A DNA stretch of 64,000 nucleotides from Synechococcus sp. MEDNS5 (GTDB lineage Bacteria > Cyanobacteriota > Cyanobacteriia > PCC-6307 > Cyanobiaceae): contig NZ_CP047952.1 in the NCBI RefSeq assembly GCF_014279875.1, positions 992,001-1,056,000 of the forward strand, given 5' to 3'. The notes under the pieces are model-generated. The model was not told the DNA's origin. It saw only the letters and a program-made list of their open reading frames with translations, and did not search any database. Position 1 is the first letter of the stretch, and each line of letters begins with the position of its first letter. Positions 1 through 64,000 of the stretch are shown here, one piece after another. Position numbers and translations under genes: made by a program.

Positions 1-884
1 GGCCACTGTTCTGTTCTGAGCAGTGTCTCCAGTTCCTGTGCTCGCTTGAGCACCATCCGGCATGCCGCGCCTTGATCACTGAGCTGCAGCTGCGACACAT
101 ACACATGCGCTCTGGCCTGATCATGGGGCGCCCCGTTTGCGGAGAGTCCAAGCGCCTGCCGAAAGAGATCGGCATCAAAGGTTCCGAGCGAGGCCAGCAT
201 TCCGAGGGCATCAGCGATCAGTTCGTCAAACAAATTGATGCGCATCTCGCCCACCAGTCGCCTGCAGGCGATGTGCGCCAGCTCGTGTTCGCGCCTCCAC
301 TGCTGGGATTGGTTCAGCCAACGATCGTGGTCGGGATGGTCAGGAATGCGCTCTGCCGGAAGTGAGGCATAGGGCGCACGATGCAGCAGCAGGATTTGGC
401 ACCGCGTCTTGGCACTGAGATCGCGGATCAGTCCCCAGTGAATCAAGCCGCTGATGGCCTGGGCATGCACCGTGGTTAACACCGGCACGTCTTCACAGCG
501 AAAGGCGAGACATCGCACGATCAGCACGAAATCGTCGTGATCCTTGAGGGTGAGAACGGGGATCGCGCCGGTTGGATGCTCAGCGATCTCCAGCGTCAAG
601 CCATCGGGATCCTTCAAGACAGGAGCCTGATTCATGTCCTCGGCGAGAGGCGCAGTCCCCTGCAGCACCAATCGTCTGTAGGCCTCTCCCTCTCGCACTC
701 CTGTGCCGGGTTGGAGCAGAAGCTGGGGCAGGTCAAGACGCAGCCGGTTCCAGACCTCAGAGGGTGGTGTTGTATCGCACCATCGTCTCCACCAGATTTC
801 CCGTTCGTCGGCAGGCAGCGGCAGTGGAGGCCAAGGCGTTTCAGCCCCCTTGAACGGTTGGCAGTACTCCTCGAGGGTCTGCAT
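1..884 (-). CDS. Putative HExxH metallopeptidase-like protein, truncated by window edge
   Basis: An uninterrupted minus-strand frame runs from an ATG at 884 to base 1 (294 codons seen, C-terminus missing). I do not recognise a named family for the whole protein. Residues 200-204 read HELAH, a zinc-binding HExxH motif. Residues 220-229 (DELIADALGM) follow 16 residues later and resemble the ExxAD third-ligand motif of M48-type gluzincins. The N-terminal 190 residues show no signal peptide or membrane span. It is divergent from the arsenite exporter at 981, sharing a 96-bp intergenic region. The coding call is firm from frame length and codon usage; the peptidase-like function is inference from motif spacing only. 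Confidence 0.75.
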   Translation of the reverse strand, partial: MQTLEEYCQPFKGAETPWPPLPLPADEREIWWRRWCDTTPPSEVWNRLRLDLPQLLLQPGTGVREGEAYRRLVLQGTAPLAEDMNQAPVLKDPDGLTLEIAEHPTGAIPVLTLKDHDDFVLIVRCLAFRCEDVPVLTTVHAQAISGLIHWGLIRDLSAKTRCQILLLHRAPYASLPAERIPDHPDHDRWLNQSQQWRREHELAHIACRRLVGEMRINLFDELIADALGMLASLGTFDADLFRQALGLSANGAPHDQARAHVYVSQLQLSDQGAACRMVLKRAQELETLLRTEQW

Positions 885-980
885 AGGGGGATTGGAACTC
901 TTTTCTTTGATTAGCCATGCATCGGTTTGCTCGGCGAAACCTGGCGTCAGCGACAATCCCATCGAACTCCTGAAAGCCTG

Positions 981-1991
981 ATGGGTGTTTTCGAGCGCTA
1001 TCTCAGTCTGTGGGTCGCTTTGGCGATCATTGCCGGTGTGGCCCTCGGTGCAGCGGTTCCCGCCTTGCCGGTGGCGATTGCATCGCTTGAAGTGGCTGGG
1101 ATCAACCTCCCGATCGCCCTGCTGATCTGGGGAATGATCTACCCGATGATGCTGGCGGTGGATTTTTCCGCGATCGGAGGTCTCAGCCGTCAGCCGCGCG
1201 GTCTGCTCATCACCGTTGCGGTGAACTGGCTGATCAAGCCGCTCACGATGACAGCGCTGGCCTGGCTGTTCATCCGCTTCCTGTTCGCTCACTGGATTCC
1301 TGCTGAACTCGGGGATCAGTACGTGGCCGGCATGATTCTGCTCGGCGTGGCCCCCTGCACGGCCATGGTGTTCGTTTGGAGTCGTCTCAGCGATGGAGAC
1401 GCCAATTACACCCTGGTGCAGGTGGCGGTGAACGACCTGATCATGGTGTTTGCGTTCGCTCCGATTGCAGCCCTGCTGCTCGGGGTGAGTGAGGTTCTTG
1501 TCCCTTGGGACACCCTGATCGCGGCTGTCGGATTGTTTGTTGTGGTTCCTCTGGCGGCCGGCTGGCTGACCCGGGTCTTTCTGCGGTCTTCGACTCGCAT
1601 CAGCACGCTTGAGCAGCGTCTGAAACCGCTCACCGTGGTGTGCCTCATCGGCACGGTGCTGCTGTTGTTCATGGTGCAGGCCGGCTCGATCTTGGCGGAT
1701 CCCCTGGCCATTGGGCTGATTGCCGTGCCTCTGATCCTTCAGACCTATCTGATCTTCTGGATCACGGCGCAGTGGATGCGGTTCTGGGGGCAGCCGCGTG
1801 TCATTGCTGCCCCGGGAGCCATGATCGGGGCTTCGAATTTCTTTGAGCTGGCTGTTGCCGTCGCGATCAGTCTGTTCGGTTTGCAGTCCGGTGCTGCCTT
1901 AGCCACTGTGGTGGGCGTGCTGGTGGAAGTGCCGGTCATGCTGTCGTTGGTGGCGATCGCCAACCGCAACCGTCGTCTGTTCCCTGTTTGA
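981..1991 (+). CDS. acr3: ACR3-family arsenite efflux permease
   Basis: This 336-residue protein is almost entirely hydrophobic, with about ten predicted membrane spans. It matches the ACR3 (BASS-superfamily) arsenite exporters, which extrude As(III) across the plasma membrane using the proton gradient. The TM4 signature [12 protein letters not shown] is present, with the conserved cysteine at residue 126 known in this family to be needed for transport. I chose the ATG at 981 because translation upstream to 927 adds a polar segment unlike the family. Two small ORFs follow with 1-bp gaps or overlaps. No arsR or arsenate reductase gene is adjacent, so regulation is not visible here. Confidence 0.93.
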
Positions 1992-1992
1992 G

Positions 1993-2250
1993 ATGTCTGA
2001 ATTTTTCGAGGCGATCTGGCACGGGGAGGGCATTGGGGATGGTGGTGACGTGGAGGAAGCCCTTCAGGCGTACGTGGCGGTGAAGCCCGACGACAACGAC
2101 TGGATCAAGGCCTGTGCAGTCGAAGGTGCTGAACCTCGCATCGAGCGTTTCGCGTCTTTCGAGGCCTACCTCGACAACGACGATGCCCTGGAAACCATTC
2201 CGGTGACGCCGCAGATGATCGTGGTGGCTATTGAGCAATTACCGGTCTGA
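1993..2250 (+). CDS. Small hypothetical protein downstream of acr3
   Basis: An 85-residue acidic protein whose ATG follows the acr3 stop by one base. Its last base is shared with the next ATG (TGATG junction), so the three genes look translationally coupled. It contains no cysteine cluster, membrane span or recognisable domain; the sequence is rich in Glu, Asp and Ala. The tight spacing and normal codon usage support a real gene. I cannot assign a function; association with arsenite export is only positional. Confidence 0.7.
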   Translation: MSEFFEAIWHGEGIGDGGDVEEALQAYVAVKPDDNDWIKACAVEGAEPRIERFASFEAYLDNDDALETIPVTPQMIVVAIEQLPV

Positions 2251-2546
2251 TGACGGGTTCCTCAACTGATTTCAGTACCTGTGAGCCTGTGAATGGGCTC
2301 TGGCCGGCACTGGTGGAGCGCTTGGGCCTTGAGAAGGCGCAGCGAGCTGCCCGTCAGGCCCTCGATCTGCAGCGGATGTCGGGCCATGGCGGCACGCTCC
2401 CGGTGCTGTTCTGCGAAACCTGTGGACTGGCGCTGGCCAGCATCGATCTGTTGCGGGAGCAGACAGGACTGAATGCCCATGGGGAGCGCATGGTGCTTCT
2501 GTACAGCAGTCGTGCTCAGAAAGTGCAGCTGCTGCAGCAGGCCTGA
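2250..2546 (+). CDS. Small hypothetical protein with CETC motif
   Basis: A 98-residue soluble protein starting inside the stop of the preceding gene (TGATG). The middle contains FCETCGLAL, a single CxxC pair that could bind a metal or form a redox disulfide. The N-terminal half is helical and Arg/Gln-rich. No family is recognised. It converges on the DUF481 gene with a 2-bp gap, so it is the last gene of the acr3 transcription unit. Confidence 0.7.
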   Translation: MTGSSTDFSTCEPVNGLWPALVERLGLEKAQRAARQALDLQRMSGHGGTLPVLFCETCGLALASIDLLREQTGLNAHGERMVLLYSSRAQKVQLLQQA

Positions 2547-2548
2547 GC

Positions 2549-3472
2549 TCAATCCAGCTTGATCCCCAGCTGCATGGAGACGCTGTTGTTGATTTTCGGG
2601 CTTTGCAGTGCGTTGAAGATCGTCTGTCCGTTCAGTGACGTGAACAGTCGTTGATTTCCCATGGGAAAGATCTTCAGTGCAACCGAAAAGGTGTTGTTGG
2701 TGGCAATGCCATTGACGTAGGCGCCTGTGTAGCTGTTGGTGACTGTGATGCTGGCGAGTGAGCTCGGTTTCCATTCCAGCTGTGCTCTGGCGGTGCCGGC
2801 AGCAAAGGCCTGTCCGCAGATTGGATCCGCTTCACATCCCGGGCCACCCCAGATCTGCTGAATGGAGGGGCCCACAGAGACATTCAGGGTTGTGGTTTTG
2901 TTCTTGATCAGGTCGTAGCCCAGGCCTGCGGACCCCACAAACACGTCGGTTCCGATCGTGTTGAGCATGTCGTAATTGAATGTGGTTGTTGCGTAGGCAT
3001 TCAGGCGATTCCCCAACCTTCGCGTGTAGCGCAGCTCACCATCGCCTTCGTTGGTGTCCGTTGTGCTTGCGTTTTCTCCCTGGTCCCGTGACACCTCATA
3101 GGTGGCGCGTCCTTTCAGGGCCACCTTGTCAGCGCCCTCGCTATAGCTGGTGTCGAGCTGAAAGGTTCCACCGGCGGAGAGATCGCTGTCTGTGTTGTTG
3201 GCAGACAGTCCACCGGACACACTCAGCTTCCATGGTTTCGCTGGTGGTTCGGTGATCAGGGCTGTGGCCGGAATGCGCAGACGACCGAGCACCGGATGCA
3301 GGAGAATCGTGATGGCCTCTGTGGTCTCGTCCGGAAGCAGTACACCCTTCAGCGTGTCGCCGTTCTTGAGTTTGAGCGTGACCTGCGGCTCGCTCGTAGC
3401 CGGAGCAGCAACAACTGGTTGACCGAACAGAAGCAGCGCTGCAATGACTGAACCTTTTTGCAGCACTCTCAT
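2549..3472 (-). CDS. DUF481 outer-membrane beta-barrel protein
   Basis: A 307-residue exported protein. Residues 1-22 form a classic signal peptide ending VVAAPA. Residues about 30-75 contain a short KNGDTLKGVLL segment typical of the N-terminal strand domain that precedes DUF481 barrels. From about residue 85 alternating hydrophobic/polar strands rich in Ser, Thr, Asn and Tyr continue to the C-terminal LGIKLD, as in outer-membrane barrels. Two cysteines near residues 213-219 could form a loop disulfide. DUF481 proteins are described as salt-stress-induced outer-membrane proteins; the role here is unknown. The gene stands alone, with 177 bp separating it from umuC. Confidence 0.82.
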   Translation of the reverse strand: MRVLQKGSVIAALLLFGQPVVAAPATSEPQVTLKLKNGDTLKGVLLPDETTEAITILLHPVLGRLRIPATALITEPPAKPWKLSVSGGLSANNTDSDLSAGGTFQLDTSYSEGADKVALKGRATYEVSRDQGENASTTDTNEGDGELRYTRRLGNRLNAYATTTFNYDMLNTIGTDVFVGSAGLGYDLIKNKTTTLNVSVGPSIQQIWGGPGCEADPICGQAFAAGTARAQLEWKPSSLASITVTNSYTGAYVNGIATNNTFSVALKIFPMGNQRLFTSLNGQTIFNALQSPKINNSVSMQLGIKLD

Positions 3473-3649
3473 CCCCTAATTTGTGTCGCCAAATCCTGTC
3501 ACAACATCTCTGTTCTGTTGTATTCCCTGAGGCGGCAGCGTTCCAATTGCAGGAGCTGAAGGCCAGCTTCGCCCGAGCCGGCGCGATCGATGGCCGTCAC
3601 TTTCAAGATGGAGTCAGCAAGGTGGTCGCCTCCCCCGCTGACGTCCGGT

Positions 3650-4924
3650 TCAGGCCTGGACCACCGGCACATCGCTCAGGCGGGTGGTGGCAGCGCGGCC
3701 GAGCTGCCCACGCCGCATCGCCCAGCTCGGATGCAGGCCGCAGGCGGCCCACTGAACGGTTCCCCGTCCATGGCGCTGGTTGAGCTGATCGATGGTGCGC
3801 ATCAGCACCTCCCGACGTGCCTGATCCACAGCGTTGCAGGGCGCCAGCAGGTGGTGCTGCAGTTGCTCGGTGCCCTGCAAGTGCTGCATGAGCACTCCGG
3901 CTTTTGCCAGTTGCCGATGGGGTTGAAAGATGCGCTCCACCAGGGGAAGGGCTGCCTGCAGCAGCACCTGCGTGTCGTTGCTTGGCAGGTCGAGAGAGGT
4001 GCTGGCGCTCCGGCTGTAGAAGGCCGGTACGAACGGGCTGGTGCGGGTGTAAACACTCAGGGCTGCGGCCCGTTGATTCTGCCGGCGTAGTTTCTCGGCC
4101 GCTCGCACCACATAGGTGGCCACGGCTTCGCGCAGCTCTTCCACACAGGTGACCGGCCGACTGAAGCTGCGGCTGACGCAGGTTTCCTGTTTGGGTGCCG
4201 GGGTGAGATCGAGGGGGAGACAGGCGTGACCTTGCAGTTCCCGTTGCAGGCGTAGTCCCACTACACCGGCTTTGGCACGCAGTGGCCCACTGGCCATGTC
4301 GCGCAGCTCCCGCGCATTGCGGACGCCCCGCAGGCGACACCAGCGGGCCAGCTTGCGGCCGATTCCCCACACATCCTCGATGGCGATCGTCTCCAGCCAG
4401 TGATCCCTGTCGCCGCAGTTTCCGAGATCGAACAGGCCGGCATGGCTGGCCTCCACCTTCGCCAGTCGGTTCGCGAGCTTCGCCTGGCCTTTGCTTGCTC
4501 CCAGTCCGATGGCAATCGGCAGCCCCAGATTGCGCCGTGCCAGGGCCCGCATGCGTCGGCCCCAGGGTCGTAGATCGCCATCCGCAGGACGGCTGATGCG
4601 AGCGAAGGCCTCATCGATGGAATACACCTCGAGTTCTTCCACCTGGCTTTCCAGCAGACTCATCAGCCGCTGGCTCATGTCGGCATAGAGGGCGTAGTTG
4701 GAGCTGCGCACCACGACGCCCTGGGCCTCCAGCGCCTGCTTCGCCTTGAAGTAGGGGGTGCCCATGGCGATGCCGAGGGCCCGAGCTTCGGCGCTGCGGG
4801 CCACGATGCAGCCGTCGTTGTTGGACAGCACCACGACGGGGCGTCCCAACAGGGACGGATCGAGGCTCTGTTCACAGGAGGCATAGAAATTGTTGGCGTC
4901 GATCAGGGCAGTGACCCGGCTCAT
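3650..4924 (-). CDS. umuC: DNA polymerase V catalytic subunit UmuC
   Basis: A 424-residue Y-family polymerase. The N-terminus MSRVTALIDANNFYASCE carries the first catalytic Asp and the steric-gate aromatic region. YSIDEAF near residue 103 carries the palm-domain acidic pair. The helix-hairpin-helix (VWGIGRKLA) and the C-terminal little-finger domain follow. With two cleaved UmuD' subunits it forms the translesion polymerase used in SOS mutagenesis. I start it at the ATG at 4924 because this reproduces the family N-terminus, five bases after the umuD stop; the longer upstream reading is in the umuD region in another frame. It is regulated through the LexA box at 5407-5420. Confidence 0.96.
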   Translation of the reverse strand: MSRVTALIDANNFYASCEQSLDPSLLGRPVVVLSNNDGCIVARSAEARALGIAMGTPYFKAKQALEAQGVVVRSSNYALYADMSQRLMSLLESQVEELEVYSIDEAFARISRPADGDLRPWGRRMRALARRNLGLPIAIGLGASKGQAKLANRLAKVEASHAGLFDLGNCGDRDHWLETIAIEDVWGIGRKLARWCRLRGVRNARELRDMASGPLRAKAGVVGLRLQRELQGHACLPLDLTPAPKQETCVSRSFSRPVTCVEELREAVATYVVRAAEKLRRQNQRAAALSVYTRTSPFVPAFYSRSASTSLDLPSNDTQVLLQAALPLVERIFQPHRQLAKAGVLMQHLQGTEQLQHHLLAPCNAVDQARREVLMRTIDQLNQRHGRGTVQWAACGLHPSWAMRRGQLGRAATTRLSDVPVVQA

Positions 4925-4929
4925 GGTGT

Positions 4930-5403
4930 TTAAAGGGGGTGAATCACATGGATGGCGACACCCCAGATCTGCATGTCGCCACAGCCCTCCAGCTCCAGGG
5001 GGGGATAGTCGGGATTGGCGGCCTCCAGTCGCAGTCGACCGCGATGGCGTGCCAGTCGCTTGAGTGTGAAACCGCCATCGAGCACCGCCACCACGACCCG
5101 GCCTGGTCTGGGGTCGAGGCTGCGGTCCACCACCAGCAGATCGCCGTCGTGAATGCCGGCGCCGGTCATGGAATCGCCGCTCACTCTCAGAAAGAACGTG
5201 CTGGTGGGATGGCGGATCAGCTGGTCGTTGAGATCGATTCCCACCTCCACGTAATCGTCCGCGGGGGAGGGAAAGCCTGCGGCCACCCGTTCGCCAGCCA
5301 GGGGCAGGAGAAGCGGATGGCGCTGGGAGCGCAGGGGCTGCGGTGATTGGCTGAAGGAGCGATCGAACGCCACAGAGACGCAACGAGCAAGGCAGACCTC
5401 CAT
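4930..5403 (-). CDS. umuD: UmuD-like S24 self-cleaving peptidase, Pol V accessory subunit
   Basis: A 157-residue LexA/UmuD-type protein. The self-cleavage site is AAGFPSP, with Ala42-Gly43 as the likely scissile bond (E. coli UmuD uses Cys-Gly). The catalytic serine lies in SGDSM (Ser78) and the general-base lysine in FTLKRL (Lys115), as expected for S24. Cleavage on RecA filaments would convert it to UmuD' for the UmuC polymerase. The N-terminus (to about residue 40) is longer than in E. coli UmuD, so a later start is possible. A LexA box ends four bases upstream of the start, indicating SOS control. Confidence 0.94.
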   Translation of the reverse strand: MEVCLARCVSVAFDRSFSQSPQPLRSQRHPLLLPLAGERVAAGFPSPADDYVEVGIDLNDQLIRHPTSTFFLRVSGDSMTGAGIHDGDLLVVDRSLDPRPGRVVVAVLDGGFTLKRLARHRGRLRLEAANPDYPPLELEGCGDMQIWGVAIHVIHPL

Positions 5404-5406
5404 ATT

Positions 5407-5420
5407 AGTACATATGTTCT
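5407..5420 (-). promoter_or_regulatory. LexA (SOS) box upstream of umuDC
   Basis: The 14-mer AGTACATATGTTCT on the plus strand fits every position of the consensus described for cyanobacterial LexA, RGTACNNNDGTWCB. It lies 4-17 bp before the umuD start at 5403, where bound LexA would block initiation. It also lies about 70 bp upstream of the divergent gene at 5491, so both could be affected. Confidence 0.8.
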
Positions 5421-5490
5421 AATTTTTCTGGACTTGGGTTGTGCCGATGCGGTTCCGATCAGTGAGGATGCCCGGATTGCACGCGCTCCA

Positions 5491-5883
5491 ATGGCTGAGA
5501 CTCCCTATCTCGTGGCTTTGGCCCTGATTGAACAGGGAGGGGCGCGAGCGCTCCCACTCGCTGGTCGTTCACTCAAGGCCGATGAAGCCGTTGCCGATCA
5601 GCCAACAGAGGCGGCCCACGGCCTGGCTCTGGAGCTGCTGTTGCGCGTCTGGCAACGCAGTGATGACGGTGTTCTGAAGCGAGCCTGCGCGGAGGAAAGT
5701 CTGTTGCTGGTGGAGCTGGCGATGGAGCGTTTGCCCGAGGACCTTCCAGCATTGAAAGCAGCCTGGTTGAACAGCGGCGATACAGAGGCTTTCCGCGCAG
5801 GTTTGCGGGCAATGTGTGGACGCGCCTGGACGATGAGCATCGCCAAATTCCAGCCGGTGACCCTGACGCCATGGAGGGTCTGA
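5491..5883 (+). CDS. Hypothetical protein divergent from umuD
   Basis: A 130-residue soluble, helix-rich and Leu/Ala-rich protein ending just before the MFS gene (start 5890), suggesting co-transcription. The ATG at 5491 (MAETPYLVAL) is preferred; the frame continues upstream into the LexA-box region but with unlikely residues. No catalytic motif or known domain is seen. The only regulatory clue is the shared intergenic region with the SOS-controlled umuDC operon, so damage induction is a possibility and not more than that. Confidence 0.65.
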   Translation: MAETPYLVALALIEQGGARALPLAGRSLKADEAVADQPTEAAHGLALELLLRVWQRSDDGVLKRACAEESLLLVELAMERLPEDLPALKAAWLNSGDTEAFRAGLRAMCGRAWTMSIAKFQPVTLTPWRV

Positions 5884-5889
5884 GCTGTG

Positions 5890-7119
5890 ATGAAACCCTC
5901 AGTATTCGCTGAATCAACGCCTCTGCCTCCAGAACCCCATCTCCTGCGCGTGCTGGCGGGTGGGTGCGGTGTCGGGATCGGTCTCGGCCTGATTCGCTCC
6001 GACTTCGGTGTGATCGGCCGCGAGATGGTTGTACAGGACTGGATTCCTCAGGCTGATCTTGGAGGCCTGGCCGCTCTCAACATGGTCGGCTACGTGCTCG
6101 GGTGCGTGCATCAGGCGCAGCTGCAGGGCAAGGCTCAGCTGTTGCGCAGCCTGCGAATCGCTCTGATTGCAGCGGTGGTGTGCCTTTGGTTGGGAGCGAT
6201 TCAAAGCGGCGAGCTCGGGGAAGGGGGGCTGAGAGTGCTGGCGGGCTGGAGTGCGGGACATCTGATGAGTGGTCTTCCGGGATTGGCGATCGCCGGGGTT
6301 CCTGCGCGGAGACAGCGTCAGGCGGTGGCGGTGGTTCTTGGCGGTGGAGCCCTGGTGGCGCTTCTTGGAGCCGGTGCCGTGGCCTGGCTGGCACCGCGTT
6401 CTGCTGCGGGGGCTTGGGTGGTGATGGCGACATTCGCCACCGGACTGGCCATTCCCACGCTCTGGTTGGTCGCCAGGGGGCAGCGGCGATTGCGGGCCAT
6501 GGAGCTGCGAGGGGAGGAACGTCAGCTCGCCATTGCCGATACAGGGCTGAGACGGATTCATTGGGCTCCACTGATCGCCCTCACCCTGGGCTTCGTGCTA
6601 ACCGGGGCGGCTCAGGTGCCGATGGCGTTGTACGAGCCTCTGGTGGCCTCCGGCCGGGTCGGGCTCAGTGCGTCCATGAGCAGTGCCTCCTTCGGGGTGA
6701 TGGGATTCGGAGGGCTTGTGGCTGCGTTGTTGGTGCTCACCCTGCCCAGTACCTGGCCCACAGCTCTGCTTCTGCCTGGGGTGGCTGCGATTGGGGCCGC
6801 CGGGGCCTGGCTTTATGCCGCCGCCCGCACGCCGCAGCAGCTCCTGCTGGCAGCCTTCCTTATCGGTCTGTGGTCGATCATGACCTCCTCGCTCACCCTG
6901 GACCGATTGCCGGCTCTTGTGCCAGCCGATCTGCAGCGGCGCTGCTGGGCCACGCTCACCACCCTTAATGGACTCGGTTTCGTGTTGTTTTCAATGGGAA
7001 CCTCTTCTCTGGCCCAATCCATGCTGGTGCAGCTGCTCTGGCTCGGTCTGGGTGTGATGGTTCTGCAGCTGCTGATGGAGGTGTTGCAGATCCGACAGGC
7101 CATAGGCTCTAATTCCTGA
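5890..7119 (+). CDS. YbfB/YjiJ-type MFS transporter
   Basis: A 409-residue integral membrane protein with about twelve hydrophobic segments. It looks like the YbfB/YjiJ branch of the major facilitator superfamily, with a Gly-rich first helix (GGCGVGIGLGLIRSDFGVI) and a second-helix region GGLAALNMVGYVLG. Substrates of this branch are largely unknown; export of a small molecule is inferred. An in-frame GTG lies one codon upstream of the ATG at 5890. It follows the hypothetical gene by 6 bp. Confidence 0.8.
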   Translation: MKPSVFAESTPLPPEPHLLRVLAGGCGVGIGLGLIRSDFGVIGREMVVQDWIPQADLGGLAALNMVGYVLGCVHQAQLQGKAQLLRSLRIALIAAVVCLWLGAIQSGELGEGGLRVLAGWSAGHLMSGLPGLAIAGVPARRQRQAVAVVLGGGALVALLGAGAVAWLAPRSAAGAWVVMATFATGLAIPTLWLVARGQRRLRAMELRGEERQLAIADTGLRRIHWAPLIALTLGFVLTGAAQVPMALYEPLVASGRVGLSASMSSASFGVMGFGGLVAALLVLTLPSTWPTALLLPGVAAIGAAGAWLYAAARTPQQLLLAAFLIGLWSIMTSSLTLDRLPALVPADLQRRCWATLTTLNGLGFVLFSMGTSSLAQSMLVQLLWLGLGVMVLQLLMEVLQIRQAIGSNS

Positions 7120-7144
7120 GTCTGAGCACAAAGGGAGCTGCTCC

Positions 7145-7813
7145 ATGGCCGATGAGATGGGTGCTGATCCCTGCGTGACACCCGAGCAGATCATGGGTGC
7201 GTCCCAGCAGAGCGCTGGAGGGCATCGCAAAGGAACAACCTCAGCGTTCTTCTTGAATGCGGAATGGGCGCTGCGCCAGCCGCAACGCACGGAGCATGAC
7301 CGCCTTCAGGCTGCTGCCTGTGAACGGATGCTGCGCCGCCAGATGGTCGATATCGTGCGTTCCAACGGAGTGGGTGATCTGTTCGACTGGCGTGATCAGG
7401 ACATCGCCGAAATCAGCCGTCAGGAGCTCGAGCAGCGGGGAGGTGAAGCGGTGCAAGCCTTTGATGCTGATAATCGGGCGGCACTCGCCGCCGGTGACGT
7501 GTGTGGATTCACCGGTGAAGATCTCCTGCCTGGGGATCAGGATTACGGAGCCCCAGCCGCCGCCACTGAGGTCAGCACCCACCGCTCCGATGCCTTGCTG
7601 CAAGCGCATCTGGAGCGGCAGAAAGGAGTGAGAAAGGGAACGTTCGGTGCGTTCTGCGCCAACTACCGGCTGGCGCGGCAGCATCCCAACCCTGCTGGTT
7701 CCGCCGCTGCCGAGATGATGCGTGAACTGTTGCCCCACGTCCGTCAGCTGGGGTATCTGCGTTGGTGGCGCTGCCGGGATGCCTGGGCAGAAGCGTTGAC
7801 CGCGGACGCTTGA
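7145..7813 (+). CDS. Hypothetical protein, cyanobacterial
   Basis: A 222-residue soluble, hydrophilic protein starting 25 bp after the MFS gene. It is rich in Arg, Gln, Ala and Asp, with helices throughout, for example MLRRQMVDIVRSNGVGDLFDW around residue 60 and a Trp-rich C-terminal part. No signal peptide, membrane span or recognised domain is visible. It converges on rlmH with a 12-bp gap. Codon usage matches the neighbours, so it is a real gene of unknown function. Confidence 0.75.
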   Translation: MADEMGADPCVTPEQIMGASQQSAGGHRKGTTSAFFLNAEWALRQPQRTEHDRLQAAACERMLRRQMVDIVRSNGVGDLFDWRDQDIAEISRQELEQRGGEAVQAFDADNRAALAAGDVCGFTGEDLLPGDQDYGAPAAATEVSTHRSDALLQAHLERQKGVRKGTFGAFCANYRLARQHPNPAGSAAAEMMRELLPHVRQLGYLRWWRCRDAWAEALTADA

Positions 7814-7825
7814 GCTGAAGTCCAT

Positions 7826-8260
7826 TCACGCCCGGTGGTACGGGCTCCCTTGAAGAATGGTCTGAGCTCGGAACAGCTGTTCGAGCAGCAGCAGCCGAGC
7901 TAGTTCATGGGGGAAGGTCATCGGTGAGAGGCTCAGTTGCCAGCGGGCTGCAGCTTTGAGCTCATCAGTGAGTCCATCGGCGCCACCGATCACAAAAGCC
8001 AGGCGTTCATTGCCCAGACGCTCGAGTTGTTGAGCAAAGGGGATCGAAGCCAGTGGTGTGCCTTGCTCCATCAACATCACCGGCCATTCGTCCGCTCGCA
8101 GCGAGGAGCGAATCGCCTCCGCTTCCTTCTCGGGTGTGCTGTCTTTGAGTTCCACCACCTGGAGGCCCTGGAGACGTTTGAGGTAAAGGGCCACCCCTTC
8201 CTGCACCCAGCCCTTGCGCACCTTGCCAACAGCAATGATCCGGCAGCGGGAGATGTTCAT
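7826..8260 (-). CDS. rlmH: 23S rRNA pseudouridine-1915 N3-methyltransferase RlmH
   Basis: A 144-residue SPOUT methyltransferase of normal length. VIGGADG near residue 90 is the SAM-binding knot motif, and the C-terminal [20 protein letters not shown] matches the family tail ending in the catalytic-site His/Tyr. RlmH methylates pseudouridine 1915 in helix 69 of 23S rRNA on assembled ribosomes, at the inter-subunit interface. Its ATG overlaps the stop of the ATP-grasp gene by 4 bp. Confidence 0.96.
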
Positions 8261-9594
8261 GCCGCGTCGTCGAGAATCCAGGTGTCCTTGAGGCTGCCGC
8301 CGCGGTTCAGATTCACGATCGAGGAGCCAGGGGGCGCCACGCGGGTGAGCGCTCCTGGAAGCACCTGGGGCGTGTTTCCAAGCAAAGAGACGGGCCGGAG
8401 ATCAACGGCGCAGTGCTTGAGCTGTTCCCCAATCAACGTCGGCAGGGTGTGCAGCATCTGCGCTGGTTGGGCGATGAAACGCTCAGGGTGTGCCTGCAGA
8501 GACGCCGTCATCGCATCGCATTCAGCTGCGGAGGCGGTTGGACCATGGAGCATGTCGAAACCTCCGGCACCATCCACCGGCTTCACCACCATCTGATTGA
8601 GGTGGTGAAGCACATGCTCCAGTTCTTTCGGTTCCTGGCAACTGAACGTTGGCACCTGCTCGATCAGGGCCTCTTCACCGAGGTAGTAGCGGATCATGGC
8701 GCCAACGTGTCGATACAGAGCTTTGTCGCTGCCGATCCCGGCCCCAGGGAGATTGGCGATCTGAACGTTTCTGGCAGCGGCCACCCGTTGTAGACCTGGC
8801 ACTCCAAGCCAGGCACTGGATCCATCGGACTCCCTGCCGATGCGATCTTCATTGCGGCGGTAGATCACATCAACGGGAAGATTTTGTCCGTTTTGTCGGA
8901 GAAATACCCGGTTCTGATCGCAATACAGATCCTCTGGGCGCGCCAGTGCAATCCCCATGGCTGCAGCCAGAAAGCGGTGCTCACTGATCTCGGTGCTTAT
9001 GGTGCTGGGGGTGAGCAAAACGATCAGTGGATCATCCTGATGGGAGCAGAGCTGATGCAGCGCAGCGCGGAGCTGCTGCAGACCTTGCTGAACTGGCCGG
9101 GGTGACTGGGCTGAGTTCTGTGGCAGTCCAGCTGCCAAGGAAGCCTCGCGGATGCGGATGGCGTAGCCATGGCCTCCGACCCGGCGAAGATTGTCTTCCA
9201 GAACCCGCCACCCTTGCCGGCTGCCACCAATCAGATCCAATCCGTTGATCAGACACCAGCAATGGTCTGGTGGAAAGAGACCTTGCAGGTCGGACTGCCA
9301 GAGCGGTGATCCTTCAATGTCTTCTCTGGCGATGACGCCGTCCTTGAGGATCAGTTGGCGGCTGTAAACGTCGGCAACAAAGCAATTAATGGCCCGGTGA
9401 CGCTGCGAAATGCCTGCGCAGAGTCCGTCCCAGTCCGCTCCATGAATCACCCTTGGCCAGGGGTCATAAGGAACGACGCTGTCCTGGATCTGTACGCCAT
9501 GGCTTTCGAGGTGGCGATGACCAGAGGCCAGCAGCTGCCGCCATTCCTTCCATGAGATCTGCTGGAGGTTGTGGATGGCCTCAGCCGGCGTCAT
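8257..9594 (-). CDS. Circularly permuted type 2 ATP-grasp protein
   Basis: A 445-residue protein of the circularly permuted ATP-grasp family (formerly DUF404/DUF407). Recognisable segments are the N-terminal [10 protein letters not shown], the central [18 protein letters not shown] and [14 protein letters not shown], the last resembling the ATP-grasp Lys and Gly-rich loop. Such enzymes are predicted to make peptide-like amide bonds and usually sit beside an alpha-E helical (DUF403) protein and a transglutaminase-like protein, neither of which is next to it here. The ATG at 9594 was chosen because [10 protein letters not shown] begins the conserved part; it overlaps the upstream gene by 14 bp. 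Substrate unknown. Confidence 0.88.
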
Positions 9595-10027
9595 CGTCTT
9601 CGAGCAGAAGCTGCCCGAACGCCACATACAGGCTTTCCTCTTCGCTGCCGGGTGCCACGGCGGGCCGTTGAGGACGGGTGTTTTTTCCTGAGCCGGCGTT
9701 GCGAGCCGCCGCTGGGGCCGGAGGGAGAGCTCCCTCATGGGGTGAGGAGCTGGGTGTTGTTCCCCGTGGCTGTTGCCGGCGTTCTGCTTCGGCTTTGGTC
9801 TCCGCCTGGCGAAGACGATCCATGAGGTGCTCTGGAACGGTTCCATCGCCGCTGACCTTCATCAGTTCGTGGAACAGAACTTGGGGGTTGTCTTCGGTTT
9901 CCACCTTGTGACGACGCTCGCTGGCGCGCGAGGCGTCTTTGGGCTTCTCTGCGGGGGTTGGCAGCGATTGCGGCAATTCCCGGCCCAGTTTCTTCAGCCG
10001 TTCGAGGCTGCGCGGGTCAAAGCTCAT
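9581..10027 (-). CDS. Hypothetical cyanobacterial protein with disordered middle
   Basis: A 148-residue hydrophilic protein. The N-terminus (RSLERLKKLGRELPQ) and a central helix (DRLRQAETKAEAERRQ) flank a Pro/Ala/Ser-rich, probably disordered stretch; the acidic C-terminus [15 protein letters not shown] is a short hydrophobic helix. No enzyme motif is seen. Its start shares one base with the stop of the pentapeptide gene and its end overlaps the ATP-grasp start by 14 bp, so it lies inside an operon with them. Confidence 0.72.
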   Translation of the reverse strand: MSFDPRSLERLKKLGRELPQSLPTPAEKPKDASRASERRHKVETEDNPQVLFHELMKVSGDGTVPEHLMDRLRQAETKAEAERRQQPRGTTPSSSPHEGALPPAPAAARNAGSGKNTRPQRPAVAPGSEEESLYVAFGQLLLEDDDAG

Positions 10028-10503
10028 CAGCAGCCCAGGGTGTCGCGGGTGTCCCGTCCAGTGACGGGGTTGGTGCCCTCAGCCGCAGCACAAAGGGTTT
10101 TGAGCACATCACCACGCAAAGGCACGTTCGTGAAGTCCGCGCCGCTGATCGTGACGTCGATGAAACGGGTGTTGAAAGCGAAGGCGTCTTCCAGAACGGC
10201 ATCGGTGAGATCCGTGCCGTTGAGCACGGCGGAATCCAGCGTGGCGTCGCGGAGATTGGTGCGGCTGAGGTTGGCGTCCTGCAGCTTGGCGCCGTACAAG
10301 CTGGCCCCTTGCAGGTCACTGCCAGAGAGATCAGCCTCGCGCAGGTTGGTGAGGTTGAAGGTCACCCCCTGCATGTCCCGGTTGGAGAAATCAGCTCCGA
10401 TCAGCACCTGTTTGGCGTAATCCATCGCTGCCTCAGCGGAGGGAAGCAGGAGGCCGAACACCAGCCACAAGGCAAGCAGTGGAGCCAGCAGACGGCGTTG
10501 CAT
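10027..10503 (-). CDS. Exported pentapeptide-repeat protein
   Basis: A 158-residue protein with a signal peptide (hydrophobic residues 5-25, cleavage near AEA) followed by A(D/N)LxX repeats forming a right-handed quadrilateral beta-helix from about residue 40 to 130. The C-terminus [10 protein letters not shown]...TRDTLGC holds two cysteines. In cyanobacteria such exported forms are usually placed in the thylakoid lumen or periplasm, but a biochemical role is not known. It resembles the second pentapeptide protein at 49888-50418 in signal peptide, repeat block and C-terminal cysteine motif. Confidence 0.88.
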
Positions 10504-10522
10504 GAGTCAGAAACGGGCTCGA

Positions 10523-10545
10523 CCTCAGCCTAAGCGGCCTGAGGC
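10523..10545 (-). terminator. Weak hairpin after the NadR-like kinase gene
   Basis: The arms CCTCAG and CTGAGG flank a 10-nt centre that can extend the stem by CC/GG with one bulged base. It lies between the kinase stop (10555) and the pentapeptide start (10503). The following minus-strand bases have only a TTT run, so termination efficiency is doubtful. Confidence 0.3.
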
Positions 10546-10554
10546 GTGGAGCCT

Positions 10555-11148
10555 TCACGCCCTGATGACTTTTTCAATGCGGTCAAGCCGCTCCTCGCGG
10601 GATCCCCAAAGTTCGATCAGTTGCGGTGCGTTCAGCGAGGGCATCACATTGAATCGCTGGTCGCGGTAGATCTGTTTGAAAATGGCATCAACCTCACTGC
10701 GGTAGGGCAGGTCAATAGGGCGAATTCCATCGTCTTCCATCTCCACAGGCCATTGGTCGCTGATGGGGATGAAAACGATTAGATCCAGGTTCTGAAGTAT
10801 GTTTCTCACCCTGGGAACCATGGCTTCAACGAATGCATCGTTGATGTCAGTGGTGCCGTAGTCAGCGGTGTATTGCGAGTATGCGATGTAATCCACTGGC
10901 GCGCGATCGAAGATCACGCATTCGTCGCTGGATTGATAGGCATTCACTCGGCTGGCGTTGTAATACATCTGAATGCCGTTATGCAGGCGATTGCATTCCT
11001 GGCGAAATTGAATGTCATATCCCTCGCTATGAAGCGCTCGAAAGGGTTCCTCTTCTCGCGTGTAGTGAGGATGACGTTTCACCCAGTCCCAAACCAATGT
11101 GCTTTTCCCTTGGGAATGGGCTCCGCTGATGGCGATTCGCATACCCAT
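10555..11148 (-). CDS. NadR-like P-loop kinase/ATPase (AAA_28 type)
   Basis: A 197-residue protein beginning with a P-loop, ISGAHSQGKST (GxxxxGKS/T). VIFDRAPVDYIAY near residue 80 provides a Walker-B-like Asp and the DR motif of nucleoside/nucleotide kinases. VFIPISDQWPVEMEDDGIR resembles the lid region seen in NadR-type ribosylnicotinamide kinase domains. The substrate cannot be fixed from sequence; phosphorylation of a small metabolite is inferred. A second ATG at 11142 would remove two residues. No operon partner is obvious. Confidence 0.8.
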   Translation of the reverse strand: MGMRIAISGAHSQGKSTLVWDWVKRHPHYTREEEPFRALHSEGYDIQFRQECNRLHNGIQMYYNASRVNAYQSSDECVIFDRAPVDYIAYSQYTADYGTTDINDAFVEAMVPRVRNILQNLDLIVFIPISDQWPVEMEDDGIRPIDLPYRSEVDAIFKQIYRDQRFNVMPSLNAPQLIELWGSREERLDRIEKVIRA

Positions 11149-11246
11149 TGGCTGCCTCAGAGCTGTTCTAGCGCTGAATCGAAGATGAGGCGGTCGTTGT
11201 CGTCCGATGGAGCTGGGTTCTTCGATACTTTTACTGGGGCTCTCGG

Positions 11247-11963
11247 CTATGGCAGCAACTGCTCTTCCAGCAGCATGTTGAATCCAAGCAGTTGTTCATC
11301 ACTCAGTTGCTGCCTTGATCCCACCTGGAAGTGGTTCTGGAGAAACTCTCGTGCTTGCTGTTGCTGCCAATTGAGGCGCTTCAGGATCTCATCGCACTGG
11401 TTCACAAGATCTGAGCGGCGTAAGGGTATCGCCGCCGTTCGTGCATCGCTCGAGGCTGGAAGTTCACGCAGACGCTTGAGATAAGCCACGAGATCACTGA
11501 AGCGGGTGAGTCGATGTCTGCTGCTGTGGCCAAATGCTCGCTCCAGATAAATGGATTCATTGGCTCGATCCCAGCCGATGCGTTGCAACTCGAGGTCGAT
11601 TGCGGTGAGTTCTTCGCTCCAATCGTCGGGATCAGTGGGCGCTTCGTTGACAGCGCTGGTTTGGGTGTCTTGCTCAGGGGGGTTGATCGCAGGGGCAGTT
11701 TGCGGCTCAGAGACAGGCGTTGCCTTCTGTGCAGTTCGATCCCCTTCCTGGCCGTTGCGGCGCACAAGCTCCTTGCTGCTGGCTGTCGTTGCCTTGGGCG
11801 TTCCCAGGCGTTGCCGCAGCCTGGCGATGGCCTGATCTTCTGCTTCGGTTGCCGTGGGCGCCTCACCCAGGGCACTGCCCAGTGACGTGTCGCCGTCAAA
11901 GGCTTCCACGCGAACAATGCAGCGCTGGTCGTTGTGATGGCAAAGCTGGGCTTGGGTTTTCAT
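11247..11963 (-). CDS. Hypothetical two-part cyanobacterial protein
   Basis: A 238-residue soluble protein. Residues 1-55 form a compact N-terminal part (RCIVRVEAFDGDTSLGSALGEA), followed by a 60-residue Ser/Thr/Pro/Gln-rich linker. The conserved-looking C-terminal domain (from about 120) is helical and contains ERAFGHSSRHRLTRFSDLVAYLKRL and QQQAREFLQNHF. No catalytic motif is recognised. It is divergent from terC with only 37 bp between the starts, so their promoters overlap. The function is unknown. Confidence 0.72.
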   Translation of the reverse strand: MKTQAQLCHHNDQRCIVRVEAFDGDTSLGSALGEAPTATEAEDQAIARLRQRLGTPKATTASSKELVRRNGQEGDRTAQKATPVSEPQTAPAINPPEQDTQTSAVNEAPTDPDDWSEELTAIDLELQRIGWDRANESIYLERAFGHSSRHRLTRFSDLVAYLKRLRELPASSDARTAAIPLRRSDLVNQCDEILKRLNWQQQQAREFLQNHFQVGSRQQLSDEQLLGFNMLLEEQLLP

Positions 11964-12000
11964 GCCACTGGTCGGCGCGTCCCATTTCTAGGGTGGGCTG

Positions 12001-12720
12001 ATGGACACAGCTGCACTGCCTTCCCTAACCCCCTGGCTGGATGGCGTTGATCAATTTGGTGAACTGCTTCCCTTGTTGCCTGTGCTGGTGAGTCTGGAAC
12101 TGCTGTTGTCCGCAGACAATGCCATCGCTTTGGCTGCGATTGCCCGCACCCAGCAGGATCCAGCTCTCGAGCGTCGCGCTCTCAATCTGGGTGTGTTGAT
12201 GGCATTCGTGCTCCGCGTTGCTCTCATTCTTCTGGCGCAATGGGTGCTGGCCTTCCCGCCGATCCAGCTACTGGCAGCTGGCTATCTCCTTTGGCTCTGT
12301 TATCAGCACTGGCGGCCTGCTGCCACTGAGGACGGTTCACAGACCCTGGAGGAGTCTGCACCGACTGTGCGTTTTCGCCGCACTGTTCTGACCCTCGCCC
12401 TTACGGATCTCGCGTTTTCAATCGACAGCGTGGCTGCCGCTGTGGCGATCAGTGATCAACTTCTGCTTGTGATAACAGGTGCCCTGATCGGAGTGATCGC
12501 ACTTCGCTTTACGTCGGGTTTGTTCATCCATTGGCTGAAGATCTATTCCAGACTTGAATCGGCCGGTTATTTGGCCGTGGCGTTCGTTGGATTCAAGTTG
12601 CTGATCCAGCTTGTTTTCCCAACGATTGATATCCCTGAGCTGTTGACGCTCTTTGTGGTGACCGTGTTAATGATTTGGGGATTTTCGGTTCGGCTCCCTC
12701 CAGTCGTTGAGGAGACCTGA
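12001..12720 (+). CDS. TerC-family integral membrane protein
   Basis: A 239-residue membrane protein with about seven hydrophobic spans. The two TerC hallmark motifs in membrane helices are present: LSADNAIALA (residues 37-46) and FSIDSVAAAVA (about 140-150), whose acidic residues are thought to bind a divalent metal. TerC homologues have been linked to Mn2+ export and, in chloroplasts, to thylakoid membrane-protein insertion; either is possible here. The next small ORF begins 3 bp after its stop. Confidence 0.88.
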   Translation: MDTAALPSLTPWLDGVDQFGELLPLLPVLVSLELLLSADNAIALAAIARTQQDPALERRALNLGVLMAFVLRVALILLAQWVLAFPPIQLLAAGYLLWLCYQHWRPAATEDGSQTLEESAPTVRFRRTVLTLALTDLAFSIDSVAAAVAISDQLLLVITGALIGVIALRFTSGLFIHWLKIYSRLESAGYLAVAFVGFKLLIQLVFPTIDIPELLTLFVVTVLMIWGFSVRLPPVVEET

Positions 12721-12723
12721 GCC

Positions 12724-13065
12724 ATGCTCATCGAGATCCGTCAGTTCGGCAGCGAGCAGCCGATCGATCGGCTTGAGATGGAGGATCCTCCCCACCCTGG
12801 CCGTTGGTTTTCTCTCGACACCAGAAGTTTCCTGGTGATGCAGCGACGGCATCGTTACAGGCTTCGCTCCGGTCGCTACGAACTGCGTTCTGTGGTCCTT
12901 CTCGTGAAGACACAGAAGCAACCGGAGGATGCCCACTGGTTCCGTCATGGTTGGGTGATTGGAGATCCCAGTTGCCGCTTCAATGCACTCAGCCCACTCC
13001 TGCGCTGTGCGGTGCTCCCGGAGGGTCCCTGCGAACGGTGTGTGCATCGCGAGGCTGCTCCGTAG
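12724..13065 (+). CDS. DUF6464-like small cyanobacterial protein
   Basis: A 113-residue protein starting 3 bp after terC. The N-terminal half is beta-rich (IEIRQFGSEQPIDRL) with a block of basic residues, QRRHRYRLRSGRYELR. The C-terminus CRFNALSPLLRCAVLPEGPCERC has four cysteines and resembles what I recall of the DUF6464 tail; that assignment is from memory. A metal site or a basic nucleic-acid-binding surface is conceivable, but no function is established. Confidence 0.75.
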   Translation: MLIEIRQFGSEQPIDRLEMEDPPHPGRWFSLDTRSFLVMQRRHRYRLRSGRYELRSVVLLVKTQKQPEDAHWFRHGWVIGDPSCRFNALSPLLRCAVLPEGPCERCVHREAAP

Positions 13066-13108
13066 CCCCAGTTCTTCAGAATGGAGCGGTGAACAACACC
13101 GTGGATCG

Positions 13109-13333
13109 ATGAAACGCGAGCGATGCTGGGTGTGGTTCCGAGGTGGTCTGAATGAACGGCCGCACTGGGTTGGTGGTTTTTATGGCTCAACGGATGATCA
13201 GGACGGCATCCTGATCCAACATCCGAGTTATCGCGATTGCAGGCTTCCTGCTTGGAGAGTGACGCAGCAGGAACCCACTGATCTCCATGCCGCACCTGAA
13301 GTACCCGACAATGCTGTTTGGCAGTTGTTCTGA
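13109..13333 (+). CDS. Small hypothetical protein, 74 residues
   Basis: An ATG at 13109 opens a 74-residue frame rich in Trp (five), Arg and Pro, with paired aromatic segments such as CWVWFRGGLN and HWVGGFYG. It starts 43 bp after the preceding gene and its stop precedes the next ATG by 11 bp, consistent with a run of small co-directional genes. No domain is recognised. The frame continues far upstream, so the start is a choice based on gene spacing. Confidence 0.6.
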   Translation: MKRERCWVWFRGGLNERPHWVGGFYGSTDDQDGILIQHPSYRDCRLPAWRVTQQEPTDLHAAPEVPDNAVWQLF

Positions 13334-13344
13334 AGGCCCTTTGG

Positions 13345-13554
13345 ATGCAGCATTCCGCTCTGCGGGTTCGAGCTGTGCTCCTGGAATTTCTTAAATTTCG
13401 CGTTCTCGCGGCTCAGCAGACCTTTTTCAGCAATGAGACCCCCGTGCAACGCCGCGCCTGGCTGGCACGCGTTCACCCCCAGGCGCTGGTGCTCAGTGAT
13501 CAGCAGCTCGATGAAGTGTGGAACCAGGCGCAGCAGCTTTATGCCGATCATTAA
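13345..13554 (+). CDS. Small hypothetical helical protein, 69 residues
   Basis: A 69-residue all-helical, basic N-terminal protein (RVRAVLLEFLKFRVLAAQQTFF) with no cysteine cluster or membrane span. The ATG at 13345 follows the preceding stop by 11 bp; an in-frame GTG/ATG nine codons upstream overlaps that gene. It ends 26 bp before the DEAD-box helicase start. The function is unknown. Confidence 0.6.
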   Translation: MQHSALRVRAVLLEFLKFRVLAAQQTFFSNETPVQRRAWLARVHPQALVLSDQQLDEVWNQAQQLYADH

Positions 13555-13580
13555 GTGCTGATTGGGTGGCCCCGTAGGGT

Positions 13581-14870
13581 GTGGCTAGCGGCGGCACCAC
13601 AATCAGCGCAGTTTCTGTCCCCACTGATCCTCAGGCTTTGTTCTCGGATCTGGGATTGGGTGAGCCCCTGCTGGAAGCACTTCAGGCCAAGGGTTATACC
13701 CACCCATCTCCGATTCAGGCACAGGCGATCCCGGCGGTGATTGATGGCAGGGATGTGATGGCAGCTGCGCAAACCGGTACGGGTAAAACGGCTGGTTTCA
13801 CCCTGCCGGTTCTGGAGAGACTTCGGCACGGTAAACGGGCTGGACGAGGCCAGATTCGCGCTCTTGTTCTCACGCCTACCAGGGAACTCGCCGCCCAGGT
13901 TTTAGAGAATGTGAGGGCCTACGGCATTCATCTGCCTCTCCGCAGCGATGTTGTGTTCGGCGGTGTGAAGGCCAACCCACAGATTGATCGCTTGCGAGGT
14001 GGCATCGATCTGCTTGTGGCCACACCCGGTCGGTTGCTGGATCTCCATCAACAGGGGGCTCTGCACTTTGACCAGCTGGAATGCCTGGTTCTTGATGAAG
14101 CTGATCGCATGCTCGACATGGGCTTCATTCACGACATCCGCCGCTTGATCAGGCTGATGCCTGTGAAGCGCCAAACGCTTCTGTTTTCAGCCACGTTCAG
14201 TGCGCCGATCCGCAAGTTGGCGTCAGGCCTTCTCCATGATCCCGTCCATCTTCAAGTCACGCCTGAAAATCAAACGGCGCGGTCGGTGGAGCAAGTGGTG
14301 CATCCCTGCGACATGGCGCGCAAGAGCGATTTACTGAGCCATCTCATTCGTGCGGGGGACTGGCGTCAGGTGCTCGTGTTTTCACGCACGAAGCACGGAG
14401 CCAATCGGGTGGCCGACCGTCTCAACAAGGAAGGTCTTTCCGCGGCGGCCATCCATGGCAACAAGAGTCAGGGGGCACGGACCCGAGCCCTGCAGGGTTT
14501 CAAACAAGGAGGTGTCCGTGTGCTCGTGGCGACGGATATCGCCGCCAGAGGCATCGATATCCAGCAGCTCCCCCATGTCGTGAATCTGGATCTGCCGAAT
14601 GTGGCGGAAGACTATGTGCACCGAATCGGTCGTACCGGTCGTGCCGGGGAAACGGGGCATGCGGTATCTCTGGTTGCCGCCGAGGAAGCCCTTCTCCTTA
14701 GAGCGATCGAGCGGCTCACGGGTGAGGAGCTGAAGCGTCAGATCGTGGAAGGGTTTGAACCCACTGTGCTCAAAGCTCCCCCCCTGGATCTCAGTGGTGG
14801 CCGCAGGCGCCCACCAGGGAAACCCAGAGCGCGCACCGCACCCTCACCCGTGCGCAGCCGTCACCGTTAA
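13581..14870 (+). CDS. DEAD-box RNA helicase, RhlE-like
   Basis: A 429-residue helicase with the full motif set: Q motif (residues about 13-45, ending [11 protein letters not shown]), motif [10 protein letters not shown], Ia PTRELA, Ib TPGRL, II DEAD, III SAT and [10 protein letters not shown]. The short basic C-terminal tail (Arg/Pro-rich) is typical of the RhlE/CrhR group. It unwinds RNA duplexes in ribosome assembly or mRNA decay; cold or redox control is known for a cyanobacterial relative. Translation starts at GTG 13581; there is no ATG before motif Q. It converges on fmt with a 4-bp overlap. Confidence 0.93.
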
Positions 14871-15895
14871 GGGTTCGCCGCGAGCCCCATCGTGTCTCCA
14901 GGGACTGCCTGGAGTTGCTGGATGAGGGCCTGCCCATGGCTGCGAGCCTTCCCTTCCAGCTGGGCTTCACGAATCAGGATTGGACAGCCACTGGTACTCA
15001 CCACCAGGCCTGAACCAGCGCAGTGAAGAATCTGGCCGGGGGGATGTGCACCTGTGCTCCATTGCCCGACCAAGGCGCGAGCGTCTTCAGTTAATGCATC
15101 TGAGAGACGTTCGATTAGAGGTTCCGTTGCCAGCACCTTCAGGCGGCGTTCTTTCCAGACTGTGACGGCTCCCGGATACAGACCCATCACCGTTCGATGG
15201 GTCGTCAGGGCGGAATCCCCCCAGTTCAGCTGAAAGTCTTCTTTGCTGAGCATGCGGGCATAGGTGCCCTGGTCTGGCTGTCGGCGCACCTTGAGGCGCG
15301 ACCAACGCTCTGCCTCGGGCCCAGGGCCCGCCGTCTCGATGGCAGGCAGGGCTTTCAGCATCAGATCGGCGGTGAGCCTGCTGAGTCGCTCTCCCAATTG
15401 ATGGGCATTCTCCAGGAGGCCGATCGGCAGGCGTTGCTCCAGGAGAACTGGACCGGTATCCAAGCCCTCCTCCATGGCCATGATCCCCACGCCGGTTTCC
15501 GCATCCCCCTCAAGGATTGACCATTGAATCGGTCCCGCACCTCTCCAACGGGGAAGCAGAGAGCCGTGTCCGTTCCAGCAGCCCAAAGGTGGTTGCTGCA
15601 GGATTTCCTTGGGCAGGATCTGGCCGAAGGCGACCACTACAGACACATCCGCACCCAGGGCATTCAGCTGTTGCTGGCAGGTCGGGTCCCGTCGGATCCT
15701 TTCCGGGGTGAACACGGGATAGCCGAGCTCCTGAGCCCTGGCTTTCACAGGCGAAGGCATCAATTGTTTGCCCCGACCTCGGCGCCGATCCGGTTGGGTC
15801 ACCACACCGACGATCTGATGCCCTGCTTCATGGAGTGTTTCGAGGGTTGGTACGGCATAGGCCGGTGTGCCCCAGAACAGGATCTTCAAAGCCAA
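14867..15895 (-). CDS. fmt: Methionyl-tRNA formyltransferase
   Basis: A 342-residue enzyme formylating initiator Met-tRNA with 10-formyl-THF. [14 protein letters not shown] opens the Rossmann N-domain. [14 protein letters not shown] contains the SLLP and folate-binding signature, with NGHGS in place of the usual NxHxS loop, and DTGPVLL is the catalytic Asp region. The C-terminal OB-like domain starts about residue 210. It is the last gene of the run acsF-tldD-tldE-fmt, 21 bp after tldE, and overlaps the helicase tail-to-tail by 4 bp. Confidence 0.96.
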
Positions 15896-15916
15896 AGCAG
15901 TTGAGCGGTGAGTGAA

Positions 15917-17284
15917 TCAGGCTTCGCCGGTGATGGCGAGACCATCCACCCACACGTGAGGACACACCCCTTCGTGGGTGACGATGGGATCGGCTTCGAT
16001 CTGAACGATGGATCGAAGGAGCTCTCGGATATCGCCGGCAACCGTTGCTGCCTCAACGGAAATGCGCTCACCCCCATTCACCAACCAGCCATCGAAGGGA
16101 AGCGAGAAGGATCCCTGGCTGGCTTTGACGCCGGCATGGAGAGCGTTGAGGCTCTCGATCAGAACGAATGGGTCGCTGGTTGTGCGGTGATCAAGGTGAT
16201 CGGCTGGGAGAGTGCAGCCTTCACTTCGATGAACCTCAAACCAGTCGGGTCCGACAGACACCTTGGCTCCTAAACCGGCGTGTCCGGTGGGTTGGACACC
16301 GAACGCACGGGCGGTGGCTTCTGAGTGCAGGAAACTCTCCAGACGCCCATCCCCAATCAGCCGCAGGGTACGGGTTGGCGTTCCTTCCCCATCGAAAGGC
16401 ATCGCTCCCACATGGGCAGGGTGAAGACCGTTGTCGATCAGATTGAAGAAGGGAACGGCCAGTTGTTGGCCGATCGTGTCGGGCTTGCTCAGGCTCACAC
16501 CGTCAAGAACGGCTCGGGCATTGAACATGCTGCTGAAGGAACCGATGAGATCGAGAAAAGCTTCAGGTGTGAAGCACACCAGATAGCGACCCGTATCAAT
16601 CGGTTTGTAGTTGAGATGGCTGATGGTGCGTTCAGCTGCTTCATCGATACATCCCTTGAGATCCAGGTCGGCGCTGCCCAGAGCCAGTCGCACCGCTCCT
16701 CCACTTCTGGGTTTCCGTCCTTGCTCTTCAGCGCGAGCGAATAGATAAAGACTCGCTTGGGTGCGTTGTGCCTGCCGGAGAGCACCATCACTGTTGAGGT
16801 AGATGCGCTCACTGCTCCCTTCATTGAGACCGTTGTAAGGGACCGTCTCGATGGCGGGGTGCCGGCTGAGGAGTTCCTTTTCAGCCTCGAGAAGATGCTT
16901 GAGCAGGGATTGAATGCCTTCGGAATCCTTGAGAGGGCGATCGAGAGGTTCGGTCGGCGCGTTCGCTAATGGAGAGAAGTGGGGAACCTCATCAATGTTC
17001 CCGAAGGCGCTGGCCTGATGGGCGCCCATCAGTGCCTTTTCCAGGCCTGCATCTGAGAGATCTGATGTGCTGGTGATGCCCACCAGACCTTCCCGATTCC
17101 AGACGCGCACGGTGATGGAACTGCGTTGTGAAGCTTTCAACTGTTTGGCTTCACCGCGATCCACCTGAACGGATGCACTGTTGCTACGGCTGGCTCCAAG
17201 ATCCCATTGAGAAATACCTTCTCGGGATGCGAGCTGGTGGAGCCGATCACGCAGAGCCGACACGTTCAGAGGTGAACTTCCCAT
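15917..17284 (-). CDS. tldE: TldE/PmbA-type metallopeptidase subunit
   Basis: A 455-residue member of the TldD/PmbA (U62) family. It aligns with TldD in overall plan (N-terminal VRVWNREGLVGITSTSDLSDAGLEKAL, C-terminal LPFDGWLVNGGERISVEAATVAGD) but lacks the HExxxH zinc motif, the expected state of the TldE partner. In E. coli TldD-TldE form a heterodimeric protease that unfolds and cleaves leader peptides (for example microcin B17) and CcdA. It starts 2 bp after the tldD stop. The natural cyanobacterial substrate is unknown. Confidence 0.9.
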   Translation of the reverse strand: MGSSPLNVSALRDRLHQLASREGISQWDLGASRSNSASVQVDRGEAKQLKASQRSSITVRVWNREGLVGITSTSDLSDAGLEKALMGAHQASAFGNIDEVPHFSPLANAPTEPLDRPLKDSEGIQSLLKHLLEAEKELLSRHPAIETVPYNGLNEGSSERIYLNSDGALRQAQRTQASLYLFARAEEQGRKPRSGGAVRLALGSADLDLKGCIDEAAERTISHLNYKPIDTGRYLVCFTPEAFLDLIGSFSSMFNARAVLDGVSLSKPDTIGQQLAVPFFNLIDNGLHPAHVGAMPFDGEGTPTRTLRLIGDGRLESFLHSEATARAFGVQPTGHAGLGAKVSVGPDWFEVHRSEGCTLPADHLDHRTTSDPFVLIESLNALHAGVKASQGSFSLPFDGWLVNGGERISVEAATVAGDIRELLRSIVQIEADPIVTHEGVCPHVWVDGLAITGEA

Positions 17285-17286
17285 GA

Positions 17287-18732
17287 TCAGCGGCCTCCAA
17301 CAGTGATGGAATCAACTTTGATGTGGGGTTGGCCCACGGTGACAAAGACGCTCCCGCTCACCGAACCGCAATAGCCGGCAGCAAGATCGAGATCGTCGGC
17401 ACACATCGAAATCCGCGGCATGACCTCCTTGGCCTCACCGATCAAGGTGGCGCCTTTCACGGGTTTGCCCAGGATTCCGTTTTCAATCAGATAGCCCTCT
17501 TCAACGGAGAAGTTGAACTGTCCTGTGGGGCCGACACTGCCGCCTCCCATGGATTTGCAGTAGAGGCCACGATCCACGGATCCGATCAGATCATCGATGC
17601 TGTGGGGACCGGCAGCGATGTATGTGTTCCGCATCCGGCTTGCGGCCGCGAATCCATGGCTCTGGCGACGACCACTGCCGGTGCGGGCGTGGCCAGTGCG
17701 TAGTTCACCGGCGCGGTCGCTGATAAAACGCTTCAGCACCCCATTTTCGATCAGAACTGTGCGCTGTGGCTCCATGCCTTCGTCGTCCATGGACATGGAG
17801 CCGAAGGCCCCATCACTCAACCCTTCATCGATGGCTGTGACGGCTGGATGGGCAATGGATTCGCCAATGCACTCAGCGAATGGCGTGGTACCGCGTTCGA
17901 TCTGGGTTGTTTCCAGCAAGTGGCCGCAGGCTTCGTGAAAGATCACGCCACCAAAACGGTTGGCGAGCACCACAGGCATTTGGCCACCGTCCACGTACTC
18001 CGCGCGAAGCATGGTGGAAGCACTGCCGCAGACCTCCTGTGCGGAGGCTTCGATGTTCCAGTCGCACAGATCATTCGGTTTGTCAGTGCTCCCATAGCGG
18101 CGGGCGATACTGGCCCGGTGGTCACCGTCTGCAGCCAGCACGCTGAGGCCGCTGGATTGATGCAACCTGATGTCGCGAGCGAAGGTGCCGTCACTGGCAG
18201 CAACGAGCACTTCCTGCCAGTCGCGGGAAAAGCTTCCACGCCTGACTTCAAGATGCTGGCCAAGGCGCTGCAGGCATTGCGTCCCTTCAAGCAGTCGCTG
18301 GGTGATGACATCGAGGTTGGGCGTGCTGTCCAACCAATCGTTTTTCGTCGCAGCGAAATTTCTGAGGGCGCTTAGACCCTGAAAGGCGTTGGAACTGGAG
18401 AGGCTGGATCGTTCCAGTTGAAGCATGGCCAAGGCCTGATCGAGTGCTTCGGCCAAACCGGCGTCACTGAGATCGTTGGTGCTGACGAATCCATCGCGCG
18501 CACCCCGGAATACCCGGATGCCAGCCCCCATGCCGAAGGCCGGCGAAACGCTGGTGATCTTGTCTTGCTCAGCGAGCACACCCAGATGGTCGGTGCGCTC
18601 GAGAAAGACTTCAACGAGATCAGCGCCGGCTCCCAAGCCGGCGTTCAACAACGTGTTGAGGCGCTGCTCCCAAGGCGAACAACCGGGATCAAGATTCGGA
18701 ATCCCGACTGCAGAAATCGTGTTGGTTTGCAT
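17287..18732 (-). CDS. tldD: TldD-type zinc metallopeptidase
   Basis: A 481-residue active subunit of the TldD/TldE protease. FHEACGHLLE (near residue 267) is the HExxxH zinc-binding motif; the remaining ligand Cys is in the C-terminal MCADDLDLAAG region. GGSVGPTGQFNFSVEEGYLIENG is the conserved family core. Its ATG shares one base with the acsF stop (TGATG), pointing to coupled translation with the chlorophyll biosynthesis gene. TldD-TldE trims unstructured peptides, including RiPP leaders in other bacteria. Confidence 0.94.
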   Translation of the reverse strand: MQTNTISAVGIPNLDPGCSPWEQRLNTLLNAGLGAGADLVEVFLERTDHLGVLAEQDKITSVSPAFGMGAGIRVFRGARDGFVSTNDLSDAGLAEALDQALAMLQLERSSLSSSNAFQGLSALRNFAATKNDWLDSTPNLDVITQRLLEGTQCLQRLGQHLEVRRGSFSRDWQEVLVAASDGTFARDIRLHQSSGLSVLAADGDHRASIARRYGSTDKPNDLCDWNIEASAQEVCGSASTMLRAEYVDGGQMPVVLANRFGGVIFHEACGHLLETTQIERGTTPFAECIGESIAHPAVTAIDEGLSDGAFGSMSMDDEGMEPQRTVLIENGVLKRFISDRAGELRTGHARTGSGRRQSHGFAAASRMRNTYIAAGPHSIDDLIGSVDRGLYCKSMGGGSVGPTGQFNFSVEEGYLIENGILGKPVKGATLIGEAKEVMPRISMCADDLDLAAGYCGSVSGSVFVTVGQPHIKVDSITVGGR

Positions 18733-19814
18733 CAGCGCACGCTGGGTTGAAACTGTTCGCTGCGCACGGGTGCCATCAGGAAGAGGGACGCCATCTGCGC
18801 CCCGTTGGCGATCCAGTGGGGAAGTTTGCGCACCACCTTGATCGGTGCAGGTGAAGCACTGGCATCCACAGCGTCCAGAGCAGCGTTGTTGGTCACAAGG
18901 TTCTCAAGCCCGGCGTAGAACTTCGGGTTCTTGACATCCAAGACAACAGGGAAAACCCTGGCGGTGGTCTCGTTGGTTTTGTCGATCACCAACCGGTCGT
19001 AATCACGCGCATCAAGACCAAGGGCTTCGTAGAACTCCTTGCGAGCGACGTCACGCACGTACATGGTCGCGAAGACAGCCAACAGGAAGAAGCGGCACCA
19101 GAGGCGAGCCCGTAAACCACGGACAGTATCGGGTTGTGCCTTCATCAAGGCATCGAAGAAATCACCGTGGCGGTTTTCGTCCTGGCACCAATTCTCGAAG
19201 AAATTGAAAATCGGAAAAATCTTGCTGTCGGGATTCTTCTCGAGGTGACGGAAGATCGTGATGTAGCGCCAATAACCAATCTTTTCAGAAAGGTAAGTGG
19301 CGTAGAAGATGAATTTGGGTTTGAAGAATGTGTATTTCTTGTTGGCGGTCAGGAAGCCCAGATCGAGCTGCAAGCCGAAATCACTCATCGACTTGTTAAG
19401 GAATCCAGCATGACGGGCTTCATCACGGGCCATGTGAGCAAAACACTCAGCCAGAAGTGGATTTCTGCTTTTGATCCGACGGCTGAGCTCCTTGTAGAGC
19501 AAAAACCCTGAAAATTCTGATGTGCAGCTCTGCTCGAGGAATTCAACGAAAACGCGACGCGTTTCCGGATCGAGTTTGTCTGCAGCACCATCAAATTCTT
19601 CGTTGCGAACAAAGTGATGACGGTTGTAGTCCTTGCGGAACTCCTCGCAGATGGCCTCCAGTTCCGCTTCGTTAGGCCGCAGATCCATTGCGGCCATGGC
19701 TTCGAAGTCCGTTGTGTAGAAGCGCGGCGTGAGGATCGTGTCCTTGGCCGGGTCCTTGACGGCAACGGCTGATCCTGCTGAAGGTGCGTCGTTGACGGCG
19801 GTTGGAGGCACCAT
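18732..19814 (-). CDS. acsF: Mg-protoporphyrin IX monomethyl ester (oxidative) cyclase AcsF
   Basis: A 360-residue di-iron enzyme that builds the isocyclic E ring of chlorophyll using O2 (to divinyl protochlorophyllide). The iron-ligand motifs are visible: the first Glu-containing helix (FVEFLEQ), [10 protein letters not shown] and [12 protein letters not shown]. The ATG at 19814 gives the family N-terminus ([11 protein letters not shown]...TPRFYTTDF); the frame stays open upstream but with non-homologous sequence. It is membrane-associated in cyanobacteria. It opens the run acsF-tldD-tldE-fmt. Confidence 0.96.
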
Positions 19815-19885
19815 CTGTTTTTGCTCAGTGCTAACTATCGTAAGTGGCACCGTGAGCTTGATGGGGTCTCTGTGAAGCGCGTCGT

Positions 19886-20323
19886 TCAGTTGCCCCCCAG
19901 CCATTTCTGACCGTTGAGCCGCTGGAGCAATCTCGATTGCAGGAGCGCCAGGTTGATTCGCTTTTCGTCGATCAGAAACGACTCCAGCAGGCTCGGTTCG
20001 GTTCCGGACTCGGCAAGGGCAATCGTTTTGCCGGAGGTGATGGCTTCGGATTCGAAGCAGACCCAGAACCTGCGCTCGCTGCTGAGCTCTCCTTTCACCA
20101 TCCAGCACAAACCTCCCACCACGGGCCTCTCACCTTCGCAGAGGGAAAGGCTCACTGGAGTATGGCCTCGTTCAGCCAGAGCCTTCGAGAGCGAAGGCAG
20201 AAAGTCGTCCTGGATGAAGGAGGCGAAGGGTTTGTCTTCGGGCTTGGGTTTGGCGGCAGGTTTTGCTTTGCCTTCACCAGCGGGTTTGGTCTCGCCTTTC
20301 GGCTTGGCAGGGGTTTCGCTCAC
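19886..20323 (-). CDS. DUF2996-like cyanobacterial protein
   Basis: A 145-residue protein. Residues 1-32 are a Lys/Pro/Ala/Glu-rich tail resembling a disordered or histone-like segment ([12 protein letters not shown]). The folded domain (from [10 protein letters not shown]) is mixed alpha/beta, with [15 protein letters not shown] and [13 protein letters not shown], and matches the DUF2996 pattern found in cyanobacteria and plastids, by recall. No function is established. It ends the minus-strand chain that begins with the RNB-like gene. Confidence 0.78.
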
Positions 20324-20382
20324 CGGATGTCGGTCACTGGCGGGACTGTAGACAGCTCAGGTGATGCCTCACCAGCCGCGGG

Positions 20383-20922
20383 CTACCAGTCCTCACTAAG
20401 AGGCTGATTCCAGTCATCCGGGCCTGCTGCATTGGATGTTCCTGCTGCATTGGATGTTCCTGCTGCATTGGATGCTTCGGCCGTCGTGGTTGCCCCATGA
20501 TCGGGACCGGCCGCAGGCACCGTCTCGGCTTCAGAGTCGCCCCGTCGGATCACACGAAAGGGCACGGAGACCGTCGGCGCTGGGTCACGCACATCCCGCT
20601 CAGGCCATGTCACGGATGCGGCATCAGAGGGAGGCTTCGGGGGCTCCAGCGGTTCTGAAGGCTCAGGCGGCCACTCGAAGGGTTGTCGCACCTCCCGCTG
20701 GAGCGTTGGTGGTTGGGGAGATGCCGCCAAGGCACCACCCGAGCCCAGCGCAGCGCCCGTTGCGGCTGCGATAGCCATCCATGCTCCGATGGGCAGGGTG
20801 GGTAGCTGCCAGGTGAGGATCCGAAGGCTGCCTCCCTTCCCGAGATTCAGCCCTGCGACCAGCAATGTGAGCAGCAAGGGTGACAGGCATGGAATCAGCA
20901 GCAGCCGTTGCAGCGCGGTCAT
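20383..20922 (-). CDS. Small membrane protein with Pro-rich tail and tandem repeats
   Basis: A 179-residue protein with two hydrophobic helices (about residues 5-25 and 38-60) and a GxxxG-type glycine run, followed by a soluble tail rich in Pro, Glu and Ala (EWPPEPSEPLEPPKPP) and ending with three AAGTSN-like repeats. The two-helix-plus-tail plan resembles LapA/DUF1049-type proteins, but I do not assign it. The ATG at 20922 gives a 4-bp ATGA overlap with the ubiX stop; an earlier ATG at 20940 is possible. Confidence 0.7.
   Translation of the reverse strand: MTALQRLLLIPCLSPLLLTLLVAGLNLGKGGSLRILTWQLPTLPIGAWMAIAAATGAALGSGGALAASPQPPTLQREVRQPFEWPPEPSEPLEPPKPPSDAASVTWPERDVRDPAPTVSVPFRVIRRGDSEAETVPAAGPDHGATTTAEASNAAGTSNAAGTSNAAGPDDWNQPLSEDW
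20423..20476. repeat. 18-bp tandem repeat, three copies
   Basis: Three adjacent copies of the unit cctgctgcattggatgtt (the last copy differs by one base) lie inside the 3' part of the membrane-protein gene. On the coding strand they give three six-residue units AAGTSN/AAEASN. Near-identity suggests recent slippage, and copy number probably varies between strains. Confidence 0.9.
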
Positions 20923-21530
20923 GGCCTTCGTCCCTGCCAACGGTTCTGTTCTGTGAGTGACTCGTCCAAGCCATCAAACAGGCGCATGACGAGAAAATCG
21001 AGCATGTCGTCGAGGGATTCCGGTTGGGTGTACCAGGCTGGAATAGGCGGCGCAATCCTGGCTCCAGCTTCGGCAAGCGTTGTGAGATTGCGCAGATGAA
21101 TCAGGTTCCATGGCATTTCTCTCGGGGCAATGACAAGGGGCCTGCCTTCCTTGAGATGCACATCCGCACTGCGCTCCAGCAGGTCTCCTGCCAGTCCAGC
21201 CGCCAGGCGCCCCACGGTTCCCATCGAGCAGGGAACAACCACCATTCCCCGGGTCACCACACTGCCACTGGCCACCACAGCGGCTTGATCATCCCAGCGA
21301 TGGCAGATCAGCTCGCCGCTCTGCACATCGAGATGGTCACGCCAGAACTGGTGCTGCTGGCAGGGATCCACCGGGACGGCGATGCCCCGTTCAGCTCTCC
21401 AAACTTCGTGGGCTCCCCGGCTCACAATCACGTGCACGTTGTGCCCAGCCCGGAGAAGCCATTGAATGCTGCGTTCAGCTAATTGCTGGGCCGATGCGCC
21501 GCTGACGCCGATGACGAAAGGGGCGCTCAT
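20919..21530 (-). CDS. ubiX: Flavin prenyltransferase UbiX
   Basis: A 203-residue flavoprotein-fold enzyme that makes prenylated FMN, the cofactor of UbiD decarboxylases. The N-terminal VIGVSGASAQQ is the FMN-binding GxSGA motif. VVPCSMGTVGRLAAG and PLVIAPREMPWNLIHLRNL are the family's conserved FMN and dimethylallyl-phosphate pockets. It overlaps the RNB-like gene stop by 4 bp and the next gene start by 4 bp. A ubiD homologue is expected elsewhere; in cyanobacteria the pair is thought to act in plastoquinone synthesis. Confidence 0.93.
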   Translation of the reverse strand: MSAPFVIGVSGASAQQLAERSIQWLLRAGHNVHVIVSRGAHEVWRAERGIAVPVDPCQQHQFWRDHLDVQSGELICHRWDDQAAVVASGSVVTRGMVVVPCSMGTVGRLAAGLAGDLLERSADVHLKEGRPLVIAPREMPWNLIHLRNLTTLAEAGARIAPPIPAWYTQPESLDDMLDFLVMRLFDGLDESLTEQNRWQGRRP

Positions 21531-23914
21531 GCGTCTGACACGGCCACAGGCAGGGGATCGGCTTCCGTGGATTCGTGCGAAGAATCGTCGTTGAGCGCCA
21601 CCTCCAGGTCGATCTGGTTTCGCAGCACGTCAACTTTCAGCACATTCACCTTCACTTGGTCGCCGAGTTGATAAACCCTGCGACTCCGTCGACCCACGAG
21701 TCGATTCTGCCGGGAGCGGTATTCGTACCAGTCGTCATTCAATGAGCTGACGTGCACTAACCCTTCCACCATCGATGGAGGGATCTCCACAAAGAATCCA
21801 TAGCTCTGCACACCACTGATCACGCCGGTTTGCTCCTGATTCACCATCGGTTCGGCACTTCTGGCTTGAGCCATGGCGACCACGTCTTTGCGTAGCTCTG
21901 CCACCTGACGTCGGCCTGTATTCAGACGCTGGACGATCCGTTCCCGGAACAGCTCTGACAGTTTCTGATCCTGCGAGGCAGTGAAAAGGGGCCAGGTGAT
22001 CTGATCGCTTGCCCCCTGGCGTCCGATCGGCACCTTGTCTTTGTGACGCACGCTGGGCCGGTCCTTGCCCTCGTTGAGCAGGTGACACAGCACCTGCTGA
22101 TTCAGGACATCGGCGTAATGAAGAGTCGGGCAACACCAGGGAGCCAGGGATTGAGCCCAAACAGAACCGGATGTCTCTGCGTCATTGTTGGCCGGTTCAT
22201 CAACCTCTGCTGAGGATGCAACCTCTGTCTCGGCATCAGTGCTGTTGTCATCGGTTTGGAGGCTTCCAGTCGTCGCTGCAGCATCACTGAGTCGGTAGGT
22301 GCTGTCGGGCAGTGCATGCCGAAGCTGGAGATTAAGTACGCGGCTCGACTCACAACCGGCGACAGCCTTGGCAAGTTCATCTGCGGACGGCGTTCCGTCT
22401 TCATCGAGTTCGAGAGGAACATCAAGGGCAATGGCCGCTTTGGCGACATCCGTCAGAGCGGAGTCGTCGGCGGGTGGGGCACTCAGAAGCACCGCAGGGA
22501 GACGCAGATCCTGGCTGTGGGAGTTCCAGACCCGGTGGGCCGTGCGCAACAGCACAGCCATGACCGATTCCGGAGCGGCAGGATTCAGCGGTTCTGTCGA
22601 GCTGGTTGCATCACCATCTGGGGCGAGCGGATTCAAATCTCCCAGGGTGTCGAGCTGAGGCCTGGGCAGATCCAGTTCAATTAAACCTGCAGCCTTTTCG
22701 CACTCATGGGCGTTTCTGGCACAGAAGATCAGAGTTTCCAGCTGGCTGATCTGCTCTTTGATCGCTTTCAAGGCCGCTGGAATCGCCCGGGCTTTCGGTT
22801 TGCGTGCTTCGAGGGCAGCCAGATGTTCGCTGGTGATCTCAGCAACAGGACGGATCTTGGTTAATGAGAACTCCCAGTCTTTCCATTCACGGTCAGGGCC
22901 GAAATCCAGCCGAAGCGTGACAGCATCCTGAACTTCGCCGACGCGAAAAGCGCTGGCCTTTGTTAGCGCTGGGCTCAGAAGCGGAAGCCATTGCTGGCCA
23001 AGGCAGATGCTCTCTGACTGGTCCAGCAGCCACTGGTCGAGACTGTTCCCAGGGGTCAGCCGTTCCGCTACGGCTGGCGCATGGATCCAAAGACGCGTCC
23101 CTCCCTCGTGGGGGATGACATGAACTGCCGGCAGCGAGACAGCCTCGCTTGCCGACCAGCCTGTGAGCAGCAATGCCGGCTGATCCGTGCAATCCAGCCG
23201 CTTTTTGGCTGCGGGTGCCTTGAGTGATGCGCGTGGTGGGCTGGGCCGTTGATGGAGGTTGGCTTTGGTCAACATCAGGTCCCGATCCGCCTCAGCTCCG
23301 CCATTGAGAGGCAATGCACGGGAGACATGGCCCTGGGCAGAGAACTGCGCGACGGGGTAGCGGTCAAGAATGACTTCGGCGACCGCTTCATCCGCGGGAG
23401 TGTCCGCGTGGCCTGCATCCTCGGAGGGAAGCTCGATGGTCGCCAGAATCCTGTCGTCGAGGGGGACAGCCACAAGCTTGTCCTCCTGCTGTTCGACAGC
23501 CGCCAGAAGGCTCGTGGTGGCCCGTTCGAGAATGCATTGCACACCTCCTTCTGGAGAACGACGGCGACCTCCTTCCCGGGTGATGCGCACAAGAACGCGA
23601 TCGCCGTTCCAGGCATGATTCAACTGGTGATCGCGGATATAGATGTCATCACCGCCATCATCGCGGATTGCAAAACAAAAGCCCTTGCTGCTGCAACGAA
23701 GGCGGGCTTCTACAAGGTCATCGGAGATGCAGCGTTGGATGTCTCCGCTGTCATCGGTGCTCAGGATCCCGAGGCGCGTGAGAGCTTGCAGTGCCAACGC
23801 GAGAGACTGTTTTTCTGATCGATTGGTGAGCCTCAGGATCTTCTCGAGCTTTGCCGTTTCCAAGGTTCCATCGGAGGGAACCTGGTCGAGCAGATCAGCG
23901 ACCGTGAATTTCAT
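21527..23914 (-). CDS. RNase II/R (RNB) family protein with degenerate catalytic site
   Basis: A 795-residue protein laid out like RNase R/II: an N-terminal cold-shock region (about 70-160), an RNB-like core (about 240-620) and a C-terminal S1 domain (about 695-772, GVISGVQSYGFFVEI). The RNB core is recognisable from WIHAPAVAERLTPG and the following strands. The segment that should carry the four catalytic Asp (DxxDxDDA) instead reads TGWSASEAVSLPAV (251-264), and the TSPIRRYPDL motif is CCPTLHYADV (594-603). An acidic Ser/Asp/Glu-rich insert lies at 545-583. It may bind RNA without degrading it. First gene of a chain with ubiX. Confidence 0.85.
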   Translation of the reverse strand: MKFTVADLLDQVPSDGTLETAKLEKILRLTNRSEKQSLALALQALTRLGILSTDDSGDIQRCISDDLVEARLRCSSKGFCFAIRDDGGDDIYIRDHQLNHAWNGDRVLVRITREGGRRRSPEGGVQCILERATTSLLAAVEQQEDKLVAVPLDDRILATIELPSEDAGHADTPADEAVAEVILDRYPVAQFSAQGHVSRALPLNGGAEADRDLMLTKANLHQRPSPPRASLKAPAAKKRLDCTDQPALLLTGWSASEAVSLPAVHVIPHEGGTRLWIHAPAVAERLTPGNSLDQWLLDQSESICLGQQWLPLLSPALTKASAFRVGEVQDAVTLRLDFGPDREWKDWEFSLTKIRPVAEITSEHLAALEARKPKARAIPAALKAIKEQISQLETLIFCARNAHECEKAAGLIELDLPRPQLDTLGDLNPLAPDGDATSSTEPLNPAAPESVMAVLLRTAHRVWNSHSQDLRLPAVLLSAPPADDSALTDVAKAAIALDVPLELDEDGTPSADELAKAVAGCESSRVLNLQLRHALPDSTYRLSDAAATTGSLQTDDNSTDAETEVASSAEVDEPANNDAETSGSVWAQSLAPWCCPTLHYADVLNQQVLCHLLNEGKDRPSVRHKDKVPIGRQGASDQITWPLFTASQDQKLSELFRERIVQRLNTGRRQVAELRKDVVAMAQARSAEPMVNQEQTGVISGVQSYGFFVEIPPSMVEGLVHVSSLNDDWYEYRSRQNRLVGRRSRRVYQLGDQVKVNVLKVDVLRNQIDLEVALNDDSSHESTEADPLPVAVSDA

Positions 23915-24042
23915 CAGAACGGAATCAGGAACCGGCCTTCAGGACCGGGAGGGTGACAACGCAGGTGCGCAAGCAGCAGAGGAACTGCGCAACCTCCTTT
24001 ATCCATTTGATCTTACGGGCCGATGCCCTGCCTGGGTTTTGT

Positions 24043-24348
24043 TCAGTCCCGTTCGGGAATGATGCTGCTCTCTGTTTTCAGCTTCGGCCAGAGAAGTCGG
24101 AGTCCGATCACCAGGAACCCAACGGATGCCAGCAGCTGGAGCCAATCGGCTGGAATGATTGTCGACAGGGAGCCTCCCGCTACCGCTCCGATCAGGCTTG
24201 CGATCACGAGGGCGCTGGACGATCCTAGGAAGACCGCCAACGGCCGATCAGAGGTGCCGCTAATGGCGACGGTTGCCAACTGCGTCTTGTCGCCGAGCTC
24301 AGCCAGAAACACGGTGACGAAGGTTGAAAGCAGCAGCGTGAGGTTCAT
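24043..24348 (-). CDS. UPF0016/GDT1 half-transporter, subunit A
   Basis: A 101-residue, three-helix membrane protein with one copy of the UPF0016 signature FLAELGDKTQLAT in its first helix. UPF0016 proteins (yeast Gdt1, human TMEM165, plant PAM71, cyanobacterial Mnx) usually carry two such repeats in one chain and move Mn2+ or Ca2+ in exchange for protons. Here each repeat is a separate gene, so this subunit should pair with the product of 24391-24720. It starts 42 bp after that gene's stop. Confidence 0.9.
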   Translation of the reverse strand: MNLTLLLSTFVTVFLAELGDKTQLATVAISGTSDRPLAVFLGSSSALVIASLIGAVAGGSLSTIIPADWLQLLASVGFLVIGLRLLWPKLKTESSIIPERD

Positions 24349-24390
24349 CGTTGGGTTGGATGGATTGAGCTGAGGGGCGACCGGGTGCGT

Positions 24391-24720
24391 TCAGAGGGGA
24401 TGGCTGCCCAGGACCGAACGTAGTGCCTGGGATCCGAGCCACAAGCCAAGTCCCACCATCAGGAGACCTGCCATCTGTTCCAGTCGTTCTGGTTGCAGCA
24501 CCGACGACAGCCAGCGGCCAACGAGCACGCCGACAAGACTGGAACAGATCAGTGCCAGAGCGGCACCACCGAAGACCAACCAAGGCTGACCCGATTCTGC
24601 GGAGAGCAACAGCGTTGCCAACTGTGTTTTGTCTCCAAGTTCCGCCAGGAACACAGTGGTGAAAGTACTGACCAGAACGGTTGTGAACCCTGGACGCTGA
24701 GAGCTTCCGGCGTCGGTCAT
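24391..24720 (-). CDS. UPF0016/GDT1 half-transporter, subunit B
   Basis: A 109-residue three-helix membrane protein with the same FLAELGDKTQLAT signature as its neighbour but different flanking sequence (about one third identical by eye). The paired arrangement matches the heteromeric manganese exporters described in cyanobacteria, where two half-size proteins replace the two-repeat form. Manganese homeostasis for photosystem II is the likely role. Its ATG overlaps the stop of the YkgJ-like gene by 4 bp, so the three form one operon. Confidence 0.9.
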   Translation of the reverse strand: MTDAGSSQRPGFTTVLVSTFTTVFLAELGDKTQLATLLLSAESGQPWLVFGGAALALICSSLVGVLVGRWLSSVLQPERLEQMAGLLMVGLGLWLGSQALRSVLGSHPL

Positions 24721-25088
24721 CGCGATGGAGGCGTGGATCGAATCAGACGTTCGAACTTACGCAGTTCCAGACTGCGTCCGCCATGAACCGAACGAATCTG
24801 CTGGCGGCAGCAGGCGATGGCGAAGGCGTCAGCGCGGTCTTTGGGAACCTCGAAGAGGCTGCAAAGGCTGGCGACACGACAGAAATCCGGGCGTTCTTCA
24901 TAGATGCGACATCGCCTGGCACCGCTGTCGAAGTGAATGCACCATCCGTCGGGCCCCACCATCGCCAGGTATTGGCTCTGCTGTTCAGGTGTCAGGGCTT
25001 CGATCGCTTCCTGACGTTCCTCCGGGGCCAGCTTGCAGCAGGCGCCGCAGTGCTGGAGGCAGGCCCAGTTCAGGGTATGGCGACTCAT
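24717..25088 (-). CDS. YkgJ-family cysteine-cluster protein
   Basis: A 123-residue soluble protein with nine cysteines, including CLQHCGACCK near the N-terminus, CIHFDSGARRCRIYEERPDFCR in the middle and ACCRQQ. This matches the YkgJ (UPF0153) family, whose cysteines are predicted to bind a metal or Fe-S cluster. The ATG at 25088 yields the canonical start; the open frame runs upstream antisense to the psb30 leader without homology. It is translationally coupled to the UPF0016 pair, suggesting a link with metal handling, which is inference. Confidence 0.85.
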   Translation of the reverse strand: MSRHTLNWACLQHCGACCKLAPEERQEAIEALTPEQQSQYLAMVGPDGWCIHFDSGARRCRIYEERPDFCRVASLCSLFEVPKDRADAFAIACCRQQIRSVHGGRSLELRKFERLIRSTPPSR

Positions 25089-25176
25089 GATGACGGTCTG
25101 TTTTTGGTTGCGTTGTGGCCGAGCGGAAGGCTCGTAACCTATACACGGCAAACTGTTGCTTACCAGCATTCGACCC

Positions 25177-25284
25177 ATGGGAATCGATTTCCACCTGATC
25201 GCCAATTTCGGTGCACTGGCCTTGATCACCCTGGCAGGTCCAGCAGTGATCTTCATCCTCTTCTACCGCCGCGGCGCACTCTGA
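25177..25284 (+). CDS. psb30: Photosystem II reaction-centre protein Psb30 (Ycf12)
   Basis: A 35-residue single-span thylakoid protein read directly from the sequence: [17 protein letters not shown] followed by a hydrophobic helix and the basic end [10 protein letters not shown]. This matches Psb30/Ycf12, a small subunit near cytochrome b559 that stabilises photosystem II. Its last 22 bp overlap the 3' end of the ClC gene on the other strand. A small hairpin (CGAGC/GCTCG) and a possible -10 (TATACA near 25140) lie in its leader. Confidence 0.95.
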
Positions 25285-26633
25285 CGTTTGAGCTTGCTCA
25301 ACCCGTGATACACCGGATCCCTGCACACCAGGCGCCCCGTGTATGAGGCGAGAACAGCCGCCAGCACCACGCCGGCGAACAACTGCTGATCACCGGCGAG
25401 ACGCCAGGCAAAGATGATGGATACCAGGGGGAGCTGGGTCGCCCCTGAAAGCCCTGCCGCAAGACCCAATCCGATTCCCAGTTGACCGCTGTAACCGGCG
25501 ATCGCACAGACGGTGTAACCCAGAACAGCTCCGAAGGTCAGCGAGGGATCGATCAGGCCTCCAGGAACTCCCGGGCTGAGAGCCAGCATCGGAGCAATCA
25601 CCCGGACAACGGTGATCCAAAGACTGGTTACGCCTGTCAGCCAGTAACTTTCGTTTTCAAGCGGATTTGGCATTCCCTGCTCGATCAGTTGGCGTACGAG
25701 AGATTCACCATCGGAGGTGGATGTTCCCCAGCTCATCAGAGCCAGCAGGCTCAGACCTCCACCGAGATAGAGGCCCGTGCGCAGAGGCCGTTGCCTGACT
25801 GATGCCGACAGTCTCTGGGTGAGCCAGACGAGTCCCTTGTTGAACAGGCCGCCAACAAGGCCGGCCACAAGTCCAATCGGGATCGCCATCATCAGCTGTT
25901 CCAACTCCGGCGTCACGATGTTGAGAACGCCAAGGCCGAACATCGGTTGCCCGCCGATGTTCGACAGTCCTGCTGCCGCAACACTGATCACCAGAGCAGG
26001 CCAGATGGTCACAATGGCGTAATCGGCCGTAAGCTCCTCCAGCATGAAAACGGCTCCGAGCAGAGGGGTGTTGAAGCCCCCGGCCAGGCCGGCGCCTCCA
26101 CCGATGGCCACCATCTGCCGTTCGCTCAGAGACGGCAGCCAACCCTTGAAACGCTGATGGCAAGCTCTGGCCACTGCGGCACCGAACTGCACAACAGGCC
26201 CCTCCCTTCCCAGGGGAAACATGGCCACGGTGGCGATCGACCAGAGCAGGCCGCGTTGCACCGTGCCTGGAGCCGCCATCGCCCTTGGCAGCAGTGAAGG
26301 ATCCTTTAATCCATTCATCGTGGACGGAATTCCGGACCCTGCTCCCTCATGCCACGGACCGCGCTGCAGCATCAGGAGGACAGGCATCACGACCAGCGGT
26401 GCCAGCGCCAGAAGAACACCGGGCAGTGTCCATGGGCTGGCTGCATTCGTGGGCATCAGGGCATAAAGCTTTTCCTGAACGCGATCCACAAGGTTGAGCG
26501 GCAGGCAGGCCAAGCCGATCAGCACGCCAACAACCACCAGGCTGATGAAATGACGCACCAAGCTCAGCAACTGGCGTTGGGAGCGCAAAGTCCCTGGAAT
26601 CAGGGCGGTTTCCTGGCGACTGTCCGGACTCAT
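25263..26633 (-). CDS. ClC-type chloride channel or H+/Cl- antiporter
   Basis: A 456-residue membrane protein with ClC selectivity motifs: GSGIP (about residue 95), GREGP with the gating glutamate, and the [11 protein letters not shown] segment corresponding to GxFxP. FMLEEL carries the glutamate that matches the internal proton glutamate of antiporters, favouring a 2Cl-/H+ exchanger over a channel. The ATG at 26633 overlaps the recJ stop by 4 bp (ATGA); the TTG two codons upstream is less likely. It probably regulates anion balance or thylakoid/plasma-membrane potential. Confidence 0.92.
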
Positions 26634-28525
26634 GGGCAAAGGCCGAGACCCACGCAGGCCTCTTGCAGCAGGCCCGCAACGTAGGGGTGCCGGGCCCGAC
26701 TGTCTTCACTCTCCAGCGCACCGATGTCGTTGATCTTGCAGATCAAAGACTCACCGGCGGGATTCAACACTTCGAGGGCTTTCGGTCCCAAACGCTGCAT
26801 CTTGTAAACCCCAGATCCGCGACTGAGTTCCATCACCGGATGGTGAATCCGCAGGGCCTGGATCTCCAGCTGAAACCGGGTCTCCCCACGCCAGTGATTC
26901 TGGGTGAGCCTGTAGGTCAGATCAATCGTCTGCGGAATCGCAGCGGCGGCGGGCCATCGCCAGATGATGGCCTGACGTTCCGTGCCGTTCTGCTCCAGGG
27001 TCAGGCGTCGATGCCCGCCGCGCAGTGGTTGTTGTTCCAACACCCGGCAACCTCTGGACCAGAACAGTGGCTTGGGATGTCCTGCGCCAAAGGGTTCCAG
27101 CTTCTGCAGGCCTGCCCAGAGGTCATGGTTGATCTCCTCCAGCGTTAGAAGTGCCTCCGGTTCCACCAGCAACCCCTCACCCCTCTTATCGATCCAGGTT
27201 GCGGCCAGCCTGTTCAGCCCGTCGTGGAGCTCTGTCACGGCTGACACCTGAACCGTGAAGCCTCCTGCTGCGGGATGTCCGCCAAAGCGTTCCAGCAGAT
27301 GGCCGCAGTGCTTCAGAGCTTCATCCACCGCGAAACCCTCTGGAGCCCGCACGGATGCCCGCATGAATCCGTCCCCATCTGCCGCAAGAAGGGCGGCCGG
27401 CCTTTGATAACGCTCAACCAAACGGGCGGCCACGATCCCGATCACCCCGTGATGCCAATGGCTTTGAGCCAACAGAACGAAAGGCGGTAAGGGCGATGGG
27501 TCGCTGTCCAGCAACGCAATGGCTTCCGCTTCGATCGCATCGCACAGGTCGCGGCGTTGCCGGTTGAGGACGTCACAACGGCGTCCCAGTTCGTAGGCCT
27601 GGTCTTGATCTTCCGCGGTGAGAAGGTCCACCACCAGCACAGGATCACCGATGCGGCCGACCGCATTAATTCTGGGTGCCAGCTGGAAACCGATGTCATC
27701 GGCGACAAGGGGGCGATCACCCAGTCCAGCCAGCTGCTGCAGAGCTTGCACACCCGGACAACTGCTGCGGTGAAGGTGTTTCAACCCTTCCTTCAGCAGA
27801 CTGCGGTTGGCCCCTGTCAGGGGTGCCATATCGGCCACGGTGCCGATGCAGAAGAGGTCTCGGGAGCTGCCAATCGCTTCGGGCCTGTTCATCTCCAACG
27901 CCAGTGTGCGGGCCAGGATGTAGGCGAGACCCACGCCTGCAAGACCGCGATACGGCGAGTTTTCAGGGGTTGTGGCCGGATGAATCAGGGCCTTGGCTTT
28001 CGGAGGCTGATCCGGAAGGGTGTGGTGGTCTGTGAGGATCACATCCACCTCGAGGTCTGCGGCGCGCTCCAGTGCCTCCCTTGCAGCTACTCCGTTGTCG
28101 ACGGTGATCAAAAGCCTGATCCCCTCCGCATGGAGCTGTTCCACCATCCCCGGGTTTAACCCGTAGCCATCGTCCATCCGGCTTGGAATGGCTGCTTTCG
28201 GATTGGCACCAAGACAGCGGAAGGCACGCAGCAGCAGGGCAGTGCTGGTCATGCCGTCGGCGTCGTAATCACCGCAAACGGCCAGAGACTCCCCCGTCCG
28301 GCATGCCGTCTGAAGGCGCGCAAGCGCTGGGGCGAGCTGGGGGAAGTGGTCGTGGGGAGCCGGCGGGTCCTGATCGCTCAGGAGAGACTCCACGTCTTCT
28401 GTTGTTGAGAGGCCGCGCCGATAAAGAACAGCTCTGAGCGGTTGGGGTAAAGCAATGCGATCAAGGGGGATGCCATCGATGGGCCGCGGCAGGCGCCACT
28501 GCTGCTGTCGGGCGACCTCAACCAT
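26630..28525 (-). CDS. recJ: Single-stranded-DNA-specific exonuclease RecJ
   Basis: A 631-residue DHH-family 5'-3' exonuclease. CGDYDADGMTSTALL is motif I with Mn2+-binding aspartates; ILTDHHTLPD is the DHH motif. The DHHA1 domain follows with GFTVQVS preceded by HPAAGG (GGHxxAAG-type motif), and an OB domain lies near the C-terminus. RecJ acts in RecF-pathway recombination and mismatch and base-excision repair. It is divergent from the HAD gene, with 83 bp between starts, and coupled to the ClC gene by a 4-bp overlap. Confidence 0.95.
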   Translation of the reverse strand: MVEVARQQQWRLPRPIDGIPLDRIALPQPLRAVLYRRGLSTTEDVESLLSDQDPPAPHDHFPQLAPALARLQTACRTGESLAVCGDYDADGMTSTALLLRAFRCLGANPKAAIPSRMDDGYGLNPGMVEQLHAEGIRLLITVDNGVAAREALERAADLEVDVILTDHHTLPDQPPKAKALIHPATTPENSPYRGLAGVGLAYILARTLALEMNRPEAIGSSRDLFCIGTVADMAPLTGANRSLLKEGLKHLHRSSCPGVQALQQLAGLGDRPLVADDIGFQLAPRINAVGRIGDPVLVVDLLTAEDQDQAYELGRRCDVLNRQRRDLCDAIEAEAIALLDSDPSPLPPFVLLAQSHWHHGVIGIVAARLVERYQRPAALLAADGDGFMRASVRAPEGFAVDEALKHCGHLLERFGGHPAAGGFTVQVSAVTELHDGLNRLAATWIDKRGEGLLVEPEALLTLEEINHDLWAGLQKLEPFGAGHPKPLFWSRGCRVLEQQPLRGGHRRLTLEQNGTERQAIIWRWPAAAAIPQTIDLTYRLTQNHWRGETRFQLEIQALRIHHPVMELSRGSGVYKMQRLGPKALEVLNPAGESLICKINDIGALESEDSRARHPYVAGLLQEACVGLGLCP

Positions 28526-28608
28526 CCCTCAATCTCCGATGGATGCATTGTGGGGGGTTCCGCGACCGATGGTGTTCCTTCAGGCTGAACCCATGCTGAA
28601 TCGCTGCA

Positions 28609-29364
28609 ATGTCTCGACTGCAAGCCGTCTTTTGGGATGTGGACGGGACGCTTGCTGACACGGAGATGTCCGGCCATCGGGTGGCCTACAACCGTGCCTT
28701 CTCCGAGCTGGGTATCGACTGGAACTGGGACCCTGACCTGTATGCCGAGCTCTTGACCATTCCCGGGGGTACCAAGCGCATGCAGCGGTTTGCCAAGCGG
28801 TGCTCTGTGTCTCTGTCGCCCGATCTGCTCCAACGGTTACGTGAGGCCAAGCAGCGTCACTACCTCGACTTGATTCGCGCCGGTGCAGTGCGGTGGCGGC
28901 CAGGAGTGCTGCGGCTTCTCAAGGACCTTCAGCAGGCTGGTGTTCAGCAGTGGATCGTCACCAGCAGCGGACTTGCTTCCGTTCAGGCGCTCTTAGAGGT
29001 CCTGCATGGTTTCAGCGCAGGCCCTTTCTGCGGTTGGGTGACAGCGGACGATGTCCGTTGTTCAAAACCGGATCCAGAGCCTTATCAGCTTGCTCTACGA
29101 CTCAGTGGTGTTGATCCAGACTGCGCGATCGCCTTGGAGGACTCAGCACCAGGTTTGCGTTCGGCTCGTGCGGCAGGACTGCGCTGCCTGTTGACTCCAT
29201 CCCCTTGGGATCCTGAACTGCCCATGGACAATCACCATGCCACGGCTGTTTTGGATCATTTCGGAGCTGAAACCTCGTGTCAGATCCACAGCGGCCCCCC
29301 TTGTGAAGGCGGCCGGGTCACGCTGAAGTATTTGGAGATGCTGCTTGATCTGGGTCAGGAATGA
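28609..29364 (+). CDS. HAD-superfamily hydrolase, CbbY-like
   Basis: A 251-residue HAD hydrolase. DVDGTLADTE (residues 10-19) is the nucleophile motif, IVTSSG is motif II, KPDPEPYQLAL is motif III, and LEDSAPGLRSARAAG is motif IV. The cap insertion resembles CbbY, which dephosphorylates xylulose-1,5-bisphosphate, an inhibitor of Rubisco, in other phototrophs; a phosphoglycolate phosphatase role cannot be excluded. The stop overlaps the next start by 4 bp. Confidence 0.88.
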   Translation: MSRLQAVFWDVDGTLADTEMSGHRVAYNRAFSELGIDWNWDPDLYAELLTIPGGTKRMQRFAKRCSVSLSPDLLQRLREAKQRHYLDLIRAGAVRWRPGVLRLLKDLQQAGVQQWIVTSSGLASVQALLEVLHGFSAGPFCGWVTADDVRCSKPDPEPYQLALRLSGVDPDCAIALEDSAPGLRSARAAGLRCLLTPSPWDPELPMDNHHATAVLDHFGAETSCQIHSGPPCEGGRVTLKYLEMLLDLGQE

Positions 29365-29699
29365 CGCTGCATGTCACGCGATACGACCGGCTTCAGCGTC
29401 GGGTGGGAGCTCATCTGTCCCAGGCGCTGGTCGGTCCTTGGCGTCGCAGGAGTGTGGGACTGCTGGCCTTGCTATTCGGTTTCATTGTGGGCAGCAACGT
29501 CACGATGTACTGGTACCAGAAATCGGGTCAGGAGCGCCCCATCGCCGTTCTGATGATGGTGGCGGTTTTAGAAGTTCTGGTGCGGTTGCGGAGCAGGGTG
29601 CGGATGGATCCTTGGCCTCTGGGGTGGCTCGCTCTCGACAATCTGCGGATTGGAACCGTCTACGCCGTTGTGTTTGAGGCTTTCAAGCTTGGCTCGTAA
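29361..29699 (+). CDS. ycf20: Ycf20-like DUF565 membrane protein
   Basis: A 112-residue protein with two hydrophobic segments (about 27-48 and 60-75), matching the DUF565/Ycf20 family of cyanobacteria and plastids. The conserved core includes FIVGSNVTMYWYQKSGQERP and a C-terminal DNLRIGTVYAVVFEAFKLG. In plant or algal relatives Ycf20 proteins affect non-photochemical quenching; the molecular role is not known. It begins inside the HAD stop (ATGA). Confidence 0.85.
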   Translation: MTLHVTRYDRLQRRVGAHLSQALVGPWRRRSVGLLALLFGFIVGSNVTMYWYQKSGQERPIAVLMMVAVLEVLVRLRSRVRMDPWPLGWLALDNLRIGTVYAVVFEAFKLGS

Positions 29700-30621
29700 C
29701 ATTCGACCGGACGCACCTCTCGGGGGGCATGCCCTGCTGGAGCTGTTGGGTTGGCCCGATCCGGAATGTTGGTGGCGCCACTGGCAGGCCCGTGGCGGTT
29801 TGAGCCTGGTGCGGGATCATTGGGCTGTTCCTGTCGATGACGCCTGGATTGCGTCCCTGGCTCTTCCGCTTCTGACCCGAGTCGAACAGGCCCATGCCGA
29901 GAATGCCCCGACGTTGCTCGGGGTCAGCGCCCTGCCGGGTTGTGGCAAGACCACCCTCTGCAGCTGGATCAAACATGCTGCCGACCATCTCGGCTGGTCG
30001 GTGGAGCATCTATCGATCGACGACTTCTATTGGCCTGCAGATGAGTTGGAACGCAGCATGGCCGGGAATCCGTGGGGAGTCCCCCGGGCTTTGCCTGGCA
30101 GTCATGACCTCATCGGAATGGAACGATGCCTGCAGACTTGGCTGCAGGGAGACTGTCTTGAGGCGCCACGGTTTGACAAGTCTCTTCGGGGAGGACGTGG
30201 CGACCGTTGCGGTTCAACCATCTCCAAGCCACGGGTGGTGTTGCTGGAGGGATGGTTTCTCGGTGCGGTAGTGCGTGAGCACAATGATGAGGCAATGCAG
30301 CAACAGCTGACGCCCTCAGAACGTCAGTGGCGTCCCAAAGCACTCAGAAAGCTCAGAGAGTACGCAACGATCTGGTCCATGCTCGATGAGCTCTGGCATC
30401 TGCGTATCGAGAACGTTGATGCCTCCGCGCGCTGGAAGCGTCAGCAATTGAACACGCTCTTGGAAAGCACCGGAGTGAACTTTGTTGAGAACGAACTCTC
30501 TGATTTCAATCGAATGGTTCAGGTGGCTCTGCCGAGCCGTTGTCTCGATTGCATTCCAGGAGCCACGATCATCGTGGACCTCACGAGCGAAAGGGCCGTT
30601 CGCGAGGTCCGTTTCCGCTGA
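29689..30621 (+). CDS. D-glycerate 3-kinase (GlyK-like)
   Basis: A P-loop kinase of about 310 residues. SALPGCGKTTLC is the Walker A; LSIDDFYWPADELE follows, with the D-D-F-Y motif common to plant-type glycerate kinase and phosphoribulokinase-like P-loop kinases. The enzyme would return photorespiratory glycerate to the Calvin cycle as 3-phosphoglycerate. There is no ATG; TTG at 29689 overlaps the DUF565 gene by 11 bp and has a GAGG at suitable distance, while TTG 29650 would give a 50-bp overlap. It is adjacent to the HAD gene, fitting a carbon-metabolism operon. Confidence 0.85.
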   Translation: MARNIRPDAPLGGHALLELLGWPDPECWWRHWQARGGLSLVRDHWAVPVDDAWIASLALPLLTRVEQAHAENAPTLLGVSALPGCGKTTLCSWIKHAADHLGWSVEHLSIDDFYWPADELERSMAGNPWGVPRALPGSHDLIGMERCLQTWLQGDCLEAPRFDKSLRGGRGDRCGSTISKPRVVLLEGWFLGAVVREHNDEAMQQQLTPSERQWRPKALRKLREYATIWSMLDELWHLRIENVDASARWKRQQLNTLLESTGVNFVENELSDFNRMVQVALPSRCLDCIPGATIIVDLTSERAVREVRFR

Positions 30622-30622
30622 A

Positions 30623-30799
30623 TCAGCTTTCGGAATCGTCGGCTTCCGCCACGGGATAGACGAAACCTTGAGCACGGCCGCTCAGAACGGATTTGCCAAT
30701 GGAAAGAGCCTTCTGGGCTGCAGTTGCTGCCTTGGCTTTCCAGACGGCATGCCGTTGGTTGCGCTTGCTCTTAGAGGTTTTCTTCTTCGGGACGGCCAT
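30623..30799 (-). CDS. rpmF: 50S ribosomal protein L32
   Basis: Read directly: a 58-residue protein starting [20 protein letters not shown], the invariant N-terminus of bacterial/plastid L32, with the C-terminal half lacking zinc-binding cysteines as in other cyanobacterial L32. It converges on the glycerate kinase with a 1-bp gap. A strong -35-like TTGACG lies 18 bp from a weak -10 upstream. Component of the large ribosomal subunit. Confidence 0.96.
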
Positions 30800-30825
30800 C
30801 TCGGGCTGATTACTGCCAAACAGCC

Positions 30826-30855
30826 ATGATCCACTTTCGGGAGCCCCTCCGTCAA
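30826..30855 (-). promoter_or_regulatory. Candidate rpmF promoter
   Basis: Reading the minus strand, TTGACG (30855-30850) is separated by 18 bp from GATCAT (30831-30826), 27 bp before the rpmF ATG. The -35 is near consensus and the -10 is weak. Confidence 0.35.
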
Positions 30856-30865
30856 ATCGCTAGTC

Positions 30866-32749
30866 TTGGCCCAACGCAACAGCGGTGTGAGCCCAGAGCA
30901 GAAGAGTCAGTCGCAGCCGGGCCTCGATGCCCAGAGGCCGATCGGAACCGACCAACCGAGCAACCCATTCTCTCGCCTCCGTTCGGAGCCTCCTCCGAGT
31001 TACAGCGCTTTGCTGAAGCAGATCTCCTCGGGGAAGGTGAAGGAACTGCAGTTGGTACCGGCCCGTCGGGAAGTGATTGTCACCTACCCCGACGGTCGTC
31101 GCACAACGGTGTCGATCCTGGCCAACGATCAACAAATTCTGCGGACCGCTGAGGCTGCTGGGACTCCTCTTCGCGTCAAGGATGTCCGGCAGGAACAGGC
31201 CCTGGCCGGACTGGCCGGCAATCTGGCGTTAATCGTGCTGATCGTTGTTGGACTGTCGCTGTTGCTGAGGCGATCGGCTCAGGTGGCCAACAAGGCCATG
31301 GGCTTCGGGCGTACCCAGGCGCGCACCAGTCCGCAGAGCGAGGTGACGGTGCGCTTCGAAGATGTGGCCGGGATCGCAGAAGCCAAAGACGAGCTTCAGG
31401 AGGTTGTGACCTTCCTCAAGCAGCCGGAGACGTTCATCAAATTGGGAGCGCGGATTCCCCGGGGGGTCCTTCTGGTCGGCCCTCCCGGCACCGGCAAGAC
31501 CCTTCTGGCGAAAGCCATTGCCGGGGAGGCTGGCGTTCCGTTTTTCTCCCTCGCGGCCTCCGAATTCGTTGAGTTGTTCGTGGGTGTGGGTGCCAGCCGT
31601 GTGCGCGATCTGTTCCGCAAAGCCAAGGAGAAGTCACCCTGCATTGTGTTCATCGATGAGATCGATGCCGTTGGCCGACAGAGGGGAGCAGGGATTGGTG
31701 GAGGCAACGACGAGCGCGAGCAGACGCTCAACCAGTTGCTCACTGAGATGGACGGGTTTGCTGATAACTCGGGCGTCATTCTTCTGGCGGCCACCAATCG
31801 CGCCGACGTCCTCGATACAGCCTTGATGCGTCCCGGGCGGTTCGACCGCCGGATTGCCGTTGGCTTGCCGGACCGCAAAGGGCGCGAAGCAATTCTTGCT
31901 GTGCATGCCCGCACAAGACCACTGGCTGAAGACGTGTCCCTGGCGGACTGGGCCCGACGCACGCCTGGTTTCTCCGGAGCCGATCTGGCCAATCTTCTGA
32001 ATGAAGCGGCCATCCTCACGGCCCGCTATCAGTCCACAACTTTGGGCAACAAAGAGCTGGAAATGGCTCTTGAGCGAATCACCATGGGTCTGACGGCTGC
32101 CCCTTTGCAGGATGGAGCCAAGAAGCGATTGATCGCTTACCACGAGATCGGTCATGCGCTGGTTGCGGCATTGACGCCCAATGCCGATCCCGTCGACAAA
32201 GTCACTCTCCTGCCCCGCAGTGGTGGTGTGGGGGGATTTACGCGTTTTTTCCCAGATGAGGAAGTGCTTGATTCCGGCTTGGTGACCCGTGCTTATCTCC
32301 ATGCCCGTTTGGTGATGGCCCTTGGTGGCCGTGCCGCAGAGATTGTCGTGTTCGGACCGTCTGAGGTCACCCAAGGGGCAAGCGGTGATTTGCAGATGGT
32401 GTCGCAACTGGCACGGGAGATGGTGACCCGATTCGGATTTTCCGATCTGGGCCCTGTTGCTCTCGAGGGACAGGACCAGGAGGTGTTTTTGGGCCGAGAC
32501 CTGATTCATACCCGGCCTTCTTACGGGGAACGCACCGGTCGCGAGATCGACCTCCGTGTTCGCTTGCTGGCATCCGAGGCTCTGCAGCAAGCGATCCATC
32601 TGCTCGAGTCCAGGCGTGAACAGATGGATGTTCTGGTTGATGCTCTGATTGAGGAGGAAACCCTTCAGTCGGATCGCTTCTATGCCCTCATAGGGATTGA
32701 TCCGCCGGATCGGAGTCCTAGCCTGGGGCAACTGCCGGCCTGGACTTGA
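30866..32749 (+). CDS. ftsH: FtsH-family ATP-dependent zinc metalloprotease, single-span form
   Basis: A 627-residue AAA protease. Residues 45-80 ([20 protein letters not shown]) are the FtsH extracytosolic alpha/beta domain, 117-134 the only membrane helix, 205-212 Walker [16 protein letters not shown] Walker [19 protein letters not shown] the sensor/SRH region, and 426-430 HEIGH the zinc site. The usual first membrane helix is absent; an upstream stop at 30827 leaves no room for it. The start is TTG 30866, or possibly GTG 30887. It degrades damaged membrane proteins, in thylakoids typically photosystem II D1. Its stop overlaps the next start (TTGA). Confidence 0.95.
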
Positions 32750-35556
32750 GCCTGTCCAAGCGAGCCTTTTTCGCCCGCCATCCTGCATCTGCCCGCTGGC
32801 TGCTGCTGCTGGTTCCAGTGTTTGTGCTGTTGGCCCGCCTTCAGGTCGAGATGGCCTGGTTCCAACAGTTCAACCTTGAGGATGTGTACCTCAAACGTCT
32901 TGGGCTTCAAGGTGTTGGAGGTGCCGTCGCCCTTGTCCTTGTAGGTGTGACGACCATTTGGCGGCAGCGATGGATGGCGGCCTATGAGCCCACCCCCGAG
33001 GGTGAACTTCCTGCCCTGAGGGGAAGAACGTATGCGCTTGGTCTGGCCAGCACGCTTGTGGTGCTCCTGAGCGTGCTGGTGGTGTACACCCGCCTGGCCT
33101 GGCTGGCCTTATCCCAGCCATTCCTCCTGGCGCATTGGTGGAGTGTTCCCTTCCAGAGCACCTGGCCGCTGTTCACCCTCTCGATTCTGCTGATCCTGAC
33201 GATCACGATCGGACTGACAAGAAGTCATCGACTGGGATTGGCCCATCTCTATGGAAGTGCCTGTTTCTGTCTGATCACGGCCCGCGCCTGGGGGCTCTGG
33301 GCCTTGGCACTCACGATTCCTGATGCCAACCGTTTTGAGCCTTTGCTTGGCGCTGATGTGAGCTTTGGGCTTGGTCGTTTTTCAGCGCTTGCTCTGGCTT
33401 TGGAGTTGCTTTTGCTTCAGTTGCTCCTTGTTCTCAGCACTTCGATCTGGAGCCGGCTGACCCGCAGTTCCTGCCTGAGTGATTGGGGCTTTCCTGGTTG
33501 GACAACCCAGGAACGCCGTCTGCTCCGTCCGCTGCTCGCAGCCTTGTTTCTGGTGCTTGCTGCACTGCTCTGGTTGTCGCGCCATCAGCTGCTCTGGACC
33601 CAGAACGGTGTTGTGGCGGGCGCAGGCTGGTTGGACGTGCATCTGGTGTTGCCGCTCAGGGTTGGGGGCAGCGTTCTTCTTGTTCTCCTGGCGACCACCT
33701 TGTTCCCCTGGCCTGGGGTGCCCTCGCGACGACGACGGGGAATGCGAGGGGTTTTCGTCGCTCTGGCGATCGTGCTTCTGCTCACCGAACTGCTGTTGGC
33801 CCCCCTGGTGCAGTGGATGGTGGTCCGCCCCCGAGAATTTCAGCTTGAAGAGCCGTTTCTCCGCCATGCCATCACAGCAACGCGCGATGCTTATCAACTC
33901 GGCGGCATGACGACACGGCCAATTAATCCTTCAAAGCAACTCGAAGCTGAGGATTTAATTCAAGGAGAAAGCACATTAAAGAATATTCGTCTCTGGGATA
34001 GTCAACCGCTGCTGGCTTCGAATCGGCAACTTCAACAGCTCAGGGTTTATTACCGCTTCGCCAGAGCTGCCGTGGATCGCTATCCGTTGCGCCCTGATCG
34101 CAAGGAACGGCAGCAGGTGATCATGGCGGCCCGCGAGCTGGATCAAACGGCCCTGCCCCGGCGATCCAGAACCTGGCAGAACCGACATTTCGTGTTCACC
34201 CATGGGTTCGGATTCACCCTCAACCCTGTGAACACCAAGGCGTTTGACGGTCTTCCTGAATACTTCATCAAGGATCTGGGCAGTTCCACCAGGATCGAAG
34301 GAAATCCTTCTCTCGGTATCACCCAGGCTGATGTGAAGCGTGAAGTGCCGATCGGCCGGGCCGCTCTGTATTTCGGCTTGCTGCCTTCGCCTTACGCCGT
34401 GGCACCCACGCGCATCGAGGAATTCGATTATCCGGAGGGCGATCAGAACACCTACAACCATTATTCCGGCTCAGCGGGGATCTCACTGTCATCGCTGTGG
34501 CAGCGCATCAGGTCTGCCATTTATCTCAATGACCCCAGACTGCTCAACACCGGTGCATTGACGCCGCAATCCAAATTGCTTCTAAGGCGCGATGTGAAAC
34601 AGAGAGTCAAGGCTTTAGCTCCATTCCTCACCTTTATGGGAGATCCTTATCTGGTCTCCGTGCCCCTTGAGGATCCTCCTTCCGGTTATTCAAAGGATCA
34701 GCATCAGTATTGGATTGTTGATGGTTACACCACCTCTCGAACGTATCCCTACGCAGCCACGCTTCCCGATGGACGCCCCCTGCGTTATCTGCGCAACTCG
34801 GTGAAGGTGATTGTTGATGCCTACAACGGCAGCGTTCATTTCTATGTGAGTGAAGAGAACGATCCAATTATTCGTGGATGGAGCCGATTGTTTCCAACAT
34901 TATTTGAACCATTGGATGCGATGCCCTCGAACCTTCGGGGCCATCTGATGGTTCCTCAGGCTCAGTTTGAGCTGCAGGTTCAGCAACTTCTGCGTTATCA
35001 CGTGACTGAGCCACGCATTTTCTACAGCGGTGATGATGTCTGGCAGGTTCCCCTTGAGCTCTATGGCCGCCAGCAGATTCCGGTTGCTCCTTATCACATT
35101 ACGGCCCAGGTTGAAGCAAGCGAACGCTCCGAATTTCTGCTGCTTCAACCGCTCACCCCCTTGGCTCGCCCGAATCTGTCGGCCTGGCTGGCCGCTCGCA
35201 GTGACGGGGATCACTACGGCGAATTGATCCTGCTGCGCTTCCCGAGCGATGAACCGATCTTTGGTCCTGAGCAGGTTCAGGCCTTGATCAATCAGAACCC
35301 TGAGATCAGTCAGCAATTCGGTCTGTGGGACAGAGCGGGTTCCCAGGTTGTTCAGGGAAATCTCCTGGTGGTGCCTGTCGGCGACTCGCTGCTCTACGTG
35401 GAGCCGATCTATCTCAAAGCTCGTCTAGGAGGATTGCCGACGCTCACCAGGGTTGTTGTCAGTGATGGGCGACGCCTTGCGATGGCCGACACTCTGCCGG
35501 TTGCCATTGATCGACTCATACAAAAAACCCTGCCGCCGATGGCGACAGGGTCCTGA
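32746..35556 (+). CDS. UPF0182 (COG1615) large membrane protein
   Basis: A 936-residue protein. The first 380 residues hold about seven membrane spans separated by basic loops. From about residue 390 a large presumably extracytoplasmic domain follows, containing the family landmarks [34 protein letters not shown] and [21 protein letters not shown]. The UPF0182 family is widespread in actinobacteria and cyanobacteria but has no proven function. TTG 32746 starts inside the ftsH stop, implying coupled expression with the protease. The last codons contain a terminator for the opposing peroxiredoxin gene. Confidence 0.92.
35522..35550 (-). terminator. Rho-independent terminator of the peroxiredoxin gene
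   Basis: On the minus strand, the stem CCCTGtCGCC/GGCGgCAGGG (loop ATC) is followed by TTTTTT. It lies inside the last codons of the UPF0182 gene, 36 bp past the peroxiredoxin stop. Confidence 0.75.
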
Positions 35557-35586
35557 ATCCGAGCTGTTCGTTGAACGATCTCGGAT
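35557..35586. terminator. Hairpin between convergent UPF0182 and peroxiredoxin genes
   Basis: Perfect 7-bp arms ATCCGAG (35557-35563) and CTCGGAT (35580-35586) enclose an inner GTTC-gtt-GAAC stem. No T-run follows on the plus strand; it may be a plus-strand terminator or a 3' end stabiliser. Confidence 0.5.
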
Positions 35587-36185
35587 CAATCAATGGTGGA
35601 GAAATAGTCCTTGGAACCCTTGGGGTCCTCCAGCATCGTGGCAGCGCCAGGTGTCCAGTTTGCGGGGCAGACTTCGTCAGGATTGGACTGAACGTACTGG
35701 AAGGCCTGCAGAAGACGCAGGGTTTCATCAACGTTGCGGCCCACGGGCAGGTTGTTGATGGTGGCGTGAACAATCACACCCTCGGGATCGATCAGATAAA
35801 GACCGCGGAGTGCCTTGCCCTCGTCGTCGAGGATGTTGAAAGCGTTACCGATTTCCTTGTTGAGGTCAGCGACGAGAGGATAGTTGATGTCACCGATACC
35901 ACCCTGGTTCCGCGGGGTCTGAATCCAAGCGAGGTGGCTGTATTTGCTGTCGACGGAAACGCCGAGGATTTCGCAGTTCTTGCTGGAGAAATCGGCGTAG
36001 CGATCGCTGAACGCCGTGATCTCCGTGGGGCACACGAAGGTGAAGTCGAGGGGATAGAAGAACAGCACCACGTACTTGCCGCGGTACTGGGACAGGCTGA
36101 TCTCCTTAAATTCCTGGTCAACCACTGCTGTGGCGGTGAAGTCGGGGGCCGGATGGCCCACGCGCAGACAACCGTTGGCGGTCAT
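35586..36185 (-). CDS. 2-Cys peroxiredoxin (AhpC/Prx type)
   Basis: A 199-residue typical 2-Cys peroxiredoxin. [14 protein letters not shown] (about residue 50) has the peroxidatic Cys, and [13 protein letters not shown] near 171 the resolving Cys. Residues 92-97 contain GGIGD(I), related to the GGLG overoxidation-sensitivity motif, and the C-terminus ends KDYFSTID, where the YF motif is part of the sensitive form. It reduces H2O2 and alkyl peroxides using thioredoxin, protecting photosystems. A 17-bp palindrome sits in the spacer of its candidate promoter. Confidence 0.96.
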
Positions 36186-36219
36186 GATGAACGGGCGAAG
36201 GAAGGCAAGGAAGCGTGAG

Positions 36220-36249
36220 GACCTAGCTCGAAGTCGTTACGACTTCCAA
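36220..36249 (-). promoter_or_regulatory. Candidate peroxiredoxin promoter with internal dyad
   Basis: On the minus strand, TTGGAA (36249-36244) and TAGGTC (36225-36220) are 18 bp apart, about 35 bp before the ATG. The 17-bp perfect dyad GAAGTCGTTACGACTTC (36230-36246) spans the spacer and overlaps the -35. An operator is inferred from the symmetry; the binding protein is unknown. Confidence 0.4.
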
Positions 36250-36338
36250 TTGCGGGCAACAATTTATCACGCCTCTGTGCTCATGCCGTGTGCCCCGATG
36301 CACCCAATGGCGCACTCGCCGACTTTTAGGATGTACTG

Positions 36339-36629
36339 ATGATTCATTCGTCCATGGCCTGGGATCAGGCGCTTCTTAGAAAGTTCAGCAGCACTGGCCA
36401 CTTCCGCTTGCTGAATCAGGTGCGAAGTGAGCTCAGCAGTCAGCCCTTAGTGCGCGATCCTTCCAGCCGGGCTCTGCTGCTCAAGGCCAGACCGCATCGC
36501 GGACAGCCGGTCCGTCAACAGCGAAGGCCCAACGCGATGCCAGAAGGCATGGCTTCACTTTCTAAGTCTGTTGTCACATCGTCGCCGAAATCATTCCGAG
36601 AGAGGCTCAACGCTATTGATATGCGCTGA
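36339..36629 (+). CDS. Hypothetical small basic protein upstream of tRNA-Met
   Basis: A 96-residue, strongly basic soluble protein. The N-terminal 45 residues (WDQALLRKFSSTGHFRLLNQVRSEL) look like a folded helical segment, and the rest is Arg/Ser/Gln-rich and probably disordered. It could bind nucleic acid, but no named domain is recognised. The frame is bounded by the peroxiredoxin promoter region and the tRNA leader, and codon usage fits the genome. An in-frame ATG at codon 6 could be the true start. Confidence 0.65.
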   Translation: MIHSSMAWDQALLRKFSSTGHFRLLNQVRSELSSQPLVRDPSSRALLLKARPHRGQPVRQQRRPNAMPEGMASLSKSVVTSSPKSFRERLNAIDMR

Positions 36630-36647
36630 GGATGTCCCTTCAAGATG

Positions 36648-36653
36648 TATGAT
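36648..36653 (+). promoter_or_regulatory. Possible -10 element of the tRNA gene
   Basis: TATGAT, one mismatch from TATAAT, lies 25 bp before the mature tRNA 5' end. No good -35 is seen at 16-18 bp. A GGCCTGAAGGCC hairpin at 36661-36672 separates it from the tRNA. Confidence 0.35.
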
Positions 36654-36677
36654 GGCAACTGGCCTGAAGGCCCTTTC

Positions 36678-36751
36678 GTCAGAGTAGCTCAGCTGGTTAG
36701 AGCACAGGATTCATAACCCTGAGGTCGAGAGTTCAAGTCTCTCCTCTGACA
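36678..36751 (+). tRNA. trnM: tRNA-Met (CAT), probably elongator
   Basis: A 74-nt cloverleaf. Acceptor GTCAGAG pairs with CTCTGAC; the D arm is GCTC...GAGC; the anticodon loop TTCATAA carries CAT at 36712-36714 in stem CAGG/CCTG (with an A-C closing mismatch); the T arm GAGAG-TTCAAGT-CTCTC is perfect. The fully paired G1-C72 end argues against initiator tRNA, which normally has an unpaired first position. CAT could also be a lysidine-modified tRNA-Ile. The discriminator is A, and CCA is not encoded. Confidence 0.93.
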
Positions 36752-36771
36752 TTTTTCAGAAACAAATCAAA

Positions 36772-36809
36772 GCCTTCAAGTGAAATTGCTTGGAAGGCAA
36801 TTTTGTTTT
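36772..36809. terminator. Terminator between tRNA-Met and the M23 peptidase gene
   Basis: Arms GCCTTCAAG (36772-36780) and CTTGGAAGGC (36789-36798), one bulged base, are followed on the plus strand by TTTTGTTTTG and preceded by an A-rich stretch, so it could serve both converging transcripts. Confidence 0.6.
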
Positions 36810-36827
36810 GATTGGGGTGAATCCTTA

Positions 36828-37814
36828 TTAGCCTCTGCGAGATGGAAGCATGGACATTGGATCCATGGCTGCTCCGCCAGACTTGCGAATTTCAAAATGG
36901 AGATGAGGACCTGTGCTGCGGCCAGTACTCCCCATCAGGGCAATACGAGCACCTTGAGGAACCAATTGCCCTTTTTTAACCAACAGTCGACTGCTATGGG
37001 CGTAACGCGTTGAAGAACCATCTCCATGGGACATTTCAACCAGGTAGCCATAGCCGCTGCTCCAGCCGGAGTAAGCAATCACGCCATCCTTGGCCGCCAG
37101 GATTGGAGTACCGACGTTGTTCGCAATATCAATACCTTTGTGCATTCTCCCCCAGCGCCAACCGTATCCAGAGGTGAAAACACCCTTTGCGGGCCAGATG
37201 TACGTCTGGGACGCATCGAACTGCTTGGATCCAGGGAGTTCAGGAAGTTCGGGCCAACTTGCTCCGCCGGAACGTAAGGGGCGCACAGCCAGCACACTGG
37301 CTTTGGCAACACGAACCTTGCTTCCCACCACGAGCTTCGAGAGTTCGACCCCTGGGTTAAAGGTCTTCAACTGCGTCAGAGTGATGCCATGGTCTCGCAC
37401 CAAGGACATCAGCGACTGCTGGGGCTTGATTTCAACGACTTCTACGGGAGCCGGAGGGGTCTTGAGCGGTGCTGTGTCTCTGATTTGCGTTCCGTCTATC
37501 GCCTTTGATGCACTGATGGACTCAGCGCTCGTGGAAGGGAGAACAACCCAGGTTCCGATCTCAAGATCAGTCTCGGCTTTGAGCTCATTCAGTTCTTCGA
37601 GCTGGCTCGGGATTAGGTCAAGATCACGCGCCAACGTTTCCAGATTGCTGGGTTCGATCAGTCGAACCCAGATCTGTGATGGCTCTGATGACAGAGCCGA
37701 AAGGAGTTGCTTTGAGCTGATGTGATCGGAGTCTGCGAAACCCGATGCCTGCGACATCGCGAACAAGGCGCTGCTGGATGCAACAGCGGTCACGGCGAGG
37801 AGCAGAGGCTTCAT
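36828..37814 (-). CDS. LysM/M23 family peptidoglycan endopeptidase, exported
   Basis: A 328-residue exported protein. Residues 1-26 are a signal peptide (MKPLLLAVTAVASSSALFAMSQASG). A LysM-like module follows at about 55-95 (NLETLARDLDLIPSQLEELNEL), and a second at about 125-170 (QSLMSLVRDHGITLTQLKTFNPG), binding peptidoglycan. The C-terminal M23 domain has GYGWRWGRMHKGIDIAN (His/Asp zinc ligands) and GPHLHFEI (HxH). It cleaves cross-bridges or activates amidases during cell division or wall remodelling. Confidence 0.93.
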   Translation of the reverse strand: MKPLLLAVTAVASSSALFAMSQASGFADSDHISSKQLLSALSSEPSQIWVRLIEPSNLETLARDLDLIPSQLEELNELKAETDLEIGTWVVLPSTSAESISASKAIDGTQIRDTAPLKTPPAPVEVVEIKPQQSLMSLVRDHGITLTQLKTFNPGVELSKLVVGSKVRVAKASVLAVRPLRSGGASWPELPELPGSKQFDASQTYIWPAKGVFTSGYGWRWGRMHKGIDIANNVGTPILAAKDGVIAYSGWSSGYGYLVEMSHGDGSSTRYAHSSRLLVKKGQLVPQGARIALMGSTGRSTGPHLHFEIRKSGGAAMDPMSMLPSRRG

Positions 37815-37923
37815 TCAGCGCGCAAGTGAGGAACAGATCCGAGGACGCCGCCACAGCATCAGATCGCGCTGAAAGTAGCGGGCTGAACACCCCTCTGCAA
37901 GGGTGCTCGTGGCAGATCATGGA

Positions 37924-38427
37924 TTACCACAGCTGCAGTTTCAGGCCCGCCTGGAAGCAGGCGATCGCGCAGGCGACGGACAGGTTCAGGCTGCGAACGC
38001 CACCCTGGCCGTCACTCCCAGCGCTGCAAGGCATCGGAATCGTCAAAATCTGATCGCATTGATCTCGCACTGGCTCTGGCAGCCCTGTGTCCTCTCGCCC
38101 GAACAGCAGAACATCCCCTTGCTGAAAGCAGAAACTCTGCAGGGCAACGCCATCCCGACGGCTGCAGCCAATCACGCGGGACGGCTTGGCGAGACAGCTT
38201 TTGAATGCTTTGAAATCAGCATGAACCGAGAGGTTCACATGGGGCCAGTAGTCCAGCCCGGCTCGTTTGAGCTGTCTGTCATCGATCGAGAAGCCCAGGG
38301 GCTCAATCAATGACAAAGGCAAATCAAAGGCTGCGCAGGTTCTCGCGATGTTTCCCGTGTTCGGAGGAATGCGTGGTTCGAACAAAGCCACTCTGAGCGG
38401 GGATGGCTTGAGTTTGAGAAGGGTCAC
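37924..38427 (-). CDS. trmL: tRNA (cytidine/uridine-34)-2'-O-methyltransferase TrmL-like
   Basis: A 167-residue SPOUT methyltransferase. FEPRIPPNTGNIARTC is the conserved N-terminal motif, LLFGREDTGLPE the trefoil-knot SAM site, and RSLNLSVACAIACFQ the C-terminal motif III. TrmL methylates the ribose of the wobble base in tRNA-Leu isoacceptors. Its start overlaps the cobU stop by 4 bp, making it the last gene of pcxA-cobU-trmL. Confidence 0.94.
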   Translation of the reverse strand: MTLLKLKPSPLRVALFEPRIPPNTGNIARTCAAFDLPLSLIEPLGFSIDDRQLKRAGLDYWPHVNLSVHADFKAFKSCLAKPSRVIGCSRRDGVALQSFCFQQGDVLLFGREDTGLPEPVRDQCDQILTIPMPCSAGSDGQGGVRSLNLSVACAIACFQAGLKLQLW

Positions 38428-38978
38428 AGCGGGACGCTCTGGCCTAAAACGTGAAGATCGACAGCTCTGCCCTGAACGACGAGCCAGCTTCGATTGGCCT
38501 GCCTGGCCAATCGCTGAGCCAGTTCTCCCTGGCGATCGCGGAAGAGTCCGCCAATGGCTGTTGGGGGCACCACCCCCCAGCCTGTTTCTTCAACCACGAT
38601 CACGGCTGGTTGACGGCGCTGTTTCAGTGTGGTCAGCAATTCGATCTGAGCGGCATTCCACTGCTGCGCATTGGTCTGTAGATAGGCGGCCGTGAATCCA
38701 CCGAGAGCATCAATCAGCACCCCATGGTTGTCCGGCGCTTCCTTGAGCGCAGAAGTGAGTTTTCCATCGCATTCCAGAAGACTCCAGTTGGGTGGTCGAC
38801 GTTCACGATGTAGGCGCAGTCGCTCCTGCCACAATGCATCTTCAGGCAAGGACGGTGAGGTGGCGATGTACGTCACCTCAGAACAAAAGGAGATCAAATG
38901 TTCGGCCCAACGGCTCTTGCCTCCTCGGCTTGGACCGGAGACAAGAACCAGGCCTTGAGGATGATCAGCCGCCACCAT
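38424..38978 (-). CDS. cobU: Adenosylcobinamide kinase / adenosylcobinamide-phosphate guanylyltransferase
   Basis: A 184-residue bifunctional nucleotide-loop enzyme of cobalamin synthesis. VSGPSRGGKSRWAEHL is the P-loop, YIATSP and RLHRERRPPNWSLLE correspond to the conserved CobU segments around the guanylylated His, and VVEETGWGVVPPTAIGGLFRD is the C-terminal signature. It phosphorylates adenosylcobinamide and then attaches GMP (in picocyanobacteria toward pseudocobalamin). It overlaps pcxA by 14 bp and trmL by 4 bp. Confidence 0.95.
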   Translation of the reverse strand: MVAADHPQGLVLVSGPSRGGKSRWAEHLISFCSEVTYIATSPSLPEDALWQERLRLHRERRPPNWSLLECDGKLTSALKEAPDNHGVLIDALGGFTAAYLQTNAQQWNAAQIELLTTLKQRRQPAVIVVEETGWGVVPPTAIGGLFRDRQGELAQRLARQANRSWLVVQGRAVDLHVLGQSVPL

Positions 38979-40113
38979 TCATACCGCGAAGCGTCGCCAC
39001 CGAGGATGGGCTGACGCGGTTGAGATAGCGGAAGATCCAATACTTAAAGATTGTCGCCAGGATCACCGGGAAGGTGGCGATGAACAGAAGGATGAAGTTC
39101 TCTCTGGCTGGGAATCCGAAATGATTGGCGATTCCATCAAGAAGAACCGTCCAGCCTTCAGGGCTATGGAAACCAACGAAAATGTCTGTGAAGAGAATGA
39201 TGGCAAACGCCTTCGCTGAGTCGCTGAGTCCATACACAGCTTCGTCGAAAAATCCCCTGAGAACTCGTAATTCTTCTCGGCTGAACACACAGACCACAAC
39301 AAATGCGACTGTGGCGGCGAGATCAGCGAGTACGTTCTTGACGGCATGGGTGCTCTCTGAATCAGCTTCCTGCTTCAGCTCTTCCGCTTTCGCAGATAGT
39401 TTTTTCTGCAACTCTTCCTGTGTTGGAATCGAATCGCCGCGCAGGAGTGCATCAAATTCGATCTCGGCCTTGTAGACACGGAGTTTCTCGACAGCTTGCT
39501 CTTCCAGTTGTGGTTTGGGGTAACTCAAAAACGGCAGATCTGGAGCAAAACGATCCACAGCGGGGCTGATGATGTACGTGCGGCTCACTTGTTGCACCAA
39601 AAGGGGAACAAGGATGAGGAGCAGCAGCACCTTGAGGGAAATCAGGGTGGAATCGCGCCGCCGCCGGAATCCAGCCACCAGCGTTGCTTCTGAGGTGGGA
39701 TTCAGCTGCCGTCGCAGCGTGTCGAAGATTCCGAGAAGCGACCGTGGCAGCGGATCAGGAGATCGGCTGATGGTGGGAGCTGAGGCCGTCCGTCGCGGGC
39801 TGTAGCGGTTGACCACGCTTTCGATCAGCTGGAGCTGGCGCAACTCCTGTGGATCGAGTTGGCCACGCTGATACTCCAATTTGTCCAGAGAGGCTCGACA
39901 GACGCTGATGGCTGCCCGGAATTTCCGGAGAACCGTCGCTTGAACCGAACTGGGAACAGAGAGTTCCAGATCAGGACGGATCGGCCGGTCTCCGTAGTAC
40001 TCGAGTTCCAGGCTTTGAATCAAGAGAGCGGCTTCGTAGCCGCGATCAAGATCGGCGTTCACATCGAAGGACTTGGCCCTTCCGAAGGTGTCGAGCCAGT
40101 TGCGTCCTGCCAT
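38965..40113 (-). CDS. pcxA: Proton extrusion protein PcxA (CemA family)
   Basis: A 382-residue membrane protein. A long cytosolic N-terminal domain (residues 1-165: RAKSFDVNADLDRGYEAALL...YSPRR) precedes about four membrane helices at 176-196, 257-275, 300-325 and 340-362, with a Glu-rich loop between the first two. In Synechocystis PcxA drives light-dependent Na+/H+ exchange supporting CO2 uptake, and the plastid homologue is CemA. It starts 7 bp before the Psb32-like stop and leads the pcxA-cobU-trmL overlapping run. Confidence 0.94.
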   Translation of the reverse strand: MAGRNWLDTFGRAKSFDVNADLDRGYEAALLIQSLELEYYGDRPIRPDLELSVPSSVQATVLRKFRAAISVCRASLDKLEYQRGQLDPQELRQLQLIESVVNRYSPRRTASAPTISRSPDPLPRSLLGIFDTLRRQLNPTSEATLVAGFRRRRDSTLISLKVLLLLILVPLLVQQVSRTYIISPAVDRFAPDLPFLSYPKPQLEEQAVEKLRVYKAEIEFDALLRGDSIPTQEELQKKLSAKAEELKQEADSESTHAVKNVLADLAATVAFVVVCVFSREELRVLRGFFDEAVYGLSDSAKAFAIILFTDIFVGFHSPEGWTVLLDGIANHFGFPARENFILLFIATFPVILATIFKYWIFRYLNRVSPSSVATLRGMNGGG

Positions 40114-40120
40114 CGTGCTG

Positions 40121-40804
40121 TTACCGGGAGAAAATCCACCAGGTGGCCATCGGAACTATCGTGCCGACCACCAGCAGAACGACAACCCAAGTAAACGCAT
40201 TGCTCTCTTCGGTTTCTTCAGCAGTTGGCACATTGGTCGGTAGTGCAACCCTCTCCGCCTGAACCGGAGGGCCAGGGTCTTCGCCACCGTCGAGCACGAT
40301 CTCAATCCTTGCGACGCCATCGAGGGTGGCCTGTCGGAAGCGATCCCCGTCCCGCAGTGGTTGGCTCATGGTGGTTCTCCCCGTGCTGCGCAGCAGGCTC
40401 TCCGGCAGTTGTTCCAACAGGGCCGGTGATGCGACAACCGTGGCCTGTTTGCTCTGGCTTTCCTCCAGGAACAGCAGCAAGGGCCTGTCCGATCCAGCAG
40501 TTGCCTCACTCCAGCGATTGAGCAGCTCCTCTCCGAAGGCCGGAAGACTCAGGCCGTAATCAAGGCGCCGGAGGGTCACGAGCCGAGCATCCACGTGAAA
40601 GCGGTCCAGCTCCTGCAGTCGATTGCTGATTTCGTTGCGACCCGATCGACTCAACACTTCAGCTGAATCGAGAACCAGCTCATCGGGTGGCTGCGTCGGG
40701 AAGTCCTGGGGAGAGACAGCAAGCGCCAGCGGCGTGCAGAACAGCAAGCAGAGGGTGGCGGCCAGAATCCCGCCGGTGAGCTGGGTGAAACGGTTCATGG
40801 TCAT
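40121..40804 (-). CDS. TPM-domain thylakoid protein, Psb32-like
   Basis: A 227-residue protein with a signal peptide (residues 8-29, LALAVSP), a TPM/TLP18.3 domain at about 40-170 (VLDSAEVLSRSGRNEISNRLQELD, LLFLEESQSKQATVVASP) and a C-terminal membrane anchor (about 203-225). This matches Psb32, the cyanobacterial homologue of plant TLP18.3, which protects photosystem II and speeds its repair under high light. It lies just upstream of pcxA with a 7-bp gap. Confidence 0.88.
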   Translation of the reverse strand: MTMNRFTQLTGGILAATLCLLFCTPLALAVSPQDFPTQPPDELVLDSAEVLSRSGRNEISNRLQELDRFHVDARLVTLRRLDYGLSLPAFGEELLNRWSEATAGSDRPLLLFLEESQSKQATVVASPALLEQLPESLLRSTGRTTMSQPLRDGDRFRQATLDGVARIEIVLDGGEDPGPPVQAERVALPTNVPTAEETEESNAFTWVVVLLVVGTIVPMATWWIFSR

Positions 40805-40828
40805 GCTCAGCGTCGAATTAGTCTGCCC

Positions 40829-41236
40829 TCAGGCGGACAGGCTGTCTCGGTTGAGAGCCATGATCGCCTCCAGCACCATCACGGCGCGTCCTTCCGGAAG
40901 ATTGAGACGTCCAGTCAGATTGTTGAGAAAGTGTTTTTCTTCGGGGGTGACGTCCCTGTCGGCATGGGTGAGCTGAACAGCCACCGCCAGAGCTGTCTCC
41001 TGCTGAACAGGCGTCAGAACGGGCAGGGCATCGTCGACAAGACGTTCGACGCCGTCTGTGCGGAGCTGGGCCAAGAGGCGATCAAACAGTGCTGCCATCT
41101 CCTGCTCGTTGCGGTCCTTGTAGGGCGTGCGGTATTCGAGTGAGCGGCGCAGAGCGTGGGCCTCATCACGCCCAAGGGTGCCATCACAGGCCACCGCGGC
41201 GAGCGCAATCGCGGCAAAGGCTTCAGCGTCAGTCAT
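40829..41236 (-). CDS. TerB-like helical protein
   Basis: A 135-residue all-helical protein. AAVACDGTLGRDEAHALRRSLE and QLTHADRDVTPEEKHFLNNL are the paired acidic, metal-binding-like helices of the TerB/YebE fold. The family is linked to tellurite resistance and to membrane-associated stress complexes, but isolated TerB proteins in cyanobacteria have no fixed role. It starts close to the divergent CCB-type gene (36 bp between starts) and ends 24 bp before the Psb32-like gene. Confidence 0.85.
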   Translation of the reverse strand: MTDAEAFAAIALAAVACDGTLGRDEAHALRRSLEYRTPYKDRNEQEMAALFDRLLAQLRTDGVERLVDDALPVLTPVQQETALAVAVQLTHADRDVTPEEKHFLNNLTGRLNLPEGRAVMVLEAIMALNRDSLSA

Positions 41237-41271
41237 CTTGGGCTGGTCTGTGCTTCCTCATTTGAGCAAGA

Positions 41272-41970
41272 GTGAGTCGTTCTGACCGCAGCATGTTGCA
41301 GACCATGCCTGGCTCCGCTCGTCTTTGTCTGATCGCCGGGGTCTTGGTGCTGAGCCTGTCGCTCGTCAATGCCCTCACGGCTGGAGACTTTCCTCCTTCC
41401 CTTCAGCGCGCTGAAGTGCTTGCTGGGATGGCAGCCGTTGGTTTGATGTTGGTTGCCGTTCTTTGGACGCGTGCCATTCCCCGGCCGGCTGAAGCAGCGC
41501 AACTCAGCGGTGAGCAGGGGCTCCGCATTGACGAGGCGCTGGATGATGCACTGACCTTGGAACTGGCCTGGGGTAGCCATCAGTTCCTGACAGCCACCTC
41601 AGCCGCCTCGATGCTGGTGATGTGGGATGGGAAAGTTCTTCTGCGACGGGGACTGATCACGTCGGATGCATTCGTGCCCGGTGCCATCTGCCAACGGGCG
41701 AGCCAGCGCCAGGAGCTGATCTCTCTGGTGAAGACGGCGCTTTATCCAGGTCGCGATGAATTTGATCCCGTGTTGCCAGGCTTGCCATCAGTGATGGTGC
41801 AACCCCTCGGCCACAGGGGGTGGGTCGTGCTCGGCGGCTGGTCCGAGCGTTGCTTTACCCGATCGGATGAACGTTGGTTGGCGGGATGGAGCGAACGCCT
41901 CAGAAGGACACTGGATTCGGTTGGGGACGGGATCCAGGAGTCCCACCCTTTCCCTCAGAAGGGAGCCTGA
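41272..41970 (+). CDS. Cofactor assembly of complex C subunit B (CCB2/CCB4-like)
   Basis: A 232-residue protein with two N-terminal membrane helices (about 16-35 and 47-65) and a soluble domain starting near 75 (EQGLRIDEALDDALTLELAW). It resembles the CCB2/CCB4 proteins that attach the covalent heme ci (c') of cytochrome b6 in the b6f complex. GTG 41272 is the start used; the ATG at 41293 is an alternative. Its last 71 bp overlap the 3' end of lptC on the other strand. Confidence 0.85.
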   Translation: MSRSDRSMLQTMPGSARLCLIAGVLVLSLSLVNALTAGDFPPSLQRAEVLAGMAAVGLMLVAVLWTRAIPRPAEAAQLSGEQGLRIDEALDDALTLELAWGSHQFLTATSAASMLVMWDGKVLLRRGLITSDAFVPGAICQRASQRQELISLVKTALYPGRDEFDPVLPGLPSVMVQPLGHRGWVVLGGWSERCFTRSDERWLAGWSERLRRTLDSVGDGIQESHPFPQKGA

Positions 41971-43087
41971 CTTCCGATTGCACCTTGGATCCAGGCGCGG
42001 TGAAGGAAATTCGCCCCTCCTTGCCAATCGTTCCCTCAAGCCGCATGGCTCGGGTGACCTGATCGTTCTCGTCTCGCCGCAAGCGAACCTTCCCTTCGGC
42101 CAAGACGTCTTCACTGTTCCAGTTCCAGCGGCAACGTTCAGCCTCCAAAACTTCCCCCGGCTGACGGATCTCACAGGCCCCGTTCACATCGACGGTCGTT
42201 GCGCCGAGATCCGCCCTGAAGCCATCACCTGTGATTCTGGTGCGCTCGAGGTCGGCCTCAAACGGCTCTGCACTGCGGATGATCTGATCCCGGAACAACC
42301 AGGTTGTTGCCTGGGCCCTGAGCACACCCTTCTCGCGTGGGATTTTGAGAATCACCGGTGCTTGCACGGTGATCTCTCCTTTGAGAGTGTTTCCATCCAG
42401 TGATTGGCCCTCGAGTTGCTCGAGCACGGTTCCTTCCTGATCTCTGCGCTGACCGAGAACGGGTCCCTTGGCTTTGAGCTGTCCTGAATCCAAATTCCAT
42501 TGGGCTTGACCGCTGCGCAAAAAGCTGTCAGGGGGGGTACTGCGGTCGGCGGTGGACCAACGGTCGAGTTGAACGGTGCCCGTCAGCGTGAGTTCATTGG
42601 TGGTTTGTTGAAGTTCGGCTTCGCGGGCAGAAATACGCGACTCCTGATCCGACGCTCGGGGCCGCTGTTCCATGGTCAGAACGCCTTGTTCAGGCCTCCA
42701 GCGCAGTCGATCTCCCTGGATCAGCAGCTTCGCGCCGGTGAGTTGCTGAAGCTTGACGTTCCCTTCCAGCAGGATCTTTTCCCCATCGTTGATCACTTGG
42801 GCGAGATCGGACTGAATCCGAAACGATGGCTTTCCATTGCGAAACAGGAGACCAACGGGCCTGCGAGCGCGAACCAAGCGTTTGTTCAGTTCGTAACGGG
42901 CTTCCGGGCTGGACAAGCTCCATTGCCGTTGACCATTGCTGGCTTTCTGTTCAAGCTCCAGTGAACGGAACACGAAAGGCGGCGCCTCGACGGCGACCGG
43001 TGTGTTCTCATCCGCGCAACCACCAAGGAAGGGAAGGCCTGCCAGTAGACAGCTTGAAAGCCATGCATGGCGTGTAAGCAAGGCCAT
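41900..43087 (-). CDS. lptC: LptC-like LPS-transport lipoprotein
   Basis: A 395-residue protein with a lipoprotein signal peptide (LAGLPFLGGCAD, lipobox Cys near residue 25). An LptC domain follows (FVFRSLELEQKASNGQRQWSLSSPEARYE), with LptA/OstA-like beta-jellyroll repeats after it (for example LLEGNVKL and LTGTVQLDRW), making it twice the length of E. coli LptC, as is usual in cyanobacteria. It links the inner-membrane LptBFG to LptA for LPS export. Its ATG shares one base with the metG stop, and its 3' end overlaps the CCB gene by 71 bp. Confidence 0.88.
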   Translation of the reverse strand: MALLTRHAWLSSCLLAGLPFLGGCADENTPVAVEAPPFVFRSLELEQKASNGQRQWSLSSPEARYELNKRLVRARRPVGLLFRNGKPSFRIQSDLAQVINDGEKILLEGNVKLQQLTGAKLLIQGDRLRWRPEQGVLTMEQRPRASDQESRISAREAELQQTTNELTLTGTVQLDRWSTADRSTPPDSFLRSGQAQWNLDSGQLKAKGPVLGQRRDQEGTVLEQLEGQSLDGNTLKGEITVQAPVILKIPREKGVLRAQATTWLFRDQIIRSAEPFEADLERTRITGDGFRADLGATTVDVNGACEIRQPGEVLEAERCRWNWNSEDVLAEGKVRLRRDENDQVTRAMRLEGTIGKEGRISFTAPGSKVQSEVRLPSEGKGGTPGSRPQPNPVSF

Positions 43088-44631
43088 CAGAGGGGGGACT
43101 CAAGCTCAAGTCGCTGCATCACCGGCTCAGGTTTCGGAAGTCCGATGCCTGGCTCCAGTTGGCCCCAGCTCAGCGCCTGGGTCCAGCAATCCTCGCTTGG
43201 ACGCTGATCCAGCTGGGCCAGGATCCTGGAGCTGAGGCCTGGCACCAGTGGTTGAAGCAACAGGCCGATCACCCTGCAGCATTCGAGAACGGCATAGAGA
43301 TCATCTCCCACTTTCTCTTCGTGGCCTGGTTGTTTCATCAGGCTCCAGGGTGCTTGTTCATTGAGATAACCGTTGGCTTCGATCGCCAGTTGCAACACGG
43401 CTTCAGCCGCGTTCTGAAAAGCCAGTGCAGGGATCGACTGCCGCACGCGGACAATCGTTTGTTCCGTGGTGTCTTTCAGAGGATGGTCAGAGCGAACTCC
43501 ATCCGACACAGGAGGAAGGGATGCATCGAACCACTTGCGTGACATCGAGGCAGTTCGATTCAGGAGATTGCCGATCGTGTTGGCGAGATCGTTGTTCACA
43601 AGATCCATAAATCTCTGCTGCTGAAAATCTCCGTCTTCGCCAAATTGGATGTCTCTCAGCAGATACCAACGCACGGCATCGGTCCCGCAACGCTCCAGCA
43701 GGGTTTCCGGATCCAGCACATTCCCCAGCGCTTTGCCCATTTTCTGGCCCTCTCTGGTGAGAAAACCATGCCCGAAAACGCGTTTCGGAACAGGCAATCC
43801 CGCAGACATCAGCATGGCGGGCCAATACACCGCATGAAAGCGCAGGATGTCCTTGCCGATCACATGAATATCCGCAGGCCAGCCAACGTCTGCGAGGCGA
43901 TCCAAGTTCGCCGCCCCACCGTCATCCAGCAGCGCTGTGAGGTATCCGAGCAAGGCGTCAAACCACACATAGAACGTGTGCCCCGGATGGCCGGGGACGG
44001 GTAGTCCCCATGACACATTCACCCGGGAAATGGAGAAATCACGCAGCCCTCCTGCGACGAAATTTTCAATCTCCCGACGGCGGCTGGTGGGTGCGATGAA
44101 CTGAGGATCCGCAATCAGCGTTTCAATGCGCTCCTGAAACTGGGAGAGACAGAAAAACAGATTTTCCTCGTCGCGCCATTCCAGCGGCTTGCGGTGGATG
44201 GGGCAATCAGGATTGTTGGCATCGGAGGGATCATCTTTGAATTCCTCACAATCCACGCAGTACCAGCCCTCCTGATGGCCGGTGCGGATATGCCCTGCAG
44301 CTTCACAGCGCTGAAAAAAGTCCTGGACCAGGGGAAGATGGCGGGGGCTTGTAGTGCGGACGAAACGATCATTGGTGATGTCCCAACGCGCCCAGAGGTC
44401 GGAGTACAAGGCGGAAATCCGATCGCAATGATCCGCAGGACTGATGTTCTGCGTTTCGGCCGTGCGTTGAATCTTCTGGCCGTGTTCATCAACACCGGTA
44501 ATGAACACAACGTCTTGGCCTTCCAGCCGCTGAAAACGAGCGAGCGCATCACAGGCGAGCGTGGTGTACACGCTTCCGAGGTGGGGCTTGGCGTTGACGT
44601 AATAGAGCGGCGTTGTGAGGCTGTAGGTCAT
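43087..44631 (-). CDS. metG: Methionyl-tRNA synthetase
   Basis: A 514-residue class I synthetase. TTPLYYVNAKPHLGSVY contains the HIGH-equivalent (HLGS), TGVDEHGQKI is the conserved EHG motif, CVDCEEFKDD...CPIH is the zinc knuckle, and EGQKMGKALGN is the KMSKS-type loop in the variant KMGKA. There is no C-terminal tRNA-binding domain. The ATG at 44631 reproduces the family start MTYSLTTPLYY; the longer frame upstream overlaps the divergent gene. Its stop shares a base with the lptC start. Confidence 0.95.
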   Translation of the reverse strand: MTYSLTTPLYYVNAKPHLGSVYTTLACDALARFQRLEGQDVVFITGVDEHGQKIQRTAETQNISPADHCDRISALYSDLWARWDITNDRFVRTTSPRHLPLVQDFFQRCEAAGHIRTGHQEGWYCVDCEEFKDDPSDANNPDCPIHRKPLEWRDEENLFFCLSQFQERIETLIADPQFIAPTSRRREIENFVAGGLRDFSISRVNVSWGLPVPGHPGHTFYVWFDALLGYLTALLDDGGAANLDRLADVGWPADIHVIGKDILRFHAVYWPAMLMSAGLPVPKRVFGHGFLTREGQKMGKALGNVLDPETLLERCGTDAVRWYLLRDIQFGEDGDFQQQRFMDLVNNDLANTIGNLLNRTASMSRKWFDASLPPVSDGVRSDHPLKDTTEQTIVRVRQSIPALAFQNAAEAVLQLAIEANGYLNEQAPWSLMKQPGHEEKVGDDLYAVLECCRVIGLLLQPLVPGLSSRILAQLDQRPSEDCWTQALSWGQLEPGIGLPKPEPVMQRLELESPL

Positions 44632-44706
44632 CGCGTCGGCTCTCCTCTGAGGCCCCTGGCTCTGGGGCTGGATCTTAACGACCTCCTTTTCTTCGCTCTG
44701 GTTTCG

Positions 44707-45354
44707 ATGCCATCCCCAATCCAACGCGCAGAGGTTCGGCGTGTCTGGTTGTCGGCCCTGCACCAACTGGCTCTGGCTGATGACGATTTCAGCGAAGGTG
44801 AGCGCAGAGCGCTGGCCGATCACCTTTCTAAAACTCTGCCTGACGCCGATCTCAACTGGGACGGCTTGCCCCCTGCTCAAGACAGTGATCTGGCCGAGGC
44901 TTTTGCGGAAGATCGGACCCTCGCCGAGCAGTTTCTTCGCTCTGCCGTTGTGGTGTCATTAGCCGATGGTCATCTCAGTGCGATGGAATTGGATCTGCTC
45001 CATCACTGGGCGGACCTGCTCGGCTGTGATCAGTCACCCCTGAAGGATTTGCAGCCGTGTGACGCTTCGACAAGCGCCCGGAGCATCCATCCGCTTGAAC
45101 CCTTGAAGCAGTGGTTGGATGCGCTTGACCCCAGTGACCCGGCCGTCGCGGGCTTCATCGTGAGTCTGATCCCTGCGCAATGTCCGTTTGAGAGAGACAT
45201 CGTGCTGTTTGGCCACAAACTCGTGCACATTCCGCCGATGTGCAAACTGAATCCGCTGTACGACCAACTCGTGGGGCTGCGCTTCCGCTGCCTGGGCCAT
45301 CTCCACGAAGAACAACAACTGCGGATCTGCCGCAAAGACTCCGCCCCGGCATGA
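44707..45354 (+). CDS. TerB-like plus Mo-dependent nitrogenase C-terminal-like protein
   Basis: A 215-residue protein in two parts. Residues about 1-130 are a TerB-like helical module (ALADDDFSEGERRALADHL and VVSLADGHLSAMELDLL, acidic helix pairs). Residues about 150-205 (PFERDIVLFGHKLVHIPPMCKLNPLYDQLVGLRFRCL) match the cyanobacterial domain annotated as Mo-dependent nitrogenase C-terminal, a name inherited from diazotrophs; no nitrogenase genes lie here. The ATG at 44707 gives the TerB start. The stop overlaps the next ATG by 4 bp. Confidence 0.85.
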   Translation: MPSPIQRAEVRRVWLSALHQLALADDDFSEGERRALADHLSKTLPDADLNWDGLPPAQDSDLAEAFAEDRTLAEQFLRSAVVVSLADGHLSAMELDLLHHWADLLGCDQSPLKDLQPCDASTSARSIHPLEPLKQWLDALDPSDPAVAGFIVSLIPAQCPFERDIVLFGHKLVHIPPMCKLNPLYDQLVGLRFRCLGHLHEEQQLRICRKDSAPA

Positions 45355-47138
45355 GCGCTTCCCTCGACACAGTCGATGTGCTCGTTTGGGGCGGCGGCAC
45401 CGGTGGTGTAGCTGCTGCGATTCAGGCCGCACGGGGTGGTGCCTCCACGCTTCTGCTGACACCTGGCCCATGGCTCGGGGGGATGGTGAGCGCAGCTGGA
45501 GTGTGCTGCCCGGATGGCAACGAACTATCGCCCTGGCAAACGGGGCTTTGGGGGGCTTTCCTGCGGGAGTTGGAGCGGCGTGAACCGGAAGGGCTGGATC
45601 ACAATTGGGTGAGCTGCTTCGGCTACCGGCCCACAACGGCAGAGCAGATCTTGCAGGACTGGGTGAGGGCCGAGGCCAATCTGCTCTGGTGGCCCCGTTG
45701 CCGCTTGCTGGAGGTGGAGCGGGAAGGATCGCTGATCAATGCCCTGCAGGTTGAGATCGATGCTGAACGCCGGCGCGTGCGTTGCCAGGTGGTGATCGAT
45801 GGCAGCGACCGCGGTGATCTGCTGCCGTTGGCAGAGGCTCCCTTCCGCTTCGGCTGGGAGGCGCAGGAGCAGTGGGGTGAACCCAGCGCCCCAAGCCGGG
45901 AGCGCCTCAATTCAGAGGCCTTTTTCCAGGATCAGCCGGTGCAATCGCCCACCTGGGTGGTGATGGGCCAGCTGCAAAGCGATCACCTGCAGGCGGATCC
46001 AGCCCGCGGAATCGATCCCGCTGGCAGGCCCCAGCTTCCGGCTCCTTTTGAGAAGGCCTGTGAGTGCTTCGGCCTGGAGCGCACCCTCACCTATGGGCGC
46101 CTGCCCGGTGGCTTGGTGATGCTCAACTGGCCCTTGCATGGCAACGATTGGCACTGGGGGCTGGAACGGGCCTTTGGCGGAGACTCCCAGCAGGAAGTGG
46201 ACCTGTATGCAGAGATGCAGGCCCACAGTCTCCGGTTTGCCGAAGCCCTGAGGGAGGCGAGCGGCGGCTGGCTTCAGCTCGGCCAGGCTTTTCCCGAGGA
46301 ATCAGGCAGTCCGGCTCCCTGGCTGGCGGCCATGCCTTACTGGCGCGAGGGGCGGCGCTTGGTGGGGCGCGCCACAGTGCTCGAGCAGGACCTGTTGCCG
46401 GTTGGCGAGGGTGCCTCGTGTGCTGCCTTGCCCCGCGACTCAGCCGATGCGCTGCAGTCGATCGCGGTGGGCAACTACGCCAATGACCATCACTATCCCG
46501 GGCCTGATTGGCCCCTGGCACCCAAGAGCTGCCGTTGGGGTGGGCGCTGGACGGGCACACCGTTCTGCATTCCGTTTGGCGCGCTGGTCAGTGAAGAGAT
46601 CGATAATTTGTTAGCGGCCGACAAGGCGATCAGCACCAGCCATATGGCGAATGGCGCCACCCGCCTTCAACCGTTGGTTTTAAATGTGGGCCAGGCGGCA
46701 GGAGCTGCAGCGGCCCTGTCGGTTGCCCAGGCCATTCCACCGGCGAACTGTCCGGTGCATCAGCTGCAGGAGCGATTGATCACTGATCAAACGGCACCCT
46801 CGGCAGTGGTTCCGAACTGGCACTTGGCCTGGAACCATCCGTTTTGGAAAGCCCCGCAGCACCGTGCACTGCCTGGCGCTTTGGCGCTGGGTGAAGGGGA
46901 GAGAACTGGCGCACATGCCACTTCCAGAGACACGGATTGTGTGCTGAGGGGACGTATTCATCCCTGCGCAGATGGAGGGTTTCGACTGGAGACCACCGAT
47001 GGGGATCACTGGCCTGTGATCACCCTTGAACCATCGGTTCAGGCCTGGATGACCACCGTGAAGGGGCCAACGCCCACGGCCTTGCGAGGAACGCTCAACC
47101 CATGGGGGCCCTGGCTGAGGGTGACTGGCTTTGGTTGA
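45351..47138 (+). CDS. FAD-dependent oxidoreductase
   Basis: A 595-residue flavoprotein. The N-terminal VLVWGGGTGGVAAAIQAARGG is the GxGxxG dinucleotide fold (GGGTGG here), GPWLGGMVSAAGVCCPDG follows as in the FAD_oxidored family, VIDGSDRGDLLPLA is the second FAD motif, and ISTSHMANGATRLQPLVLNVGQAAGAAAAL is the C-terminal FAD signature. Substrate unknown; homologues act on sugars, amino acids or xanthan-like polymers. ATG 45351 overlaps the previous stop by 4 bp. It converges on ilvD without a gap. Confidence 0.88.
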   Translation: MSASLDTVDVLVWGGGTGGVAAAIQAARGGASTLLLTPGPWLGGMVSAAGVCCPDGNELSPWQTGLWGAFLRELERREPEGLDHNWVSCFGYRPTTAEQILQDWVRAEANLLWWPRCRLLEVEREGSLINALQVEIDAERRRVRCQVVIDGSDRGDLLPLAEAPFRFGWEAQEQWGEPSAPSRERLNSEAFFQDQPVQSPTWVVMGQLQSDHLQADPARGIDPAGRPQLPAPFEKACECFGLERTLTYGRLPGGLVMLNWPLHGNDWHWGLERAFGGDSQQEVDLYAEMQAHSLRFAEALREASGGWLQLGQAFPEESGSPAPWLAAMPYWREGRRLVGRATVLEQDLLPVGEGASCAALPRDSADALQSIAVGNYANDHHYPGPDWPLAPKSCRWGGRWTGTPFCIPFGALVSEEIDNLLAADKAISTSHMANGATRLQPLVLNVGQAAGAAAALSVAQAIPPANCPVHQLQERLITDQTAPSAVVPNWHLAWNHPFWKAPQHRALPGALALGEGERTGAHATSRDTDCVLRGRIHPCADGGFRLETTDGDHWPVITLEPSVQAWMTTVKGPTPTALRGTLNPWGPWLRVTGFG

Positions 47139-48809
47139 TCAGGGCTGATCGGTGACCGCGCCCTGGCTGCTGGAACTGACCAGTCGCGCGTATTTGCCCA
47201 GAATCCCCGTCCGGTACTTCGGCGTTGGCGGCACCCAGGCGTTACGTCGACGTGTCAATTCCGTGTCGTCTACATTGAGTTGCAGGAGCAGTTGATTGGC
47301 ATCCACGGTGATGCTGTCTCCTTCCTTGATCAGGCCGATGGTTCCACCCACGGCTGCTTCAGGAGCCACATGGCCGATCACAAGACCATAAGAACCGCCT
47401 GAAAAGCGTCCGTCGGTGATCAGCGCAACCTTGTCGAGCAGCCCCTGACCCACGATCGCGGAGGTGGGGCTGAGCATTTCGCGCATGCCTGGACCGCCGA
47501 CGGGGCCTTCGTTGCGCACCACCACAACATCACCGGCTTGGATCTGGTTGTCGAGAATCGCTTCCAGGCAGGTTTCTTCGCTTTCAAACACCCTGGCTGG
47601 ACCGGTGATCACCGGATTCTTCACACCACTGATCTTGGCGACAGCTCCTTCGCTGGCCAGGTTGCCCTTGAGGATGGCCAGGTGGCCTTTGGCGTAGAGG
47701 GGATTGAAAAGTGGTCGAATCACATCCTGATCCGCGCGCGGCGTGGAGGGCACATCCGCGAGCAGTTCCCTGAGGGTTTTGCCTTCGATCGTGCGGCAAT
47801 CTCCGTGGAGCAGACCGGCATCCAGCAGCAGTTTCATCACCTGGGGAATCCCACCAGCGCGGTGGAGATCCACGGTGACGTAACGGCCACTGGGTTTGAG
47901 ATCACAGATCACCGGAACGCGTTGGCGGATCTGTTCAAAGTCGTCGATGGCCAGTTCAACGCCGGCCGTGCGGGCAATGGCGAGCAGATGCAGCACGGAA
48001 TTGGTGGAGCCACCCACCGCCATGATCACGCTGATGGCATTTTCGAAGGCCTCTCGGGTCATCAGGTCGAGGGGGCGGATGCCGGATTGGATGGCCTGCA
48101 CCAACACCTCGGCCGATCTGGCTGCGCTGTCGGCCTTTTCCTCATCTTCAGCGGCCATCGTGGAGCTGCGGGGAAGGCTGAGCCCCATCGTTTCGATGGC
48201 GGCGCTCATGGTGTTGGCGGTGAACATGCCGCCGCAGCTGCCAGCACCGGGGCAGGCATTTTTCTCAATGGCCGTGAGCTGCTCTTCGTCGATCTTGCCG
48301 CTGGTGATCTGACCCACCGCTTCAAAAGCACTCACCACGGTGAGGTCGCAGCCGCCCAGTTTTCCCGGCTTGATGGTGCCGCCGTACACGAAGATCGCTG
48401 GGATGTTCATCCTCGCCATCGCGAGCATGGCCCCAGGCATGTTTTTGTCACAGCCGCCGACAGCCAAAACGCCATCCATGCTCTGGCCATTGCAGGCCGT
48501 TTCGATGGCGTCAGCGATCACTTCCCGGCTCACCAGGGAATATTTCATCCCCTCGGTTCCCATCGAGATGCCGTCGCTGACGGTGATGGTTCCGAAGGTC
48601 TGCGGCATTCCGCCAGCCAGTCGGGCCGCCTCTTCGGCACGCCGGGCTAAGTCATCGAGCCCCACGTTGCAGGGCGTGATCGTGCTGTAGCCGTTGGCGA
48701 TGCCGATGATCGGCTTGCCAAAGTCCTGATCGCCGAAACCCACGGCCCGCAGCATCGCCCGGTTGGGTGAGCGCTGGATCCCTTTGGTGACGGCATCGGA
48801 GCGGAGCAT
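47139..48809 (-). CDS. ilvD: Dihydroxy-acid dehydratase
   Basis: A 556-residue Fe-S dehydratase converting 2,3-dihydroxy-isovalerate or methylvalerate to 2-oxo acids in valine/isoleucine synthesis. The cluster cysteines are in GITPCNVGL-like [22 protein letters not shown] and [16 protein letters not shown]. Other family motifs visible are [16 protein letters not shown] and [11 protein letters not shown]. The length is normal and the start clear. It stands as a single gene between the FAD oxidoreductase (convergent, no spacer) and a small membrane-protein gene. Confidence 0.97.
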
Positions 48810-48862
48810 GGATCAGGCCGTCTTCCGGCGTGAAATTGAAATCAACCTACCGGCCGCGCTGG

Positions 48863-49159
48863 TCACCCTTTGGAGCCAAGGTCTTCAAGCTGTTTGCGAA
48901 CATCCGCGATCGCGGCATTCAGCTGCTCTACCCGAGCCTCCAGCTGACTGTCGGAATCAAGAGGCTGGAGTTCTCCTGGTCCAAGAGCCTCACTGCCGTC
49001 CTGCATGCGCGGGGCATACAACATCGAGCGCTTGTAGCGCAGACGCCGGCGACGGTCTGCTTCCGAGATCAGCCACCAGCCAAGCCCTGCTGCGCCCAGA
49101 ACAGCTCCGCTGACGAGTGTCGCCAGTGTTGCTGAGGTTGAGTCTTGCTGACGCGCCAT
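48863..49159 (-). CDS. Small membrane-anchored coiled-coil protein
   Basis: A 98-residue protein. One membrane helix (about 11-32, LATLVSGAVLGAAGLGWWLI) is followed by a basic stretch RRRRLRYKR and a C-terminal coiled coil (LEARVEQLNAAIADVRKQLEDL). The basic cluster after the span suggests an inside-facing C-terminus. No function is recognised. It starts 24 bp after the stop of the UPRTase-like gene, which lies on the same strand. Confidence 0.75.
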   Translation of the reverse strand: MARQQDSTSATLATLVSGAVLGAAGLGWWLISEADRRRRLRYKRSMLYAPRMQDGSEALGPGELQPLDSDSQLEARVEQLNAAIADVRKQLEDLGSKG

Positions 49160-49183
49160 GGCCCTCTAATTCCTCGTTGAACC

Positions 49184-49801
49184 CTAGGTGGCCTGCGTTG
49201 ATCTGATCCCCAGCCTTTGCAAGGGGTCACCGATTCCCGGAAGAATCTGATTCTGTTCATCGAGATCAGCATCGATGCAGGCGGTGTGAATAGTGATGTC
49301 AGGGAAGGCCTCACCAATGCGCTTCAACCCCGGGCTTGCACAAATCGTGGTGATCACACGCAAGCGACGCCCATCCACCTGTTCTTGCTGCAACCGATTC
49401 AGGATCGAGAGCACAGTTTCACCATCATTGATCTGATCGAGAAGCAACACAACACCCGCTTGGGCCTCGATGCCGGAGGGCACGCCATCGAGGCATAGAT
49501 CAGCATTCGGAAGCACCTGGCGTGCACCCTCCCAGAGATGCAGGCCTCCAGGGAGATGCGGGATTGCAAGCAGGGGAACGTTCGCCTCAATCATCGTTCC
49601 TTCTGTGCTCGCCAGAGGTGTCTTCACCACCTCCCTTCGGTGCGGCAACCAGTCGCGAAGCGCTTCGTAACTCAGCCATCGGCCGAGCTCCTCCATGGCT
49701 GTGCGAAACAGAGCTGCCGGAGTTCCCTCATGGCGCAGCACCGTCAGCCAGTGGGCAATGAGTGGGTGGGGCGGAACCACCACCCGAAGAGTCTTGGCCA
49801 T
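49184..49801 (-). CDS. Divergent uracil phosphoribosyltransferase homologue
   Basis: A 205-residue PRTase-fold protein. Overall order follows UPRTase: N-terminal HPLIAHWLTVLR, the helix FRTAMEELGRWLSYE, and C-terminal ITIHTACIDADLDEQNQILPGIGD, which matches the uracil loop of the family. The PRPP-binding segment (LLLDQINDGETV, 119-130) replaces the canonical VDPMLATGGS, and the RDEET loop is missing. Uracil salvage activity is therefore doubtful; a structural or regulatory role is possible. It is divergent from the pentapeptide gene. Confidence 0.82.
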   Translation of the reverse strand: MAKTLRVVVPPHPLIAHWLTVLRHEGTPAALFRTAMEELGRWLSYEALRDWLPHRREVVKTPLASTEGTMIEANVPLLAIPHLPGGLHLWEGARQVLPNADLCLDGVPSGIEAQAGVVLLLDQINDGETVLSILNRLQQEQVDGRRLRVITTICASPGLKRIGEAFPDITIHTACIDADLDEQNQILPGIGDPLQRLGIRSTQAT

Positions 49802-49887
49802 GACACGTGGCTGGGCAGATCTCTGCCATAACGTGACCGTTCAAATTACGGCAGCTGCTTCCGGCACCCGCCGAGGTCTCTCCCCCC

Positions 49888-50418
49888 ATGCCTGTCTCCG
49901 CGTTTCTTCGCCATTCGCTGCGCCAACTGACCACGGTCTTGCTTGCCGGATTGCTGGTGTTCTCTGCCGTTCTTGTCGGTGGACCCTCAGTAGAGGCAAT
50001 CACCGCCCCGGAGCTGCGCGGTCAGCGTGCGGTTCAGGACATCTCGTCCAACATGCACGGTCGGGATCTGAAGGAAAAGGAATTTCTCAAAGCCGACCTG
50101 CGCGAGGTTGACCTTGGGGATGCCGATCTCCGCGGGGCTGTGATCAATACCTCGCAACTCCAGGGGGCTGATCTTCGCGGTGCCGATCTTGAAGATGTGG
50201 TGGCTTTCTCCAGCCGCTTCGATGGGGCCGACCTGCGCGATGCGAACTTCACCAACGCGATGTTGATGCAGAGCCGTTTTAACGACGCTCAGATCGATGG
50301 AACCGATTTCACGAATGCCGTGATCGATCTTCCCCAGCTCAAAGCTCTCTGTGGACGCGCCAGCGGTGTGAACAGTCTCAGTGGTGTGAGCACCAGAGAA
50401 TCACTGGGATGCCGTTGA
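49888..50418 (+). CDS. Exported pentapeptide-repeat protein, second copy
   Basis: A 176-residue protein with a signal peptide (residues 10-36, hydrophobic run and VEA cleavage). About ten A(D/N)LxX repeats follow (ADLREVDLGDADLRG...) and then a C-terminal cysteine segment LKALCGRASG...TRESLGC. The plan and C-terminus parallel the protein at 10027-10503, so the two are paralogues, likely lumenal or periplasmic. It overlaps the CobW-type gene stop-start (TGATG). Confidence 0.88.
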   Translation: MPVSAFLRHSLRQLTTVLLAGLLVFSAVLVGGPSVEAITAPELRGQRAVQDISSNMHGRDLKEKEFLKADLREVDLGDADLRGAVINTSQLQGADLRGADLEDVVAFSSRFDGADLRDANFTNAMLMQSRFNDAQIDGTDFTNAVIDLPQLKALCGRASGVNSLSGVSTRESLGCR

Positions 50419-51509
50419 TGGCCAAGCGACTTCCCGTCACGGTGATCACCGGCTTCCTCGGCGCCGGCAAAACCACAGTTCTGCGGCACCTGCTCACCCA
50501 GAGCGGTCAACGACTTGCCGTGATGGTCAATGAGTTCGGAACCGTTGGCTTGGACGGAGATCTGATTCGCAGCTGTGGTTTCTGTCCAGAAGAGGAGGTG
50601 GAGGGCCGTCTTGTGGAACTCAATAACGGCTGCCTCTGCTGCACCGTTCAGGACGATTTCCTGCCAACGATGGAAACGCTTCTGGAACGATCCGATCAGC
50701 TTGATGGCATTGTCGTTGAAACCAGTGGCTTGGCTCTTCCCCGTCCCCTGCTCCAGGCTCTCGAGTGGCCTGCCATCCGCCGCCGTGTGCATGTGAACGG
50801 GGTCGTCACCGTGGTGGATGGTGAAGCCATGAGTGGAGGCAGTCCCGTGGGTGATCCTGAGGCGCTGGAACGTCAGCGGCAAGAGGATCAGAGCCTTGAC
50901 CACCTCACTGCCATCGAGGATCTGTTCGAAGACCAGCTCCAAGCAGCAGATCTGGTGCTGATCAGCCGTTCCGATTGTCTGCAGCCTTCCCAACTGGAAA
51001 CCGTTTTGCAGGCGATCGAGCCGCGGCTGCGTCCCGGTGCGGGCACCCTGGCCGTCAGTCGTGGACAGGTTGATCCGGCTCTGGTGCTAGGCCTTGAGTC
51101 CCTTGAATCGAGCCATCGCGCTGAGCACGCTGACGAAGCCGGGCATCACGACCACAGCCACCACGACCACAGCCACCACGACCACAGCCATCACGACCAC
51201 AGCCATGTGGAGGCCATCAGTGGTCAGATCCGTCTGGAAGGACCCTTTGATCGCATAACGCTTGAGCAGCTCCTGCCGGAGTTTGTCCGCACCCATCATG
51301 TGATCCGCCTCAAGGGTCGTGTCTGGCTTCCAGGGAAGACCCTCCCTCTGCAGATCCAGATGGTGGGTCCCAGGTTGGACAGCTGGTTTGAGGCAGCTCC
51401 AGACCATGCCTGGACGCCTGCAGCAGGCTCCGGTCTTGAGCTCGTCGTGATCGGCCTCGAGGCGGGTGCGGCGGAGAGTCTGGAGTCCAGGCTTCTGGCG
51501 AATCGCTAG
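50418..51509 (+). CDS. CobW/ZNG1-type metallochaperone GTPase with His repeat
   Basis: A 363-residue G3E GTPase. GFLGAGKTT is Walker A, NNGCLCCTVQDD holds the CxCC metal-binding motif, LISRSD is the base-recognition NKxD-like region, and the CobW C-terminal domain begins about 275. Between them, HHDHS is repeated four times (DNA repeat at 51144-51203), a zinc/cobalt-binding tract. Such proteins insert Zn or Co into target enzymes under metal limitation. ATG 50418 (TGATG overlap with the pentapeptide gene) is preferred over 50409. Confidence 0.9.
   Translation: MAKRLPVTVITGFLGAGKTTVLRHLLTQSGQRLAVMVNEFGTVGLDGDLIRSCGFCPEEEVEGRLVELNNGCLCCTVQDDFLPTMETLLERSDQLDGIVVETSGLALPRPLLQALEWPAIRRRVHVNGVVTVVDGEAMSGGSPVGDPEALERQRQEDQSLDHLTAIEDLFEDQLQAADLVLISRSDCLQPSQLETVLQAIEPRLRPGAGTLAVSRGQVDPALVLGLESLESSHRAEHADEAGHHDHSHHDHSHHDHSHHDHSHVEAISGQIRLEGPFDRITLEQLLPEFVRTHHVIRLKGRVWLPGKTLPLQIQMVGPRLDSWFEAAPDHAWTPAAGSGLELVVIGLEAGAAESLESRLLANR
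51144..51203. repeat. 15-bp tandem repeat, four copies, coding for HHDHS
   Basis: Four direct copies of CAYCACGACCACAGC, the first and last with T and the middle two with C at the Y position, lie inside the CobW gene. Each codes for HHDHS, giving a 20-residue histidine-rich metal-binding tract that may vary in length between strains. Confidence 0.92.
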
Positions 51510-52873
51510 CGATGCAAGAGGCGCGACCGCACCCTGTTCCAATCGCGCATCACCCAGAGCGAGAGCATCACCAGAACAGCGGGAATCAGCCCCATGCTCA
51601 TGCGGATCATGACCAGGGCTCGCTCAGGCTGGGCTTCTCCCAGGCTTGCTTCGTAGCCACTCCAGCTGAGTATCAGGCCCAGCAGGAACACTGAAACGGC
51701 ACTTCCAAGCTTCTGGATCTGAACCATGAAGGCTGTGATCAGACCGGCGGGATGGTTCGGCTCCGCATCTACAGCCTCCGGCAGAAAGGCCCAAGGAAGC
51801 AAATAGGCCGTGGCAGCGCAGAGACCCAGCAGCACGAGGGTGACCAGCAAGGCGAGAAGCTGGGTTCGATTGGCAGCGGCCAGCGCGTTTCCGCTGATGG
51901 GGAGCGCCGGCAGCACCATCGCGATGATGCAGAACACGATCCAGCCACAACCACCGGCCTGAAGCGCCAGCAAGCGGCTTCGTTGTGCGGCCACCCGATT
52001 CCAGATCCAGAGTCCTGCCATGGCGCTGATCTGAAACGGGATCAGCAAGAACGTGCTCCAGCGATGGGGGAGATGCAGGGCATCCGAGAGGTAGATGATC
52101 GACACAGGCTGCATCAGTTGAAGGGCTCCCCACCCCAGCAGGTACATCGCCACCACCCGCAGAAACAGTCCGTTGGCTTTGAGGCTGCGCAGCTGAGGGA
52201 TGAGAGCCTGATGCGTCGCTGCGGGTCGCTGGCAGCGACTCGCAGCAGGCGCCAATCCAATCGCACTGGCCACACTGCCGAACACCAGGATCAGGCCCGA
52301 GGCCAAACCGATCCGCAGGTATCCAGGTGCACCTTCATGGCTCAGTGCTGCGCCAAGCAGAAGCCCAAGCAGGCTGGCCAGAACGGACCCCGTGAAGCGG
52401 TAAGCGTTGAGGCGGGTGCGCAGCGTTTCATCATTGGTCAGCTCCGTAGCCAGGGCTGAGTAGGGCAGGTTCACCCCGGAGTAGGTGCTCTGAAAGATCG
52501 CCGCTACCGCTACAAACCAGAGAAACCGCCAAGGATCACTGAACGGTGGCACCCACCACATCAGGGTCATGGACAGCCCCAGGGGTGCCGCACTGGAGAT
52601 CATCCACGGCAGACGCGGGCCCCAGCGTCCGCCAGTGCGATCGCTGAGCAAACCGATCATCTGATCACTGAACACATCCCAGACGCGAACCACCATGAGC
52701 ACCGTTCCGGCCAGCCATGCGGGCAACCCAGCGACTGCCGTGTAAAAAACGAAGAGATAGAAGCCCACGACGGCCGTGGCCATGCCAGTTCCGGCATCAC
52801 CAATGCCGTAGGCAAGCAGCACTCTGCGCATGAGCGGAGCGGGAGCATCGGAGAGATCCAGCGCAATGCCCAT
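51506..52873 (-). CDS. GPH (MelB-type) sugar:cation symporter-like MFS protein
   Basis: A 455-residue, twelve-span transporter. RVWDVFSDQMIGLLSDRTGGRWGPR (residues 63-87) is the MelB-type signature with the D-P/D-x-G-x-R-like motifs (DQMIG replaces the more usual DPxxG), and YRFTGSVLASL lies in TM5. GPH members take up melibiose, lactose or pentosides with Na+ or H+. The substrate in this phototroph is unknown. It converges with the CobW gene (4-bp overlap). Confidence 0.85.
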   Translation of the reverse strand: MGIALDLSDAPAPLMRRVLLAYGIGDAGTGMATAVVGFYLFVFYTAVAGLPAWLAGTVLMVVRVWDVFSDQMIGLLSDRTGGRWGPRLPWMISSAAPLGLSMTLMWWVPPFSDPWRFLWFVAVAAIFQSTYSGVNLPYSALATELTNDETLRTRLNAYRFTGSVLASLLGLLLGAALSHEGAPGYLRIGLASGLILVFGSVASAIGLAPAASRCQRPAATHQALIPQLRSLKANGLFLRVVAMYLLGWGALQLMQPVSIIYLSDALHLPHRWSTFLLIPFQISAMAGLWIWNRVAAQRSRLLALQAGGCGWIVFCIIAMVLPALPISGNALAAANRTQLLALLVTLVLLGLCAATAYLLPWAFLPEAVDAEPNHPAGLITAFMVQIQKLGSAVSVFLLGLILSWSGYEASLGEAQPERALVMIRMSMGLIPAVLVMLSLWVMRDWNRVRSRLLHR

Positions 52874-52913
52874 ATGCGATTTTGCCCTTTGCTTGCGATC
52901 TTCGGCGATCGAA

Positions 52914-53522
52914 TCAGTTCATCACCACAAGGCGCTGGGTTCCTGACCGTTCGATCAGAGTGGAGAGATCGAGCATGTCGTTGCGGTTCACCAGACCGAT
53001 ACATCCAAGGGTGCCGCTCTGGGTATTCAGGCGACCGGCGCTGGGATCCTGGTGGATTCCCAGAACTCTGCGACCGGTCGTGAAGGTGGGCTCGATGCTG
53101 ATCCAGACAGGGCCAAGCTCGGGGTAGGCCCCGTCGGCGAGGGGTTCGACCGGGCCGACGCTGTAAGTGCCTGCTGGCAGGGGAGCCCGGCTTCCCATGC
53201 GGTCGCGGTCAGCGTTCTGACGATTGGCCCGTCCGCTGACGGCGTCAAAACGACGCGTGGGTTTCCCTGGAATCTCGAGCCTCAGATCCCAGATCGGATC
53301 GCCGGTGGAGGCGATGCGGCGGTCGGTCCGTTCCAGAACGAGGGTGGGGACAGGCTCCGCCCGCGGTGGAACGGGCTCGAGCAGGGCCATCAGGGACGGA
53401 CGCTCGCCATCCTGACGATCAGCGCGCGCTGCGGGGGTCACTCCCAGTGCGAGCAACGCTGTGGCCACAACTGGGAATGCAAGGCAACGGCAGAGGGTTC
53501 GGCGATCCCGGACGATTTGCAT
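52914..53522 (-). CDS. Exported L,D-transpeptidase (YkuD) family protein
   Basis: A 202-residue protein. The signal peptide covers residues 9-34 (LAFPVVATALLALGVTPAARA). Residues about 100-200 form a YkuD-like domain with GIHQDPSAGRLNTQSGTLGCIGL, carrying His, Ser-x-x-x-x-Gly and the catalytic Cys of L,D-transpeptidases (HxxS...GCI). Such enzymes make 3-3 peptidoglycan cross-links or tether proteins; fungal-type and small YkuD variants may differ. The ATG at 53522 is preferred over TTG 53558. Confidence 0.82.
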   Translation of the reverse strand: MQIVRDRRTLCRCLAFPVVATALLALGVTPAARADRQDGERPSLMALLEPVPPRAEPVPTLVLERTDRRIASTGDPIWDLRLEIPGKPTRRFDAVSGRANRQNADRDRMGSRAPLPAGTYSVGPVEPLADGAYPELGPVWISIEPTFTTGRRVLGIHQDPSAGRLNTQSGTLGCIGLVNRNDMLDLSTLIERSGTQRLVVMN

Positions 53523-53545
53523 TCCGCTGACAGAAAAACTGACCT

Positions 53546-53573
53546 GTCTTACGGGCAAACATTATCGGTTCAA
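53546..53573 (-). promoter_or_regulatory. Candidate promoter of the L,D-transpeptidase gene
   Basis: On the minus strand, TTGAAC (53573-53568) is followed after 16 bp by TAAGAC (53551-53546), 23 bp before the ATG. The leader contains a GACAG...CTGTC hairpin with a TTTTT loop. Confidence 0.35.
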
Positions 53574-53591
53574 AAATGAATAAACGGTTTC

Positions 53592-54140
53592 TCAGCCGGC
53601 CCCCGTTGTGCGCCAGTCGAGGCCAGGGATGTGAGCCACGATCGACGCTGTGGTTTTCATGTAGTCCGCATAGTTGGGGCAGCATTTGAGCAGTTCACGC
53701 TCTTCCCGGTGCGCCTTGCCGGTGAGGACAACCACCAGCGACAAGAGAAGCGCCAAGTGCAGCAAACTTCCCCAGGCGAGGGCTACTCCCAAGGAACACA
53801 CCAAAACCGCTCTGTAGAGAGGATGACGGCAGTGGGCATAAACCCCCGTGGTGACCAGCGCGGCCCCTTTTTTCGGCTCCGGCAAGGGCGAGAGACTGGG
53901 GCCCAGGGCGCGGAATCCCTGAACCGCCAATCCCAATCCCACGGCGAAGAGGATCAGTCCGCCCATCGTCACCACCGGTGGCCAATGGACCCCTAGGGAG
54001 TCCGTGCTCGGCCAAGCCGGCGCCAGATGTCCCACGATCAGCAGCAGCTGGGCCACCAGCCACCATTCCCCCTGTTGATTGCTGAACAGGCTTCTCCAGC
54101 TCAGGTTCCAGCCTTGGAACGCCCGGTTCCAATCCGCCAT
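53592..54140 (-). CDS. Isoprenylcysteine/PEMT-type membrane methyltransferase
   Basis: A 182-residue membrane protein with four hydrophobic spans. GVYAHCRHPLYRAVLVCSLG (residues about 101-120) contains the RHPxY SAM-binding motif of ICMT and phospholipid methyltransferase families, and the C-terminal REERELLKCCPNYADYMKTT has the conserved EE/Y segment. It methylates a membrane-associated small molecule or lipid; the substrate is not known. The start is 29 bp from the divergent SDR start. Confidence 0.84.
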   Translation of the reverse strand: MADWNRAFQGWNLSWRSLFSNQQGEWWLVAQLLLIVGHLAPAWPSTDSLGVHWPPVVTMGGLILFAVGLGLAVQGFRALGPSLSPLPEPKKGAALVTTGVYAHCRHPLYRAVLVCSLGVALAWGSLLHLALLLSLVVVLTGKAHREERELLKCCPNYADYMKTTASIVAHIPGLDWRTTGAG

Positions 54141-54169
54141 GGGGTGGCCTTCCTCAACGTGCTCTCACT

Positions 54170-54874
54170 ATGCGAACGATTCTGATCACAGGTGCGAGTC
54201 GGGGTATCGGCCGGTCGATTGCGACTTTGCTGCTGTCTCAGGGGTATCACCTTTGTCTGGCTGTTCGCGATCCGGATGGCCTCCGCGACACAGCCTTGGA
54301 TCCCCGTCTCCATGGCGATTCTTTATCGCTTTGTCGCTACGACGCCAGGGATCCAGGCGATGCCGAGCGGGCTGTGCAGGCGGTGCAGCAGGCGTTCGGA
54401 GCACTCGACACCCTGATTCACTGCGCGGGAATCCTCCGGAGCACACCGTTGTTGTTCAGTGATGCGCAAACCGACGAGCCCGACGAGCTCTGGAGTGTGA
54501 ATGTGAAGGGCCCTTGGCTGCTGACGCGAGCAGCCTGGCCAGCGCTTGTTGCTTCACAAACGGGTCGAATTCAGGTTCTGGTCTCCATGAGCGGCAAACG
54601 CTGCAAGGGCACGTTGGCGGGCTATTCCGCCAGCAAGTTCGCCTTGATGGGCCTCTGCCAGGCGATGCGCAACGAAGGCTGGGACCAGGGAATTCGCGTG
54701 ACCGCCATCTGTCCAGGCTGGGTGAACACCGATATGGCACGCGGAACAAGTCCTCTGGCACCGGAGTTGATGACGCAGCCGGGCGACCTTGCATCCCTCT
54801 GCTGTCAACTGCTCAATTTGCCGGCATCCGCCGTGCCCTTTGAGCTGGCGGTGAATGCCACGTTGGAACGCTGA
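54170..54874 (+). CDS. Short-chain dehydrogenase/reductase
   Basis: A 234-residue classical SDR. ILITGASRGIGRSI (TGxxxGIG) binds NAD(P), HCAGIL is the NAG-equivalent, SMSGKR carries the catalytic Ser and YSASK the Tyr-x-x-x-Lys pair. PGWVNTDMA is the substrate-loop motif. It reduces or oxidises an alcohol/ketone substrate that cannot be predicted. The gene is divergent from the methyltransferase and convergent with the small exported protein gene (2-bp gap). Confidence 0.9.
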   Translation: MRTILITGASRGIGRSIATLLLSQGYHLCLAVRDPDGLRDTALDPRLHGDSLSLCRYDARDPGDAERAVQAVQQAFGALDTLIHCAGILRSTPLLFSDAQTDEPDELWSVNVKGPWLLTRAAWPALVASQTGRIQVLVSMSGKRCKGTLAGYSASKFALMGLCQAMRNEGWDQGIRVTAICPGWVNTDMARGTSPLAPELMTQPGDLASLCCQLLNLPASAVPFELAVNATLER

Positions 54875-54876
54875 CC

Positions 54877-55224
54877 TCAATCGAGCGGGATGTCGCCGCG
54901 GGCGCAGACCGTGTTCCAGCACAGCGTTCCATCCGCACTCCAGTGCGTCTGCACCTTGGCCCAAGCGGTTTGCTCGCCAATCTTCATCTCCATCGTGCCG
55001 CTGCCATCGTGCTGAAATCGCACGACTTGGTTGCTGAACGCCAGTTCCCAGCGTGCCCCCGGTTGTTCGCTCACGTAGTGGCAGGGCGACCAGGACTGAT
55101 TGGCGTGGCGGCATTCCATGGTGACGGCCACAGCGGATTCAGCCCGCGTAGGAGCGCCAAAGACTGCCACTGAGACCATCAGCAGAGCGACGGATGGAAG
55201 AACAGCGTTGTTGGGTGCAGTCAC
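54877..55224 (-). CDS. Small exported hypothetical protein
   Basis: A 115-residue protein with an N-terminal signal peptide (about 9-28, ALLMVSVAVFGAPTRAES). The mature part is beta-rich and has four cysteines (MECRHANQSWSPCHYV and TLCWNTVCARG) that could form two disulfides. No family is recognised. It faces purS across a 96-bp divergent intergenic region. Confidence 0.72.
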   Translation of the reverse strand: MTAPNNAVLPSVALLMVSVAVFGAPTRAESAVAVTMECRHANQSWSPCHYVSEQPGARWELAFSNQVVRFQHDGSGTMEMKIGEQTAWAKVQTHWSADGTLCWNTVCARGDIPLD

Positions 55225-55320
55225 TCGTTGCAGGGCTCACTCACCTGTTTTCAACGTGCGGCCGTCTGCGCCTTTGCGGACCCCTGGCCTGTCAAGATTT
55301 AACAATTCCGTTCAGAGCTC

Positions 55321-55575
55321 GTGCCGCGTTTTCAAGCCCGCGTTCTGGTGCAACTGCGCCCATCGGTCCTCGATCCCGCAGGGGAAGCGACGAGTGCCGC
55401 TGCCCAGCGTCTTGGTGTGGATGGGATTGCCCATCTCCGCATCGGTAAAGCTGTGGAACTGGAATTGGAGGCACCTGACGAGGCGGAGGCGCGTCGCAGG
55501 GTTGAACTGCTCAGTGATCGACTTCTGGCCAACCCTGTGATCGAGAACTGGACTCTGGAGCTCTCACAGTCATGA
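55321..55575 (+). CDS. purS: Phosphoribosylformylglycinamidine synthase subunit PurS
   Basis: An 84-residue protein matching Pur[26 protein letters not shown] and [16 protein letters not shown] are typical. PurS bridges PurQ and PurL in the FGAM synthase complex and positions the glutaminase. Translation begins at GTG 55321. It overlaps purQ by 4 bp (ATGA). The purL partner is outside the visible window. Confidence 0.94.
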
Positions 55576-56225
55576 CCATCGGGGTTGTCGTTTTCCCAGG
55601 ATCAAACTGTGACCGCGATGTCCGCTGGGCCACAGAAGGGTGTCTCGGTCACCCGACCCAGTATCTCTGGCACGAGGATCGTGATCTCACTGGGTTGGAG
55701 GCCGTCGTGCTGCCGGGCGGATTCAGTTACGGCGACTATTTGCGCTGCGGCGCCATTGCCCGCTTTGCACCAGTGCTCGAGTCCTTGAAACGTTTCGCGT
55801 CTGAGGGGGGCCGTGTTCTGGGAATCTGCAACGGATTTCAGGTGCTGACGGAACTCGGTCTGCTGCCTGGTGCCCTCACGCGGAACCGTCATCTCCATTT
55901 CATCTGCGAGTCCACCCCCCTTGCGGTGGTGAGTGATCGCACCCCCTGGCTGGCGACTTGCGCGCGCGATGACCAGTTCTCCCTGCCGATCGCACACGGG
56001 GAGGGCCGTTTTCAGTGCAGCGACGACACTCTCAAGAAGCTGCAGGACGATGACGCCATTGCCCTGCGGTATTGCCGTAACCCCAATGGTTCTGTCGCCG
56101 ATATCGCTGGTATCACCAATGCACAGGGCAATGTGCTGGGTTTGATGCCACACCCGGAGCGCGCTTGCGATCCAGTGACTGGAAGTACAGCCGGTCGCGC
56201 GATCCTGGAGGCTCTGCTCTCCTGA
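55572..56225 (+). CDS. purQ: Phosphoribosylformylglycinamidine synthase glutaminase PurQ
   Basis: A 217-residue class I amidotransferase. [11 protein letters not shown] holds the nucleophile Cys (GICNG), [17 protein letters not shown] is the oxyanion region and LMPHPERA carries the His-Glu of the triad. It supplies ammonia to PurL in the fourth step of purine synthesis. It overlaps purS by 4 bp and is followed after 3 bp by the S66 peptidase gene, so all may be co-transcribed. Confidence 0.96.
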
Positions 56226-56228
56226 GTC

Positions 56229-57206
56229 ATGCGCCGTCGATCGCTGCTGGAGTTGGCTTCGTTAGCAGTCGGTTCCGGGGCGATGGCCTCACTCTGGCCT
56301 GGTGGTGTGAGGGCACGCCAAACGCCCCGATCGCTTTCACCTCTACAACCTCTGGCGAAAGGCTCGCGGCTGCGTGCTCTTAATCCAGGAACCTGGATGG
56401 ATCCAGACACGGATTTCAATCCTCTCGTTCAACGCTGTGAGGCCCAGGGGTGGGTCTTGGAGATCCCTGACGACGTGCGCGGTCAGTGGCAGTGGTTTTC
56501 GGGAACCGATGCTCAGCGACGCCGGGTTCTCGAGGAGGCCTGGAATGATCCCACTCTGGATGGGGTGATGTATGTGGGTGGCGGCTGGGGCGCGGCCAGG
56601 GTGCTGGAAGCAGGCGTTCAGTTTCCGAAACGATCCTTCTGGGCGCTTGGTTTTTCAGACAGCAGCGCCCTGCTGTTAGCTCAGTGGAAAGCCGGACTTC
56701 TTGGCGCTATTCATGGCTCCACAGGTGGGCCGGAGGAGCAGTGGCAACGCACAGTGTCGCTTTTGAAAGGTGAGCCGACAGCACCGTTGCAGGGACGCCC
56801 GATGCATGCTGGTTCAGCCCAGGGCCCCCTGGTGGTGACCAATCTCACGGTGGCGACGCATCTGATCGGAACCCCATGGTTTCCATCGCTTCAGGGATCT
56901 GTTTTGGTGCTTGAGGATGTGGGCGAGGCTCCCTACCGCGTGGATCGCATGCTGACGCAGTGGCGGAGTGCGGGGCTCTTGAACAACGTGGCGGGTGTGG
57001 CCTGCGGTCGTTTCAGCTGGAAGGAAGACGACATCCTTCCCGGTGATTTTTCGATGGCTGGGATTCTCGAGGAACGGCTCGGTGATCTCGGGATTCCCCT
57101 GCTGCTCGATCTGCCATTGGGCCATGGATTACCCAATCAATCCCTGCCTCTGGGCGTGCAGGCACAGCTGAATGGGAGCGATGGCACCCTTCAACTTCTT
57201 CGCTGA
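56229..57206 (+). CDS. S66-family LD-carboxypeptidase (LdcA/MccF-like), exported
   Basis: A 325-residue protein. The N-terminus MRRRSLLELASLAVGSGAM looks like a Tat-type signal (RRRS plus hydrophobic run). The S66 catalytic triad is present in order: the Ser in LGFSDSSALL, the Glu in LEDVGEAPYR and the His in LGHGLP. Members trim the terminal D-Ala of the peptidoglycan tetrapeptide (LdcA) or inactivate microcin C (MccF). It follows purQ after 3 bp. The usual LdcA start is cytoplasmic, so an exported form is somewhat unusual. Confidence 0.87.
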   Translation: MRRRSLLELASLAVGSGAMASLWPGGVRARQTPRSLSPLQPLAKGSRLRALNPGTWMDPDTDFNPLVQRCEAQGWVLEIPDDVRGQWQWFSGTDAQRRRVLEEAWNDPTLDGVMYVGGGWGAARVLEAGVQFPKRSFWALGFSDSSALLLAQWKAGLLGAIHGSTGGPEEQWQRTVSLLKGEPTAPLQGRPMHAGSAQGPLVVTNLTVATHLIGTPWFPSLQGSVLVLEDVGEAPYRVDRMLTQWRSAGLLNNVAGVACGRFSWKEDDILPGDFSMAGILEERLGDLGIPLLLDLPLGHGLPNQSLPLGVQAQLNGSDGTLQLLR

Positions 57207-57212
57207 CTCAAC

Positions 57213-58337
57213 ATGGCCGACCTCACCATTGCCAACAGTGTCTGTGATCTGATCCTTGGCGATGTGCGCGAACATCTGCCGCTGGAGAGGATTCCGCTCG
57301 AAGGTGATGTGCTGGGTCTGGGCACAACCACGAGTGTCGACAATGGAGAACTGACCTTCCTGCGCGATGGCGATCAGCAGACCGCGATCTGGCGCTGCGT
57401 CGCTCACGACGGCAGCATCGTCAGACTCACCCCTGGAGATGGCAGCGGCCACTTCCCTTATGTGTGCTTCACCGGCGATGCCACGTCTTTGCGTCGACCC
57501 GCTGATCTCGGAGCCCTGGGAGACCTGGAGGGCCGACCACTTCAAGCCCTTGTAGAGGAAGCCATCGCCCAGGGGCAGCGTCTTGGCACCCTGGAGGCGG
57601 CACCGATCTACGGCGTGCGTCTGATCGCGCACTGGCATGAACTGGTGATCACCGTGGCCTCCAAGCTCTGCATGGGACAGCAGCGCAGAAACCTCGGGAT
57701 CGCTTCCAGTGAGGCAGGCACCACAGTCGCCGGTCTCAGCCTCTACGACATGCTTCAGCACTACAGGCTTTCACCACTGCCCAGTGAAGATTCAAGCGAT
57801 CCGATCCGTTATCTCGGCCGCTCTATGCACTGGGATTGCTGCGGATTCTTTGATACGGAGCCGGAACAGGGACGGGTGACCGTGCCACAACCAGGTGCCC
57901 ATCTTCATCTGCATGGCTGCAGCACCGACCTGGCTTACGGCGGTCATCTCCACCATGAACATCCTTCAACCCGCCTGGAACGTTTGGAGTGCCTTTGGAT
58001 CTACCCGCTGCGCAGCATCAGGACACTGGCCAGCGACCTGGCAATTCAGCAGCTTGCCTACAGAGAGGGAGAGCTCCAGTTCCGTGTCTGCAACATCGGC
58101 AGCATGGATGTCAGTGATGTGGGCGTCGCTGTCGTGATCGATGACCGCTACAGCAACCATCGCTACGTGCGCATCCCGTGGCTCAAAGCCGGTGAAGGCG
58201 AGGACTTCACGATGCCCCTGGATCTGCCCGTGGGTGATCACAGGATCTCCGTGATCGCTGACCCCGAACAGATGGTGATCGAAGTGGAAGAGCGCAGGAC
58301 CAACAATCGGATGGACCTGGATGTGGTGACTGTTTAA
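57213..58337 (+). CDS. Acetolactate-decarboxylase-like domain fused to CARDB domain
   Basis: A 374-residue protein. Residues about 5-255 follow the alpha-acetolactate decarboxylase plan: GDVLGLGTTTSVDNGEL (31-47), PIYGVRL (131-137, the conserved Arg) and the zinc motif HLH-x10-H (His232, His234, His245 in HLHLHGCSTDLAYGGH). Residues about 287-370 form a CARDB-like Ig-fold adhesion domain (FRVCNIGSMDVSDVGVAVVID). Acetolactate decarboxylase makes acetoin from branched-chain precursors; no acetoin genes are nearby. No signal peptide is seen. The preceding S66 gene ends 6 bp upstream. Confidence 0.78.
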   Translation: MADLTIANSVCDLILGDVREHLPLERIPLEGDVLGLGTTTSVDNGELTFLRDGDQQTAIWRCVAHDGSIVRLTPGDGSGHFPYVCFTGDATSLRRPADLGALGDLEGRPLQALVEEAIAQGQRLGTLEAAPIYGVRLIAHWHELVITVASKLCMGQQRRNLGIASSEAGTTVAGLSLYDMLQHYRLSPLPSEDSSDPIRYLGRSMHWDCCGFFDTEPEQGRVTVPQPGAHLHLHGCSTDLAYGGHLHHEHPSTRLERLECLWIYPLRSIRTLASDLAIQQLAYREGELQFRVCNIGSMDVSDVGVAVVIDDRYSNHRYVRIPWLKAGEGEDFTMPLDLPVGDHRISVIADPEQMVIEVEERRTNNRMDLDVVTV

Positions 58338-58340
58338 GCA

Positions 58341-58370
58341 CAAAAAAGGGAGACCTTTTGGCCTCCCTTG
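58341..58370. terminator. Bidirectional terminator between the CARDB gene and fba
   Basis: Stem GGGAGaCC/GGcCTCCC (one mismatch, TTTT loop) at 58348-58367, with A6 before it and a short T pair after. The A-run makes it a good minus-strand terminator for fba; the plus-strand side is weaker. Confidence 0.7.
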
Positions 58371-58393
58371 GCGTGATGACTCGATCGCAATGA

Positions 58394-59467
58394 TCAGGCA
58401 GCGACAGCAGCCTTGGGATCGAGAGCGCCTTTGGCGTAAAGACCGGCGTAGTGGGTGATGCTGGCCTGCTTGATCTTGCTGGCGTTGCCGGCGGCCCAGA
58501 ACTGCTGGTAGCGGTCGAGGCACACCTGCTTCATGTACTTGCGAGCCGGCTTGTTGAAGTGGCGGGGATCGAAGTTGGCGGGATCAGCCATGGCCGCTTC
58601 GCGCACAGCAGCGGTGAAGGCGAGGCGGTTGTCGGTGTCGATGTTCACCTTGCGCACGCCGTTGCGGATGCCTTCCTGGATCTCTTCGACGGGAACGCCG
58701 TAGGTCTCGGGGATGGAACCACCGTGCTTGTTGATCATCTCCAACCATTCCTGGGGAACGGAGGAAGAGCCATGCATCACCAGGTGGGTGTTGGGGATGG
58801 CCTTGTGGATTTCAGCGATGCGGCTGATGGCCAGCACTTCACCGGTGGGCTTGCGGGTGAACTTGTAAGCGCCGTGGCTGGTACCGATGGCGATGGCCAG
58901 GGCGTCGCACTTGGTTTTGGCAACGAAGTCAGCAGCCTCAGCGGGATCGGTGAGAAGCATGTCCTTGGAGAGCTCACCTTCGAAACCGTGGCCGTCCTCA
59001 GCCTCACCCTTGCCGGTTTCCAGGGAACCCAGGCAGCCCAGCTCACCTTCAACGCTCACACCCACGGAGTGGGCGAAATCCACCACTTGCTTGGTGACAG
59101 CCACGTTGTACTCGTAGCTGGCGGGAGTCTTGGCATCGGCTTCCAGGGAGCCATCCATCATCACGGAGGTGAAACCGTTGATGGCAGCGGAGTAGCAGGT
59201 ATCGGGAGCGTTGCCGTGGTCCTGGTGCATCACCACGGGGATGTGGGGATAGGTCTCGGTGGCGGCCAGGATCAGGTGACGCAGAAAGATCTCACCGGCG
59301 TAGCTGCGAGCGCCGCGGGAGGCCTGCAGGATCACGGGGCTGTCGGTCTCATCAGCCGCTTCCATGATCGCCTGCACCTGCTCCAGGTTGTTCACGTTGA
59401 ACGCAGGAATGCCGTAGCCGTTTTCGGCGGCGTGGTCGAGCAGAAGCCGAAGCGGAACGAGCGCCAT
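58394..59467 (-). CDS. fba: Class II fructose-1,6-bisphosphate aldolase
   Basis: A 357-residue zinc aldolase of the Calvin-cycle/glycolytic type, also cleaving sedoheptulose bisphosphate in phototrophs. [12 protein letters not shown] contains the zinc and catalytic residues, [12 protein letters not shown] the second zinc His, and [16 protein letters not shown] the substrate-binding loop. Its GC-poor leader has AGGTTCTTTCCC before the ATG and a CGTCTT/AAGACG hairpin. The terminator at 58341 closes it. Confidence 0.97.
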
Positions 59468-59553
59468 GGGAAAGAACCTCGAGGTGGAACGTCTTGAAGA
59501 CGAATGGGGGCGAATCTACCGGATCTAACCCCGAGATTCTTGTCTCGCCTCGA

Positions 59554-60639
59554 TCAGCGTCCTAAGGCCATCTCAAGGCAGCGGTCGCATGCCTTCTGAC
59601 TGGCCAGCCCTTCCAACAGACCTGGCACCATCGGCCGGCCGCTGCGCATGCTTTCCGCCCACCAACCTTGCAGCCGAGCGACAGGGGCAACGCGTCCGTC
59701 ACTCCAGGTTTTCGCAAAGCGGAACTCTTCATCCGCCTGAACGCTGCGAGGCGGTTCGCCGTCCCGTTGAAGGGTGAGGGAGAACCCGTGCACGTAGTCC
59801 TTCTGGTTTTCACTGCCCAGCTTCAAACTTCCTTCCGATCCGTAGATCTCCAGCCAGCAGCCCCTGCCATTGCGCGCTACCGATGCCAAGGCCACCTGTG
59901 CGGCCAGCGGTGCTCCCTGATGGGACGTGAGCGTGGTGTTGATCAGGGCGATGTCTTCCGCTGTGACGGCCCGAACGTCGCCGCTGGCATCCGGCCTGTT
60001 CGCGATGGCGGTTTGCGTGATTGATTGCAGGGTCTGCACCGGACCGATCAGCCAGGCCAGCATGTCGAAGGCATGGGTTCCAAGGGCACCCAGCACACCG
60101 CCGCCTTCGTCGGCTTTGGCGTACCAGTTCCATGGGCGCTGAGGATTGGCTCGACTGCTCATCAGCCAATCGAGCCTTGCAAGCCAGGGGGTCCCGATCG
60201 CGCCGCTGTTCAGAAGCCGTTCTGCCTGCTGGAATAGCGGTACAGCTCGATATTCAAAATCCACCGCCACAGTGAGGCCCGATGCCAATGCTGTGCGCTG
60301 CAGGTCAGCCACCTGACCCGCATTCAAGGCAACAGGCTTTTCAAGCAGCAGATGCTTCCCTGCGGCCAGAGCCCTTAGGGCCAGCTCGTAGCGCGGCCCA
60401 GGCGGTGTGGCGATGATCACCGCTTGCACATCGGGATCCTCAAGCAGGGCATCGAAGGCGTCATATCCCTTCAAGCCCCTGTCTCCAACCATTTGATCCA
60501 GGCGGTCTCTACGGGGATGCCACAACGCCACGGCCTTGAAATCAGCGTTCGCTTCCAGAGCGGGCAGGTGAACCGTTGCCCCGAAACCGAGTCCGGCAAC
60601 GGCGACACCAATTGGTTCTCGATCAGAGCGCAAAGCCAT
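59554..60639 (-). CDS. Gfo/Idh/MocA-family oxidoreductase
   Basis: A 361-residue NAD(P)-dependent dehydrogenase. VAVAGLGFGATVHLPAL is the Rossmann start, LLLEKPVALNAGQ is the EKP motif with the catalytic-site Lys, and GGGVLGALGTHAFDMLAWL is the substrate His/Asp region. The family oxidises sugars, inositol or sugar amines, or reduces biliverdin; substrate unknown. It is 86 bp upstream of fba on the same strand and follows the small exported protein by 33 bp. Confidence 0.9.
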   Translation of the reverse strand: MALRSDREPIGVAVAGLGFGATVHLPALEANADFKAVALWHPRRDRLDQMVGDRGLKGYDAFDALLEDPDVQAVIIATPPGPRYELALRALAAGKHLLLEKPVALNAGQVADLQRTALASGLTVAVDFEYRAVPLFQQAERLLNSGAIGTPWLARLDWLMSSRANPQRPWNWYAKADEGGGVLGALGTHAFDMLAWLIGPVQTLQSITQTAIANRPDASGDVRAVTAEDIALINTTLTSHQGAPLAAQVALASVARNGRGCWLEIYGSEGSLKLGSENQKDYVHGFSLTLQRDGEPPRSVQADEEFRFAKTWSDGRVAPVARLQGWWAESMRSGRPMVPGLLEGLASQKACDRCLEMALGR

Positions 60640-60671
60640 GAAGCATCAGGGGGTAAGACAACAAGGCGGAA

Positions 60672-61070
60672 TCAGGCCAAGCCGGAGCGACACACAGCAT
60701 TGATCACCTCAGAGATCAGATCGTCGTCAGCCGGCGCTTCCCAGGAGGCCTTGAAACGGGGGAGACCGTTTTTCTGCGTGTCCCGATACAGCCGTTGGTC
60801 GCAATCAATTTCCATCACGACCAGGGTCCCTAATGCCGGTGATTCATCCTCCGTTCTCAGGCTGTAACGGCTGAGAACGGAAACGTTGCCGTCCCGGGTG
60901 CGTCGAACACTGCCGGCGTCCCACCACTGTTGGCCCTCCAAACTGGATGGAACCTCTCGCCAATCAACCGGGCCTGCCAATGCTGGCCCCCCAAGCAGGA
61001 CAAGCAGGAGTGGCACAACCAACACGCTGATCCACTGGGCGGATTTGAAACGGGGAGTCAGTCGCATCAA
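60672..61070 (-). CDS. Small exported protein, conserved in cyanobacteria
   Basis: A 132-residue protein. Signal peptide residues about 12-34 ([18 protein letters not shown]). The mature part contains [16 protein letters not shown] and a beta-rich core with [12 protein letters not shown] and a second cysteine in NAVCRSG, which may form a disulfide. No function is recognised; a periplasmic or lumenal protein is likely. It starts inside the accD stop (4-bp overlap) so is expressed with accD. Confidence 0.75.
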
Positions 61071-61945
61071 ACTGCCGCACTCCCCTGCAGGCAGCCATGC
61101 AGCTTCATCAGCGTGGCGAGCGTGGATTTCAGCTGGGTGCGAGGAACGATTGTGTCCACGAATCCGTGGTCCTGGAGGTACTCCGCTGTCTGGAAGTTTT
61201 CGGGCAATTTTTCCCTCAGAGTCTGTTCGATCACCCGGCGGCCGGCGAAGCCGATCAGAGCCTTCGGTTCCGCCAGGATCAGATCACCGAGCATGGCGAA
61301 ACTGGCGGTCACGCCTCCGGTGGTGGGGTGGGTGAGCAGGGGCACGTAAAGCACGCCTGCTTCGCGATGCCGTTCCAGGGCACCGGAGATCTTGGCCATC
61401 TGCATCAGGCTGAGCATCCCCTCTTGCATGCGTGCTCCCCCTGACGCGCAGACGATGAGCAGCGGCAGGCGCTTGGCTGTGGCTTGTTCGACCAGGCGGG
61501 TCAGCTTTTCTCCCACAACCGATCCCATGGATCCGCCCATGAAGCGGAAATCCATCACCGCCAGGGCCATGGGGATGTCGTCCACTCGGCAGAAGCCTGT
61601 GATCACTCCATCGCGGAGGCCTGTACCGGCTTGGGTCTCCTGCAGCCGGTCGGCGTAGGCGCGACGGTCCTTAAAACCAAGAGGATCGGTTGGGGCCAGT
61701 TCCTCGTCAATCGCTTCAAAACTGCCTTCATCGGCGATCAGGGCGATGCGTTCAGCGCTGTGGATCCGGTGGTGATGTCCGCAATTGCTGCAAACACTGG
61801 CATTGGCAAGCAGATCTTTGCGATACACAACCTGGCCGCATTCAGGACATTTGCTCCAGAGGCCGTCGCCTTCCTCGGGCTCCTGGGCAACCTTCACGAC
61901 GGACTGTTCCTTGCGGCGATCGGCGAACCAGTCGAATAGCGACAC
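61067..61945 (-). CDS. accD: Acetyl-CoA carboxylase carboxyltransferase subunit beta
   Basis: A 292-residue subunit. The N-terminal zinc ribbon [14 protein letters not shown]...CSNCGHH has four cysteines and the crotonase-like core contains [12 protein letters not shown] and [11 protein letters not shown]. With AccA it transfers CO2 from biotin to acetyl-CoA, the first step of fatty acid synthesis. It starts 36 bp after the prepilin peptidase stop and overlaps the next gene by 4 bp. Confidence 0.96.
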
Positions 61946-61981
61946 GCAATGCCTTCTACTGGAACCATTTAAGACGACACA

Positions 61982-62803
61982 TCAGGCTCCTCCCATCAGA
62001 GCAAGCCAGCGGTGCCACCACCACGACGCTCCCATCAGCCATGTCATCCAGACCCCGAAGGCGATGAAAGGACCGAAGGGGAAGGGTTGCCTGGGCCCAA
62101 GACGGCCCGTCCATCGGCCCAAAGTTCCAACCGCGGCACCGGAGAACACCGCTAGAGCCATGGAGATGCCGAGGCCACCCAAACCGAGCCAGGCCCCAGC
62201 CATCGCAGCCAGTTTGGCGTCGCCAAGACCAAGAGCAGGTTGGCCCAGGATTCGTTCGGCAAGTGCGCTCAGGCCCTCCATCACCAGAAGTCCGGCCGCG
62301 CTGGCGATCAGATGATTCAGGAGAATCGCCTCTGGTTGGTCACTGCCGCCTCCCCAGGCCAGAAACGCTGTGGCGATGACGCCGCAGATCACCCCTGCTC
62401 GGCAAATCGGTTCCGGCAACCACAGGTGGTCAAGATCAATCAGAACCAGCGGCAGCAGGAGACTTACCAGCACAAGCCCCATCAGCAGCGTGATCAGCAC
62501 CACGCTGTTTTCGCTGCTGCGTTGGGCAGGGATCAGGGCGCTGAGCCACAGGCAGCCACTAAAGATTTCCACGATTGGGTAACGGGCCGAGATCGCTGCT
62601 GTGCAGTCGCGACATCGGCCGCGCAGAAGCAACCACCCAAGCACCGGAACGTTGTCATGCCAACGCACGGGATGACCGCAGCTCGGGCAGTGACTTCCTG
62701 GCCAAATCGGAGATTCCTGCCTTGGAAGTCGCCACACCACGACGTTGGTGAAACTGCCGATGCAGGCGCCGAAGAGGGCCAGGGAGATCACCATAAGAGC
62801 CAC
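61982..62803 (-). CDS. pilD: Prepilin peptidase / N-methyltransferase PilD
   Basis: A 273-residue membrane enzyme. The N-terminal cytoplasmic loop has the paired CxxC zinc motifs (CPSCGHP and CRDC). The catalytic aspartates are in LIDLDHLWLPE and GLGDAKLAAMAG, and eight or so membrane spans cover the rest. It cleaves the leader of type IV pilin-like prepilins and methylates the new N-terminus. The upstream gene overlaps its start by 1 bp. Pilin genes are not in the window. Confidence 0.95.
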   Translation of the reverse strand: MALMVISLALFGACIGSFTNVVVWRLPRQESPIWPGSHCPSCGHPVRWHDNVPVLGWLLLRGRCRDCTAAISARYPIVEIFSGCLWLSALIPAQRSSENSVVLITLLMGLVLVSLLLPLVLIDLDHLWLPEPICRAGVICGVIATAFLAWGGGSDQPEAILLNHLIASAAGLLVMEGLSALAERILGQPALGLGDAKLAAMAGAWLGLGGLGISMALAVFSGAAVGTLGRWTGRLGPRQPFPFGPFIAFGVWMTWLMGASWWWHRWLALMGGA

Positions 62804-63150
62804 TAAAACGAGCTCCCCTTCTGTCGATCTCTGGGGACTCTGGGGCGCTTGAGTTTGAGGCCAATCAGCTCAGCGCTGATGAACTGTTCCTCGGGCAGGA
62901 GAGTCGGCATCTCAAACACCACGCGACCGTCATCGTGCTGACCATTCACCACCACACCACATGGATCGAGGGTGTAACCGTTGGTCGTTAGGTGATTGAA
63001 ATAAACCTTCCGTGCGACGGCGATCAAGCGTCGACTGTCCACTCGATCCCAACGTGGTGTCAGTCCGGCGTTACTACCGCCAGCACCTTCAATCACAAAG
63101 GATGGTGAAAACGAAGAAATGGGTTCACCTGACTGTTCAGATGAACCCAC
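62803..63150 (-). CDS. Small hypothetical protein between prk and pilD
   Basis: A 115-residue soluble protein beginning at GTG 63150. RDSRRLIAVARKVYFNHLTTNGYTL-like segments form a basic helix, followed by VVFEMPTLLPEEQFI and a Pro/Lys/Arg-rich end. No domain is recognised. It lies 36 bp after prk and shares one base with the pilD start; its stop overlaps the pilD ATG. Confidence 0.68.
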   Translation of the reverse strand: MGSSEQSGEPISSFSPSFVIEGAGGSNAGLTPRWDRVDSRRLIAVARKVYFNHLTTNGYTLDPCGVVVNGQHDDGRVVFEMPTLLPEEQFISAELIGLKLKRPRVPRDRQKGSSF

Positions 63151-63186
63151 GATAGATCGATTCAGCGTGACTGGAAAAGACTGAAA

Positions 63187-64000
63187 TCAGCCCAGCTTTT
63201 TCTTTTCCTCGATCATCCTGTGAATGATTGGTGTGAGGATCAGCTCCATGGCAAAGCCCATCTTGCCACCATTCACCACAATGCTGGTGGGGCTCGACAT
63301 GAATGAATCGTGAATCATGCTCAGAAGGTAGGAGAAGTCGATCCCCCACTTTTCACGAGCTCCCTTGCGGAAGTGGATGATCACGAAGCTTTCATCTGGG
63401 GTTGGAATGTTCCTGCAGATGAAAGGGTTTGAGGTGTCCACTGTTGGCACCCTCTGGAAGTTGATATCCGTGCGGCTGAACTGCGGGCAGATGTGATTGA
63501 TGTAATCCGGCATCCTGCGCAGGATGGTGTCCACAATGGCTTCGGCGGAATAGCCCCGCTCGGCATTGTCTCGGTGGATTTTCTGAATCCACTCCAGGTT
63601 TGTGATGGGCACCACGCCAACCAGCAGGTCGGCCAGGGCAGCCACGTCGTAGTTTTCGCCCTGCACTCCGCCGTGGAGACCTTCGTAGAAGAGGAGGTCG
63701 GTTCCACTGGGGATGTCTTCCCAGGGGGTGAACTGGCCTGGGTTGAGCTCAACGCCGAGACGGGCGTTGTGTTCCGCCGCTTCTTCGGGGCTGTGCAGGT
63801 AGTAACGCTTCTGTCCACCGCCGGTTTCGCCGTAGACTCGGAAGAGTTCTTCGAGTTTGTCGAAGAGGTTGGCCTCAGGTCCGAAATGGGAGAAGTTTTC
63901 CCCATTGGAGAGGGCCTCTGCCATGGCCTTTTTCATCTCCATCCGCTCGAAGCGGTGGTAGCTGTCACCCTCAACGACAGCCGGAGTGATGCTTTCACGG
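63187..64000 (-). CDS. prk: Phosphoribulokinase (3' part, continues past window)
   Basis: At least 271 residues of the C-terminal part. The frame stays open to base 64000 with PAVVEGDSYHRFERMEMKKAM, matching PRK after the missing P-loop region. LLFYEGLHGGVQ, IQKIHRDNAERGYSAEAIVDTILRR and the basic FRKGAREKW are PRK-conserved. The enzyme makes ribulose-1,5-bisphosphate in the Calvin cycle; the N-terminal cysteines that control it by thioredoxin are outside the window. The ATG at 63942 is internal, not the start. Confidence 0.95.
   Translation of the reverse strand, partial: RESITPAVVEGDSYHRFERMEMKKAMAEALSNGENFSHFGPEANLFDKLEELFRVYGETGGGQKRYYLHSPEEAAEHNARLGVELNPGQFTPWEDIPSGTDLLFYEGLHGGVQGENYDVAALADLLVGVVPITNLEWIQKIHRDNAERGYSAEAIVDTILRRMPDYINHICPQFSRTDINFQRVPTVDTSNPFICRNIPTPDESFVIIHFRKGAREKWGIDFSYLLSMIHDSFMSSPTSIVVNGGKMGFAMELILTPIIHRMIEEKKKLG

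Follow-up and report, generated by a model that had tools for sequence, protein, structure and literature searches.

The gene at 57213-58337 on the forward strand of the window, the whole stretch of 64,000 nucleotides of Synechococcus sp. MEDNS5 DNA that was analysed, encodes a protein in which a fold of the acetolactate decarboxylase (ALDC) type is almost certainly fused to a CARDB domain. Within a known fold superfamily, the protein represents a new family whose domain architecture is unusual. In the favoured reading, to which a probability of about 0.5 is assigned, it belongs to the ALDC superfamily as a soluble zinc decarboxylase whose active site is non-canonical, forming a family of its own and distinct from canonical ALDC; its chemistry is probably related but not identical to that of ALDC. 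The case for a zinc decarboxylase that has a remodelled active site and acts on an acetolactate-like acid is built on the fold and the CARDB fusion, on the histidine triad and Glu46, and on the absence of the ALDC arginine, Arg145, from every family row aligned. The first-pass annotation of this DNA, made from the sequence alone, had described such a fusion; its observations are confirmed except for the role that it gave to Arg136, and its interpretation is partly supported.

The open reading frame list and its translation give a coding sequence of 374 amino acids (P0001) that starts with ATG, and the call of an ALDC-superfamily and CARDB fusion is backed by matches across the order and by the pN/pS ratios. 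Six bases separate its ATG from the stop codon of the upstream gene (56229-57206, forward strand), a carboxypeptidase-like gene of the LD-carboxypeptidase type, which matches the NCBIfam entry PRK11253, muramoyltetrapeptide carboxypeptidase, at 106 bits and thus below the cut-off of 378. The two open reading frames preceding it, which by their sequences were taken to be purS and purQ, are packed equally tightly. The carboxypeptidase-like gene and the fusion gene are probably co-transcribed, and the neighbour is regarded as context, outside the function. A promoter scan returned 0 sites and a terminator scan 2, against 2.7 in shuffled sequences, and both were set aside as evidence; Rfam gave no match across 52000-62000. 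The translation of P0001 shows no visible signal peptide, which suggests that the protein is probably cytosolic.

Profile searches detect both parts of the protein. The ALDC profile PF03306 scores only 11.8 bits in P0001 (E 0.15) against a Pfam cut-off of 25 bits, a value reached by none of the 15 members scored (range 11.8-24.1 bits), and the NCBIfam search assigned no family to P0001. The CARDB profile PF07705 scores 28.2 bits at residues 283-365, above its cut-off of 22.7, which bears out the CARDB-like domain proposed earlier; this cut-off was passed by 12 of the 15 members scored, the other three falling below. When 27 relatives were scanned at E up to 1, CARDB was matched in all 27 and PF03306 in 26, with best E values of 9.3e-9 and 1.9e-5, respectively. 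These matches, and the recovery of both folds by structure comparison, place the domains and motifs beyond chance. Sequences in the PDB, searched with P0001 and with a profile from alignment A1, yielded no relative, and a match to a ribosomal protein (best E 0.22) was dismissed as chance. Alignment A1 holds P0001 and 26 of the 30 loci of the order search, L001 (identical), L004, L013 and L019 (stop) being left out.

The ALDC-like domain comprises residues 1-272 (57213-58028, forward strand). An AlphaFold model of full-length P0001, built with 45 sequences, reached a pLDDT of 86.5 and a pTM of 0.83, and residues 1-272 modelled alone reached 83.5 and 0.85. The whole model matches nine ALDC-type entries with Z 17.2-18.5 over 210-218 residues, while residues 1-272 alone match the same nine with Z 18.5-19.5 over 203-206 residues, and Foldseek E values to ALDC entries lie between 3.8e-10 and 6.1e-9; one of the nine, 1xv2, carries the description ‘similar to ALDC’ only. 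The protein shares with ALDC (EC 4.1.1.5, PF03306; 4bt2, 5xne, 6inb and 6j92) the fold, the zinc-type histidine triad and the position of Glu65, but differs from it in sequence (about 17% of residues identical across the structural match), in having Thr147 for Arg145, in showing no clear Glu253 and in the added CARDB domain. The least conserved stretch of the domain is a variable loop at residues 155-175 (57675-57737, forward strand), modelled with low confidence (pLDDT under 50 at residues 155-158 and 160-175).

The human protein C11orf54, or PTD012 (DUF1907, PF08925; 1xcr), is a weaker fold match than ALDC, with Z 13.6 to residues 1-272, an rmsd of 4.1 over 219 residues and 12% identity; the folds that come next start at Z 7.1. 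PF08925 was not among the families matched by the 27 members at E up to 1. A scan for DUF1907 in 291 genomes of the class gave no match, in its 14 controls either, and is given no weight. A three-histidine zinc site reported for C11orf54 in a portion of PMC12435205 parallels the histidine triad of P0001. Proteins of the PPC/DUF296 type (2h6l, 3htn, 2dt4 and others) rank after ALDC and PTD012 in the comparison of residues 1-272, at Z 6.1-7.1, and some of them were solved as metal-containing or putative DNA-binding proteins. Judging from the model, it is as if the ALDC fold and the smaller PPC/DUF296 fold were related.

CARDB domains are known mostly from surface or secreted proteins; here the domain follows an enzyme fold in a protein without a visible signal peptide. 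It spans residues 269-374 (58017-58334, forward strand) and superposes on the CARDB structure 3idu with Z 13.9 and an rmsd of 1.9 over 100 residues, as well as on 2kl6 with Z 13.2, and so has the same Ig-like fold as known CARDB (PF07705) structures (3idu and 2kl6, PF1109 of Pyrococcus furiosus). The Ig fold expected of this segment by the first-pass annotation was therefore found, and its picture of an ALDC fold with a histidine triad joined to an Ig-like module holds for both halves. Within the domain, D299 and W323 are invariant among the 48 family rows, 46 of which also have R320.

Residue equivalences were taken from five MAFFT modes applied to 48 family rows and 17 canonical cyanobacterial ALDCs, the residue numbers of 4bt2 being taken from an alignment. 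The family rows consist of alignment A2, which is P0001 with 44 of the 46 loci of the one-genome-per-species scan (L076, partial, and L077, broken, were left out), plus L027, L111 and L112. Alignment A4 holds 17 of 27 loci, with L092, L095-L101, L103 and L104 excluded as fragments, as a near copy or for having no open reading frame past the script filter, and alignment A6 holds the window and 28 loci of A2. The motifs named by the first-pass annotation are present in the translation as GDVLGLGT at 31-38, Y133-x-x-R136, H232-L-H234 and H245; the motif that it wrote as HLH-x10-GGH exists and has the literal form HLH-x8-GGH, ten residues separating H234 from H245.

His232-Leu-His234 (codons at 57906-57914, forward strand), with two putative zinc ligands, and His245 (57945-57947, forward strand), the putative third, align with the zinc histidines of ALDC and are kept in 48/48 family rows and 17/17 canonical rows, an equivalence which rests on sequence alignment and on the range of the fold match, not on atom-by-atom superposition. 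Glu65, Arg145 and Glu253 of 4bt2 are catalytic residues of ALDC. Glu46 (57348-57350, forward strand) aligns with Glu65, and its column is Glu in every row of both sets (48/48 and 17/17). The Arg145 column is occupied by Thr147 (57651-57653, forward strand) in all five MAFFT modes, and is Thr in all 48 family rows as opposed to Arg in all 17 canonical ones; hhalign against canonical ALDC places Thr147 identically, in a match of modest strength (E 0.0022, probability 13%). Arg136 (57618-57620, forward strand) had been proposed as the catalytic arginine, and this assignment is not supported: the residue aligns with Lys134 of 4bt2, in a column that is Arg in 47 of the 48 family rows, Tyr in one, and 13 Arg, 3 Lys and 1 Gln in the canonical rows. 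Of the residues put forward for comparison with ALDC, the three histidines and Glu46 fall into place in the alignment and Arg136 does not meet Arg145.

The column force-aligned to Glu253 of 4bt2 is Glu in 13 of the 48 family rows, and the whole model matches the fold of 4bt2 only as far as its residue 240; the ALDC tail bearing Glu253 has no clear counterpart, and CARDB occupies its place. Four further residues, H21, W141, R159 and H183, are invariant in the 48 rows, and in three MAFFT modes none of the 17 canonical sequences has them at the aligned positions; R159 lies in or beside the low-confidence loop, where its placement is uncertain. K151 is also invariant in the family but not specific to it, since 15 of the 17 canonical rows have a basic residue, Arg or Lys, at the same position.

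A mechanism can be proposed in which a zinc ion held by His232, His234 and His245 would bind the substrate, a 2-hydroxy-3-oxo (or 3-oxo) acid, through its hydroxyl and keto oxygens; the metal would also stabilise the enediolate remaining after loss of CO2, and Glu46 would serve in proton transfer. The carboxylate normally held by Arg145 might instead be held by R159, by R320 of the CARDB domain, by K151 or by R136; the columns of R136 and K151 are mostly basic in canonical ALDCs as well. The CARDB domain may form a lid or a partner surface, and the substrate would be acetolactate or a related short acid that thiamine enzymes produce in the metabolism around pyruvate. A change of substrate within this fold has a precedent, since C11orf54 is described as a beta-ketogulonate decarboxylase in part of a commentary (PMC12435205). 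The suggestion of a different substrate or chemistry, already made from the sequence, appears more likely given Thr147 in 48/48 aligned rows. A fuller version of the favoured reading is possible, though it must be held tentatively: a new zinc decarboxylase family of picocyanobacteria and marine gammaproteobacteria, in which the ALDC arginine is gone, CARDB replaces the tail and supplies or shapes part of the site, and the substrate is a product of pyruvate and thiamine enzymes other than acetolactate.

The loss of Arg145 could also mean the loss of decarboxylase activity. On such an account, which we consider rather unlikely, the family would retain the fold with other chemistry or none, as a zinc hydrolase, isomerase or lyase, or as a binder of a metal or ligand that uses CARDB to contact a partner. 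It draws on the loss of both the arginine and the tail, on the long-standing annotation of PTD012 as an ester hydrolase (as given in a section of PMC12435205) and on the appearance of PPC-type folds, some of them putative DNA-binding or metal-containing proteins, next in rank at Z 6-7; however, the conservation of the zinc set and of Glu46 in 48/48 rows is seemingly more than a binding role needs.

The metabolic setting bears on the substrate. The host genome, a single contig of 2.44 Mb, contains no PF03306 match above the cut-off and no close AlsS, the best match being 28%. The earlier remark that acetoin genes were not visible stands to this extent, and has to be qualified by the presence of a ThDP 2-oxo-acid decarboxylase resembling pyruvate and indolepyruvate decarboxylases (G000, contig C1, 856697-858400; 6698-8404 of L119), adjoined on the opposite strand by an iron-type alcohol dehydrogenase. 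The nearest NCBIfam entries, both under their cut-offs, are indolepyruvate decarboxylase for the former and lactaldehyde reductase for the latter. The two genes represent a possible ethanol route in the host.

A link between the family and pyruvate/ThDP chemistry is drawn from gene order in a distant genus and from co-occurrence in the order and the genus. In one member of the distant genus (G406), a ThDP 2-oxo-acid decarboxylase gene, 46% identical to the host enzyme, lies 107 bases upstream of the homologue, and such a gene is also found upstream of the broken copy in the other (G415). With a limit of E 1e-100, the ThDP enzyme has relatives in 29 of the 299 genomes of the order, namely in 17/50 carriers of the family against 12/249 others (p 6e-8, with kinship ignored); within the host's own genus the figures are 8/8 carriers against 7/16 others (p 0.0095, again ignoring kinship). 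At E 1e-100 the enzyme is absent from 33 of the 50 carriers of the order.

The same data were weighed with respect to an ordinary ALDC, which would convert acetolactate to acetoin by means of other residues, in fermentation or in clearing acetolactate that leaks from IlvB or from the ThDP decarboxylase. Canonical ALDC occurs in 37 of the 299 genomes; five hold both it and the CARDB form, and both are intact only in G045 and G096. Within the genus, one kind or the other is found in 14/15 genomes with the ThDP enzyme against 2/9 without it (broken copies counted), as if the two were interchangeable, and the fold and zinc motif of ALDC are present. Nevertheless, the joint presence of both intact kinds, 2 seen against 4.6 expected, is not significantly rare (p 0.28, kinship ignored), and two genomes do keep both. 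A close AlsS was found among 12 genomes checked only in G045, the source of the query, and in G096, both of which carry canonical ALDC, and none in the host; G406 and G415 gave a 35% match. With Thr in 48/48 rows of the Arg145 column and Glu in only 13/48 of the Glu253 column, we judge an ordinary ALDC to be unlikely.

Some observations on the canonical genes may be added. In two picocyanobacteria, G045 (3631-6193 of L115) and G056 (3565 to about 6037 of L116), the canonical ALDC gene is immediately preceded by an AlsS-like gene, and in G045 the pair is followed by a ThDP 2-oxo-acid decarboxylase gene on the other strand. In three genomes one kind is whole and the other fragmented: the canonical ALDC is broken in G030 and G055, and G216 has a broken CARDB form. 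It looks as if one kind had replaced the other.

The family itself is found in 50 of the 299 genomes of the order (matches to P0001 at E 0.001). The one-genome-per-species collection gave 46 loci, with Synechococcus WH7803 (L032, 89%) as the nearest named relative; seven of the loci come from gammaproteobacterial bins, some titled Haliea or Halioglobus. These seven copies (L066-L071 and L073) are full or nearly full in length, with 44-53% identity to P0001, and form one group (100/98) in a midpoint-rooted tree of the 48 rows whose basal fork is open; a transfer between the phyla, in either direction, appears likely from these sequences. Profile A1 matches 14 of the 386 genomes of a phylum sample, those outside the host's taxonomic family being G334, G406 and G415, the last with an internal stop. 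No relative was found among phage records, plasmid records and viral contigs at the limits used, and a phage or plasmid origin was dropped for that reason. In picocyanobacteria a gene read from its sequence as gyrA-like stands directly upstream in 14 of the 34 clustered loci (in 34 of 41 loci the gene lay inside the cluster, and in the other 7 it did not), and genomes of the WH7803 type have a carboxypeptidase-like gene upstream of the homologue; conserved neighbours gave no functional clue there. Neighbours mostly differ among the gammaproteobacterial bins, with upstream genes common to L066 and L070 and to L067 and L069. A decayed or mis-called reading frame, or a chance run-together of two genes, might be suspected from the broken or partial copies in 6 of the 50 carriers of the order (G022, G062, G064, G111, G216 and G274), but is extremely improbable and was rejected as contradicted by conservation and selection: cyanobacterial and gammaproteobacterial copies of the full-length fusion share 41-54% identity with P0001, pN/pS is 0.16-0.24 against five relatives, and 52 columns are invariant across the 48 rows.

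A search of open-licence PMC papers found none that combined ‘CARDB’ with ‘acetolactate decarboxylase’. Deep Black Sea strains of Synechococcus have been credited with acetolactate decarboxylase, in the relevant portions of PMC6776005 and PMC8955281 with the ordinary kind only, and the surface Black Sea isolate BSA11S carries the CARDB form (L058). If the favoured reading of a zinc decarboxylase is true, some picocyanobacteria would carry an unrecognised enzyme of this type, missed by profile annotation because the members scored fall below the PF03306 cut-off. The ALDC fold would then be able to function when its customary arginine is missing and an Ig-like domain replaces the tail. The family would also provide a testable starting point for asking what Synechococcus does with pyruvate in darkness or when oxygen is lacking.
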